In this document: positions 1 through 64,000 of the stretch, piece after piece
Layout of the letters: each line of letters begins with the position of its first letter
Position numbering within the stretch: position 1 is the first letter of the stretch
DNA from: Phaeotremella fagi
Lineage: Eukaryota > Basidiomycota > Tremellomycetes > Tremellales > Phaeotremellaceae
Direction of reading: 5' to 3'
Assembly: GCA_001599715.1 (NCBI GenBank)
Contig: BCHU01000014.1
Location: 898,858-962,857, forward strand
DNA length: 64,000 bases
Position numbers and translations under genes: made by a program
The notes under the pieces: generated by a model
The model's input: only the letters and a program-made list of their open reading frames with translations
Told to the model about the DNA's origin: nothing
Database searches by the model: none

Positions 1-3000
1 TTGGTCTACTTCACCACCTACCTCATGCAGTTGAACTCCACGGCGTAACCGTATTTGTCACGACAGGCCATGGCCACACCATAAGCAGCTTCACTAAGAT
101 CTGCAAATCCATGTGCACAAACTTCGAACTTGGCTTGGTCCAAAGTGGTGTTACGATGGGTGGGGCGTTCAATAACACCAAACTGTGTACCGTACGTAGC
201 TTTATCCGAAGTAATGTCCAGTGGCAAGGCGACTGACGTCAGCCTGATCGTGGGATCTACTCACATTTCAAGAACTTGTGTTTTTCGTGCCAGTTCAACT
301 TGACGTTCACGTGGATCAATCCAGGGGATTGAGCAGGAAGCGCATCGAGAGATATCTATCATCAGCGGATTCCACCAGCAACTCACAGTAACCTCGGCAC
401 TAGATCTACCAAAATGGGCCGTGGCCACGAGACTGGCTCGGAGTGGTGTCTCAACAATGTCGACAGAGTCGAACAGAATCGCGCTACCACATTTGAGATG
501 GTATATCTCCGCATCCCAAGCGTCGTATGTCAATGGAATATCTTCGTAGATCATCAACCCTGCGTCGTTGGCCCCTGGTCCAGGTGCAATCAACTCCCTA
601 TCTTGGGTCTTGTCGAAGACACTGGTGATTCTGCCGTTGGCGATGGTGACCGAGTACTTGGAATTGGAGATTGACCATTTGTCGCCTTGGTGAAGACCAG
701 ATGGGGCTTGAGTTTGAGGGGGTGTTACAATTGAACCCACTCCATTGGCGTCAGTCGACAGCCATTCGAGTTTACCATCTCTCTCCACAACCTCGTCACG
801 TTGAAGACGTAATGGATCGATAACCGAAATTTTAGTGCCTTTGGTGACAAGACAGTCTATAGCAGTTGCAATCAAGGAGTTAACTTGAGACGTCCTTTTG
901 GCGTAAATGTTGAGATTATCCAGAACAACAGAGTTGATGGTGGTTCCTGGAAGACAATCGTGGAATTGACCCAACAACACATCTTGCCAAGCTTCGTCGA
1001 GCTCGTTGAATGGATAAACATAATCTTTGTCCACCAACGACGCAAGAGTTGCAAAGTACTCTGCGTCACGAAACAACGTTTCCATGTCTCGATTTCCAGC
1101 TTTGATTTTGGTTTGTGTGGTGTATGTCTGTAATCAGCAATGTACGAGTAATAAACTTACACCACGATGAAGCTCTAGATACAACTCCCCCTTCCAAGTC
1201 GGTAACCTTTTCCCACTACCAGTGGTTTGTAACAAGTTGTCAAAGAAATCCACCGGTGAGCCCATCTTAATACTGGGGACGCTAGGAGATTGTTGACTCA
1301 ATGTGCTAAGACGTTCAAGCTATTGTCAGTGAGATTCTACCACTAACTCACCTTCTCCATCATCAAAGGTGTAGGACCACCTCCACCATCACCGTTACCA
1401 AACAGGAACAAACACTCGTCTGTGACTTCAAGATTCTTGTTGTCTCTAACACCTTTGACGATCTCGGAACTAAGTATTAGTAAAGCTCACAGACCCGCTC
1501 ACAATTTACACTGCCCGTTGTATTGATCTACAGGCGTCATATGGGCCAAGACTTGAGTACCGTCGATTCCAGCCCAGTTAAAAGTGGAATGAGGGAAGAC
1601 GGTCATGTTGTTCCAACCGAGCTAAGGGTTAGATTTGCAAAGACGTCTACTCACCTTTTGCGTAAAGAAATACTTCAACCCCGCCTGTCTCAATATCTGA
1701 GGCAACTGACTAGCGTACCCAAACGTATCTGGTAACCAAGCTTCTCGACAATAAGATCCAAAACGAGATTTGAAATATCTCTGACCGTAAAGATACTGAC
1801 GAACCAAACTCTCACCAGACGGCATCATGCAATCGTGTTCAAGCCATGCACCGCCAACAGGATGGAATCGTTTCTTCTCCACAAAATCTTTTACTCTATC
1901 GAATCCCTTGGGGTAAAGTTGCTCGAGCCAGAGGTATTGTTGAGCAGAAGAAGCTGCAAACTGATGATTTGGCCATCTTTCCATCAAGTCGCATTGTGTT
2001 GTCCAACTACGAGCAATCTGACGTCAGAGGTGTCGACAGGGAAGCTCACTTTTTGTTGTGTCTGAGTGTATCTCCATAACCACGCAGTATCGATATGACT
2101 ACGGTTAGAGGTGATCTTTGGTTGAACCTACCAATGACCAATGGCCCAGATTTTGGCTTCCGTTTCCTCGGGGCTCCATACACAAGCCTTCTGCTTTCCG
2201 CCTTCATCCTGACTCCCAAGTACTTCCCAAGCAACCTTTCTACAATCAGTGATCATCGAGTCAACCTGGGCATAGTTCTTGTCCTCATCTCCAGCAGAAC
2301 GACTAAATTTGTTCATGATATCGTCTGCGGCTTTCAATGCACGTTGAGCCAATCCAGATATCCTAGCTTCAGGCTGTCTCGCGACCTCTGTTAGGATTCG
2401 GAAATCAACACGAAGCCCTCTGACGTTGTAGTTGGGAACGACCAGATCAGCAGAGACTAGAGGAAACCATCGATCCGCCTAGAGTCAGCCTTGGACATCA
2501 ACTAAACTTACAGGAGGAGCGTGGTAACGATCGACCCCAAGTCCAAACATCAAATTACAAGACACTTCGATGAACACAGAGTACGCTCCTGACTTGACAT
2601 GTTCGCTCGGAATGACATGTTCCACCCTTCTATCCTCCTGCTCCCCAGGTTTTCCATCCTTCATCGTGTTATTTCCTCCAGTGATACCTATCTGTTAGCG
2701 TGTCCGTTTTCGCACTCACCATGAAGAGGAGTTCCATCGATTGCATAGACCATGGCTTCACAAGCAGGATCGAATTCGACTACAGTCAGCGAGGCTCTGA
2801 GTCTCACTTACACAATATGGGCTGATCAATCGAACGCAACTCCTGAGGTATCGCAATGTCGACCTTCACCCAGTGGTTGGTCCAACTTGGGCCAAACATG
2901 TGTCCCTTCTTCAACACAGGTTGCTCCTTGGCAAGCTGCTCCTTTGCCTCTTCAAACGTTGGTTTCGAGTCTCCAGGAGCAGCCCATACTGTCATCTTGA

Positions 3001-3206
3001 CCTGTTCATTTGAATCAAATCTCTGTCTGTCGAGTAGTTTATCCAAATGCTGAGAAGCATAGGCGCTCCCAAAGAATCTATCCAAACGAAGGTCCGTCTA
3101 GCCATCAGCGATACCATCCAAATCGACTCACGATTCTGGGAATCAATGGATATTCATGATTGATCGGTCGCACTGGATACTCCTGCTGCTGGTGATGCTG
3201 GCACAT
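1..3206 (-). CDS. AMS1: Alpha-mannosidase, GH38 (3' end outside window)
   Basis: This is a family 38 exo-alpha-mannosidase that removes terminal alpha-mannose from free oligosaccharides and N-glycans. In fungi the Ams1 type is cytosolic or vacuolar. The start is placed at an ATG at 3206 that opens MCQHHQQQEYPVRPINHEY, followed by an intron at about 3092-3130. About nine exons are visible. The N-terminal part has the GPSWTNHW segment. The catalytic domain is seen at about 1640-1990, with PSGESLVRQYLYGQR and WLPDTFGYASQLPQ, whose Asp is the expected nucleophile. The GH38 C-terminal region has FGVIERPTHRNT and KFEVCAHGF. The reading frame meets TAG at 18-20, directly after a GTAGGT donor-like site. 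The family normally continues from here with RLSLLR, so I infer an intron there and a gene that runs off the left edge. Two normally conserved spots look altered: DCMMPSGES where D-x-N is usual, and MACRDKYGY where LLND-x-KYGY is usual. It shares a 440-base promoter region with the permease at 3647. Confidence 0.9.
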
Positions 3207-3646
3207 GTTTTGAGTGATTGTTCAAAAAATGCAATCTCGTCTTGACATTTAGAATAGGATGATCGGATATATGCCGCCGACCGGCCCGCTGGTTACTCCC
3301 CGATTAAGGGTTGAGCTTTGAATCGGTAGTTTTATTTTTAATCACTCTTAGGGAACAGAGTCGATTGGACATGTGGAGTGGCTCGTGGGCAGAGCTTGGT
3401 CAGGTTCTAAGCAGGACACCACAACACAGGGGCGTAACTCGGTCGGTAGAAATAAGTATAATTTCGACCGAACAGTTTTTAAAAGGAGGTTCGTGATGGC
3501 TCCCCCGGCGCTCCGCTGCTAGTTTATGTTGCTCTGAGGGAGAGTGAGGGGAATCCACTTGAAAGAAGTGACCCGGGGGGTTTTGATTTGACATATATAG
3601 CTGGACATTTTGAGGAGATGTTCCCCACTACAACTTTCTTTTCACA
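3207..3646. promoter_or_regulatory. Divergent promoter, alpha-mannosidase / sugar permease
   Basis: This 440-base gap separates two divergent start codons and must hold both promoters. It contains an inverted repeat, TCGGTCG at 3439-3445 and CGACCGA at 3465-3471, of the kind bound by dimeric Zn2Cys6 regulators. A GC-rich patch with several CGG/CCG triplets lies at 3259-3300. No open reading frame here is convincing. Regulatory function is inferred. Confidence 0.5.
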
Positions 3647-5656
3647 ATGTCCGAAAAACAAACACAACAATATGTCAGTGGTGGAGACGATATCATCGAC
3701 GACACTCTCAAACAGCAAGAGGTCGTGGCGTCTGCACTTGTCGCTGGTGATGACGAGACAAAGATGACAATCACCCAGTTGTTCAGAATCTACTACCCTG
3801 GAGCTATCTGGAGTATGCTCCTAAGTTTGGCTCTGGTCATGGATGGAATGGATACCGGTTTGGTAAGTCACTCGAAAGACCTTTCTCACCCCAGGTCAAC
3901 AATTTCTTTGCCCAAACTTCATACGTCGCACGTTTTGGATTCCCCAACGACGCTGGAGTCAAATCCATCCCAGCTGAGTGGCAATCAGCTATCAACAACG
4001 CTCAACAAATCGGTGCTATCGCTGGTCTTGCGCTCGTTGGTTGGGCGACTGATCGATTCGGTTCTCGTAAAGTTTACATGTTCGGCATGGCTTTCCTTAT
4101 GCCTTCGAGTAAGTTTATTCTCATTCATCTTCGTACTATTCGCTCCTATCCTTCTTGGAGGATCTGTTGATTCAGTATTCGGAGGTGATATCGGATGTTA
4201 AAGTTGAAGTTTTATACTAATTGACCTAGTCCTTCTACTCGTTCTCGCCGTAAATTTGCCTATGCTGATGATGGGGAACATGGTTTGCGGTATCTCGTGG
4301 GGTATAATGCAGACGCTTACTACGGCATACGCTGCTGAGATCTGTCCTACTGCGATGAGGGGATACCTCACGACGTGGGTCTCGATGTGTTGGGGTTTCG
4401 GGAACTTTTTGGCTGCTGGTATTCTCCGAGCCTCCCTTGCGATTGAAGGTGATTGGAGTTGGCGTATGTGCTATGTGATTCAGTAAGTCGTCTTGGAACT
4501 GTTTGATACTTGATTAACACGATCCAGATGGTTCTGGCCTGTTCCACTGTTCTTTGTCGGCTACTTTGCACCAGAGAGTAAGTGATTCATTAATATCAAC
4601 GCTGACCCCAGGCCCATGGCATCTCGTTCGAAAGGGCAGATACGAGGAAGCTGGCAAGACACTTCGACGACTCGCTCGTAAAGGAAGATACACCGATGAA
4701 GAAGTTCGTGAACAAATTGAACTCATCAAATTCACAGACGAAGAGGAGAAGGCTGCCAGTGCAGGAGCATCATACTTGGACTGTTTCCGTGGATCCAACC
4801 TTCGACGAACTGAAGTCGCTTGCGCTGCCTATGCCATTCAACCACTCTCAGGTCAAGGTTTGACTGGTTACGCCACCACATAGTGAGTTGAAGTGTCGAC
4901 TCAAGCTAACGGCAGTCTTACCGCTGCGGGCATGTCCACAGTCATGGCTTTCAATTACTCGATGGCTATTCAATCAGTCAACATTGTCGCCACTGCAATC
5001 GTTATTGCCCTCATGGGAAGAATTGGTCGACGAACATTCTACCTCTGTGGTACCAGTGCTATTGCAGTGTTTCAACTTGCTATCGGTATCCTTGGTGTCG
5101 TTCCTACTACTCAAGTCGCTATTGGTATTGCGGTGATGATGATCCTTATTCAATGCGCCTTCAAATTGTCCATCGGTCCTGTTTGCTACTCGATCGTTGG
5201 TGAAGTTCCTAGTGGTCGTTTACGAGCAAAGACCGTAGCTCTGTCCCGTGCTACTTATATCGTCGTCAACATCGTCATCAGTCAAATTCTCCCTCGTCAA
5301 CTGTCTACAACTGTAAGTGGTTTTACATAAATCGCGACGTGACTAAATCCTTCTTAGAGTTGGAACTGGGGTGCTAAGAGTGGATTCTTCTGGTTCGGCT
5401 TCGGATTGATGTGTGTCATCTACACCTGGTTGCGCATTCCAGAGACCAAGGGTAGACCATTCGTTGAATTAGACTATCTTTTCCAAAAAGGTGTTACCGC
5501 TCGAAAGTTCAGAACTACTGTTGTTGACTGTGAGTGGAGATATGGTCTTGAGAGAAGAGAACTGATTCCTTTTTAGTGGCAGACGTAGGTCACGATGGTC
5601 AAGTCAAAGAAGAAAAGGTCGTTGCTGAGCATCTTGAGGATACCAAGGCCGCTTAG
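3647..5656 (+). CDS. MFS sugar permease, alpha-glucoside (maltose) type
   Basis: This is a 12-helix major facilitator sugar:proton symporter of about 550 residues, expected in the plasma membrane. Exons join to give a typical fungal alpha-glucoside permease: the soluble N-terminus MSEKQTQQYVSGG, then GMDTGLVNNFFAQ, WATDRFGSRKVYMFG (the cytoplasmic loop 2-3 signature), the PESPW motif after helix 6, ASYLDCFRGSNLRRTEVAC in the central loop, GRIGRRTFYLCG, and PETKGRPFVELD after helix 12. The reading frame needs introns of 32 (3863-3894), 34 (4578-4611) and 33 (4883-4915) bases. The last one restores YATTYLTAAGMS. Family membership is clear. The substrate is inferred from similarity to maltose/sucrose permeases and from the neighbouring glycosidases. 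It is convergent with the UNC93-like gene. Confidence 0.9.
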
Positions 5657-5961
5657 GGCAACCGGTTGCAGAATAAGGAGGTACTCGAGGGAATTGCTGC
5701 GTATAATGCCTACGGGTTTGTAATCAGACCAGTAGCTTTGTTTTTGCTTTTTGCTTTTTAATGAATGCACTGTTTAATCCACATCCAGTATTAAATAATG
5801 AAATGCCAACAAACTTGGCCAATTCAAAGCTCAAGGCAGCTTCATACAAAGGGACATAGCTTCTACAAATATGACCACGAACCCAATACAAACCAGAGAT
5901 CATCTTCACCAGCCATGCCCACCCTCCTTCATTCACAACCTCTCTTCGATCTAGACACGAC
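5657..5961. other. Convergent intergenic region
   Basis: This gap lies between two stop codons that face each other. It has T-rich runs around 5739-5760 that could serve 3'-end formation of the upstream gene. I see nothing else in it. Confidence 0.4.
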
Positions 5962-7850
5962 TTATACTTGATGAGCAACTCCTTCAGTAACAACCAAGAC
6001 GTTGTCTTTCTCTGATTCCACAGGGGGATGCTTTTCGTCGGGGTGATGACCAGCAGGCATGGCAGCATGACCCATTCGTTCGGCTGGAACATCATCGACC
6101 AGGACAGGTTTTTCTGTACCGTAGTTGGTATCCTGGCCCTTGTAGAGGATCAAGCCACACAATGGCAACGACACGAGTAGCATCAACCACGAAACCAAAA
6201 GTTCCGTGAGATAGGGAGTGCTGACGGCGTCCATTCCGTATGCAACACAAGCACCGGCTGATTGAAGTCCCTTGTAATAACCAGCCATTCTAGCGAGCTT
6301 GAAAGGGTCGTTACTAATTGAAGACATGGTGTACTGCGAATGATCAGTGACGGTTTCAAACGATCAACTCACGTAAGCTAAACCTTGGTACGAAGCGTCC
6401 GCAATGTAGTCTAACGGTTTGATTAGTTCACGCCTTCATTCCAGTCATCACACTCACAAACCATAAAAAGGATGATGGGGCCAACAGCGGCCTTATCAGA
6501 CCAATCCCATACTGGACTGACGGAAGACCTTGTGAATTGGACTTGGAAAGCTAAACCTCCAGCCCATGTAGCGCAGTTGACAGCAGTGACGATACCAAGT
6601 CCTACAAGAGCACGGGCACGACGTTGGAAAGGTAGTTTGTCGAGCAAGATACCGATACAGACTGAACCTATAATCGCACCGACACCAGTGAGAAGTGCGA
6701 TTAAAGCTCGAGTTCGACCGTTGAATAGGAATGTTTCGATTGCAGCTCTAAGGATTAGCGTGACTCTTCGAGTGTCACTCACTGATAGGTGTAGAAATAA
6801 TTCGAACTGAAAGCCATTGGAAAGAATGCGATCATTCTCCAATCTTTGAACAAACTCGCAAACTCTTTGATTTCCTCTCGGGGTGAGATAGAGTCTTCGA
6901 CTTCAACGACAGTGCCGTTGTTACGAACAACGAGGTCTGCGTTGACGTCAGCATTGTACATTCTACCACAATATCACTTACGAGGGGGAAGAACGAGCCA
7001 GGAAGCACCGATCGAAATGACCATGATGATGATGAAAGCAAGGTAAACACCTGTTGAAACAGAGGGGAGAGTGGAGTTTGCTTCAATTCCGAGAGAGATG
7101 AAGGATCCAATGACGGCTCCCGAGGCAAAGATGGCCCAGAACTGATGACATCAGATTTTTTCAAGACTCGATAGCTTCACGTACAACAGAGAATGAACGA
7201 CCCTTGTCCTTTTCTTCTGGGTACGACATCATGATGGCTCCTTCAGCCGACCAAAGCAGAGCAGCGGCTGTAACATGGAGGTCAGACCAGCTTTGTTCTC
7301 TCAGGATACTATGACTTACAGACACCCAAAATTGCACCAGCCAGAATGAGATACCATGACGCTTCGTTGTGAGTTTGGTAAACCCATAGACCGGAGACGT
7401 AAATGGAGTAACCAATTGTACCCAAACACAGTGTGAGACGAGGTCCAAGAACGTTCTACCGGATCAGAGAATATTCTGCCGGCTTCACTTACGTTTATAC
7501 TACCAGCAAAGAAACCGGTTATCGAAAAGCAACCATATAATACAGCATTTGAAATATCAGAGAGTTGAACATTTTCGGTACCCCTAGAGATGGGTGAGCC
7601 GAGGGCAGGAATATGCAGAATCCTTGACTTACCCAGCACCCAGACCAGAGACAGCGGAGAACATTCCAACGGAACAGAAACATACCAACCCAACTAGAAC
7701 TACTTGAGTCCAAGGGGAGTTGTCTATCGACAAAGTCAGCATGCATTGGGCATTGAGGTCGCAAGACCATTCAAATCTTGAATCAATCAGACCCAACTTA
7801 CATCGGATACCACCAATCTTGATAGCAGCAAGTCTCTCAGAATAACCCAT
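5962..7850 (-). CDS. UNC93-like (DUF895) MFS membrane protein, copy 1
   Basis: This is a multi-pass protein of about 470 residues from the UNC-93-like branch of the major facilitator superfamily. Many fungi carry these proteins, and their substrates are mostly unknown. The start MGYSERLAAIKIGGIRY joins over an intron to NSPWTQVVLVGLVCF, followed by the family signature GLGAGGTENVQL, GAIMMSYPEEKDKGR in the loop before helix 6, DWRMIAFFPMAFSSNYFY, and a hydrophilic tail rich in Pro, His and Glu. Introns are 40-60 bases. The gene is tandem with the aminotransferase upstream. The promoter has a GATA inverted repeat (7941-7957) and a CGG-N8-CCG element (7980-7993) almost identical to one between the GlcNAc deacetylase and kinase genes. 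A paralogue lies at 47439-49516. The family call is firm and the function is unknown. Confidence 0.85.
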
Positions 7851-7940
7851 GACGATATGTTATGTTTTGGTCGTTCAGTAATTGAGGAGAAAAGGAAATG
7901 TAAAGAGGTCCTTGATTGTCACCTCTTTATAGGTCAATTC

Positions 7941-7957
7941 GCTTATCATCGATAAGC
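7941..7957. promoter_or_regulatory. Paired inverted GATA sites
   Basis: The sequence GCTTATC ATC GATAAGC is a perfect inverted repeat with a 3-base spacer, placing two GATAAG sites on opposite strands 91 bases upstream of the UNC93-like start codon. GATAAG is the classic target of fungal GATA factors that control nitrogen source use. Closely paired sites are known to favour binding. A role here is inferred. Confidence 0.45.
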
Positions 7958-7979
7958 ATGCTACACCTTCTTTAGAAAA

Positions 7980-7993
7980 CGGCGTTTATACCG
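7980..7993. promoter_or_regulatory. CGG-N8-CCG element
   Basis: The sequence is CGGCGTTTATACCG, 130 bases upstream of the UNC93-like start codon. It has the inverted CGG half-site layout of binuclear zinc cluster regulators. It differs at one base from CGGCGTTTTTACCG at 60601-60614. Confidence 0.35.
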
Positions 7994-8698
7994 TACGGCG
8001 TGCATGATCCCCCACTCAAAAGACGCTAAAGATTAAACAACAATTACTTTCCTACTCCACAACTTTCCTGAATACGAATCAACCAGGAATAGGTGACCAT
8101 GTGGCGCAACGCCTCTTTTCGATTCCCATGACGCGTTATCACAAGTGGGGATTCAGTTTCTAAGTATAGAATTCTTTGATTTCCATCGCCGGATTGTTTA
8201 TTATCTGACTCCTATGAGCCCTGATAGGCGTGCGGCGAGAATGGTTGAAGTACGTGAAGGTGCACGCGAGCCGTTCTGAAACCTGTTCTCGTGACTGTCG
8301 TTTTGCACCACATGGTTATGTATGATTATACTTTTGCCGTCATCCTCGTGAACTTTTGAAAGGTCAAACAGTGAATTTGTGGCATTTTCATATGTCAGAT
8401 CACTGATGGTATACAACTGCTACATATAATCAGAAGCTCCAGTACCTCATATCAGGAATCCTTCTGCGAGCAGGAGTCAGATGATGTATGAAGCAGTCTG
8501 ACATTGGTGAATAGTTGATTGGTGATTAATTAAATACTCGAGACCATCTCCGTCATTTCAGTCGTTTTCAAAGCACCATCGAGATCACTCACTCGAGCAG
8601 CCCTATAAACATCGAACTACTTAACGAAATCTCATCCGATAATGGGTGGAAAAAACACTGAATGCATATAAGTTACAACGTCGAAACCAATCACCATT

Positions 8699-10318
8699 CT
8701 AAGGCCATGCTTCAGCCTCTAATACAGCCTGCTGCACCTCGTACATTGCAAAGACCTCATCAACACCAGCCTTGATAGCATCGACCATTTCGTGAACCTG
8801 CTGCGAGGTGATATTGAGTGGTGGGGAAAGAAGGATATGGTCTCCTCGAACACCATCTGCAGTTCCTTTACCAAACCCAGAGTAAACAGAGACTCCCCTT
8901 TCAAAGATCGAGTCGTTCAGCATGGCGGAGAGTGGCAAGGTAATAGGGAATGTCGCTTTGGTTTTTTTATCGGCGACAAACTCGATGGATTGGAACAATC
9001 CTCGTCCTCGAATATCTCCAACATAAGGGTGATCGGCAAACGCGTTTGTCAAAGCGACCGACAGCTGCAGGGGATAAGTAGATATCCTTTAATGTTATCG
9101 CTACACTCACCTCAGCTCCACGTTTGGCACAGTTGGCAACGACATCGTCTGATTCGAAAATCGACATGACTGCTAACCCAGCTGCTGCTGCTGCAGGGTG
9201 GCATTGGAAAGTTTGGCCGTTTGCGAAACTTCCACTACCTTGTCGTAGACCGTTGACGACTTTCTCCGAGATAAGAACAGCAGAAAGAGCTTGATAACCA
9301 CCGTTCAGTCCTTTTCCAATGGTTTGGATATCAGGGGTAACGCCTGTAGTTGTCAGCTACCGTTAAGAACACTCGACTCACCTTCCCATTCCCAGCAATG
9401 CATTTTGCCTGTTCGACCCATACCACACATGACTTCGTCAAGAACCAATAATACGCCGTATTTGTCACAAACTCTACGAATGGCCTTGAAATATCCTGGT
9501 ACCGGTGTGATGTTTCCAGCGGAAGCTCCAACCACTAGGTCGTTAGCCTCGTTCGCCAAACAATAACCTACCAGTTTCAGCAAAGAACGCAGCAACCTTG
9601 TTCTCTCCAACTCTCAAGATTTCAGCCTCCAGCTCGTCTGCGCAACGTTCGGCATATTGCAAGTCACTTTCCCCTTCCTTTTGGTATCTGTACGCGTAGC
9701 AGGGCGAGATTTGGGAGGTATGAGGCATGAGGAGTGGAATGAAATGAGCTCTTCGAGACTAGCGCTATGGTCAGTACATTTAAAGGATTCAGGTACCAAA
9801 TGACCCACTGGAATTCCGGTCAACGACACACATCCTATACTGTTGCCATGATACGAATTATGTCTACTGATAATGTGAACCCTTTCAGTTTGACCTATCT
9901 CGACGTGGTACTGCCTTGCAAGTTTGATGGCAGATTCATTTGCTTCTGATCCTGAAGATAGAAAAACCGCATGTGTCAAACCACCAGGATGATGACCGAT
10001 GAGTTTGTGACCCAATGCCTCTGCTGCAGGATTGGTCAAACGCGAAGTGTGATGGTAAGACAATCGAGTCATCTGTTCAGTGACAGCCGCAATGACCCTC
10101 TTGTCACCGTGACCAATGGAGGCAACTGCAGCACCAGCGCACGCGTCCATGATTCTGTCAAAGTCAGCTCCAAAGACTCTAGCGTTTACTCACTTCCTTC
10201 CATCGTCCAAATAAAGATACGCGCCCTCTGCCCCAACGACGGTCTCAGGTGCTCTGCCGTGAAGGGATCGATATAAAAGATTGGTAGGAGGTTGCTCGTC
10301 GACTCTGACTGGAGACAT
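8699..10318 (-). CDS. Class III PLP-dependent aminotransferase
   Basis: This is a fold-type I omega-aminotransferase of about 460 residues, the family that includes GABA, ornithine and beta-alanine aminotransferases. It begins MSPVRVDEQPPTNLLYRSLH. The cofactor-binding segment is SSGSEANESAIKLAR, and SYHGNSIG follows. DEVMCGMGRTGK carries the Asp that contacts the pyridine nitrogen. IGKGLNGGYQ carries the expected Schiff-base Lys, and FQCHPAAAAAG and GRGLFQSIEF follow. All key residues are present and the introns are short, so it looks functional. The amino donor cannot be read from sequence. The downstream neighbour on the same strand is a membrane transporter-like protein, and the divergent neighbour is a Zn2Cys6 regulator 220 bases away. 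That layout suggests local control of a nitrogen-containing substrate. Confidence 0.9.
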
Positions 10319-10538
10319 TTTTGATTTTCAAACTGTTGAACGATGAAATCGATCGAGATAACTGTTGGATAAAATAGTTTGCTGATCATCCGGAGCTGCC
10401 TGTCGGATATGCCGATACCTTATCTTTAGGGGAAAGGGAGACAAAGTGGCAGTGCCACACACGAAATTCAAGTACCTCCTGCGCTCACTATCAAATCAGA
10501 TCTCCTCTATACATCGTCAATCATCAAACAACCACCCA

Positions 10539-13098
10539 ATGTCATCTCAATCTCAATCCGATCCCCAAGGTCACTCTCGTGCGGACGATGCTCTCCCTAT
10601 GCGGAGGACAGGTCATGCCTGTAATCAATGTCGCGAAAGGTATGTTCAATCCGTTTATGCATTCTCTTCTTTTTTCCGGTGTCGCTTCGGACGGACCGGA
10701 CGACAACCTTTTCTCAAACATTTCATCTCTTGTTTGATCGACCATTAGGAGACTAACGGCATTTTGTAGAAAACAACGTTGCGGTGGTTTCACCTATGAC
10801 GTGAAGTGTCGACCGTGTACCAAACGCAATGTGAAATGCTCTTTCGAAGACGCTTCTTCAGATCCCCGGCTGAATCCCTATCTACGTCTTCAGCCTAAAT
10901 CCCCAACATCTCAAGATACCACCTCCTCACACAGTCTCTCTAGCTCCCTCAACGGAGTTGCTCAATTCACCAACTACCCTCCAATTGCATCTCAATCGAC
11001 CATCTCCCCCAGTCCTACGGATGGAACTTTACCCAAACAAGTGGAATCTCTTCGGAACCAGTAAGTTGTATCACATGTCCCCGCTGATCAATTAGACTTG
11101 CTGAGCTGGAAAAGCGTCTTGGATCTTCACAAACATACCCAATCACCTTCAATGATCAAACATCTCCACAAGACTTGTTCATGCCCAGCGCACCGGTTTA
11201 TGTCCCGACCTATCAGTAAGTGATCCATATTTATATCGCTGACATATAGACCCCCGCCAGAACTGTCAGGTATATCCCCAATAAACAGCATCAGCAGTGT
11301 ACCACCCACCGGGTCCTATGTTGAAGGTCCTCTCAGTACATTGAGCTCTATCCAAGTCGACGCACCGTTTGAGACAGAGATCCATGATCCGATCGGTCGC
11401 AACATCATTACTTTGGGAGAGGCCCATGTCATGTTTAGATTGTGAGTAGTTAAACTGAACAACCACTAAACGAATCTCAGGTTCTTCTCCCATTGTCACC
11501 CAAGTGCACCTTTCCTTGAGAATGGATTTGATTCAGATTTGGACAGAGTTAGACAAACCAGTTCATTACTGTTTCTAGCTATACTTTCAGTTGGGGCAAG
11601 GTTTTGGAGTTATTCCTCACGGTACGTCAACAATGTAGCATTACTGACTCCCAGATCCTCCTGCTGGCTACACCCACGGTACCCTGATCTTATCCAGCTG
11701 CTCGACTCCGAAGTTATGAGATTGACTCTTCGTCCTGCTCAGAACGATCTCAAATTGGAAACAGTCCAAGGCATGATTCTGTGTGCTCATTGGATGCCGT
11801 TTGATCTGTCGACGGATAAGAAACGATACCGTTCACGTTTCTGGGAAGGTGGTGCTTGGCAATGTCTTGGGTTGGCCATTCGATGGGCGACTTTCTTGAC
11901 ATTGGAACGCAGTTGTGTAACAAGTTTTCATCAGATATCTGGTGTGTCTAGGGATGACATCAGGCGCTACAGAACAATGCTGTATCTCACTGAAAGTGAT
12001 TGCTAGTGAGTACAAGTCGCTGCCATGCATTTACACCTTTAGTTTGGCTCTTTCCGCTCGACGTCCTCCAAATCTCAACCCTGGTCCCCTGAACGAAGTT
12101 TTGGCCAACTTTTTACGTTGTCCTGGGCTCCAACAAACAGATGTCAGATTGACTTCGCTATTCAGAGTTGCTTGCGGAACTCACGTCACGGGTTGTCGTC
12201 CAACGACAATCGAGAGTGTGGAAGCTTTTGACAAAGATGTAGAGTTGATTGAGCGGTGAGTTGAATCTCAGGAATGGTGCTGATAGTCCCAGCCATTTCA
12301 CAACCAGCACAGGTGACCGATCTTCCGACAACATGAGCCAGCATTTCCCCTTCAGTAAGTCTTTCACTTGGCCGTGTCTGATAGCAGCTTCCCTACGATG
12401 GTATCGACTTTCTTACGCCTGTGCCTTTCTGGACGTCGCCGAGCCTGCTCAACGTGGGGGCAAAGCCTTGACATGGTGTATCCAATGGGCTAGCCAAATC
12501 CTCTTCCATCTATCCAGATCCCCGACACAAGACTCAATCGACGTCTTTAACCACTCCCCGTACGTCGCTCTTGAACCAGACCCAGGAATCGTGGAGATCA
12601 TGGCATTCGCGATTGATCACTACTTTGTTGTCATGTCTTACGCTGCGTTCTTCTTGGTAAACGTATGGCTGAGTAATTTTATCAATCGTAAGTTTGGATC
12701 GTATGCTCCGCTGACATGACCAAGTCAACCTCCAACCTGTCACACAAGCTCAAGGCATCATCAATGATCCAATCAACACACTTCTATTTAGATTGGTAGA
12801 TGTCGCAGCTCGTACGTTGGAAGCCGCAAGTCCACCTGAAGGTCATCTTGCAAGAAGATACGTACCCCTTTTGAGAGGGATGACCAATATCATTCAAGCT
12901 GGTAACGCCAATACACAGAACACAGCGGTATCTTCTAATGTCATTTCGACACTCCCAAATCCACCTGAGGTTCTGGGTGATCCTGGGGAAGAACTTTGGA
13001 GCATGTGGCAACAGGCTGGACTTGATCCAATAGTACTTCCAAGCATGTTGGATGGTCTATTTGACGGATCTCAGTCACACGTGTCCAATGGGCAGTAA
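10539..13098 (+). CDS. Zn2Cys6 transcription factor
   Basis: This is a nuclear DNA-binding regulator of roughly 750 residues. The ATG at 10539 opens MSSQSQSDPQGHSRADD. The upstream reading frame has no ATG. A 130-base intron (10640-10769) splits the zinc cluster. After splicing it reads C-NQ-C-x6-C-x8-C-RP-C-x6-C, the correct Zn2Cys6 spacing. A Ser/Thr/Pro-rich linker follows. Then comes a fungal-specific transcription factor domain with helical segments around 11539-12719, including MDRVRQTSSLLFLAILSVGA and HPRYPDLIQLLDSEVMR. It lies only 134 bases upstream of the alpha-glucosidase on the same strand and is divergent from the aminotransferase, so either may be its target. The position resembles fungal maltose loci with regulator, maltase and permease together, but that analogy is an inference. 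Confidence 0.85.
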
Positions 13099-13232
13099 GA
13101 TAAAGTTGTAGATTTGTAAATGCATTACCCTGAATGCTTCGGTGTAACCGCTTTTTCACAGCATCGCTCCAGCCGATACGCTACCTTAAGTAATAACACT
13201 CGTCTATTGCATCATGCAGTTGATCCATAATC

Positions 13233-15439
13233 ATGACTGAAGTTCAGCAAGTAGCAGATCGAGCTTGGTGGAAAGAAGCGACAGTTTACCAGGGTAAGTG
13301 ATTGATTTGTGTGACAACTGATCAAGCAGTGTATCCTGTACGTCAAACACGTTATCGACATACTAATCCCAGGCGTCTTTCGCTGATCATGCTGACAATG
13401 GTCATGGTACTATGCGAGGTATCCTGGAACGTATTCCATATCTGAAAGAACTTGGAGTGGACATGGTCTGGCTTTCGCCTTGCTACGAAAGTCCTCAGGC
13501 AGATATGGGTTATGACATTTCAAAGTGGGTACAGAGAATGTGATAAAACTAACGCCCAGTTACCAAAAGATCGACCCTCGTTATGGTACTCTGGATGACT
13601 GGGACGCTGTCAAAGACGCATGTCATGAGAGAGGGATGCGACTAGTAATGGACCTTGTAGTGAACCACAGTTCTGATCAAGTAAGTAACCTGTCCTTAAA
13701 TCCACTCACCTGACACCTTCCAGCATGCATGGTTCAAAGAATCACGGTCTTCTAAAACCAATCCTAAAAGAAACTGGTATCATTGGCATCCAGGAAAAAT
13801 CGACAGTGAAGGCAAACGGGTTCCTCCAAACAACTGGAAATCGAGTTTTGGAGTGTGAGCAAACGCCTCTGCGAAAACACTGACAATCGTAGAGGTTCCG
13901 CTTGGCAATGGGATGAGGGTTCAGAAGAATATTATCTCCATCTTTATTTGACAGAGCAACCAGATCTGAACTGGGAGTGTGAGGAGCTTAGACAAGCGGT
14001 GTATACGATGATGAAATGGTGGCTTGATCGGGGAGCTGATGGGTTCAGAATGGATGTCGTGAGTCAATCTCGAAATTGGACCCCTAATTCATCTTGACAG
14101 ATAAACTACATATCGAAAGCACCTGGCTACCCGGATGCACCTATCACAGTACCTGGACGTGAATTTCAGAGTTTTGGTTCGCTCTCAGTCAATCGTCCTC
14201 GAGTTCATGAATTCCTCAAAGAGATGCATCGAGAAGTCCTTAGTCATTACGATTGCTTCTGGTAAGATTGATTTTGTTATCCAACTGACCTGTCAGCGTT
14301 GGCGAATGTCCTGGATCTGATGGCCCAGAATCGTTCGCTTTGTACTCTCAACCTGAGAATAAGGAGCTGCAAATGGTTTTCCATTTCCATCAGTAGGTCA
14401 TCTGCCTTGCAACATCCAAGCTAACTTTACGTAGCCAAGGATTCGACCGGGTTCAGAGAGCTTGGGGACGTAGCTGGAACCCAGAATGGAAACTCACGGA
14501 AATGAAGAAAAGATTCAACACTTGGAATGTTGAGCTACCTCGGGAGGGCGGTTGGAACTCTAACTAGTGAGCTCTGATGTGGACTCGCGCTGACCAACCA
14601 AGTCTCGAGAACCACGACCAGTCGAGAATCATTTCTCGTCTTGCCTCTGATCACCCTGACAACCGTCTTGTCAGTGCTAAGCTATGTTGTATGCTGCATA
14701 CCACTCTCACCGGTACTCTTTTCGTGTACCAAGGACAAGAAATCGGTATGGTCAATATTCCCAAAGATTGGTCAGAAGAAGAATACAAAGATATCGAAGC
14801 TGTTCAGAATCTTCAGGGTGAAAGAGAATACCTCAAGCAACAGGGTATCTCAGAAGAGGGGACGATGAAGGAAGTTTTGAAAAGTCTTCGAATGACTGCT
14901 AGAGACAATGGAAGAACCCCAATGCAGGTGGGTGAAAGTGTGGGATTGTGCTTACACTGTCTAGTGGGACGACTCCCTGTATGCTGGATTCTCCCAAGCC
15001 AAGCCATGGATGCGTGTTCACGACGATTACAATGTATGGAATGCGAAGAGCCAAATGGCAGACCCGCATTCTGCCTGGTCATTCTGGCAAAAGATGCTAC
15101 AGATCCGTAAACAATATCCCGTCTTGATCTATGGTATGTACTGTATGTGTACATCAACTAACAAGTCTAGGCGAGTTTATCCCATTAGACGTAGAATCTG
15201 AAGAGAATTACGCCTACATTCGTCACGATCATGCCACTGGACAGCGTGTCTTGGTCGTCTTGAACTTTGCCAAAGGTAAAGATGGCATGGGATCAGCCGT
15301 CTCGTTCGATCCTTTTGCCTTTGGTGTTGATGTCAGTCAAGCAACAATGCTGATATCTAATGGTGCAAGTGATGCTTCAAGTACCGTTGATACGCCAATA
15401 CAGTTAGCAAAGTGGGAAGGAAGAGTTTATCTACTTTAA
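13233..15439 (+). CDS. GH13 alpha-glucosidase (maltase / oligo-1,6-glucosidase)
   Basis: This is an intracellular-type retaining alpha-glucosidase of about 590 residues without a signal peptide, hydrolysing maltose, isomaltose or sucrose-like substrates. The start [20 protein letters not shown] joins through an 8-base microexon (13330-13337) to [17 protein letters not shown]13 landmarks follow: [28 protein letters not shown] with the nucleophile Asp, FWVGECPG with the acid/base Glu, and LENHDQSR with the transition-state Asp. The LENHD motif is rebuilt only after removing a 36-base intron (14567-14602). The C-terminal beta-domain ends KWEGRVYLL. Neighbours are a Zn2Cys6 regulator upstream and an MFS permease downstream on the same strand. 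With the permease at 3647 this suggests alpha-glucoside uptake and hydrolysis. Confidence 0.93.
13330..13337 (+). other. 8-base microexon of alpha-glucosidase
   Basis: TGTATCCT lies between two introns of 36 bases (13294-13329) and 35 bases (13338-13372). It supplies the V-Y-P of VYQ-VYP-ASF, which is invariant in this GH13 group. Skipping it shifts the frame. Confidence 0.8.
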
Positions 15440-16099
15440 CATCATGCATGAATGGACCTGTACCTTTTTCGGTACATGAAACAACTTCTTTTGAGCTTCA
15501 TACAGATCAAATCACAAATGCTACAATGCATGAGCTTGACTAATATTCAAGACCGCATGCGGTCTTCAATGTAGTTGCAAAACTCGAGTGAGACTTTCAT
15601 ACACGCAAACTTTCTCTGACAGTAAGGACAATAGTTCGTTGTTGCCACCGCCTCTTAACTCCTTCGGACTGATGTATTGGGTGTCTAAATGATTGAGTGA
15701 TCAGTCAAGTTCACACCTCAAACGTAGTCGTGTGAACAAGAGTATTCCGCCACTGAGATCAGCTCTCTACTCCTGGACCCGGATTCACACCAACCTATCA
15801 TCACCGCGTGACTATCAATCCATACGGTAGCTCCTATCGGGCTGATGTCGTGATTAATCTGCACTCCTATCAGCATATCTAAATATATCTTTTCTATCTG
15901 CAACGCTATCAAGTTCAAATACATTGTCGGCTTGGCGATAGGCAAGTTTCTATAATTAGATTTTGTCAACTTCGCAGTCCGGAAGAACCGACTCCAGAAG
16001 CAGGGTCACATATTTAATCAATGTCCCTTATCAAAACCCTATGTATATATTCGAAGAGAATAACAGACACATCTCCCCATTATTCACTTACTTCACACC
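15440..16099. other. Intergenic region with 18-bp palindrome
   Basis: This region holds the 3' flank of the alpha-glucosidase and the promoter of the permease at 16100. Its clearest element is a perfect palindrome at 15549-15566. A TATA-like TATGTATATA lies at about 16039-16048. No coding region is supported. Confidence 0.4.
15549..15566. promoter_or_regulatory. Perfect 18-bp palindrome with CCG-N4-CGG core
   Basis: AAGACCGCATGCGGTCTT reads the same on both strands. The core CCGCATGCGG is an everted pair of CGG half-sites, a layout used by some zinc cluster dimers. It is 110 bases after the alpha-glucosidase stop and 534 bases before the permease start, so it could be a distal operator or a 3' hairpin. 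Confidence 0.4.
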
Positions 16100-18028
16100 A
16101 TGTCTACACCTGACAACATCTCTGAGAAACACGCTTCCTCTGGCAACCATGACGTCGCTGTCTACGATGTCACTGAAAAAGAAGCACACTTTACTCTTTC
16201 CGACATTATCAAAGGAGGTGCTGTTCAAGCTCTCACTCCGTTTGAACGTAAAGCAGCCTTGATCAATGCGTAAGTGATTGGAAAGTTAAGCGTGCTTACT
16301 GTTCTAGTGAGATCGACAAGTTTGGTTTCGGTAGATATCAAATCTGTATCTGGTTCTTGTGTGGTTTTGGTTACTTCCTTGATCTCGCTTGGTCACAGGG
16401 CGTTGGATTGGCAGCTGCTGCCATCTAGTGAGTTAAATCATCAGGACTTTTACTCATACCTTTAGTCAAGAGATGGGAGTACCTTCTACCAAGACTGGTT
16501 TGATCTTCACATGTGCCAACGCTGGTCTAGCGTGAGTGATTCTTTCTGGATGAACACTAATATACAGTATCGGTGCCTTTGGTTTCGGTATCATCACTGA
16601 CATCGTTGGCCGTAAATGGGCTTTCCAACTTACTTGTTTGATCTGTTCCGTGTTTGGTATGCTTCTTGTAAGTGACTCAAAACTACCCTTGACTGATCTC
16701 AATAGGCGGCCTGTAAATTCAACTACAATGCGATCTGTGGTATCTACTTCCTCGCCTCCATTGGTCTCGGTGGAAACATCCCCATCGATGCTACTATCGC
16801 TTTGGAGTATCTTCCTCAAAACCGTCGCTTCTTGGTAGCTTTGCTCTCCATGTGGGTTACCTTTTTTTCCATCATTTTTGAGTCTTTTTAACGTATTTTT
16901 AGGTGGCAACCGATCGGGGTTGTAGGCGCCTCAGCCATCGCATTTGGAACGACTGCGAAATACCGTTGTGCTACAACAGTTCCAGCACTTCCAGCTTGTG
17001 ATTCTGTCGCTGACGGAGCCGCTTGTTGTGCTGTGGCGGATAACATGGGTTGGAGATATTCAGTCATCATTATCGGTGGTATCACTCTCGTCGTTTTCTT
17101 CTTACGATACTTTGTTTTCAAATTCCACGAGTCTCCAAAGTTCCTTCTTGGTCGTGGACGTGAACAAGAAGCTATCGACTCTCTTCACAAAATTGCCGCT
17201 TTCAACAGATGTGCTCCTCCAACCTTGACGGTCGAGGACTTCCACGCTATCGACCTGCAATGCGGTGTTACCGAGGAAGAGAAGGAAGCTAGGAAGAGCG
17301 CCAAGAGTGTCCTTGTAAACGTCGTCCACAGTCTTAACCATCTTAAAGGATTGTTCGGTAACAAGCTTGAGACTTTTATCTTCTTCCTTTTGGCTCTTGC
17401 ATACATGGTGAGTCAGCTACGGAGTTACCGTTTATTGACATTCAGGGTGATTATTGGTCCTTCAATCTTGCTGGTTCTTTCCTTCCTATCGTCCTTCTTC
17501 AAAAGAACATTTCAAGTGGTAAAAATACAGTCACCGATACCTACCGCGATTACATTTACGTTTATCTTCCTGGTACCATTGGGGCGATTTTAGCTCTGGC
17601 TTCTATTCAAATGCCTATTCTAGGTCGTAAATGGTCATTGGTTCTTTCAGCTTTACTTCAAGGTCTCGCAATGGCAATGTACACTCAAGTCAACTCTACC
17701 GTCGGTTACGTTGCTCTTAACGCGTTTGAGTATATCATGCAAACAGTAAGTTTCTACCAAAGTAGTACCACTGACACCCTGCTAGTTCTTCAACGCTGTT
17801 CTCTACGCCTCTGCTCCTGAATTGTTCGACACTTCCTACAGAGCCAGTGCCAGTGGAATGCTTTCATGTCTCGGTCGTATCGCAGGTATCGCCGCTCCGT
17901 TCGCTGGTCAGCATTTCCTCGCAGAAGCAAGTTCTGGTATTCTCTGGCTCGGAGCAGGTGGTATCTGGTTATCCAGTCTTTCAATGATCTTCCTCCCCGT
18001 TGAGATGAGATATAGACAAATGTACTAG
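16100..18028 (+). CDS. MFS permease, SV2/SVOP-like
   Basis: This is a major facilitator membrane transporter of about 530 residues, start MSTPDNISEKHASSGNHD. Helix 1 contains GFGYFLDLAWSQG, an acidic residue typical of the SV2-like branch rather than the hexose permeases. ITDIVGRKWAFQ in loop 2-3 and FKFHESPKFLLGRGRE after helix 6 support the call. A cysteine-rich exoplasmic loop (PACDSVADGAACC) lies between helices 5 and 6. MPILGRKWSLVLSALLQG is the second-half loop, and the protein ends in a helix followed by RYRQMY. Seven short introns separate the exons. Substrates of fungal SV2-like permeases are diverse (organic acids, sugars, phosphate-like solutes), so I do not assign one. It lies on the same strand as the alpha-glucosidase. 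Confidence 0.85.
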
Positions 18029-19162
18029 GTGTTCAGAAGGGCATAGATGGATCTGGGTTGCTTTTGACGCGGGATGGAAAGGCGTCTAAGGGAAAGATGT
18101 TTAATGGAAAGCCGTTTTGTATATAGATCAGTTGGGATGCTAAATCATATCCAACAAGTATATTGCATTTATCCTGAAGTAATCAAACTAGGGAACAGAC
18201 ACGACTGCAAACAACACACACAAAATAGGGTTAGTTGGGACCATATGGGCGGTGTACAGCTGGGATGTATCACTGTGTGATACGTTGTAGTTTGTCTCTC
18301 GACATTCTCCCAGATTGCCTGTAGAACCTTCATTGCATGGATCTGAGGGTGTATTGTTATGATTTTCGTCACAGAATTGGATACTGTGAGAAGCTGCAAG
18401 GTTGGTGTCTTTTCGCATAAGAGCAGCAAGTCGCAGAACGATTTTGATGAGATGTTATTTCCGTTGAATATTGGGTGAGTATGTTTTGCTTGTTGGTTTG
18501 TGTCATCCAGACAACGATGAAGAGTCCGTGCAGCCACGTGTGCCATATCAAAAAGCGCTTACGTAATATATATATATCATCATACCATCAATATATCTTG
18601 CGTTCGTATAAGAATCGTCCAGAATTCAAAGGTAACTACTATTAAAGCTAGCACGCTCTCTACCCCTCTACAGCTCTCCATCGGTGGTCTCCATGCATTT
18701 CTACTATAAACCTTTATCGGTTTATGCGTCGTCATCAAAAGCGATCAAGTTCCACCGAAATATCGAAAGCCGGCCTTGACGATAGAGTCCATACTGGAGG
18801 TGGTTTTGGAATACATGGGATGATTTGTTAGGATAGACTGGGGTTAGCATGGCAGCTGTTGTAGGTAGTCTGGACATGGAATCATTGCTTCGGATGGTAC
18901 ATAGTCCAATGTTTTAGTATGATACATAGGATTTGGTTGAGAAAGCTGAAAGTGGCAGTCACCTGATACTCACGTGGCCGCACAGACTTCGAACAATTTC
19001 CTCCGCCTAGGGATTTCCGACCAGATATCTTGATATAGGCTTATCCGCCCAGATCCTATACGGTAGAAAATCAAATCAACCTCTACCTGTCGGAGGCAGG
19101 GTTCAGAGATAAGGGACCCACTTTAAAAGTCGTAGCCTGTTATCTAATTTAACGATACCCGC
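18029..19162. other. 1.1-kb intergenic region
   Basis: This is the longest gene-free stretch of the window. It has a CACGTG E-box at about 18535-18540, an alternating AT run at about 18566-18577 and a TTTAAAA box at about 19121-19127 that may serve the gene at 19163. ORFs on the minus strand (for example 18169-18546) have no recognisable domain or start context and are not called. Confidence 0.4.
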
Positions 19163-20407
19163 ATGGATCTTTCTCCAATTTCATCTTCTTCAAACTTATC
19201 AACTCTTTCTTCAGAATCATCTTTCACTGAAATCAACTACGACATGGCTGAACAACCTACTTCCCGCGGTCTTACCAATGGTACCTCCACTCCTGCTAAA
19301 TCTTCACCTGCTCTCCAAGTCGAGAGACGTGATTATGTTGATTTAGCCCCCACCAACAGAGAAAGAGCTCATCCTATGGAAGGATTCGACGACATCTACA
19401 CCGACATTGTTGATTACATTGTCAGATGTACTCATCTTATCTGGGATGAAAGAGAAATCGGTTTAATATATACTCATTACACCCACAACTGTGTTCTTTA
19501 CGGTACAATGGGTACGATATACGACAGAGAATCTGTTGTTCGCGATACAATCCAACGTCTGGTTTCCCTCCCTGAGAGACGTGGGATGGCTACTCAAGTT
19601 CTATGGAACGGTGACGATCAAAAGGGTTTCTACACTTCTCACTTGGTTACTGGTTCCGGTAGACACACTCAACACGGTCATTACGGTCCACCAACCGGTA
19701 GAACTTTTGTTTCGCGTACCATTGCCGACTGTATGATTTACAAAAACCGTATCTACCGTGAATGGGTTGTCGCAGATCAAATGGCAATCGTTCTTCAACT
19801 CGGACTAGATCCAAACATTCTTGCTGAGCGTGCAGCCAAAGCTTTATTCGACAAGGGTCTCACCGCTATCGACATTGGAGAGAATCGTCGTATGCTCGGT
19901 CAATTACCTCCGGACGCCGAGGCAGATCTCTCCATCGCCAACAACGAAGTCGAAGCTGAAACATTGAAGTGGTTACATGAAGTCTTCAACAAACGTATGT
20001 TTGGTGGTATCAAAAAACTCTACGCCTCCAACGCTCAATATCATGGTCCTAAAATGGCCGAACTCTATGGTCCTGCTGCCGTCTTACATCAACATCTGGG
20101 TCTTGTCGGTTCGTTACCTGATTGTATCTACATGCCTCAAAACATCTTGTCAACTCCATGTGAAGAAGGTGGTATCAAGGTTGCGGTTAGATGGGTTATT
20201 GAAGGTCGTCATTTGGGTTACGGTATCTTGACAGAACTTGGTGAACCAACTGGTCATCGTCTTCAAATTATGGGAATGACGCATTATCATTACAAAGATG
20301 GAAAGATTGTTGACGAGTGGAATGTTTACGACGAACTTTCATTACTCGCTCAAATCAAACTCGCCAACATGGTAGAAAAGGCAAGGGCTGAGAAGAACTT
20401 GGCTTAG
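19163..20407 (+). CDS. Double SnoaL-like (NTF2-fold) protein, intronless
   Basis: This single-exon gene encodes 414 residues. After a Ser-rich N-terminus, two NTF2-fold units can be seen. The first, at about residues 75-215, has WDEREIGLIYTHYTHNCVLYG and GRTFVSRTIADCMIYKNR and ends REWVVADQMAIVLQLGLDP. The second, at about residues 265-400, has LHEVFNKRMFGG, a central MGMTHYHYKDGKIVDEWNVY and a matching end. SnoaL-like proteins act as small-molecule cyclases, isomerases or hydrolases. They are common in bacteria, where tandem versions occur. The second ATG, 27 codons in (MAEQPTSRG), is an alternative start. The lack of introns among intron-rich neighbours, together with a convergent intronless cupin, suggests transfer from bacteria or a shared pathway. 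The reaction is not known. Confidence 0.8.
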   Translation: MDLSPISSSSNLSTLSSESSFTEINYDMAEQPTSRGLTNGTSTPAKSSPALQVERRDYVDLAPTNRERAHPMEGFDDIYTDIVDYIVRCTHLIWDEREIGLIYTHYTHNCVLYGTMGTIYDRESVVRDTIQRLVSLPERRGMATQVLWNGDDQKGFYTSHLVTGSGRHTQHGHYGPPTGRTFVSRTIADCMIYKNRIYREWVVADQMAIVLQLGLDPNILAERAAKALFDKGLTAIDIGENRRMLGQLPPDAEADLSIANNEVEAETLKWLHEVFNKRMFGGIKKLYASNAQYHGPKMAELYGPAAVLHQHLGLVGSLPDCIYMPQNILSTPCEEGGIKVAVRWVIEGRHLGYGILTELGEPTGHRLQIMGMTHYHYKDGKIVDEWNVYDELSLLAQIKLANMVEKARAEKNLA

Positions 20408-20759
20408 TGTAGTTTATATACAGCTTGGCTCGATGTATTTATTGCATTTTCACGAGAGTGCAAGTGTGTTTTTTGTTTCGTTCAGCCCAGTAATGTTGGT
20501 ATACCATCGATTCCAGTTATGTCTACCAGCACCATACGTCCATCTTTCCATAAACATGTCAGCTAACTCCCGTAAGAAGGGTTTATCTTGATAGTCGTTA
20601 TTTATCACGTCTCATAGCAGAATGAAACTGCAGATGCACAAAAGATTTTCGAAGAAAATGCATAATAATATGGTACAAATCCCAGATCGATCTCATCCTC
20701 GAAGATCTGCCTAAACATGAGTTAGCTTAGTGTCCTAAAATTACCAAATCACCACCTAC
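20408..20759. other. Convergent intergenic region
   Basis: This gap lies between the two converging intronless genes. It is AT-rich 3' flank on both sides. I see no further gene or repeat. Confidence 0.4.
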
Positions 20760-21290
20760 CTAACGAATGAATTGGTCCACAAAGTTAGCCCCAAGTCCAA
20801 CTTTAGCATAATGCTCTCTAGCCAAGTCGATCTTTGAGAAAACATCCTCGACAGCTACTGGAACTCCCTTTGGATCGACATAGATGTAAGCACCGGTGAC
20901 ATGGAAGAGTGTGATCATTTCGGTGACACCTTCTGGAACCTCCAATGTATGGATATCTCCAGGTGGCTCGAAGGCATAACTTCCTTCTTCAGCCCACCAA
21001 TCGTGTTCTAAATAGTGCCATCTACCTCTTAACACTGTTGCGTGTACTGGACCAGCGTGACGATGTCTAGAGAGGATACCAGATTTACGAACACGAAGAA
21101 GATTGACGAAATAACCGTGGGAGACAGAGAACATGAGTGGACGGAACCATACGTCCTTTGTTTGAGGAACCCATAACCTTTCATCCGTGTTGTCTAGATC
21201 CAAGACGTTTCCGACAACGAGATCTTCGGGGACTTTGTAGAGAGGAGGACCGGAGTAGGGCACTGCGGCCATGTCTGTTGGACGTGACAT
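20760..21290 (-). CDS. Cupin, 2,4'-dihydroxyacetophenone dioxygenase-like
   Basis: This intronless gene encodes a one-domain cupin of 176 residues. It starts MSRPTDMAAVPYSGPPLYKV. The metal-site motif ILSRHRHAGPVHATVLRG and the second motif EPPGDIHTLEVPEG supply His ligands. The sequence has the look of the ChrR/DHAP-dioxygenase cupin family, whose bacterial member cleaves the ketone side chain of 2,4'-dihydroxyacetophenone to 4-hydroxybenzoate and formate. An aromatic-ketone or diketone substrate is inferred from the family. Upstream are CGG-type inverted sites (21467-21480 and 21551-21562). A 70-codon ORF (21290-21502) ends in TAATG exactly on this start codon and could be an upstream ORF. 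Confidence 0.75.
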   Translation of the reverse strand: MSRPTDMAAVPYSGPPLYKVPEDLVVGNVLDLDNTDERLWVPQTKDVWFRPLMFSVSHGYFVNLLRVRKSGILSRHRHAGPVHATVLRGRWHYLEHDWWAEEGSYAFEPPGDIHTLEVPEGVTEMITLFHVTGAYIYVDPKGVPVAVEDVFSKIDLAREHYAKVGLGANFVDQFIR

Positions 21291-22056
21291 TAATGTGATT
21301 GGTGTTTGAGGAAATGCGAGGGTGTTGTCGAGTTTCGGGGTTGAGTTCTTGGAAGTTTTTTGACAGATGGGTTGATATAGAGGTTGAAAATTGTGAGTTT
21401 TGAAATCAACTGATATCGATAGGTTGGGACAAGCGTTGGGAAAGCCGATCTGACAAAATCTTTGGTCGGCGGGATATCCGATCTGGGGAATCGCAAGGCC
21501 ATTGGACTAAAAGGTCGAATTAGGACATGAATTTACAAGAATCCATGGGTCGGACAAATCCGTAATGCCGATTTTTGGTACATCTTTGGCAGCTTTCATC
21601 ACATCAAATGCATGTATTGAGATGCTTTGAAATAGTAAAAAGGTCATTGCCAATGGATTTTTAACTCCTCACCCTTTTCTTCTCTGAAATTGCTTTTAAT
21701 TCAACGTGTCATGTGAATGGCTCAGAAGAAAAGTGCCACAAAACGCGGAGTTGCGATAGTTTACGAACTTTATGCATCTTCATTTACATTGGGACATTGG
21801 CGCCTGCAAACAACTTCGCGCTCGTACCAAAAACAGTTGTTCCTCGAACTCATGAGACATTCGCTGCTTAGAAACCGCTGAAACATGAAACAGTGATATA
21901 GAATCGGATGCATTATCAACTATGAAACAAACTCTTTTCCAAAAAACTAATCCGGACTTGAGAAAACACTACTACGAAAAGAAAATTTTGAAACAAGATC
22001 ACCATGCCCGAACCCGTACCATATCTCATGAATGAGATCTTTTTCATCAAGTGGAC
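21291..22056. other. Promoter of cupin gene and 3' flank of permease
   Basis: This region contains a 70-codon ORF on the minus strand (21290-21502) whose stop overlaps the cupin ATG as TAATG. It also holds a CGG-N8-CCG site at 21467-21480 and a CGG-N6-CCG site (CGGACAAATCCG) at 21551-21562. The left-to-middle part thus looks regulatory. The part from 21600 to 22056 is AT-rich with nothing recognised. Confidence 0.4.
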
Positions 22057-24137
22057 TTAGAAGTCCTCATTAGCGTCGATCTTGGTAGAAGCGAATTTAC
22101 GAGCAGAAACGCCACGTTCAAAGAGGATATCTGTTGGAGTCAGCGATGATCGTATCTCGACAGTAAAACACTCACCAAGCTCTCTGAAAGTCCTTCCTTT
22201 ACATTCTGGGAGTCTGAAGTAAACCCAGATGGAGACCAAGAGACCAGATCCAGCCCAGAAGAAACCAGAGTAACCTCCCCAGTTCCATGCGGTTGGGTTC
22301 AATTGGTAGCTCAAGAGGACACCGATCGGAATACCCATCTGCGAAGGGTCAGTTGTGTTCACTGAGAATAGGTGATCAACTCACAATGTTGTAGGCATTT
22401 CTTGCAAGGCCGACTGTCAATCCTCTGAGGCGGGTAGAGGAACTAGAGAGGTGCTTAGTTTTGATAACTGGAAAGAAGCAGCGGGACTCACATTTCGCCA
22501 ACAATGCAGTAAGCCAGTGGACCGACACTGAGATCAAAAAAGAAGACCCAGAGTAACATCATAACGGCTTGTGCCCATTTGGCTCCTGGTTGAGTCTTTG
22601 CTGGGATGGTTAGGATACCGAGAATGAAGAGACTAGCGTATTGTCAGAATTGCAATGGTACCCAAATGAAGCAAACTTACAGAGCAGTAAGACCAAAGGT
22701 ACCCCAAACCATCAAAGTTCTGCGACCAAATTTGTTCAAGAAGAACCAAGACAAGAGAGTGCCAACGAAAGCCATGGCGGTGGAGCCAAGATTGAACGAG
22801 AACGAGTCACTGGCTGAGACACCGGCTTGTTCGAGGAAGTAAACGAATTGACCAGTGAAACCAAGACTAGAGTGGGTTAGACAAGAATTCCATTGAAAAG
22901 AAAGTACTCACCCAGCAAGAGTTTGAGAGGCCCAAGCGAAACAGGCAATTTCCGTTCGACGAAGATCACTACCTTTGAAACAGTCAAGATAGGTAGCTCC
23001 CGCAGAAACTTGTTTTTCATGTTCATCAGTTCTGATCATCATAGCGACAGTGTCCTTTGGATCGACGGTTGAGCCTTTCTTTTGAATCCTAGCGACTGAT
23101 GCGGCAGCTTCTTCGAATCTACCAGCTCGGACGAGGAACCATGGTGACTCTGGTGCAAAGTGAATAAGGATGATAAGAGGGATGGGCCAGATCCATTGAA
23201 CAGCGAATGGAATTCTGTAAGCCCATTCATCGGTTCTCGTGGCCATGGCTTTGAGTACACCTGCGGCAAGGAATTGACCAATGATCCAGCAAAGATTGAC
23301 ATATGTCTGGAAGTTAGCAGAGATTTGATTTCAAGACATACGGTGAGGTATCCTCTGAGTGCAACTGGAGTGATTTCACTGGCATAGGAGACGACACTAG
23401 CTTGGAAAGTTCCCCTGCAAAGTGTTGGTTTGGAAACGATATATAGGCGTAGATCACTTACCAAGCCCAACCACAGAGATGGTAGCCGATAGCGAGCATT
23501 ATCTAAGTAATATGAGCACCGGTTTTCGCACAAATGACTTACAATGTTTTGAGCAAAGAATACAATAAAGATGAAACAGAACATGGCGACGAGTCCGACT
23601 TGAATGACTCTTCTGTAGCCGTATCGTTGTTGGAACCAAGAGGCAGCGAAGATAGACCTAAGTTGTAAGTACCAAGAACCGCCTTTCGAGACATACAGGA
23701 TGGATCCAACACCTGAACATTGACCGAGGCCACTTTGCCAGGCTGCCGAGAGTTGGTAACCGGATTCAGCATCGACGTAGGTACCAAACTTTTCTCTGAA
23801 AGCTGGGATACCGTTGAAGTTTCCCTGTAGTCACATCAGTACAGTAGGATTTCAGGATGGATGGGCTTACTGGAAGAGCAGTGTCGTAACCTTCCATGAT
23901 AATACAAAGTGAGATGGCGAAACTCCAAAAGACTGCTTTAGGATAATCTCTGATTGCCTCTCTGAAAGTCATCGCTTGCTCAGCGAGCTCAGCATTGATA
24001 GCACCTTGTTTATCGGTAAAGGCATTGTGGTTGGCACTTTCGATGTGGTCGAGAGAACCTTTTTCGTCGATATTCTTGTTGTCGCTTTCATAGACGTTTG
24101 ATTTGGTGTCTGGCCTAATGTCTAAGACTGAGGTCAT
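22057..24137 (-). CDS. MFS sugar permease, alpha-glucoside type
   Basis: This is a 12-helix sugar:proton symporter of about 540 residues. Start MTSVLDIRPDTKSNVYESDN, then MTFREAIRDYPKAVFWSFA and IIMEGYDTAL in helix 1, WFQQRYGYRRVIQVG in loop 2-3, HFAPESPWFLVRAGR after helix 6, ATYLDCFKGSDLRRTEIAC in the central loop, NKFGRRTLMVWG, and LPECKGRTFRELGELFERG near the C-terminus. It is a paralogue of the permease at 3647, with about ten short introns. It is divergent from the GH36 alpha-galactosidase with 462 bases between the starts, so an alpha-galactoside such as melibiose or raffinose is a reasonable but unproven substrate. Confidence 0.9.
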
Positions 24138-24599
24138 TTTGTTGAAGATTTTGTCTTGTTATTGGATCGGTTTCTGGTTGACTTCTCAGAGAGTTGTGAA
24201 GTTGTTGTTGAGCTTGAGGAAACGAAACATTTTATCGAAGAGATTCTCCAGATATAAATATCAAGAAATGTGGAGTTCCCGCGGGACACCTGTCGGTGCA
24301 GATCGAGAAATGATGCATCACGTGCGTTTAATGCGAGTATAAGCCGAGATTGAGCAGAGCTCTTTGCGATACGAGTCCGAGAACGTCAATTGCGGATGCA
24401 CTATAACTATTGCGAGAAAGGGAGAACAAAGAAGGGATGTAGATTGGGTAGATACATTCCACACTTTATTCCCCAAGGACATTCACAACGCATCACTGAT
24501 CGTAAACGAAACTCCAACATTCACTTCACCAACTTATCTTTCATCAATCTCTGGCTATACCAGTTTTCAAATCAATACTTGTTTACAACCACTCCAAAG
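24138..24599. promoter_or_regulatory. Divergent promoter, permease / alpha-galactosidase
   Basis: This 462-base gap lies between divergent starts. A 10-base palindrome TCCCGCGGGA lies at about 24273-24282, and a minus-strand TATA-like stretch (ATATAAATAT) at about 24252-24261. Shared regulation of transporter and glycosidase is inferred from the layout. Confidence 0.4.
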
Positions 24600-26915
24600 A
24601 TGCACTCGATCTCTGATGGTGGGTCTGTGGTGGTAGTGATGATACATAGTACTGATGTCTCTCAGTAATCACTGTTCAAGACCTCAACTTCCATCTTCAC
24701 GCCAAGTCAGCTTCATATTCGTTTTTTGTCAGCGACGATGGAGACCTTCTTCATTCACACTATGGTGGATCATCAAGTTCCAATCCATCTCCTGCTACTC
24801 GAATCCCTGATGGTGGTTGGCTCCAAGGAAGTTCGACATCTCCTGGTAGAGCTCAAAAAGAGTTTCCAGAACTAGGTCAAGGGGATTTTGGTCAACCCGC
24901 AATACGAGTTCGACATGGTAAAGGTACCACAACCACTTCGTTCAAATACAAAAGCTACGAAATTGTCAAAGGTAAACCTGGTCTTCCAGGGTTACCAGCG
25001 ACATTTGGCGATAGCACCACCGCTTCGACCCTTTTCATTCACCTCGAGGACAAAGTCGCAGAACTTTCCGCAACACTATCATATACCGTGTTTCCAGCTC
25101 ATAACGCTTTTGTTCGCAGTTTTAGTCTTCAAAATCTAGGGCAGAATGAAGCTGTTATTGAATCCGCTGCTAGTTTCAGTGTTGACTTGGGTCGATCTTC
25201 AGAACCTAGAGAGATGATACAACTCAGTGGAGAATGGGCAAGAGAAACTCAGATTGTTCGTAGAAAAGTTGATGCGGGGATGCAAGGGTGAGTCACATTA
25301 AACAAAGCGTACTAACATCTTCTAGATTCCAGTCACTTACCGGCTTTTCGAGTCACCTTCACAACCCCTTCCTCGCAGTTGTCAACGAAGACACCACCGA
25401 AACCACAGGTGAAGCTTACGGATTCAGTCTTGTCTACTCTGGATCATTTGCAGCCACTGTAGAACGAAGTAGTTCCGGTCACGACCGTGTCCTCTTAGGG
25501 ATGAACCCACTTCATCTGAGTTGGCCTTTGAAAGGTGGCGAGACATTCACGACACCAGAGGTAGTCAGTATTTATTCAAGTACAGGACTCGGTGGAATGT
25601 CGAGGGCGTATCACAGACTGTATCGTGATCATCTCTCCCGTTCGTCATGGACATACAAGGACAGACCTGTTCTGATTAACAACTGGGAAGCGACGTATTT
25701 CGACTTCGATGCTGAGAAGATCTTTGATATTGCCTCACAAGCAAATACTCTGGGATGTAGTTTGGTAAGTTTGACGACTCTGATCACCACTAACACTCTT
25801 AGGCTGTACTTGATGATGGCTGGTTTGGTAACAAATACCCTCGTAACGGTGACTCCACGGGCTTGGGAGACTGGACTGTCAACGACAAGAAATTAAAAGG
25901 TGGTTTAGACAGTTTGGTAAATCGAATCAATTCACTCTGGACAACCAAAGGTGATCCTTTCCAATTTGGCCTATGGATCGAACCCGAACATGTCAACCCC
26001 AAAAGTGAACTGTTCGAAAAGCATCCCACCTGGGCACTTCAAGCTGGTGCCAACGGCAAACAATATCCTATGGTTCAACAACGTAACCAATACATTCTTG
26101 ATTTGTCTCAAGTAGAAGTTCAGGACCATCTTTTGGAAGTTATTGGAAACCTACTCGCCAGCGCGCCAATCGCTTACGTCAAATGGGACTGTAACAAAGC
26201 CATCGAACAACTTCCCACACCTTCCACCAGTCACGCGTATATTCTCGGTTTATACCGTTTGATTGATGGTTTAACCACCCGATTCCCGAATATCCTTTGG
26301 GAAGGATGTGCCAGTGGTGGAGGTAGATTTGATCCTGGTTTGTTACACTATTGGCCAGGAAGTTGGACGAGCGACTGTACGGATCCAGTCGATCGACTCC
26401 ATATCCAGGCTGGTACAAGTTTGGTTTACCCACCTTCGTCGATGAGTGGACATGTTTCCGCATCACCAAACCATCAAACAGGCCGAAGTACACCGTTGGA
26501 ATTCAGAGCTCACGTTGCTATGCTCTGTGGATCTTTCGGATTCGAACTTGACCCGACGGTCTTCACTGCTGAAGAAAGAAAAGAGATCCCACTGTTGATT
26601 AAACTCAGTGAAAGGATCTCACCATACATCGTCCAAGGTGATTTCTATCGTTTATCTCTACCTCATCAATCGAATTGGCCAGCATTCATGTACGTCAAAT
26701 CAGACGGTTCAGAGGCGGTCCTATTGGCATACCAAATTCATAACACTATCAACTATTCTGTTCCAACAGTCAAATTGGTTGGGTTGGATAGCGACGCGAC
26801 TTATAAAATCGATAATGGACAGAGGTATCGTGGTGACACGTTGATGAGTGCTGGTTTGAGATTGAGTTGGAAAGGTGATTACCAAAGCAAGGTCATGTTT
26901 TTGAGAAAGATTTAA
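24600..26915 (+). CDS. Alpha-galactosidase, GH36
   Basis: This is a retaining alpha-galactosidase of about 720 residues, the size of bacterial and fungal GH36 enzymes that act as tetramers on melibiose and raffinose. No signal peptide is visible, so it is probably intracellular. The ATG at 24600 starts a short first exon (MHSISD) that joins after a 47-base intron to VITVQDLNFHLHAKSASYS. Landmarks: the N-terminal beta-sandwich, RPVLINNWEATYFDF at the barrel start, LDDGWFG, FGLWIEPEHVNP, YVKWDCNK with the nucleophile Asp, and WTSDCTDPVDR with the acid/base Asp. The C-terminal sandwich ends KVMFLRKI. Transport by the divergent permease, cleavage here and epimerisation by the convergent 4-epimerase form a plausible route for alpha-galactosides. 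Confidence 0.93.
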
Positions 26916-27346
26916 AGAGTTGTATTGCATTTTTGTAGGCTTTGTAGCTTCCCTTTGTTATCCGTAAAATGCATGGAGTCAGGTTTTGACATGGCATTCT
27001 TATGAAATGTTCCTCTTGCAAGTAGACTCGTGGACGACGGTTTATCCATATCTACATTGCACAGTGGAGCAACGTTCCTTCGACAAGAATCTTCCTTGAT
27101 TTATGTAACACCTGATACTGACAAAAATGGATTTACTTGCACACCAACACTGGTAACTCCACCGAGTAAGGTGTAATGATGATTTTCGGACACATTCCAA
27201 GATATCTGTCACGTCAACAGGTGACAATGACGTGCTGTAGGCTGTATGTGCAACGTAAAAATTGGGATAGTAAGATTCATACACAGTCAAACAACTCTAT
27301 CCCAATCAGAATCCCTCGAGATATACTATCAAAGAACACGATCGTA
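26916..27346. other. Convergent intergenic region
   Basis: This is 3' flank between the alpha-galactosidase and 4-epimerase stop codons. Short ORFs on both strands look random. Nothing else is seen. Confidence 0.4.
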
Positions 27347-28754
27347 TCACAAATAACCAGAAGGATTTTTCGTTTGGAAATTCCAAAGATCAGTACACAT
27401 CTCGACCAAACCTCTTTTAGCAACGAAACCAAGATCGATCTTAGCTTGTTCAGGATCAGCAGTTAGATCAGGAACGTCTCCATCTCTGTTCCATTATTAG
27501 TTTCTATCAAGTGAATATTACTTCTTGACCCACCTTCGCCCAACAATTTCAGGTTGATAGTCGAACCCTGTGGCTTTTCTCATGGCGTCGATCATCTCGA
27601 ACACTGTCAAACCTTTACCTCGACCTAGATTGTAGGCTTTGAAGTTTGGTGATTTCTTGTTTGAGAAGATAGTTTCTGCCGTGTTAGCCTCTCTAGATTT
27701 GGCTAGAGCATCGAGAGCCAAAAGATGACCTTCAGCAAGGTCCATAACATGTAGATAATCTCTGACACAAGTTCCGTCTCTGTCGATTAGCACCCCTTCC
27801 ATACAATAACTTACCTAGTGGGATAGTCCTTCCCGAAGACTTGTAGCTTAGCGGGAATCCTTCCAGAAGCCATTTGAGCGAGTAGTGGTAGAAGATTCGC
27901 CGGTCTTCCAAATGGTTCTTCACCGAGTCTTCCGGAGGGATGTGCACCAGCAGGACTTTGGGGTGGTCAGTGCAATAAATATATGTGGACTTACTTGAAA
28001 TAACGAACGCTGATGACTTTCAATCCTTTCTCTTTGACAAGGTTGTAATCTGCATTACAGGTATCACGAAGGATCTGTTCTGTCATTCCCTTTGTTAAGC
28101 CGTATGGTGATTCTGGTACTATTGGTGATGTTTCTGGGATTGGGATCTGGGTTGGTGTACCATAAACAGTTGCTGAGGAGGAGAAGACAAAGTTCTTGAT
28201 TCCGTGCTGGTGCAGAGCCTGAATATGTCAATTTAGAATTATTTTTGAAACACTTTTACTTACAGACAAAAGATGCACTGTCCCTCCGACATTCACATCG
28301 TAGTAGGCTAAAGGATTTGCCACAGAATCACCAACCGCCTTTAAAGCTGCTAAATGGACGACACCCCAGATATTTGGTTCTGACTTGAGGACAGCCTCGA
28401 TATCAGATGTATTTCGAAGATCACATTGAAGGAAAATAGCTTGGGGTGCGTTCTCCCTACTCAAATATCAGCTTGTCGACGTGTAATAACAACATGGGTC
28501 AACTTACCCTAACTCATTCCGAGCGATTTCGTTGATCCGTGCCAAAGCTTCTGGATAGGAATTATGACAATTATCAATGATTACAGGGACGTATTGTCGA
28601 CTGAGAAGTAAAGCCAAAGCGACGTGGGAACCAATGTATCCCAAACCGCCAGTGACCAAAATACGCTGAAGAATGTCAGTCAGAGCAGCCACTAACGATT
28701 GTGACTGGAACTTACTTTTGGTGCGTTTGGGAGATTGCTCAATTCTTGTGTCAT
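27347..28754 (-). CDS. galE: UDP-glucose 4-epimerase
   Basis: This is an NAD-dependent short-chain epimerase of about 385 residues that interconverts UDP-galactose and UDP-glucose in the cytosol, the last step of the Leloir pathway. The start [13 protein letters not shown] joins over a 47-base intron to [17 protein letters not shown], the Rossmann NAD site. [22 protein letters not shown] and the catalytic [11 protein letters not shown] (Tyr-x3-Lys) follow, then [18 protein letters not shown] and a C-terminal end NPSGYL. There is no aldose 1-epimerase fusion as in yeast Gal10. The gene also supplies UDP-galactose for glycans, so it need not be strictly catabolic. It sits next to an alpha-galactosidase and is divergent from a Zn2Cys6 regulator. 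Confidence 0.95.
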
Positions 28755-29207
28755 TTTTGAGGTGTTTGTGAGTTGAGTGATATGTGTTTGGGGACTGTGG
28801 GGATGAGAAAGACTGCATATGCTTTCGACTGCGTTGTGTATATATATGTCACTGTTGTCTGTGTTGGTCATTTCGGTAGACTCTCGGATGATTTCGAGAA
28901 TCGCAAATAATCAGGGACAGGAGCTTGGTTATGAGAATCGTTGACGAGAAGCATAGATCGTAACTGGTATTTTAGTAGCCTCTCGTTGAGCCTAAGAAGA
29001 AGGGTGATCAGCTTCAGCTCAATGTTTTGCCATCGATGTTCGTTGTGATTTTGCAGAATTGTATTGAGAAGGTGGAATGTCAGCTATTATTTTTGAGCGG
29101 TTTTTACCCCGCAACGTCAGGTGGTGCACCACTAACTAGCCATTACTTCCGCTATCCCATCTGTTCATCTACAACATCCGACAACATCCCATCTTATCAT
29201 TCTTCAA
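28755..29207. promoter_or_regulatory. Divergent promoter, epimerase / Zn2Cys6 regulator
   Basis: This gap separates divergent starts. A TATATATA run at about 28837-28845 lies 90 bases upstream of the epimerase ATG. A CGG-N8-CCG element (CGGTTTTTACCCCG) lies at 29098-29111, 97 bases before the regulator start, where autoregulation would be possible. Confidence 0.4.
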
Positions 29208-31619
29208 ATGTCATTAGACCCATCAAGCTCACAATCAAGCAAGCGACCTCGTTCGAACGAAGATCAAATCTACTACCAACCAGAAGCAGGACCATCAACC
29301 TCAACTACAACCACAACCTTTGAAGATCTAATAAACGGAACCAAGAAATCTAAGCGTAATTCCGCATCATGCGATCTCTGTCGAGCAAGAAAAGTTCGTT
29401 GTATACGTGAACCAGGATCTAGTCGATGTAAGAGCTGCACAGCTTTACATCAGGCTTGTCTGAATACTGTCCCTCGTAGTCGACCTGGTCGGAAGAGCAA
29501 GTGCGTTGTTTGGGTTGATTATCACTGATGTACAGATTTGCCTTGTCCGCTACTCCATCCCCATCCCCTTCTCCAGACGCTGAGGCTGACGTTACACCAG
29601 AGGTGGATAACATGTGTAAGTCATAGCTCGATGACATTACCTGATCAACGTTCAGTCGAAACGGTCCCGCCTTCAGCAGAAACTCCCTCGTTCGACATCA
29701 GTGCGACTTGGCTACCAAATTTACAGAACGACTCGTCTCTCTCGAATACTGATTTATCTCCTGATCAGATTTTACAAGACACCTCCAACAACACGTTCGA
29801 CTGGATGGTAGACAACACCAACATACATCAACCTCTAACTCAACCAAACGTCGAAATTCCAGTTGATAATTACAACCCAGCGATACCAAACCCTTCTCAA
29901 ACAGGTAGGTACTCTCACAATTGCAGTTGTATGGATGACTGACTGAACTCTCCCTCTTTCAGCCTCCACACCCGACATGACTCATGCTTCTGCATCCAAT
30001 TACCTCAATCTGGAAGACATCATCGATTTCGGGACATTAATGAAAATCCTCAGAAGCTACAGGAAGCATTTGTAGTGAGTGTTTTAGTAACGGACCTAGT
30101 CTCTGACTAACGCATTCAGCTCCCTAATGCCTATAGTCCACTGGCCAACCTTCCTTCAACAGGTCGTAGCAAGGGAAGACGAAAAGTCGACGCAGTTCCG
30201 AGCGTTGCTTTTGACGTTAAGTAGGTTGAGAATTTAATTGCAGCACTAACGATTCAGTTGCTTATAGTATCGTTCAACTTCCTCGTTCGGCTTTGACATC
30301 CTATTCTGCTACAACACTTCGACAACTCCATGAAAGATGTCATCACGTTAGTAAAACTTTGTTGGAGATGCGACAGATCCAGACTAGGGCTACTTTACTT
30401 GAAATTTCGTGGGTCAATGAGTCGTATTCATCCATTGATTAACTGACATTGAGCTCAGGACGATGTAGTGAGTTGATACTATTTTGATCGGTACAATTTC
30501 TAACCGTACCAGCTGCCAACACATCTACCTTGGAGCTATCGATGATGTCGATCAAGCTTGGGCACTACTTGCTCAAGCAGTTCGGCTAGCCCAAATTATC
30601 CATTTACATGATGAAACAGGTGAACCTATAACGGATGTTGTCGAAAAGGAAACTCGTCGTCGGGTGTTCTGGTTGTTATGTAAGTTGTATCAGTGTTACC
30701 TACTGACAAATCTTATAGATAGTTCTGATCAAACTATCTGCGCCTTCTCAACACTCCCACCACTCCTTCACACACCCGATATCCTGGTCCCCCTCCCATC
30801 GACACTCGACGACAACCATTTGAGTCACAACACCAACGGCCAGACCCAACCAACAAGTGATTTCTCCCTTCTATCAGGATTCCACTTCAACGCCCGTCTC
30901 TTCTGGATAATGGGAACGATCGAAGCTGCCCGTCGAGATATCAAGAAAATCCCAACCCTAGATAACAGGTTACCATCAGGTATCGGGGCCTTCTACCTCC
31001 CTCCACCCCAATACTTCTTAAACCAACTAGACGCTTATGTCAATGATCTGCCTGACGTCCTGAAACCAGAAACACTTGGCACCACACCGCATGAAAAGTT
31101 CTATCAGTCATCGGAAGCTTTTAAAAATGACGAATCGGGTTTTGATACTTGTAGAACGAATTTGTTGATTACGCTCGCAGTTGCTAGATATTCGATTAGG
31201 AGATATGCGCTGCAACTTGGGAAAGATGATTTCGCTAGTGTAACGGATGATCCACGATGGGCTGAGGATCAGATTGTGAATCTGTTGAAGAGGTATGTGA
31301 TATGGAGCGTCAGAGCTGATTAACTGTTTAGTATGCCAGCTGATAGTTTGGTCGCCAATGGTGAAGCTTTGGTGAGTTGCAAGGTGAAACACTGACTGAT
31401 TGTGTAGAGGAGCAAGATTTTACATCTTGCATACGCACTTCTTGAGACTTGTCCACCAACGACAGACAGTTATGGATTCTTATCAAAATCGATCGATGTG
31501 GTGAGTGATTCTCTGTACCGACTTGAACGTTAGCTGAATCGAGGTAGCTCTCGCAAGTCAGTAGGGAACAGGTACAAGGTATATTCAACCAAAGTCCTCA
31601 AACGGACTGGACTTCGTAG
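29208..31619 (+). CDS. Zn2Cys6 transcription factor
   Basis: This is a nuclear regulator of about 690 residues, start MSLDPSSSQSSKRPRSNEDQ. The zinc cluster is in one exon and reads C-DL-C-RARKVR-C-x9-C-KS-C-x6-C, followed by the basic segment SRPGRKSK. A long acidic, Asn/Thr-rich linker follows. The fungal transcription factor domain spans about 30000-31330 and includes HIYLGAIDDVDQAWALLAQA and RLAQIIHLHDE, with KETRRRVFWLL in the diagnostic position. The last exon ends NQSPQTDWTS before TAG at 31617. Being divergent from UDP-glucose 4-epimerase and close to alpha-galactosidase, it is a candidate regulator of galactoside genes. That role is inferred from location only. Confidence 0.85.
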
Positions 31620-31954
31620 TATAGATATAACAGTTTATACCTAGTTACACGCGGAGATTGATGTAAACGAATTTCTTTGAGTTTGGAAACTGGTAGAAGA
31701 GTCTTGCAACCCAAATCTGAGATAACAAGTTAAAGAGTGAATGAGGTGTGACCATAATTATGGTATATATGATAACTTACTTGTATGATGAACAAAAAGT
31801 GAGATAACGATTCCCTCCAGTGATTATTGCATACCAATAAGTGATACAGGTGCGATGAAGTGGAAGATCAAGAGAGGTTCTGACAATGTTTTTACGAGTC
31901 CAGTTCGACTTGTAAAAGTGGAGCGAGAGCCCAAAAATTAAACTTTGGTTCTGA
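31620..31954. other. Convergent gap with splice-like signals on minus strand
   Basis: This region lies between the regulator and a small minus-strand gene. The minus strand has a strong donor-like ACAA/GTAAGTTATC near 31783 and an acceptor-like TTATCTCAG near 31725. The 3' end of the small gene may therefore be spliced or have a 3' UTR intron. No reading frame joins them convincingly. Confidence 0.3.
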
Positions 31955-32143
31955 TCATATTCCCACCTCCGATTGACTCGAAACCTTGATAGACAAATCA
32001 TCAACGATCACACGTAAATTTTCCACCTCAGTTTTCAAATCTTTGATCTGGGATAGAGCCTCCTGGACCTTTGAGATGGCGACTAGAGCGAACACGAAAG
32101 CGGCAGACATGATGGGTAATATCGTTGCGAATTGGGAGCTCAT
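31955..32143 (-). CDS. Small membrane-anchored coiled-coil protein, unknown
   Basis: This is a predicted protein of 62 residues starting MSSQFATILPIMSAAFVFAL. It has one hydrophobic segment (residues 6-23) followed by a heptad-like helix with leucine/valine periodicity, ending near VSSQSEVGI. I do not recognise a family. The start at 32143 is preferred because it puts the hydrophobic segment at the N-terminus. An in-frame ATG 9 codons upstream is possible. The end is uncertain: a GAG/GTGGGA donor and a GTCAG acceptor near 31880 would instead give a spliced end at 31868-31870. Confidence 0.5.
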   Translation of the reverse strand: MSSQFATILPIMSAAFVFALVAISKVQEALSQIKDLKTEVENLRVIVDDLSIKVSSQSEVGI

Positions 32144-32384
32144 TTTGTGGGATTGGTGCTGCTCGATCATCAGTTGATATTTGACTTTTGGAGGGTGTGT
32201 TCACCTACGACAAAAAGATATGGGTATTGGAGTTGAGCTTCTGGGATCACTGTTGCTCGTACTATATCTAAAACAGGGGGAACAAATAATGAGATTATAA
32301 TCAACACATTTTAGGATCACTTGTCGAAAGAGCTACAGATTGTATATACAACATCAAGCAATTGCAATCATCATCGCCAAAAGA

Positions 32385-34507
32385 CTAGTCCTCAAGTTCA
32401 TCCAAACTCTGCAAAACCAACCGTCCCACTCCCCAAGCGGTAGTTTTCCCAAACACCTCTCGAATCCATTCTTCCATATCGGTCAACGATTCTATCCCCA
32501 AAGACGTTGAGAAATCGTACATGCCCGTCCGGGTGAGTTGCCAAGCTATCAACGAAGCTTTGAAGGCGTAGATTGAAACGAAGGGGGAGGGGGCTTCGAT
32601 CTCTGTGGAACGGGTTAGGAGGAGGAGGAACCATGTGATATGTGGGATTAGGACTGCTACTACGTCTGCGGATAGGTCGAACGGACGGGAGGAGGAGAGC
32701 ATCGTGCTAACTGTCAATTTGGGTTTTGGTGGGAGTGACTCACGCTGCGGCTAGTGCTGCGTCGAGGGAACCTTCGACTAATCCACTGGTATGTGGTTGA
32801 GACCAAAGTAGGAGTTCTATCATGCTCATATGCCAGCCTGCTGAGGAGGCTATGGCAGCGGGAGATAGGTTGTTTGAAGTGATATCGATCGTGGCTGCTG
32901 CTTCTAGACCTTGGAGTGCGGAGTGAAGGACCTAAGAAGGATTAGACGTGAGGGGATTTAGGGACCTACGGCAAATCTTTCCGAACAAATCCTTCCTGAC
33001 ATCGTTGACCAACCTGAAACTTCACGTACTGAAGTTTGAATAAAGAAAAGTACCATGAGTGCACCTGTATGATCCAGGGGTGTAGTTGGAGGAATAGCTA
33101 CACCGGGTGATGAGCTCACACCTACTGACATTGTAGCTCGAACTGCTAGAATGTATCTTGAAGGTGTTTGTCGACCACCTGGAACAAGATTGTACATGGC
33201 CCATTTACTTGATGTGTTGGCGTCCCATAATCCTGTATGACAAGGGAGTTCATGTTTGATTTCCAAGTGGGATAGCATCCTAGGTATCGAGAGGACCAGA
33301 TACCATGTGGCGTCAAAATGGTAGATCAGATATAAAGTTCTGGGGAGGGTGTCAGAGTAGTTGACGAGTTGACGTACCTTTTGTGCATTTCTTCTTTGAT
33401 GAATTGTCGCCATAGTTGATCCAAGTCTTCCACTGTTCCAATTTTAGTTGGATACGGTTCCATCAATCCACCTTTTCTAGCGAGCTGTGGAACATGTTAG
33501 TAATATGTTGTAACGGTGACATACCTCAATTGACCTCGCGTGCATCCTAAGTCCTATCGACGTAGTTGCACCACAAGCGAATACGATCGCATGAAGTTCA
33601 AGTAATAAATAAGCCTGAATCACCATCAACGTCCCCGTAGAATCCGGTCGACCATTTGGGCCCGTGGTCCAAACCGAATCCTTCTTCAACATATTCCTAG
33701 CAAGATCGAACGATTGTCTCGCCAAAGCCGTCCCAGCTTCTGGATCATCGGTATACTGAGCACTGACACTTAACATAGCAAGGATCAATGGCGGAGGAGC
33801 AGTCGAGGGATCAAATGTTGGTTGATGAATTATCTGGAACACTGGTGCGACTTTTTTGAAGAACAGGTTGAGATGCGATGTGAGAGTTTCTTTGCTCACG
33901 AGATTGTCGAGATCGAAGACGCCTTCACGAGGTGGACCTGTGAGGATGACGTTTTGATCTTGAAAATTGTATTGTAAACCACCATCTACGTTTGGTAGTG
34001 TAACGTTACCGACTAAATCGAAATCGAACGGTGACCATTGTGTAATCTGTTGGTTGTCATCAGATGCACATCCGTTAGTTGAGCTCTGGTTCGAATTCGT
34101 GTTACTGTTACTGGTATCGAATGGGATCTGAATAACATTCTCTGGTGAGACTTTAACGTCGTTATCACTTTGTTTCGATCTTTTCCTCTTCCCACCAGAA
34201 TCTGAAGAGGGGGACGGCGCATCAGGATGTTTCTTGGTAATATGTCGACGACGGAGATCGTTCCTTGAAAAAGTCGTTGGACAGTAGGGACAAACTAAGA
34301 CTTCGTTGTTCCGACTGGCTTCGTGAACGTTTCCATGACGTTTGAGATTTTCCTGAAGGTGTTAGATTAGATTGGGATAGAAGATAGCCTTGGCAAGATG
34401 CTCACTAATCTTGTGAATCTCTTTCCGCAGACTCTGCATGGGAAGGGCTGGAGGTTGTTGACTTCTATGGCAGCAGGACTTTGACTTGTGAGCAGATCGG
34501 TGTCCAT
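32385..34507 (-). CDS. C2H2 zinc finger transcription factor with fungal regulatory domain
   Basis: This is a nuclear regulator of about 650 residues starting MDTDLLTSQSPAAIEVNNL. Two N-terminal C2H2 fingers are complete: CRVCGKRFTRLENLKRHGNVH and CPYCPTTFSRNDLRRRH-x3-KH. A basic GGKRKRSKQ segment and an Asn/Ser-rich linker follow. The rest is the fungal-specific transcription factor middle domain found with both zinc cluster and paired C2H2 fingers, with LNLFFKKVAPVFQIIHQPTF near its start and LARQSFDLARNML. The protein ends LQSLDELED. Targets cannot be read from sequence. It is divergent from the 2-oxoglutarate oxygenase gene across 600 bases. Confidence 0.85.
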
Positions 34508-35106
34508 GGTGGGTGTGGAGGGATGAGGTGCAGTTGAAAGTGGTCGTGGAGTTGAGTAGTGTTACTAACTGTAACTGTAGGTCACTGTATTCAATAGCCA
34601 ATGGCTCACTCTCATTTCTGCTCGAGAAGATCGAGGCGGAAGTAATTCACCCGGCCCACGTGGGGCGAGAGGGAGGAGCTCACTCCTCACTCAGTGGGTG
34701 CTGGTTTAAATGGTCCCCCCGATATGATACTCCTCCTTCAATCCACCTCCCAAGCTGTACTCTTACAGGTATAACTCGATTGTGCCAAAACGTATCCATT
34801 GTTTACAAATGATATACATATACACATACATATATATATCTCTATCTGATATCTCTCCTATCACGACGTACTCCAATGTCGTCCGTTCACTTCTCTTGTT
34901 GTTATCTCCACCACAGTCAAAAAGCAGAACGGCGAGGGAGCATCCCAATCCGAACAAGCATAAACAGAGCTCATTCAAAATCCGATTTCCCGAAGCAGCA
35001 ACGAGCTCTGATAACGATTGAGCATTTATAGAATGGATGCTCATGAGCACCTTTGTGTCACCTATCCCCCCCAAGCTCAGTATATAAAGGAGCGATCTTA
35101 TCCAAA
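34508..35106. promoter_or_regulatory. Divergent promoter, C2H2 regulator / 2OG oxygenase
   Basis: This 600-base gap has an AT-alternating stretch at about 34810-34840, ATCTGATA at 34845-34852 and a clear TATATAAAG box at 35081-35089. The box lies only 18 bases before the first ATG of the oxygenase. Confidence 0.45.
35081..35089 (+). promoter_or_regulatory. TATA box
   Basis: TATATAAAG lies 26 bases upstream of the first ATG of the oxygenase (start to start). A usual TATA-to-start distance would put transcription at or after that ATG. Confidence 0.5.
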
Positions 35107-36451
35107 ATGACAACACAACTTTTCAAACTTCCAAATTTCGAAATGGCCGCTCCGTTCAATCCACCACCTGCAGATTTACCTGGTAAACCATTTGTTGAGA
35201 CATGGGTACCACCACCAGCAACGAAGGAGAAACACAACTTCGCTGATCTTCGAACTATCGATTTATCGTTGATGGATTCAGACGATCCAAAGGTTGTTGC
35301 TGATTTGGTTGAAAGCGTTAAAACCTGTATTCGTGATGACGGTTTCTTGTTCTTGGAGAACTATGGTGTATCGATTGAACAAGTGGGTAGAGAATTGGAT
35401 ATTCCAAATCGCACACGACTAATATCTTTTTTTAGTTGCATCGACAATTCTCAATCGCCCAATACCTGTATCACAACATGAGTGACGGGGACAAAGAACG
35501 ATTACTTTTCGACCCCGAAGTCTCAGGTAAATGGTCTGGATACAAACATCCATATGGATTCAAACGCACGCGTGGTCCAGCCGATGGATACGAGCAATTC
35601 AATTTCTACCCCAGAGAATGGAATGATCACAGTATGATTCCAACGTGTCTTCATCCATTCTTGGATGAAATCGAGGCTTTTGCCACTGTAAGTGATTTTC
35701 CTATCCCCTACCCTCCCAGTGACTGATGATTCGACTATAGTACCTTACCAACTCTGTCAATCGTCGACTCCTCGCCCTCTTCTCTCGAGTGTTAGAACTT
35801 CCAGACGACTATCTCTGGGATAACGTTCAATCCCATGGCTCCCCAACTGGAGAAGGCTACTTCCGTCATTCACTTTACCGACCTGTCGACGAGACTTTCA
35901 CGAAAGCCTCAAAGGGACTTCGTATGCACGGCCACACAGATTTCGGTATGACGACTTTACTCTTCTCGGTACCTATCTCGAGTCTCCAGATTTGGGGTAG
36001 AGACGAAGCATGGCATTATGTCCCTTACCAACCAGGTGCATTGGTTATCAACATCGGTGAAACACTTGAGATAGTATCCGGTGGTCATTTCAAAGCTACC
36101 AGACATAGAGTTTATCAACCACCTGACGATCAACTTCACGAAGAACGATTATCTTTAGTTCAATTCAACAGTTCAGTTGGTAATCTTCGAATGGCTCCAG
36201 CAGCAGATTCACCACTTATCCAAAGAGAGGGTTGTATAGAAGATCAAGGTGTTTACAAGGAATACAAGGTTCTCATGGATAAAGGTATTCCCGTACCTAC
36301 CAATGCACAATGGAGGGAGATCCAAATTGCAGAAGCGACGGATACGACTGATCAGAAGAGGAATCAAATCGGTGCTGATCAGATAATCGTTGACGGCAAG
36401 TTGATGCAGAACCGTAATTATTACGGTGTGAAGGTGTTGTTACCTGTTTAG
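35107..36451 (+). CDS. 2-oxoglutarate/Fe(II)-dependent oxygenase, isopenicillin N synthase-like
   Basis: This is a soluble dioxygenase of about 410 residues in three exons. The N-terminal non-haem dioxygenase domain has RDDGFLFLENYGVS, joined by a 53-base intron to LHRQFSIAQYLYHNM. The catalytic double-stranded helix carries MHGHTDFGMTTLLF (first His and Asp iron ligands), KATRHRVYQP (second His) and EERLSLVQF (Arg-x-Ser for 2-oxoglutarate). All ligands are present. A long tail ends NYYGVKVLLPV. The family covers hydroxylases, desaturases and ring-forming enzymes, so the substrate is open. A TATA box at 35081 is so close to the ATG at 35107 that translation may begin at the in-frame ATG at 35143 (MAAPFNPPP). 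Confidence 0.88.
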
Positions 36452-36518
36452 AGTGGGGATTGTATGTAGATGTAGAGCGGTGGTTGTATAGTAGGAGTAC
36501 GATATGCATGAGGCTGTT

Positions 36519-37382
36519 TCACGCGACCCCCAGAAGTATTATAGAACTCGATATATTGTCCACCAAATTTACACCAGAACTGAGATCAAAGATCAGTTCC
36601 AGAACGAAATAGGACTTACCTGACCCAAGCCAAACTACCCATTGTCGTTGACTGAACGATATCAGCTAACAGATCAGCACCACATAGATAATCTAACCCA
36701 CCCCACATCGCTGTATCCCAATTCTAAACAAATCAGTTCCAACCCAATCTTCGAACCCACCTCAAACCTTCCTAACAGACTCAGCAGTCCTAACCGATCC
36801 CTGTGCCACAGATCCCTGCTTAACAGAACCCTGCTTAACAGACTCAGCCTTCAATACCTCCTTCTTAACCTCCTCTTCTTTAACCTCCGAAGCCAACTTC
36901 AACCCATCCAAAATCTTAACATCCAACTCATCAAGTTTCCCCGCCAACCCCGCCCTCTCTTCAGCAGCTTTCTTCTCAGCCAACACCCCCTTCTGACGTT
37001 CCTTATGTAAATGTTCCATAGTCAAAACCCACCCAGCCATCTGTGATTTCAATTTCGACAACTCGTTTTTATATTTATCACGATCGGTAGTTAAAAGTTT
37101 AACGTTATCCTCAAGTCCCTTGATTTTAGGAGCGAGTTCGTTTCTAACCGCTTTATCTTTAAGCTTTTCAGCTTCTTTCTTATCGATAACTGCTTTTTCA
37201 GCGTCGGAAGCTCGACCTTTCTTTTCGAGTTGGAGTTGATCTTCGAGTTCGGATTGCTTCAGTTCGGCTTGTCTGGCTGCTTCCTCTGCGTTCTCCATTT
37301 TTGTTAGAGTCGCTTCGAGTGAGTTGACCACTATGGGGTAGTCATCGTAGACTTCTAGTAATCGGGCGAGACCTATTGGCAT
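36519..37382 (-). CDS. Coiled-coil protein with 15-base repeat, unknown
   Basis: The first exon (36762 upward) encodes about 205 residues starting MPIGLARLLEVYDDYPIVVN. It is dominated by a long charged coiled coil (residues about 20-165, Lys/Glu/Ala rich). It then has a short tandem repeat of the pentapeptide SVKQG encoded by three 15-base units. Reading past the exon, a GTTTGA donor and a TTTAG acceptor join it to NWDTAMWGGLDYLCGADLL, and a GTAAGT/CTCAG intron leads to a hydrophobic end and TGA at 36519-36521. This three-exon model is inferred from splice signals. Without it the protein simply stops at 36762. I do not recognise the family. A structural or scaffold role would fit the coiled coil. 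Confidence 0.55.
36796..36840 (-). repeat. 15-base tandem repeat, 3 copies, coding
   Basis: Three 15-base units (36796-36810, 36811-36825, 36826-36840) differ by a few substitutions. On the minus strand they encode SVAQG/SVKQG-type pentapeptides in the coiled-coil protein. An in-frame minisatellite of this kind can change copy number without breaking the frame. Confidence 0.8.
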
Positions 37383-37582
37383 GGTGAGTATTGAGGTTGT
37401 TGGGGTTTTGGTGGATGGTTGTTGGAGGTGGACTTGAGTGAGATAGATGCTTTTAGATATGGATGTTCCCGCTGGAGTTGATGACGTAATTGATTGTTTA
37501 CAAGTGAGCGGTTCTATTGCATTTCTAAGAACATGTCTACAGCTAAATTACAGTATATCACAACAAGCTACAGCACCCAGAT

Positions 37583-39570
37583 CTAAGCTGTCAACAAAGA
37601 CGCAAACTTCCAAATCTCGTATCTAAAGTATCTAAACAACAACCAAAAGCCCACGGAAAACAGTCCAACTGACATGATCATGACGAAAACCATTTCCGCA
37701 ATCAACCATTTCCATCTTTTGACTATCCTCTTCCCAGCTTCTGGACCCATGACAATTTCTGGATCCAATTCATCATCGTCAAAGTCGTCTAGGTGATCAC
37801 GATCAGAGATTGACTTTTCGTTCGTTCCTCTCGCCATTTTATCCGTGGGAACAACCTCAACCGACTCCGCCTTGAAAGTCTTGATTGTGAATTTAGTCCG
37901 ACGAGTCCCAAGTTGCCAACAAACGATCATAGAAACCAAAGTCCTTGTAATCTCCACCCTCTCCTTCTCCCAACGAGTTAACCAAACCCGACCAAACCCA
38001 ACTAAAACCCTCATAACAAAGAAATCTCTTTTAACACGGTATAAACTCAACCAAGAAGTTGGGGAGAGTGCCAATCTGTCAGCTAAACCTTGACCTAAAA
38101 GATATCTTGAAGTTGCGAGGTGGATTTTCAGGGGTTTGTTTATTGGTGGTCGGTCTGAAACTGAGGAGAGGAGACGATAGGTTGAAGTGGATGTTGGATG
38201 ATCGGAGGCGTCGGTTGAAGGGAAAAGATGCATGGTGTTGCAAGCGAACAACTTCGATGCGTTTGAGACTGAGTGGGGACCTGAATAATATTTTTGTAAT
38301 CTCGAAGGACTTATTCCAAGATAGAAACTGGAAAATGGTTAATCGCTGAAAGATATATCAACCTACCCAACATGTCTCCACACCGCAACATATGCAGCTT
38401 CCTCTTGATTGGTCAACGAGATTCCCATTCTTCGTAAAGACCAAAGAGGGGCTATAGCGAAAGCTCCCAGTGTAGCTACTAGATCCCTGACATTTAGTCT
38501 GATTCCTTGTATCCCACTCACTCCTGATTAATAGGTATACCATCTTGTTCTTCGTTATAAGCATTCCTAATCCCCTTGTTATCTCTAAGACGAACTCTTA
38601 CAGTCGAATGAAGTATTCGAACTCGAACAGCAGATTTCCATCCGATCCCAGTGATAGGTGTCAGATCGTTCTACAGTCTCATCAACAAACCAAAACCAAA
38701 ATCCAACAACACACCCACCATATAATCCAAAATAGCCTGAGTAGTCTCCAACAACCGTTTATAAGTTTTCTCTCTATTCTCTCCAGTCAAATAATTAGTT
38801 TCCTTCAGTACATTAACCACTCGGACAGCTGAAAAACCACCAGCCAGAGAGAAATGTAGCAAGGCTGAAAAGATTTCTGCTGAGTATCTCCAGAACACTG
38901 CTTGGCCTTGTGTGACTGTTGGAGGTGGGGTTCGGTTTGGGGTATGGAAGGAGATTTCGGGACGGAGTGGGTTGGTGGTTTTATCTGAGAACATGGAATG
39001 GTTGATAGGATGGATAGCTGATATTGAAGGTGGGGGGAGATTGGATATCTATCCAGACGAACAGTGTGAGTTATCCTCCATGAAATGGCCAACGACTTAC
39101 CTCATCCCAGAATCTTCGAGCTGCAAGTGATTGCTCTTCAAGAGGTAGACCCAAATGATCCAACAGTACCTGTAGTCCATCTTGACCAGGTCTGATACCA
39201 AGATCTCGGACCACAGTATCACAAAGGTCATCACCTTCGAATCGCCAACTAAAACCCGTGTCAGTACGACAACACGAAAAACAATATTGCTTACGGTTCG
39301 AGTTTAGACGGTGGAAGACAGGACTAAGAGAGTCAGAGATAGTTTGGTCGATCACTCACGTCGTCCCATTGCATCACATAATCGTTCAATGGAGCAATAC
39401 ATTCTCCAAGTTGAACGTCTTCAAGTTGTTCACTGTTCCAAATAGGGGTAGGTGGTGAAATTGAACTTGAAGAAAAGTCCCCAACTGACAGGAGCTCAAC
39501 ATACAGCCATGGAGAGTGTGGACAGCTACAATTATCGAGATTACTCACTGGGGAAGAAGGTATGACCCAT
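37583..39570 (-). CDS. DUF2236 (mpaB/rubber oxygenase-like) membrane protein
   Basis: This protein of about 480 residues is spliced from about eight exons. The start MGHTFFP joins to GDFSSSSISPPTPIWNSEQ, followed by PPSKLEPWRFEGDDLCD. The DUF2236 core reads GQAVFWRYSAEIFSALLHF, LAGGFSAVRVVNVLKETNYL, TYKRLLETTQAILDYM and GWKSAVRVRILHSTVRVRL, with the conserved His and Arg of this haem-oxygenase-like family. DGIPINQEDLVATLG and AAYVAVWRHVG follow. A tail with two hydrophobic segments and an acidic DDFDDDELDPEI stretch ends FASLLTA. Relatives include bacterial latex-clearing protein and the fungal MpaB', an ER-bound oxygenase that cleaves a terpenoid side chain. Oxidative cleavage of a lipid-like substrate at an internal membrane is inferred. 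Confidence 0.82.
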
Positions 39571-40090
39571 AAGGATACAGTGTCAACAAGATAAGATGTT
39601 TCGAAGATCGAAATATTGTTGTGGTTGGAAATCGTCGATCACCTCCACTTTCAGGTTTACTGTAGATCCGGAATCAATTGGCAAGTTATATTTTCTACGG
39701 ACGACAGAAAGAACGATGCATATTCAAAGGCAAAAACGTCTATATATATACCCATAGATCACAGTAAAGCATTTGCTTAAAGCTCACGGAATACGTATAC
39801 TTTCCTTTCCAGATTCACGTTTCCCACCTTTTGGATGTGTTAGTACGGAAACGACGATCAATGGAAGATCAATTGTTTTGCGCAGCGAATTGATGTAAGA
39901 TGGAACTCGGTAGAAGATGAGAGTGACACTCGAGTAGAATGATTTGGCTAGGTTAAAGGATGCCGTTTTTATCGGGAAGTCCTGAGGGCTTGCAGTACGT
40001 AGTGTGTTCATTATCGAATGTATACAGGGAAAGTTGTTCCGTTTTCTGTTTTTGTGTCCCTTCCTATCCATCAAATCCGCACGACAATCC
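39571..40090. other. Promoter of DUF2236 gene
   Basis: This 520-base stretch lies upstream of the DUF2236 start. It includes a TATATATATA run at about 39740-39750. A 118-codon minus-strand ORF (39784-40140) overlaps the small spliced gene in another frame and is not called. Confidence 0.4.
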
Positions 40091-40348
40091 TTATACCTTC
40101 TCATCTTCACTAGACAGTTGTTCTGTTTCACTACAATCACTCACTGCGGAACTCGTTCGCACAAGCTCATCCCTTAGGAACGTTCGTTTCAATCGCTTCA
40201 GCGCTGTGGCTTAGGCACGTTGGATCAATCTACACAGTACTCGTCCTTGCACAGAAGTCTTACCTTTGATGATCAATCTTTGACAATGTTCGGTAGCAAC
40301 AATGACAAATCCGGAAACAAATGCATAAGTAGCGAAAGGATGAAACAT
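40091..40348 (-). CDS. Possible small two-exon protein, one hydrophobic segment
   Basis: An ATG at 40348 opens MFHPFATYAFVSGFVIVATE in an 85-base exon ending at a GTAAGA donor. A 60-base intron (40204-40263) ends in CCACAG, and the second exon continues LKRLKRTFLRDELVRTSS to TAA at 40091-40093. The result is 65 residues with a single hydrophobic helix followed by a basic and then acidic tail. It starts only 95 bases after the siderophore transporter stop on the same strand, so it could instead lie in that gene's 3' UTR. No family is recognised. It rests on splice signals and frame only. Confidence 0.35.
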
Positions 40349-40442
40349 GAATCTAAAGGATGCATAAACGGACACGATCTACTACTCTAGAAGGAGAGTA
40401 AAATGATTGGAATGACACCGTATCTTTGCTCTGTGAGACAAA

Positions 40443-42644
40443 TTAAATTTCACCCCTTGCCTGAGCCTGTGCATATACCTTAGCTTCGGTCTCACGAGCT
40501 TGAGAAGCTATGACATCAGGATGAACTTCATCTGCGTCTCTGAATTTGACAAGTTTATTTTCTATCGTGTTATGGTTATCACCTAGATGGTAGTTGGTAG
40601 TCAAGGCTCCAGCCACTAATGAGAGCATGGACGTGATCAAAGCAGCGAGGTATAGACCATGTACCGAATCGTTATACGCTATACACACTGATCAGTACAA
40701 ATACAGCATGATCAAGAAAAAGAGGTACCTTGAATAACCAGCTCCCTAGGTTCAGCAGTTCTGGCTACCACGATCGAACCGAATATGTCAGCTCTTTCAG
40801 TGGCATTATAGTAATCTCCCAAATATTTCTCGAGATTAGCGGGAACTTTTTGATTCCAAACTGAAGCTGCTATGGCTGACGCAATAGAAGCTCCCATTTG
40901 AGTCCAGAGGGCGAGAATTGCGATTGCGAGTGCCATGTCTGCATGGGGAACTGATCCTTGAGAAGCGACTTGTGAAGAGATGACCGAAATACCACCACCG
41001 ATAGAGATGAATACTCTTGAGAGTACGATCACTGCGTCCGACATGTTTCCGTTGACGCTGTAGAAGTTGAGTCCCATACCTATGATCCTGAAGCACAGAC
41101 CGGAGATTTGAAGATATTTGTATCGATGAGTGTACCTCTGAATCAACCCTGCGATAACTGAGAAGAAACATAGACCGACAGTTAGGATGTTACTTATGTA
41201 GGTGTAGTCGTTGGTCTAAAGTCAACGATCATTTCGCCAGACGGTACTCACGCTATAATCTTTGACAATGTAAAGCCATGATGCCCAGTATGTATCTGAA
41301 AGATACCCAGAGAAGTAATACATGAAATCGATGCCTATGCAACAAAGCTGAAAGGTTAGCTACGTTTCGATGGAGGACTTACGAATGTTTTGTTCATGAC
41401 ACGTCTAGGCATGATGGGGTGAGAAGCCACTTTCCATTCCCAAAGACAAAAAGCGATGAACAGGACACCGCCAACGGTAAGTAGAGCGATCAAAGAGGCT
41501 GCACATCAGTGAACGTTCATCCGCCCGACTTACGATTCTGATATCCGCCAATGGCAGTGGTGTATAGTGTAAAAGGTGAAAGAATACAAGCGAAGGAGAA
41601 TCCTAACAGAAGAAGACCTATTGCATCAATCTGTCTACCGTAATGCATGATCGTCTGTTGAATTGAACGTCGTTCAGGTTGAGTACCTGCGAGAACATGT
41701 CTTCGAGCGTATGATGAAGAAGCTAGTGAGAGTGCACCAATCTTCTTAGATCGAATATCCGCCCAGAATAACACAACTAATGCTGGCGCGATACAAACGG
41801 GAACTACATCGAGATTCTTCAGTCTTCAAACTCCTGTATGTTCGATGACTCACCTAGGATGGTGAAGATCCCATAACCCCATCTCCACCCTTCAGCAGAG
41901 TACGCGTCGATATCGGCTGAAATGTAACCTGCGACAAAAGCGAATAAGATATAAGGTAAAGAGAACATTCCATTGACGAATCCTCTCCATTGCAAGGAGG
42001 TGATATCAGCGATCAACACGGTGGTTACTATCAAATCATCAGCACAGCACTAGCCACATAGCAAGACTCACAAAAACTAATACCAGTGTTTCCAAGAGTG
42101 TAGATGACTTCCCCACCAGCAACAGTTGCAACATTTTTGGAAGCTGCCACCATGATATATCCCAAAGTATAGAACAAGACGGCAATAGACAATGCCCAAG
42201 GTCTTGAGAAGAGATCCGCGCATTTAGCGATGAAGGGTTGAGAAACACCAGCCATGATGGAAGTGATGACTGAGATCGTACCGAGGATTGTATGTTCGCC
42301 ATATGACGATGTAGCGAATTCGGCATAAACGTAGGTCGTCTCTACACTCATCGTGTAGACGATTGAGATGAGAGCGATTGATCTGATAAATGAGCAATAC
42401 AACCGATACGGTTGTGAACATACACTTACCCCCAAAGAAGCCACAATTTGGCACCTTTCCCAAAAACTAAATATAGAGCTTCAATCTTAGTAACCCCCTC
42501 GTCTTGTTCTATATCGACAATCGAGCGATCAGATTCAAGCTGATGACGTCCAGTTTCAATATCTAAAACCTTCTTCTCATGATTGTCGTTGTCATCACCG
42601 ACCTTAGGTAAAGCTAGTGTAGGACTAGAAGAACGAAGAGACAT
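40443..42644 (-). CDS. Siderophore-iron transporter, MFS (ARN/SIT type)
   Basis: This is a membrane permease of about 600 residues with 14 predicted helices that imports ferric siderophores. The start is MSLRSSSPTLALPKVGDDND. An acidic cytosolic N-terminus precedes LVFGKGAKLWLLWG. Then come the SIT-family segments IVYTMSVETTYVYAEFATSS, FIAKCADLFSRPWAL, LADITSLQWRGFVNGMFS-like text at helix 5 and GYISADIDAYSAEGWRWGYG. The large exoplasmic loop before the last helix ends SVHGLYLAALITSML, and the C-terminal tail is KVYAQAQARGEI. About ten short introns split it. Upstream sites ATCTGATAA (42929) and ATCTGATAG (43005) match the target of iron-sensing GATA repressors, so repression in iron-rich conditions is likely. 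Confidence 0.9.
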
Positions 42645-42928
42645 TTTTGACTGGCTTAACTCTTTTCTTTCTCACTTTAACAAGATAGAATTGAAAAGAA
42701 AAAAAAGAAAAAAAAATAATTGGGGGTACTTTCGATGTCGTATTAACCTAGAACCCAAATTCCTCGTTTCCAACTTTTTTCTCTATTTGTGGACGTACAG
42801 AACAGAAAACAAATTCCCATTCCCTAGAAGCACAGTTCCAAAATCGTAATGGCGTGCTGGCAAGCTTTCCATAGAAAGGCAAAATGATTCAAATCTTACT
42901 GTATTATGCGACAACCCTGAGTTTCCTA

Positions 42929-42937
42929 ATCTGATAA
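42929..42937 (+). promoter_or_regulatory. Iron-responsive GATA site ATCTGATAA
   Basis: ATCTGATAA is an exact match to the ATCWGATAA consensus reported for fungal iron-regulatory GATA factors (Urbs1, Fep1, SreA). It lies 285 bases upstream of the siderophore transporter start. A GGATAA follows at 42938-42943. Confidence 0.6.
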
Positions 42938-43004
42938 GGATAACCATTGGTTCAAACGTCGTTATCGGCCGATGAACGATCGAAGTTTCCCGCAGTTTCT
43001 TCGT

Positions 43005-43013
43005 ATCTGATAG
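43005..43013 (+). promoter_or_regulatory. Second iron-type GATA site ATCTGATAG
   Basis: This site differs from the ATCWGATAA consensus only in the last base. It lies 68 bases beyond the first site, a spacing compatible with cooperative repression. Confidence 0.45.
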
Positions 43014-43470
43014 GAAAATTTCTACTTGTTGGGATCCGAACTCGCAGTTCATTGTCGGTAAATTCGTCAGTCACGACTTGCGATTAACTCGATTCGTACT
43101 GGTTTGTTCGAAGTGACTTCCGTATTTGTTGGTGGCTTTCTTCCGATTCCCAGCATATTCTCCGAAGGACAGTGAGTGCCCTCGCACCATTTCCTAAAAT
43201 CTCCACTACCTGCGCGAGTCATACAGAGTTTTGATGCATGCTACACGACCGATTATAAAGTTACGGGGAAAATGTCCAACCTAATATGATACCAGAATAC
43301 AAAGGAGTTAAGACAAATATGTACAGTGAAATTTTTGATAAAGTCCGTATGTGAGTTGTGATAAATAACGAAGGGTTAGAGTCCATCATAAAACTATGAT
43401 CATTCATAAACAGTGTCCATAATTTTTTATTTGTTTCGTGTTTGGGGAAATTGAAGGTCTTTGCATTAAA

Positions 43471-47438
<3,968 letters not shown>

Positions 47439-49516
47439 CTAAGCAGCCGAAGCACGAGTAACATCAACGGGTGCTTGATTTCCAGCATCTTCAGCTGTCT
47501 TCTTGAATTCCTCTGGTAACATGTCTGTTCTCTCGCCTTCAGTCATTCCACCGAGCTTTTCTTCCTCGGTAGGTTCAGAGATTTTAAGTACGGCTGGGAC
47601 TGTGAATTCTGTCAGCATATTTCTAGTGCAAGATTAAGAGCCAAATATGACTCACGTGCAACGAGTAAAGTTACAGCTACGAGAACCCAGGTCGAAATGA
47701 ATTGACTTTTTCCTGGTACACCATCAGCTTGAAGAGCGTATGCGACAGCAGTTCCAACTGAGAGTGAGACTCTGTAAACTGCAATGAGTCTTCCAGCAAG
47801 TTGAGGAGTTGAACACATGGCACCAAGAAGCCAGTACGAGTACTACGCATTCTCCAGTTAGTCGATCACAACACATGAAGATGCAAACCATACTCACCCC
47901 TTGCCAAAGACTGTCGAGCATACCATAGAAGAAGTAGAGTGTAGCAGGACCCCCATAGCCAGAAGATCGGAATACGATCCATTGAGTAGGGTTTTGTTCT
48001 CTGAGCAATTCAAACGCCAAACCTCCACCCATGATGGTGTTAGCTACGATAAACAGGAAGACCCAAGTGATGATAGCTCGTTGTGGTCTGGAGAACCATG
48101 GCATATCACACATGAAACCGATAACGAATCCACCAAACATCTGAGCCAACCAGTAAAGAGCTGAGTTGAGAGAACGACCACCTAGATCGAATGAGAGACC
48201 ATTGACGATGTTTTGTTGATAGTTGTAGAACCTTTTCGTTATTTTAGCAACAGAAAGCACCCCAAACTAATGATGACGAAACTTACCAATTCGCACAGAA
48301 AAACATTGGAATAAGGTAAAAGACCCTAACACTTATCAGTCTTGCCTATCCAATGAAATGACTCACCGTTTCTCATGACGCAAAGATTTCAGAGCTTCAA
48401 TCTCCCTGTTAATCGTACGTTTGAATATAGTAGCAAAAGATCCTTTAGCAGCTTGATCACGAGGATCATGTCCAGCTTTTGAACCATCTGATCGAACAAC
48501 TTTCCAGAAAGGTAACAAAGCAAACGACAACACGGAACCGAGGATCATAATAGAGATGAAAGCCCAGTAAGTTGAATTTGTGATTGTTCCCGAATCTGTT
48601 CGACCCAAATTTTGACTCAATGAGATGAAAGCTCCGATCATACCGCCTGAATTGAAGATTATCCAGAAGGTAGCGAAGAATCTTCCTTTTTGATGGGGGA
48701 GGGGGCTTGTGGTAACAAACGAATATCAGTAAAGTGCATGTAATTCTAAGCAGAAGACTTACTAAGAAATCATCATAGCCCCTTGAATCAACCAGAAGAA
48801 AGCTGAACCTAAACCCAGCAAGGCCCCAGAAACAACGACAAAAACGCCCCCACCACGAATAGCGTAGTTCAATAAAGCTCCTGAATAGAGTGCATAAGTC
48901 CATGCACCCAAGGCGATCCCGTATACACCAATGACTTCGAAAACTGGAAGACAGATTGGTAAATACGAAGCGGCAGCTGTTGAGTACAAAGCTACACTAG
49001 CTTGAGCTGAGATTTGGGCTAGACTTGATGTCAACTTTTGAGAACAGATGCAGTACACATTCAAACTTACGATCAACATTTCCACCTCCACCTAAACCAG
49101 CTAGGGCGTTGTACATTCCAGGAAGGCAGAATGCGCAAAGAGCCAAAAGACAGATTTGGGTCCAAGATGAGGACTAAAATTTGGTTAACAAGATCCAAAT
49201 GGTCACACGATAACGCAAAACTCACATAGACTCTCCACGACAACGAAGTGTCGACGGCCAATTGTTCATTTGGATGAGGAACAACTTGTGAAGTCTGATC
49301 GACTTGATCTTCGTTCGCGATACCTTTCTCCATTTCAAAAGTAGACATGTGTAAAGTTTCAGGGGAGGGATTTAGTGCGTTTGTGAAATTGGTTATGCTT
49401 GTTGAACGACGATCATTCGTTTTTATAGGTAAGTTTCCAACCTTCAACAACACTGATTCCGGAGATTGACCAGCACTTGATCTTGGCAACATTCCGCCGT
49501 TTTGGTCATTAACCAT
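47439..49516 (-). CDS. UNC93-like (DUF895) MFS membrane protein, copy 2
   Basis: This is a multi-pass membrane protein of about 560 residues and a paralogue of the gene at 5962. A long hydrophilic N-terminus (MVNDQNGGMLPRSSAGQSPE) precedes SSSWTQICLLALCAFCLPGM and AGLGGGGN, the family signature. WLIQGAMMISYPLPHQKGR is in the equivalent loop. FDLGGRSLNSALYWLAQMFG and ATLYFFYGMLDSLWQG mark the second half. The acidic tail ends VDVTRASAA. It shares a 290-base divergent promoter with an intronless Gfo/Idh/MocA dehydrogenase. Its place at the left edge of the GlcNAc cluster makes it a candidate uptake protein for an amino sugar, but that is inference from location only. Confidence 0.85.
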
Positions 49517-49546
49517 TTTTGCAAATAGGTATTCTTCGGACGTCAG

Positions 49547-49563
49547 CGGATCAAATCGATCCG
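49547..49563. promoter_or_regulatory. CGG-N11-CCG inverted repeat (Gal4-type)
   Basis: CGGATCAAATCGATCCG has inverted half-sites spaced as in yeast Gal4 targets, with the inverted repeat extending to CGGATC/GATCCG. It lies 31 bases upstream of the UNC93-like start and 244 bases upstream of the dehydrogenase start. Confidence 0.4.
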
Positions 49564-49806
49564 GCGATCGAAAGAGGATTTAGACGTTTGGCGAACAGGG
49601 TTCGATATTCTAATTCTAACCTAAGTCTGCACTTCGACGTTGCTCATTCCGAAAACCATTGTTTTACTTCTGGCGTTTTGAAAAGAATGTCCCGTGTTCC
49701 AAGTAAATCGCCAAATCCCTCTGCCTCATAAACTTTTTTTTCCGGATACGAATAAAAGCAGTACTTACAAACAGTCAAACACAAAAATCAACCTTGTCCA
49801 GAGAGA

Positions 49807-50880
49807 ATGGTCCAATCGAACAATCAATCATCTTCAATGTCGAAACCTAGAACAGAAATACCACCCCTGCGTACCGTTGTCATAGGTCTTGGACAAATGG
49901 GTAAATCACACGCACTTGCATATCACAAATCCCCCGAGTTCAACATCATCGGTCTTGTCAACAGATCTCCAGTAAAATTATCGCCAGAACTCTCAACCTA
50001 TCCATTCCTCACTTCGTTTCAAGATGCCTTGGCACTGAAACCCGATGTAGTCGCTATATGTACCCACGTAGACACCCATCCGGAATACGCTATCCAAGCC
50101 ATGGAAAACGGTTCACATGTTTTTGTCGAGAAACCACTGGCTCATACGGTAGAAGAAGCAGAGAAAGTACTTGCTGTTGCTTCCAAAACCAAAAAGAAAC
50201 TCTTAGTTGGTTACATTCTACGTCACCATCCATCCTGGATTGAGTTTACTCGATTAGCCAAAACTCTCGGTACACCCAATGTCATGCGTATGAACCTTAA
50301 TCAAAGATCTACTGGTGAACCTTGGAATATACATAAAAGAATTATGGAATCTACATCACCAGTCGTAGATTGTGGTGTCCATTACGTGGATATCATGTTG
50401 TCAATAACCCAAAGTCGACCAATCCAAGTAAGAGGTATGGGAGTTAGGTTGAGTGAAGAGATCGATAAAGATCAAGTAAACTATGGTCATTTACAGGTCC
50501 TGTTCGAAAACGGAAGTGTAGGATGGTACGAGGCTGGTTGGGGTCCAATGATATCGGATACCGCTCATTTCGTTAAAGATATCATGGGACCCAAAGGATC
50601 CGTATCAATCATCGCAAATGAGAATTCAGATTCAGCGGATGTAATGAATCACACCAATACTTCCAATATTCGGTACAGGGTAGGCGAGAAGGATGAGAGA
50701 ATTTCAATGGATAATGAACCGGATCACGATGAGTTGTGTGGGTTGGAGCAACTGTATCTTTTACGGGCTATCAGGGAGGATTTGGACCTTACTCAGGATG
50801 GTTTGGATGCTGTTCGATCACTGGCTATAGTTCTTGCTGCTGATCTATCTATGCGAGAACGTAGAGCGGTAGATCTATAG
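49807..50880 (+). CDS. Gfo/Idh/MocA-family oxidoreductase, intronless
   Basis: This single-exon gene encodes 357 residues, start MVQSNNQSSSMSKPRTEIPP. The Rossmann NAD(P) site is RTVVIGLGQMGKSHALAYH. VAICTHVDTHPEYAIQAME and the hallmark FVEKPLAHTVEEA follow, with the catalytic Lys in the E-K-P motif. VVDCGVHYVDIMLSI supplies the His of the active site. The C-terminal half is the usual sheet domain. The family oxidises sugars, inositols or sugar nucleotides at a ring hydroxyl. No introns are present, unlike nearly all neighbours including the related gene at 51627. This could reflect recent acquisition from bacteria or intron loss. It is divergent from the UNC93-like gene. Confidence 0.9.
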   Translation: MVQSNNQSSSMSKPRTEIPPLRTVVIGLGQMGKSHALAYHKSPEFNIIGLVNRSPVKLSPELSTYPFLTSFQDALALKPDVVAICTHVDTHPEYAIQAMENGSHVFVEKPLAHTVEEAEKVLAVASKTKKKLLVGYILRHHPSWIEFTRLAKTLGTPNVMRMNLNQRSTGEPWNIHKRIMESTSPVVDCGVHYVDIMLSITQSRPIQVRGMGVRLSEEIDKDQVNYGHLQVLFENGSVGWYEAGWGPMISDTAHFVKDIMGPKGSVSIIANENSDSADVMNHTNTSNIRYRVGEKDERISMDNEPDHDELCGLEQLYLLRAIREDLDLTQDGLDAVRSLAIVLAADLSMRERRAVDL

Positions 50881-51626
50881 TTTCTGTCTGATGCATTGCA
50901 TATCAATAACTTTCAACTTCCAAGACCAGTCTGTGATAGATGTACGTCAATGATGTAAACCAAGTGACTGTCTTCCCGTGCAAGAAAAGGACACGTATGT
51001 ATATTCAAGACATCGTTCAAGTGACGTATGTTAAGACAGGATTATTGTGCACTTCTGACTCTCCAGTCTTGACAAAATACTTTACCTTAAGACAATCAGC
51101 TTGCTCATTGGTATTTAAAGCACGAGCATTTTTGAGAAGAAAACTCCTACTTGTATCCAGAAACTACCTCGACGAGGAGCGAGATAGACGTGGAGAATTG
51201 ATAACAGCTATCTCTAGGTCATAAGCATAAGCAAGTGTCAATTGTCTGGTTCCTAAATCCAACCTGGAGGACATCTTGAACTTCTCGATATGGTTTTTCA
51301 TTGTTGAAAAGCATTGAGTGGAAAGGCTTGTTGACCTGGGTGCCCCCACTCGTTTTCGGACATAGCAGATGGTGACATACCCCGCCGCAGGCTAGTAGAA
51401 TATTGGGGTCAACGTAAGATTTTTAGTCTAATTGTTTCGCCAAAAATTCCGTGGCCAATACATTGTCAGCTGTTACAGTACTCGTACAGTAAGTAGCACC
51501 GGTGTTGACCGACCTCTACTGAAAGGAGTGCAGTATGAAAGGGACTGTATGAGCATGGATGTATAAATATCACAACACCAAACCTCGTTATTGACCTTTC
51601 CACCCCTCAATTTAACACTTATCAAA
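50881..51626. other. Promoter region of second dehydrogenase
   Basis: This 746-base gap lies between two same-strand genes. Short ORFs (50940-51224 plus, 51164-51349 minus) have no features. A TATAAATA box lies at about 51561-51568, 60 bases before the next start codon. Confidence 0.45.
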
Positions 51627-53469
51627 ATGGTTATTCCGGTAGCTACACCTCAACCAGTCAAGTTAGCTGTTGTAGGAGCCGGTCAAAGAGGTTCAGTGAG
51701 TCCATCAACTACATCTAGACTGACTTCATAGAGATACGCAGATAATGCAAAGATGAATCCTAGCATGGCGACAGTCGTTGCTGTAGCTGATCCAAAGCCT
51801 TACAGAAGGAATAAAATGGGTGACGATTTTGGGTATGTTTTGACAATATTCACCAGCGCATCTGTTAACTTGAGATTTAGTTTATCGAAAGATAAACGTT
51901 ATCAGGATTGGAGGGATTTACTGAATGCCCCTAAGATTGCTGATGCCGTCGTCATAGCTACTCTTGTGAGTCACTTGTTCTCAACATGATCGACAACTGA
52001 CTCTCGAAAGGATGATACGCATGCTGAACTGGTTCATGCATTCGCTGCTCAAGGTAAGTGGATGATAGATCGATGAATGACCGCTAAATTCTCTTAGGTT
52101 ATCATATACTGTGTGAAAAGTAGGTCCAAGTCGAGCTCGATCTGACATCTAGACCAATGGCAACGAACATAAATGACTGTCTCAACATGGTGAGAGACGT
52201 TCAAGAAGCCGGTATAATCTTCGGAATTGGTCATGGTAAGATACCATAAACCAAGAGCGACAATCTGTTAATAAACCAAATCTAGTTCTAAGATATTCAC
52301 CATACAATGTCGCTGTTAAGAAAGTGATCGACTCTGGTGTCCTGGGAGAAATCGTCAACATCGAGGTTAGTTGAGATGTATTTCCAAAACATCCACTCAT
52401 ACTCTCTATTATAGCACTGCGAACCAGTCGGTTTCGAGCATTTCGCTCATTCCTACGTAAGCCGCTATCTACAAGCTTCAATGTGTCAATCTAACACTCA
52501 TCAGGTCCGAGGAAATTGGAACACAGAATCAGAAACGAGTTTCTCACTAATGACGAAATGCTGTCAGTGAGTCCCACCCCCACTCCCCAACCTAACACAC
52601 CAGTGATCTCGACATTTTGTCGTTCTACTATTCCGACGCCAAAGGTCGCACAGTCCCAGCCGTAAAAGTCTCGTCTTTCGGTTCACTCTCCCATTTCCGT
52701 CCAGATAAGAAACCGAAGGAAGCAGGCAGCGCGACAAGATGTTTGGATTGCGCTTACGAGTCTCAATGTGCTTATTCTGCTAAGAGGAGTTATCTTGATC
52801 CGTTGATTAACAAAACGGTGCTCAAGGATGGAAACGTAAGTTTGTCATCTCATTGACACCCAACTGATGTCTTTTAGAGGGCAGAAAGATTCATTGAAGC
52901 AGTGTTGGATATTGAGAATGTCACGGATGCTCTTAAAACTGGTCCATACGGATTGTGTGTCTACAACGGTCAAAACGATGTTGTCGATCAACAGGTGAGC
53001 AGTCATCAATACATATCTAATACTTGCAGGTAGTCAACATCGAATACGCCAATGGCGCAACAGCTTCAATGACAATGGTAGCATTCACCGAAGCAGAATG
53101 TGATCGCTTCACCAGAATTCACGGTACCAAAGGTGAATTATCAGGTGACATGAAGACTTTCGTAAGTAAACTTCTGTATTCTACACCTCAAGATTGACTA
53201 CTGATAAATGGTCTTAGACGGTATTCGATTTCCTAACAAAAGAGAAAACATACTACGAACCTCCATCAGTTGAAGGTGGCCACGGAGGGGGTGACAGTGG
53301 ACTCTCCCTAGCGTTTTTCGAAGCTATGCAAACGAGATCCCAAGCTCCGTTGAAAGTCACTCCGGAGGACGTTCTTAACAGTCATCTACTTGTTTTCGCT
53401 GCTGAACAATCAAGGAAGGAGGAGAGGGTGGTTCGTTTGAAAGAGTTTAAAGAGAAATTGGTGAGATAG
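51627..53469 (+). CDS. Gfo/Idh/MocA-family oxidoreductase with Cys motif
   Basis: This is a dehydrogenase of about 430 residues spliced from about eleven exons, start [20 protein letters not shown]. Exons give [17 protein letters not shown], then [18 protein letters not shown] and [19 protein letters not shown]. The CEKPMA core is restored by a 33-base intron at 52120-52152. [20 protein letters not shown] carries the active-site Cys/His region. [20 protein letters not shown] has a C-x2-C-x5-C pattern also seen in fungal relatives annotated as StrI-like or inositol dehydrogenases. [18 protein letters not shown] closes the substrate side. The oxidised sugar or inositol is unknown. It is convergent with the Zn2Cys6 regulator of the GlcNAc block. 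Confidence 0.9.
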
Positions 53470-53589
53470 GTTTTATAGGTTGTATTCTCGTAATGTACAG
53501 AAGTAGTGGACCATGAGTTGATATGGATTCATTTCATACATACACATACATGCACATGAAATACAACTTGAGACGATTACAACATTCGA

Positions 53590-56329
53590 TTACAAGGTCA
53601 TCATGAATCGACTATCATTAGTGACAACAGGGTAAGGAGATGTCCCCCGTGTCGTCAACTTCATACACAAATGTTTGAGAGCTGTCGCCGTGGAACGTGA
53701 TAAATGAACTGATGGCAAACCACCACCCAGAAGTTGGTCCGCGACTTGACGGAAGATTACAACGGCTATCGAGGAATAAGTATCTCCTTCACCAGTATCA
53801 AGACCTACCCTCATCAATGGTTACAGAACAAGTCATAGCGTTAGAGGGATCTGTCAAAGTTTCTGCTAAAACACTAGCAGCTGTGAAGATCATCTATCCA
53901 TCTCAGCACTCATCTCAAATCACGAAACTCACCTTGAAATACACCGCAGGTAAATCAGAGATATTCATATCCGGAGTCCAATTCCTACATTTCTCTAAAC
54001 AAGCCACAGAAGCTTCGACAGCAAAAGCACGACAAGCTCTGAGTAATCTGCCATCTGACAGACGAGCCAAGGCTTTGATCGCATGATGATTAACAGTGAG
54101 TTTGGCGTACCAACCGAAAATTTCTAATTGTTGAGTAACGCTTGATGGGAGTTTCAAAAATTCGAGATCTGTCTGCCACCAGTCTAAACAGGCGTTTGTG
54201 GTTGATATCAATCGGTTGTATTCTGTTGCTATTGATTTTTCGGCTGAGGATGATGATTTTTGGGCGATCAGGGATTGTTTGTAGCCCCAATCTCTTAGGA
54301 TGTGGATTAATCGCGCGTTGTAGGTTAATAGGTGATCACCTTGGGGCTGTTGGTCGTTGGGTGTGGAGGGTTCTGACATGGTCAAGAGTTGACAGTATTT
54401 CTTGGGATCGTAACGAGGTTCTTGATATTTCTCCTGATTCAACGATTCCATTCCATCCGTTATCTATACTGAATGTCAGTAAAAACATTCCTAGATATGG
54501 AAATCACCCACATAGCACATCAACCACACTCTAGCCATGTCTCGTCGATCAGCCGCTCGTCTTACAGGCAGCAATCCACAAAGTTCTCCTAACGTCGGTG
54601 GATGCATAGCAAGCGAAGTCAACTGAATCAAGTCAGTATATTTCAAATTCAAAACACACCTTGATCCATCCCCTTCCCCACCTGAAAGCAGATTTCGCAA
54701 TAGCACTAGCCTGATTCCGATCACTCATATAAGTAGCCAACACACAAGCTCCAATAATCTCTTCAGGTCCAATCCCCAACTCCGGATCCAAGTCGACATC
54801 CTCAACATCATCATCGGTGGCTGTAGCGGTAGAAGTTCCATCGAGATGAGAGATGAAACTGTCGGCTGGTGAGTTGACCCATAGATTCGCTATTTCAGAT
54901 GCTAGGATACTGCGATACGAATGATACATTGGTGAACGTTCTGAAGCGACTAGACAGAGAACTGATAAGATGAAGGGGGTGATTGCAGGTGGACCAGCGA
55001 TGAGATAAGGGAAATGATAGAATTCGAGTGTGTAACCGTAGAGATATCGAGATAATCGACCGTGAAATCTGGAACACGATCAGTCAAGATACGAAGAATC
55101 ACTAGCAGACTTACAAGCTAATCAAGCCCAACGCTACATCTTGTGGGATAGCTCCTCGTTTGACAATATTCGGTCTAGGATCTTCAGCGCCCAGCGCCAG
55201 ACTCTGTAGCATAGTCCTAGGTTGAATATTCGGTGATTCGTTGGGGTTGATCATGAGGTTAGTGGTCGGTGAAGGCAGCAGCGGCTCAGCGTTTTCACGC
55301 AAAGGGAAAGGCTGGTCGAACGAAAGACTCCCCGCTGCCAGACTACTAGCCAAGTCATTCTCTGATGTCGACCTAGTTGATGAAGTCAAGGTTTGGTTGA
55401 ACTGGGAAACAGGGACAGATGTTGATGAAATCGATTGGGAGTGTTGTCGTTGCGGATGTTGATTTTGTTGACCAGAAGCCATGGAGTTCATGGGCGGCAT
55501 AGAAGGTAATCTCTGGAACATGTCGGATTGTTGTTGTGGTGGTTGATCCGGCGAGAAGGAAATAGGTCGAGGAATAGGAGGACTTGAAGTTGTAGGTTGA
55601 AATGTGTAATTTGATGAGAAGATATTTTGTTGCGTCATGTCGTCAGTGGAATTGTTGTGGTTCATGATATCAGAAGTGGAAACGCTTTGAGAACCAAACA
55701 TCCTAGGTTGTGTGGTAATATCTTCACTTAGAGATTGAACCTGTTGACTTCCTTCCATTCCATTTTGCCCAAAGAAATCCATCCCCAATGACGAGTTCTT
55801 CCTATCAACCTGTCCGTCATCCTCTTCACTCTCCTCCTGTCTACTTCTCTTATTACTCCCTCCCTGACCTTGAGCCCAATTCAAATTTGATTCGTCAGGT
55901 GAACTCCATCCTCGAAGAGTACTGATTTCTTTGGCTGGAGGTTTGAACTTTTCCAAATCTGATAATATAGATTGAGCTGTAGATTTGTCTCCATTACGAC
56001 CATCACTATTTTCAACGGCTTTTTGAAGTAGGAAACGGACCGCTTTATCGAGTTGAGCAAGTTGATCCACTACGACGATCGATGTTGTTGCTATAGCATA
56101 TCTCCAGTCGACATCAGGTTTCTACCATACCAATGAGCGTTGCATAAACATGATTGAAATACACACTCACGATTCCCTTGGGTGCAAAGACACAAACTTC
56201 ATCGCGTGATATACATCTATCACAGATTTTATTCGAATTCTGTAGTATACACTTGACCTTGTCTCTACGACATGTAGAGCAGGCTTTGGCAGTGCGATCC
56301 TTCTGACTCTCTGAAGTGTCTTTAGGCAT
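53590..56329 (-). CDS. Zn2Cys6 transcription factor next to GlcNAc genes
   Basis: This is a nuclear regulator of about 790 residues, start MPKDTSESQKDRTAKACSTC. The zinc cluster is C-ST-C-RRDKVK-C-x8-C-DR-C-x6-C, followed by VFAPKGI and an intron. A coiled-coil-like segment (QLAQLDKAVRFLLQKAVE) follows. Then comes a long Gln/Ser/Asn-rich region of about 250 residues. The fungal transcription factor domain spans about 53600-55150, with SRYLYGYTLEFYHF-like text and RDWGYKQSLIAQKSSSSAEK. The last exon ends NDSRFMMTL. It starts 146 bases downstream of the GlcN6P deaminase stop on the same strand. Known ascomycete GlcNAc clusters use an Ndt80-type factor (Ron1/Ngs1-linked control), so a zinc cluster regulator would be a different solution. 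The pairing is inferred. Confidence 0.87.
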
Positions 56330-56474
56330 TGTCTATGGAAGACTGCTACCAAGTTTTACGAGTGACAATAACAAATAGATACATAGGAGTCACCACCTAA
56401 ACTAAAAACGGCGTAAAAAGCGATACCCCCACTCTACGGCACTTTGCTTATCACTCCCCTGTCTACCACTGACA

Positions 56475-57677
56475 TCATGCAGCTGTAATTCGGGAACTCG
56501 CTATTTGACCATATTTAGCTTCAACTTCGTCTTGAACTTTTTCAATGGATTTGAAATATTTAACTGTCTTGACTCGAAGTTCCAAAGTTGCGTCCTCACT
56601 ACAAGTAATCAGTAACAGCAGATAATTATAAATCCAAATCACCACTCACTCGCAAACTACCAATGCCCATGGATGCGATTGTAGAGCTGAAGCGGTTACC
56701 ATGTGATTAACCCCACCTTCAATCATTTGACTCAAAGCCAACGATTTGTTTTGTCCAGTGACGACTAAAACTACTTCTCTTGCGTCCATCACAGTCTGGA
56801 CACCGACAGTTAAGGCCATACGGGGAACAGCTGCTAGATCGTTGTTGAAGAAACGACAGTTGTCCAAGATAGTTTCGTATGCTAACGTCTTGATTCTCGT
56901 TCTTGAGGTTAACGAGGATCCGGGCTAGGTTGGATCAATTAGCTGCTGGGACGCTTCAGATGGTTGCCATCCCAGTACTCACCTCGTTGAAAGCGATATG
57001 TCCATCTTTAGAAATCACGATCAGCATTCTGTCAACAGCTAGAGCCAAATAAACTTACCAGCCCCAATTCCACCCAGAAACAAATCAATACCTCCAGCAG
57101 CTTTGATAGACGCCTCGTAAGCTTCACACTCTCCATATAAATCTTCTGCTTCTCCATTCAATATGTGCGTGTTTTTGGGGCTGTAGGTAAGTATAACAGC
57201 ATCTTGGTTTCACCTACTTGATGTCAACCAAGGAAAAGAAGTTTTTGAACATGAACGTGTGATATGATTCTGGGTGATCACGAGAGATTCCAACGTATTC
57301 ATCCATATTGACTGATAGTGGGGGTTAATCATTCAGAAGTTTGACGTAGTAAGGGAAACAAACAAGTGATCACATCCTATACAATGTCAATTACACTCCT
57401 AAAATCCGGAAACACAGCTCTGACCCACCTTGAAACTGACAGTCCCTGCTTTGTGCAATTCTACCAAACGTTTATAAACTGGTAAAGGACTCGATCCAGT
57501 TGGTAAACCAAGAACAAAATTTGGATGTTCATTCGATGGTTTGAATTTATTGATTCTACTAGCGATATACTCCGCAATCTAGGGTTGTTAGGATAAAGTT
57601 ACTGCTTTGATATACCGCACAACAATACGCACATAGTTACCAACTTCAGCTTTAGTATCTCTAACCGTAAGACGCAT
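56475..57677 (-). CDS. NAG1: Glucosamine-6-phosphate deaminase
   Basis: This is a cytosolic hexameric-type isomerase/deaminase of about 270 residues that converts glucosamine 6-phosphate to fructose 6-phosphate and ammonia, the exit step of GlcNAc use. Start [39 protein letters not shown] is the phosphate loop. [20 protein letters not shown] is rebuilt across a 13-base microexon (57364-57376). [17 protein letters not shown] has the catalytic Asp/His. [13 protein letters not shown] and [15 protein letters not shown] follow. [14 protein letters not shown] is near the C-terminus. Similarity to animal and fungal deaminases is strong throughout. It is divergent from the GIG1-like gene and tandem with the Zn2Cys6 regulator. 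Confidence 0.95.
57364..57376 (-). other. 13-base microexon of GlcN6P deaminase
   Basis: On the minus strand the exon reads GATGTGATCACTT, preceded by TATAG and followed by the donor GTTTGT. Including it gives VSFK-DVITF-NMDEY, which matches the family. Omitting it breaks the frame. Confidence 0.8.
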
Positions 57678-58071
57678 TTTGATGTACTTTTCAAATGCTT
57701 TTGAAGGATGTTTGATGTTGGGCAAATATTTTGTTTATGAATTCATTGGACTTTAGCTTCAACTATAGGTGACAAAGGAACGGAGAAAATCGCCGAGATG
57801 GTTCATGTGGTGAGAAAAATTATTCGCCGGTAAATTTTGCGAGGTTTTTTGGTGCTGGTACTGCGTGTGCTCTGTATGAACGTGCATCATATGGGTTCAG
57901 TATTGGGGAAAGGTATCTTCGTTAGTCGTGATTGAGAAGGAATCACCTGAGAATGCAATAACTCTTCTAACTATTGACGTTTTCAAGTCCAAAGCAACAT
58001 TGCGATTTTATCAATTCGGAGATTCATTTTAACACGCAACGAACGCTTTCACTCAGCGTTTGCAGGACTAC
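57678..58071. promoter_or_regulatory. Divergent promoter, GlcN6P deaminase / GIG1-like
   Basis: This 394-base gap separates divergent starts. It has CGG-N9-CCG at 57781-57795 and a CGGTAAA half-site at 57828-57834. The same CGGTAAA string occurs in the other divergent promoter of the cluster (60577-60583 and, reversed, 60608-60614). Shared control of the four genes is inferred. Confidence 0.4.
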
Positions 58072-58929
58072 ATGACGCATTCAGAGAAATATGGTCTAAG
58101 TTGGGAAGAAGTTGAGGAAATTGTTGGTGAGATCATATTTCTGGAAGTGGAGACGATAACTAATTTGAATAGCTACAAATAATCTGAAACGATTCCATCG
58201 ATATCCAGATCAACTCTCCCTCTACAAAGCGCACATGCAAAGGATCCACATAGAATACGGCTCAGTTCAAAACTACATCCTGAAAGAACAACTTGGTTGG
58301 AACTCTATCTCTGATCTCTCACCGTTCAGGGGATGCAGCACGTCCCGAAGTCCTGTTGACGTGATCAAATGGGAAAAATGTCCGCATCAGAACATGAGTC
58401 ATATCGTTCGAACTGCTGTGTGTGAGGAGGAGATCTATGGATTATTTCAAGAAGGATTGTTGAGTGAGGAATGGAAAATTGCTGAGACTCCTTTCCCATA
58501 TGCTATACCTTCGAGTGAGTACATATCCCTCAAAGAGAAACTGACTCCAATCCAGATTCAAAACATTACATCGTTTGGTCAAAAGTCCCCATTCTGCATC
58601 CATGTATCGTAGGATCAGAATTTCAACCATCAACAAGAGAGATGGCATGGTATCACATCCAATCAAGAGGTCTATCAGGGTTAATCAGCAACGATGAAAA
58701 CACAATGGATACATTCACCGGTCCACTTCTCACAAAGTCAACAACAATCTCCAAAGACGAGGATGAAATGGTTCGAAAAGCCATCTATAGCGCTGCGAGG
58801 TATATTCGAACGTTTGTCGAAAGAGTTTGGGGTGCTGAATACGAAGCGGTTTATTTCGCTAATCCACCTAGTTTACAGAGTGTTCCTGATCTAGCTCATT
58901 TTCATTGTATGGTCAGGAAATGTAAATGA
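58072..58929 (+). CDS. GIG1: GIG1-like DUF3605 protein (GlcNAc-induced)
   Basis: This is a protein of about 255 residues in three exons. Start MTHSEKYGLSWEEVEEIV joins by a 46-base intron to ATNNLKRFHRYPDQLSLYKA. IEYGSVQNYILKEQLGW is the family signature, and FPYAIPS joins over a second intron to NSKHYIVWSKVPILHP. REMAWYHIQSRGLSGL and a final HFHCMVRK complete the DUF3605 fold. In Candida albicans the DUF3605 protein Gig1 is strongly induced by GlcNAc and affects sensitivity to a chitin synthase inhibitor, but its biochemical role is not established. Here it is divergent from GlcN6P deaminase and sits inside the GlcNAc gene set, which supports the same link in a basidiomycete. Confidence 0.88.
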
Positions 58930-59073
58930 CGATAGGGGTTGGGTTTGGTAGATGCCTTAGAATCGTAGAGTTGTATATAGAGAAACTTATAGAAAGATCA
59001 AATGTACCGCCTGTCTTTACGAGTACATTCAAAAATGCATATCAAGACGCGAATACAGGTTCAAAGTAAAGAT

Positions 59074-60532
59074 CTAAGCTTTAAACGTTTCCACACCGTT
59101 CACCCAAGTACTTTTGACCTTCCCATCCAAACTTAGAATACACAAATCAGCGTCCATCCCAACATCCAATCTACCTTTCCTAGCAGCTACTTCACCACCC
59201 AACATCTGTGCTGGATGTAAAGTCGCACATAAAAGCGCTTCTGACAGAGGGATATCTGCGAATTTAGATAGATTGACCACACATTCAGATAATGATATTG
59301 CTCTGGTATCATGTCAGTCAAGTGTAAATTTGCAGAGCCATGCACCTACGATCCAGCTAACGTATCCGTTCCGTCGATAGTAACCTTCTGACCTTGTTTA
59401 CGGAATGAAACCCCTTCTCTCCATTCATGAACACCATCAGAGAGTTGAGGATCAAGCATTGGCATAGCTAAGCGTCTTGTCAAAAGTGATCACCTGTGTC
59501 TGTACAAAACACATACCGTCGGTGACCAGGATACACCCAGCTTTACAAGATCGATAAGCGATCCTAACAGTGTTAGGATGGGAATGGAGACCATCAACGA
59601 TAATTCCAAAATAAGGGATGAACTCTGAAGATCCCAAAAGTCCAATCACTCCTGGATCTCTATGATGAATAGGGGGCATAGCACTAGATGGTCAGTCTAG
59701 TGTAATGAGCTATGACCTACTTGAAAAGATGGGTGATCATTCGAGCACCTTTGTGAAATGACTCACTGGCGATTTCGAGAGTAGCGTCGCTAAAATCAGA
59801 ATGGACGGTATAGATCAAACTTACCTATGCCCTATGCTTACGGTAACACCTCTTTCCTTCAAATCATGAATACAGCCTAGAACGCCCTCAACATCAGGTG
59901 CCAGTGTTATCATCTTCACACCATCTTGATCTAAACCTTCACCATAAACTTTGTTGAACGTCGATATATTGTTTTTAGCCGTTAACAGCAATGTATCGTT
60001 ATGTGCTCCTCGTCGTAGAGGGTTCAAAAAGGGTCCTTCTGCATGGTAACCAAGAATATTTGCTGAGCCTGATATCGTCCTGGGACCAAGTAGACGTAGA
60101 AGCTATATCATCTATTAGTTGAATCAGAAGTGTGACTTACCCTAGCATACCATTCCTCCTTCTGCGTAACTATCGTAGGAACAAAACTCGTACATCCAGT
60201 CTCCGTGATCCTCTTCGCTACCAAATCAAGTCCAGAGATATACTTGTCCGCATCATCCAGTTCTGAAAAATCTACACCATAAGCCCCGTTAATCTGAACA
60301 TCGATAAGACCAGGTGAAATCAGATCCCCATTCAGGTCAATAGTTTTATAAGGCGGAACCAAATCTCCATAGAAATGATTTTGACCGTCTACGATGATAC
60401 CTTGACTGCGAGAGATATATAAATCACCTTTCACAGCCTTTGACTCATCAGTCTACTTATCAACGTAAGACCACTCACTGTACCATCAGCTTGAGCTAAG
60501 TAACCATTGGTGAATCGTATGATTTCAGACAT
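59074..60532 (-). CDS. DAC1: N-acetylglucosamine-6-phosphate deacetylase
   Basis: This is an amidohydrolase-fold enzyme of about 410 residues that removes acetate from GlcNAc-6-phosphate in the cytosol, the step before the deaminase. Start [37 protein letters not shown] opens the barrel. [17 protein letters not shown] carries the metal-binding Glu. VSIGHSDA and [16 protein letters not shown] carry His ligands and substrate contacts. VTDAMPMLDP supplies the catalytic Asp and is formed across an intron. The protein ends [13 protein letters not shown]. All expected residues are present. It is divergent from the GlcNAc kinase with 310 bases between the starts. Confidence 0.95.
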
Positions 60533-60842
60533 TCTGTTTTGAACGGGGAAGAAATTCCAATTCTGGAAACATAAACCGGTAAACAATTTAACTGGCTCCA
60601 CGGCGTTTTTACCGAGTCTAGTTTTCGTGGGTGCCGGAAAAGAAACCTTCTTTCGGAGTCATCGCAAATAACACACGCTGGTCTCGATTAGAGGGTTATC
60701 GTATGCGTGTGTATGTATTGGACAGGTAGAAAATTAATCTCCAGAATGAATCAATCCTTACCGGTATAAGATATCTATTTACAGAACAAGATTCGTTCTC
60801 GATTCATAACTTCTGTACATCTCCTATTCAACTTTTCACAAA
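60533..60842. promoter_or_regulatory. Divergent promoter, GlcNAc-6-P deacetylase / GlcNAc kinase
   Basis: This 310-base gap holds a CGG-N8-CCG element at 60601-60614 and CCGGTAAA at 60576-60583, described separately. The closeness of the starts suggests co-expression of kinase and deacetylase. Confidence 0.5.
60601..60614. promoter_or_regulatory. CGG-N8-CCG element
   Basis: CGGCGTTTTTACCG lies between the two divergent GlcNAc genes. It matches 13 of 14 bases of the element upstream of UNC93-like copy 1 (7980-7993). Confidence 0.4.
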
Positions 60843-62245
60843 ATGGTAAACATCGTAGCTGGACCTTCAACATCAGGTGACTTGATCTTATGTGCTGATG
60901 GAGGAGGTTCGAAAGTTTGTGTTGTCATTCGAACTCATGACGGTGTGGAAACCAGAGGTTATGCAGGACCATGTAACGTGTAAGTTTCCATTCAAACCAT
61001 AGGACGAATTACTAATCGACAACCCAGTCAAAGTGTCGGTTATCCACATGCTATAAAAGCTATTCTTCAAGCTACACACCAAGCATTATCACTACTACCC
61101 TCAAAATATCTACCTAGCAGTTATATACCACCCAAGCCAGTACCAGAACAACTTCCTACCCCAGAACTCTCACCTGAAAGGTCACCAGAACCATCGTCAA
61201 TAAACCTCGGTGAACGACTTAACGAACATCCATTGTTATCTTCATCATCATTACCAGCTGGATTATTCAAGTTTTGTTGGTTGGGGCTGGCTGGGATAAG
61301 TACACAAACAGATGTACAGGCTTTTATGCCTTATGCAATGAAGCTCGGGGTTAGCAGTGAACAGATTCTTATTTCGAACGGTAAGTCAGTGTCGATCAAG
61401 TGCTGTATGTTTGCTGAACTCTAGGATAGATGTTAACTTCCTTGCGGCTCCAGCTTTGAGTCTACCTAAAATCGACCATGTCGTAGCTTTGGTATCTGGT
61501 ACTGGGTCTGTTGGACGTACGATACGAGTAGATAAGAAAATTGGAGGCAGTGTTGATGATCATCAAAGCGCTACTCAACTGGCGATGCAGGATGTAGGAG
61601 TCTCTGGAGGATGGGGATATACGTAAGTTAATTGTAATCACTGACATCAAATTCTGATCAGATACTTGTAGACTTTGTGACGAAGGGTCTGCGTTCTGGA
61701 TCGGACGTCTGGCTATCCGTTCATTACTATCTGCTGCCGACAGACTATCCTCAAGAACGATTTATGCCATGGAACCACCGCCAGTTCTACCCTTCCATCA
61801 AGATTTACTCAGTTATTTCTCAGCAAAAGATCCAATGGAACTCATCGACATTGTCAGTTTAACCAACGAAAGTGCTCAAGGGTTAAGTGTTGGAGAGGCC
61901 ACAGCCAGGAGGAATGCCTTGATGGCAGGTGCAGCCAGGGTGGTTTTCAGATGGGCATTCGATGATCATCCAAGTGATTCTTCTCGTCGAGAAGCGATGA
62001 GAATAGTCAACAACTCGATACAACCGTTAGTCGATCTAGTGGCTTCCTTGCTCGGTGATCAAACTATCGTCGTACCTTCAAGAAGTGCATTAGCTCTTGG
62101 TGGTGGATTGATGAATTCAGAAGGTTACAGACAACTTTTGTATGATGGGATAAGGAAAGAGGGTATCGTGTTTGCTGAGACGATTTTGGTGGAGGACGCT
62201 GCTGGAGCTGGGGTACGAGGGATAGCTAGAGCTTTCTCGTCGTGA
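60843..62245 (+). CDS. N-acetylglucosamine kinase, BadF/BadG ATPase family
   Basis: This is a sugar kinase of about 420 residues with the actin-like ATPase fold. Start MVNIVAGPSTSGDLILCADG. DGGGSKVCVVI is the phosphate-1 loop. A Pro/Ser/Glu-rich insert of about 40 residues lies near residues 80-120. FCWLGLAGIST, SNDVNFLAAPAL and VALVSGTGSVGR (phosphate-2) follow. DEGSAFWIGRLAIRSLL and SRSALALGGGLMNSEGY (adenosine site) complete the family pattern of animal NAGK. It would phosphorylate GlcNAc to feed the deacetylase encoded on the other strand. The GlcNAc kinases of ascomycete clusters are hexokinase-like, so this is a different kinase family. ManNAc or glucosamine are possible alternative substrates. 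An acceptor at GATAG near 61431 is needed to avoid an in-frame stop. Confidence 0.88.
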
Positions 62246-62437
62246 TTCTAGATTGTGTTAACCCGTCCAATCATTGTATCATCATTACTTGCTTTCATAT
62301 GGTGTCGGTGCTCGCTGTCAGTGTCTATGCATTTTATCGTACTGAAGATGAATTTCAGTTTACAAACCGTAAGAGATGATGGAATAAATTACTACAGTAT
62401 TCTAACGGAAACCAATTTCTTCCACTCGAGGACTTGT

Positions 62438-63093
62438 CTAGGTTGACTGATTTTGGAACCACTCTTCCACAGCGACCTCCAGACCTTGCTCTGAGCTCCC
62501 TATATAATCAACCTTATCCATAATCACTATCCCGTCAATTTTTGAGAGATCTTCAATAACCGGGGTAATAATGTCTTCCTCAACCTCTTCCCTTCTTTTC
62601 TTCAATTCCAAATCATACTTCCTCTTCGTCTCTCGATGATTTTCGTCAAGGAAGAATCGTAAATCGAAGGACTCCACCGCTAAACCTGATCTATCAAACA
62701 AAGTCATTGTCAAAGAAAACAATTCATCCCTCTCCGTCTCATCCAAATAACATCCACTAAGATGATAGCAATCTTCGTTCAAATCCCTCTTTCCCGCTTC
62801 AAGGATTTTCACCATTTTGGCAGTGATTTCAGTTGAATTCTTAGATATCTCTTTCCACATTCTACCACGAACCACTCGAAGCTCATCACATCTTTTACCG
62901 ACAGCGGCGATTCGTGTTGGTCCTAACGATTTAAAAAGAAATTTAGTAATTATCCTTGCAGCGAGTTGATATCCGTTGCCAACGATGGGTTCCAAGTTGA
63001 ACCACCCGCCTCGAACGTCGTTGACAAGATTGTTTTTCGGGTTTTGGTTGACTTTTCCAGAGTGAAACTCGATGGTTTTGATTTCCTTCCCAT
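62438..63093 (-). CDS. Unknown charged helical protein
   Basis: The long exon (62438-62922) encodes a Lys/Glu-rich protein ending VEEWFQNQST, with a predicted helical stretch around KRKYDLELKKRREEVEEDI. No ATG begins the long open frame. I place the start at 63093 (MGRKSKPSSFTLEKSTKTRK), joined by an 83-base intron (62923-63005, donor GTGGTT, branch TACTAAA, acceptor TTAG) to GPTRIAAVGKRCDELRVVRG. This gives about 190 residues in frame. I do not recognise the family. It is the last complete gene before the chromosome end and is convergent with the GlcNAc kinase. A 5'-degraded gene is an alternative reading. Confidence 0.5.
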
Positions 63094-63512
63094 TTTTCTA
63101 TCTTATGATTACGTTCAGTCGAAGAATCGAGAAAAAACAGATCTGCGTTCTCAAAGCCTTAGTCGGCACGAAGCCCTGCTTTAAAAGACCGATTGAAAAA
63201 AAGCTCAAAGGACTGCTATCAGATTACTAATATCATTCCAACGATTAACTTGTAGGAAGAACTTTGTCGAATGTGATATTCTGGCACTGATAATTCTAAC
63301 CAGAACCCCTCCCTATCAGATCAAGAAGCTGCAACTGTGTTCGCTTGGAGACCTAAGCAATCAACACCTCGCTCTCGCTTGATTCGCCTGATCGCTTACG
63401 ACGATCTTCCGGAAACATTGCAATGGCACTAAGGTCAACACTTTCCTTGAAATATAAGGAATGAGCATAACATGGAAAGTCTCAGTATATCCAAGTGTTA
63501 GTGTAACATATC
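63094..63512. other. Subtelomeric intergenic region
   Basis: This gap lies between divergent genes and contains the promoter of the aldo-keto reductase. No repeat, transposon or further gene is seen, so unique sequence reaches to within 500 bases of the telomere. Confidence 0.4.
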
Positions 63513-63979
63513 ATGACCATCATCATCAAACAAGATCGAGTTCTCCATACTGGGAGATCAATTCCTGCTCTTGGTTACGGTTGTTCTGAATTCTGGGGTC
63601 CTGCTGGACCTGAACCTGACGCCTATGTTAACAAGTTGAACAATGCATATGGAGTAGGATACCGGTATGTCCACTCTCCTATGAAAACACCTTATCGCAA
63701 CTGAAATATGTGACAAGACTCTTTGATTGTGCTAAGAAATATGGTGAGTTGTGCTTCCAATGCGGGTCTTCTTTACATTTCCATTCTTTAAAACCCTATT
63801 ACAGGAACGGAGAGCAGTGAGTTTTGGCTACAAGACAGATCTAACTTGCATATCAGAGGTTGGACAGTTTGCACAGAGAATTCGATCCGAAGTTTATCTC
63901 ATTACCAAATTCATGGAATATACACCCGGGGACACCGTAGAAATCGTTCTTCCAAAGATGCGCGATTGCGTCAGACTTA
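63513..63979 (+). CDS. Aldo-keto reductase, truncated by telomere repeat
   Basis: This is the N-terminal part of an NADPH-dependent (alpha/beta)8 reductase. Start MTIIIKQDRVLHTGRSIPAL. Four exons join in frame: GVGYR (ends 63664), LFDCAKKY (63718-63743), a 12-base exon GTES (63805-63816), and VGQFAQRIRSEVYLITKFME (from 63857). The catalytic Asp and Tyr lie in LFDCAKKYG and the Lys in ITKF. The fourth residue, His, would lie further on. The frame is intact to about residue 115 of a family that usually has about 300, then runs straight into TTAGGG-type repeats. The gene is therefore a terminal fragment, apparently made by a chromosome break healed by telomere addition, or the contig end misses sequence. 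Confidence 0.75.
63805..63816 (+). other. 12-base microexon of aldo-keto reductase
   Basis: GAACGGAGAGCA lies between ACAG (63801-63804) and a GTGAGT donor at 63817. It contributes G-T-E-S after KKY, matching the Y-G-x-E step of aldo-keto reductases. Flanking introns are 61 and 40 bases, the latter with a TCTAAC branch site. Confidence 0.7.
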
Positions 63980-64000
63980 GGGGGGGGGGTTAGGGGGTTA
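63977..64000 (+). repeat. Telomere repeat tract, TTAG(n)
   Basis: The window ends TTAG(10)-TTAG(5)-TTA. Repeats of TTAG followed by three to five or more G are the telomere type of Cryptococcus and relatives. The G-rich strand points to the right end, the correct orientation for a right chromosome end. Only about two and a half units are present, so the call rests on position, orientation and repeat form. The run of ten G may be a base-calling error. Confidence 0.75.

Follow-up and report, generated by a model that had tools for sequence, protein, structure and literature searches.

The window, i.e. the whole 64,000-base stretch of Phaeotremella fagi DNA analysed here, carries four intron-bearing genes at 56475-62245, encoding a glucosamine-6-phosphate deaminase, a GIG1-like DUF3605 protein, an N-acetylglucosamine (GlcNAc)-6-phosphate deacetylase and a BadF/NAGK-type kinase. 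As the first-pass annotation had described, they form two divergent pairs adjoining a gene for a Zn2Cys6 protein; the GIG1 and deacetylase genes are convergent with each other. Spliced models at the annotated positions gave full-length proteins with Pfam and NCBIfam family matches, confirming that the annotated genes are real. The kinase, deacetylase and deaminase genes all lie inside 5.8 kb, and the four-gene block is 1.7 kb from the telomere. The subtelomeric position proposed earlier is borne out, as the window runs to the final base of contig C14 (962857) and telomere-type repeats occupy 63977..64000 (plus strand), with TTAGGGG at 63977 and 63990. Assuming 7,500 genes, the chance of finding three given genes no more than three genes away from a fourth is about 5e-10, so that a chance grouping is excluded in practice. 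The range first assigned to the cluster, 53590..62245, does hold the genes named in it, yet stops short of three upstream genes, one for a likely transporter and two for oxidoreductases (47439-53469), which are probably also cluster members.

Pathway enzymes and the GIG1-like protein

The deaminase (dam/NAG1; 281 aa; 56475..57677, minus strand) scored 376.5 bits against the NCBIfam model nagB TIGR00502, above the cut-off of 236.9, and 77.2 bits against Pfam Glucosamine_iso; its gene includes a 13-nt microexon (57364..57376) assigned manually to fit the expected protein. The deacetylase (dac; 403 aa; 59074..60532, minus strand) reached 258.2 bits against nagA TIGR00221 (NCBIfam cut-off 225.65) and 59.0 bits against Pfam Amidohydro_1. 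Between them, the GIG1-like protein (256 aa; 58072..58929, plus strand) matched PF12239 (DUF3605) at 93.8 bits (cut-off 23.6), and no further GIG1 copy was found across the fungus's own genome. A second pair of deacetylase-like and deaminase-like genes is present on contig C1; therefore routes other than the window set may exist.

The BadF/NAGK-type kinase

The predicted GlcNAc kinase (418 aa; 60843..62245, plus strand) matched PF01869 (BcrAD_BadFG) at 32.7 bits, only 1.2 bits over the cut-off of 31.5, and scored 41.2 bits against the NCBIfam NagK equivalog NF046058, far under its cut-off of 370, so sequence does not settle the substrate. A protein search returned 73 relatives, and in trees containing no animal NAGK sequences the kinase groups with Tremellomycetes, with Microbotryomycetes beyond them. 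In an alignment of 27 sequences, D19-GGG, N163, D231-E-G-S-A and G371-GG are invariant, and D164 is conserved in at least 90%. The structure was predicted for an ortholog taken from the protein search (mean pLDDT 85.1); its fold matches Sulfolobus tokodaii hexokinase (2e2o), MurK with GlcNAc (8zo3) and human NAGK (2ch5), and identity between the ortholog and the nine best PDB chains is 16-20%. By its motifs and by the ortholog's fold, the window kinase resembles these BadF/BcrA-type sugar kinases, whereas the fungal kinases form a branch of their own. The PF01869 match and the profile and fold relatives agree with the annotation that the kinase is BadF-type and not hexokinase-type. Its description as an animal/bacterial NAGK is right as to the BadF/NAGK type, but the label is too narrow: by profile, human NAGK ranks after the archaeal BadF-type hexokinase and clostridial MurK.

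No hexokinase-family GlcNAc kinase was found in the cluster; Hexokinase_1 matches fell on C3 and C15 only, in a search that misses intron-split genes. Protein searching of the genome found three BadF genes, none on C1, while the PF01869 family search found no match and the UNC-93 family search did not pick up the window transporter gene. Family searches of this kind are weak on intron-split genes. On the family matches of kinase, deacetylase and deaminase, the claim that the whole predicted route from GlcNAc to fructose-6-phosphate is encoded holds, and at the sequence level all three steps are represented by linked genes.

Regulator and divergent promoters

The adjoining regulator (825 aa; 53590..56329, minus strand; paralogs on C16 and C11) has the exact cysteine spacing C-x2-C-x6-C-x8-C-x2-C-x6-C, which supports its assignment as Zn2Cys6 and not Ndt80-type, at a PF00172 (Zn_clus) score of 16.7 bits, under the cut-off of 21. 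A protein search with residues 375-775 gave five matches among the best 7,994 candidates, none named Cryptococcus or Kwoniella; the regulator is therefore not established as a general partner of the pathway. An Ndt80 family search of the genome returned no match and its positive control was also silent, so genome-wide absence of Ndt80 is not claimed.

The motif CCGGTAA occurs at four sites in the window, counting both strands, and three of the four fall in the two divergent promoters, which together cover 704 of the 64,000 bases: one at 57827 between deaminase and GIG1 (57678..58071), and two between deacetylase and kinase (60533..60842), at 60576 and, on the opposite strand, 60758. As it was chosen after the fact from a scan of every 6- to 9-mer and does not occur in the gap preceding a second kinase gene on C16, the motif is only a lead.

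Upstream transporter and oxidoreductases

The UNC-93-type MFS transporter (47439..49517, minus strand; first exon placed by hand; paralogs on C2 and C11) scored 25.8 bits against PF05978 (cut-off 22.9) and 27.3 bits against MFS_1, under the cut-off of 33.4. It is a candidate GlcNAc transporter that may fill the role of NGT1, which we take to be an UNC-93 family member. Divergent from it lies Gfo/Idh/MocA oxidoreductase 1 (49807..50880, plus strand; PF01408, 86.6 bits). Oxidoreductase 2 (51628..53469, plus strand) is convergent with the regulator and scored 55.5 bits against PF01408 from a query whose N-terminus was partly mis-spliced and shortened.

Copies at other chromosome ends

At the end of C16, the second kinase sits beside a regulator copy cut by the telomere, next to which there is a possible 13-residue remnant of exon 1 of oxidoreductase 2 (E 0.34). 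At the end of C11, a regulator paralog lies 4.4 kb from a transporter paralog. Several chromosome ends thus carry parts of the GlcNAc gene set, and one such part is telomere-cut. As part of the overall explanation preferred below, it is highly likely that cluster parts were copied to other chromosome ends and that one copy was broken there.

A candidate MurNAc gene set

Outside the window, contig C2 (862389-871518) carries genes for a MurQ etherase, a divergent, putative BadF kinase, an UNC-93 transporter, a PBP4B-like hydrolase and a Zn2Cys6-like protein. MurQ scored 311.6 bits against TIGR00274, above the equivalog cut-off of 302. The UNC-93 gene, a paralog of the window transporter gene, adjoins the kinase gene, whose main ORF had no Pfam match and scored 40.6 against the NagK equivalog (cut-off 370); its best PDB match was MurK 8zo3 (21.7 bits, E 7.6e-4). 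GH25 and NamZ were sought in the genome and not found. The controls were positive, but these misses are weak, because the family searches perform poorly on intron-split genes. Judged from sequence, the C2 set is a candidate MurNAc pathway of the fungus, which would supply GlcNAc-6-phosphate to the window route.

By title, no fungal MurQ paper was among the literature matches listed. One fungi-related match, PMC6272156, concerns fungal defence proteins and makes no mention of MurQ.

Distribution and comparison with known clusters

Relatives of the kinase occur across Tremellomycetes and Microbotryomycetes, and kinase and deacetylase matches lie on contigs of equal size in 12 of the 13 genomes having both. 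The deacetylase search is represented by the best 120 of 6,209 matches; Kwoniella accounts for 16 kinase matches, and among those best 120 of 6,209 a Kwoniella deacetylase appears for K. shandongensis only. A passage of the review PMC10218983, citing Ye et al. 2022, gives the GlcNAc genes of Cryptococcus neoformans/deneoformans as NAG1 (CNAG_06098), NGT1 (CNAG_06186), DAC1 (CNAG_06190) and HXK3 (CNAG_06191), and describes DAC1 and HXK3 as neighbours. As in the window, deacetylase and kinase are adjacent there, with NGT1 four locus tags off and the deaminase in the same tag run; unlike in the window, the deaminase is 92 tag numbers away and the passage names no GIG1 or Zn2Cys6 partner. Cryptococcus HXK3 is probably a BadF kinase, and DAC1-HXK3 the same pair as in the window.

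The Trichoderma reesei cluster comprises hxk3, dac1, dam1, ron1 and nag3/ngs1 according to passages of Kappel et al. (PMC4950302) and PMC12176254, which place the GH3-GNAT protein NGS1 inside the ascomycete cluster. Ascomycete clusters (T. reesei, the Candida NAG genes) resemble the window in grouping the same three chemical steps and, in T. reesei, in including a regulator. They differ in their hexokinase-like kinase and Ndt80-like regulator, and the contrast drawn in the first-pass annotation matches hxk3 and the Ndt80-type ron1 as described there by Kappel et al. As for GIG1, C. albicans GIG1 and NGT1 are reported to be located away from the NAG genes (PMC7151181). GlcNAc is reported to induce gig1 in T. 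reesei (PMC12176254), and in a Yarrowia kinase mutant its expression reportedly goes up together with that of the NAG genes (PMC8658026).

The wide spread of kinase relatives, the shared-contig signal and the printed DAC1-HXK3 adjacency suggest that the basidiomycete kinase-deacetylase arrangement is old and was already partly known. Two features seem to be new: the close grouping of these genes with GIG1, transporter and regulator, linkage across species having been compared for kinase and deacetylase, and the movement of block parts between chromosome ends. A literature search found no paper combining BadF, N-acetylglucosamine kinase and fungi.

Discussion

The locus is very probably a subtelomeric GlcNAc utilisation cluster of a Tremellomycete yeast, a telomere-proximal edition of the old basidiomycete kinase-deacetylase pair. 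In such a cluster, the UNC-93-type MFS protein would import GlcNAc and the BadF-type kinase would convert it to GlcNAc-6-phosphate for the deacetylase and deaminase; the Zn2Cys6 protein may activate the divergent pairs when GlcNAc is present, GIG1 would be a co-induced accessory, and the two Gfo/Idh/MocA oxidoreductases might process side sugars.

An unlikely alternative is that the genes act on a different amino sugar or on a wide range of them (MurNAc, ManNAc, GlcN), with GlcNAc one of several. BadF-type kinases do include MurNAc kinases and a hexokinase, the nearest solved relatives of this one are the archaeal hexokinase and MurK, with no GlcNAc-only enzyme, and the two adjoining oxidoreductases have no assigned substrate; however, the deacetylase and deaminase of the block, being of nagA and nagB type, fit GlcNAc, and MurNAc use would need MurQ, which sits on C2 with a putative BadF kinase of its own. 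The C1 deacetylase-deaminase pair, together with the telomere-cut regulator copy at the C16 end, could also suggest that the window genes are a subtelomeric duplicate undergoing drift and the C1 pair the working pathway. This is quite unlikely, since splicing can give intact frames for the window genes, their deacetylase and deaminase score above bacterial equivalog cut-offs, and no kinase copy turned up on C1 in the protein search. In the deacetylase tree, moreover, the window protein falls within the Tremellomycete clade and has a terminal branch of 0.41, compared with 2.65 for the C1 protein.

The first-pass annotation had read the kinase family and neighbouring regulator, both unlike those of ascomycete clusters, as pointing to independent assembly in this fungus. 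That reading is not supported, and we consider it very unlikely: kinase-deacetylase linkage extends across two basidiomycete subphyla, seen in the 12 of 13 genomes above, DAC1-HXK3 adjacency is in print (the cited passage of PMC10218983), and the kinase and deacetylase clades fit the classes. If there was any assembly independent of ascomycetes, it would lie deep in Basidiomycota, or the kinase-deacetylase pair may have passed between lineages of that phylum.

With a subtelomeric GlcNAc utilisation cluster as the preferred reading, the results suggest that Basidiomycota cluster the same sugar route as Ascomycota around a different kinase family and that, in this lineage, the regulator type also differs; kinase and control would therefore be exchangeable parts. 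They also show that in another phylum GIG1, a co-induced gene, is located within a GlcNAc cluster, and following up the window cluster brought to light a candidate fungal pathway for MurNAc. Tentatively, and with somewhat less than even confidence, the two loci may form a two-armed amino-sugar regulon, in which the window would be the chitin (GlcNAc) arm and C2 the bacterial-wall arm, MurNAc being turned into GlcNAc-6-phosphate for the window deacetylase and deaminase. If so, this would be a eukaryote feeding on a peptidoglycan sugar, and BadF kinase, UNC-93 transporter and Zn2Cys6 protein would constitute a reusable basidiomycete module.

Gene block at the contig end

The telomere-proximal part of the window carries gene models for a Zn2Cys6 protein (53590..56329, minus strand), a GlcN6P deaminase (56475..57677, minus), a DUF3605/GIG1-like protein (58072..58929, plus), a GlcNAc6P deacetylase (59074..60532, minus) and a BadF-type kinase (60843..62245, plus), the last four with family matches and the kinase being the cluster gene nearest to the telomere. 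The deaminase model includes a hand-placed 13-nt microexon (57364..57376), which yields the stretch VSFK-DVIT-FNMDEYVG. These last four genes form two divergent pairs, with internal gaps of 394 and 310 bases. The last base of contig C14 is the window end, where telomere-type repeats are found. The gene models, the family cut-offs and the repeats bear out the subtelomeric block described in the first-pass annotation, and a route from GlcNAc to fructose 6-phosphate is likely, as predicted from the family matches of the deaminase, deacetylase and kinase. Between the kinase and the telomere lies a 219-codon open frame (62441-63097, minus) without any Pfam match. An ORF at 63513-63977, which by eye resembles the start of an aldo/keto reductase, enters the telomere repeats and looks truncated.

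Upstream of the regulator, beyond the range originally described, are an UNC-93-type MFS transporter gene (47439..49517, minus) and two Gfo/Idh/MocA oxidoreductases (49807..50880 and 51628..53469, both plus), the second adjoining the regulator. On contig C2 of the same genome a transporter paralog, with 59% and 62% identity to the window transporter in the two best stretches, adjoins a BadF kinase; at the end of contig C11 a transporter paralog lies 4.4 kb from a regulator paralog; and on contig C16 a regulator copy adjoins a kinase copy. These three pairings tie the transporter and regulator to the gene set; their substrates and targets are inferred.

Relatives of the kinase, deacetylase and regulator

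A protein search with the window kinase gave 73 matches, from Kwoniella, Cryptococcus (including C. neoformans), Tremella, Trichosporonales, Microbotryomycetes and environmental proteins, together with two ascomycete proteins bearing an extra GKRP/MurQ-type domain. In the latter, a GKRP/MurQ-type SIS domain is fused to the BadF kinase (one domain-scanned, the other from listed domains); a one-protein MurNAc route is possible. In a 44-row kinase tree, midpoint-rooted and carrying a long-branch warning, the window kinase is sister to the C16 copy (support 100/94; 249/410 aligned residues identical), and this pair stands next to the rest of the Tremellomycete rows used (98/95), Microbotryomycetes falling outside. 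A wider tree of 25 rows has the C2 kinase branching next, on a very long branch (3.19) that makes its position unsure. Against the PDB, a 27-sequence profile ranked S. tokodaii hexokinase (56.3 bits) above C. acetobutylicum MurK (44.5) and human NAGK (35.8), and the structure predicted for the ortholog from C. oleaginosum (mean pLDDT 85.1) gave the same order. The kinase is BadF-type, as first proposed, but it groups with Tremellomycete rows and is not a local novelty.

Thirteen genomes had both a kinase and a deacetylase match under one organism name. In 12 of them the two rows report a longest contig of identical length, to the base (50,090 to 1,845,870 bases), the exception being Vanrija albida, where these lengths differ. 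We read this as both genes lying on the same contig, although some rows represent several sequences (nine for the C. wingfieldii deacetylase) and the reported length may belong to another member. The locus tags of the two genes differ by two in Phenoliferia (005116, 005118) and by three in Microbotryomycetes sp. NB124-2 (006942, 006945); for the remaining ten genomes the evidence is of linkage, not measured distance. A review (PMC10218983) describes C. neoformans DAC1 and HXK3 as neighbours that are co-expressed with NGT1 and NAG1; we think that Cryptococcus HXK3 is the same BadF kinase.

The pair looks like an old basidiomycete arrangement, and its transfer between Tremellomycetes and Microbotryomycetes is possible. 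In a midpoint-rooted deacetylase tree of 34 rows, the window protein groups with Tremellales sp. Uapishka_1 (98/91) inside a Tremellomycete clade (100/100), while Microbotryomycetes, Wallemia and Agaricomycetes rows form separate supported groups whose order is not settled. Counting against a uniform pattern, 16 kinase rows are named Kwoniella, yet of these K. shandongensis alone is represented in the 120 rows listed out of 6,209 deacetylase matches. Independent assembly of the cluster in P. fagi, as originally suggested, is not supported, given the kinase relatives in both classes and the linkage of the pair.

A search with regulator residues 375-775 gave five relatives among the best 7,994 candidates, including Vanrija humicola, Cutaneotrichosporon oleaginosum, C. 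cavernicola and Kockovaella. Regulator and kinase matches report contigs of equal length in C. oleaginosum (2,699,508 bases) and Kockovaella (1,071,374 bases), which is weak evidence of linkage since such contigs are long, and of unequal length in V. humicola (1,657,197 versus 1,793,818); C. cavernicola has no kinase row.

Copies elsewhere in the genome

At C16:290321-293435 lie the second kinase copy, intact in a three-intron model, and the adjoining regulator copy. TTAGGGG-type repeats at the contig end are set within this regulator copy, whose match to the window regulator does not begin until around residue 479, so it is cut by the telomere. A nearby 13-residue match to exon 1 of the second oxidoreductase (E 0.34) is possibly a remnant of that gene. 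On C11, the transporter and regulator paralogs fall within the last 8 kb. The sugar-gene group at this contig end (C11:1053458-1064507), to which they belong, also holds lactonase-, epimerase- and amidohydrolase-like ORFs, judged by eye only.

Contig C1 carries a deacetylase-like gene (C1:839465..841451), whose product of 548 aa contains a long insert, and, about 5 kb away, a roughly modelled deaminase-like gene (C1:846168..847475), with an ORF between them that is DnaJ-like by eye. The C1 protein lies far from the others in the deacetylase tree (end branch 2.65). Given these divergent genes, P. fagi may have another route besides the window set.

A candidate MurNAc set

The C2 locus was approached from a third BadF gene (C2:862389..863581, minus), followed by an UNC-93-type gene (C2:863936..865808, minus), a beta-lactamase-family gene (C2:866495..867889, plus; top NCBIfam match PBP4B, 165.7 bits, below the cut-off of 385), a gene whose start looks Zn2Cys6-like by eye (C2:868197..870146, plus) and MurQ (C2:870268..871518, minus; TIGR00274, 311.6 bits against a cut-off of 302; PDB 4s12, 247 bits). 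The C2 kinase is 29% identical to the window kinase; a Pfam scan of its main ORF gave no match, and its top PDB match is MurK at 21.7 bits, a weak placement. Contamination is unlikely, because all five models have introns, the contig spans 2.3 Mb and the flanking ORFs appear ordinarily eukaryotic by eye. In E. coli, murQ lies beside murP and yfeW, the PBP4B gene. Neither GH25 muramidase nor NamZ turned up in family searches of the P. fagi genome, but such searches miss intron-split genes here. Judged from its gene content, C2:862389-871518 is a candidate fungal cluster for MurNAc catabolism. Its MurQ would produce GlcNAc-6-phosphate, which the window deacetylase takes as its substrate. It is the strongest new lead, though outside the window. 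The window cluster itself is a tight variant of a seemingly old basidiomycete arrangement, partly copied between chromosome ends.
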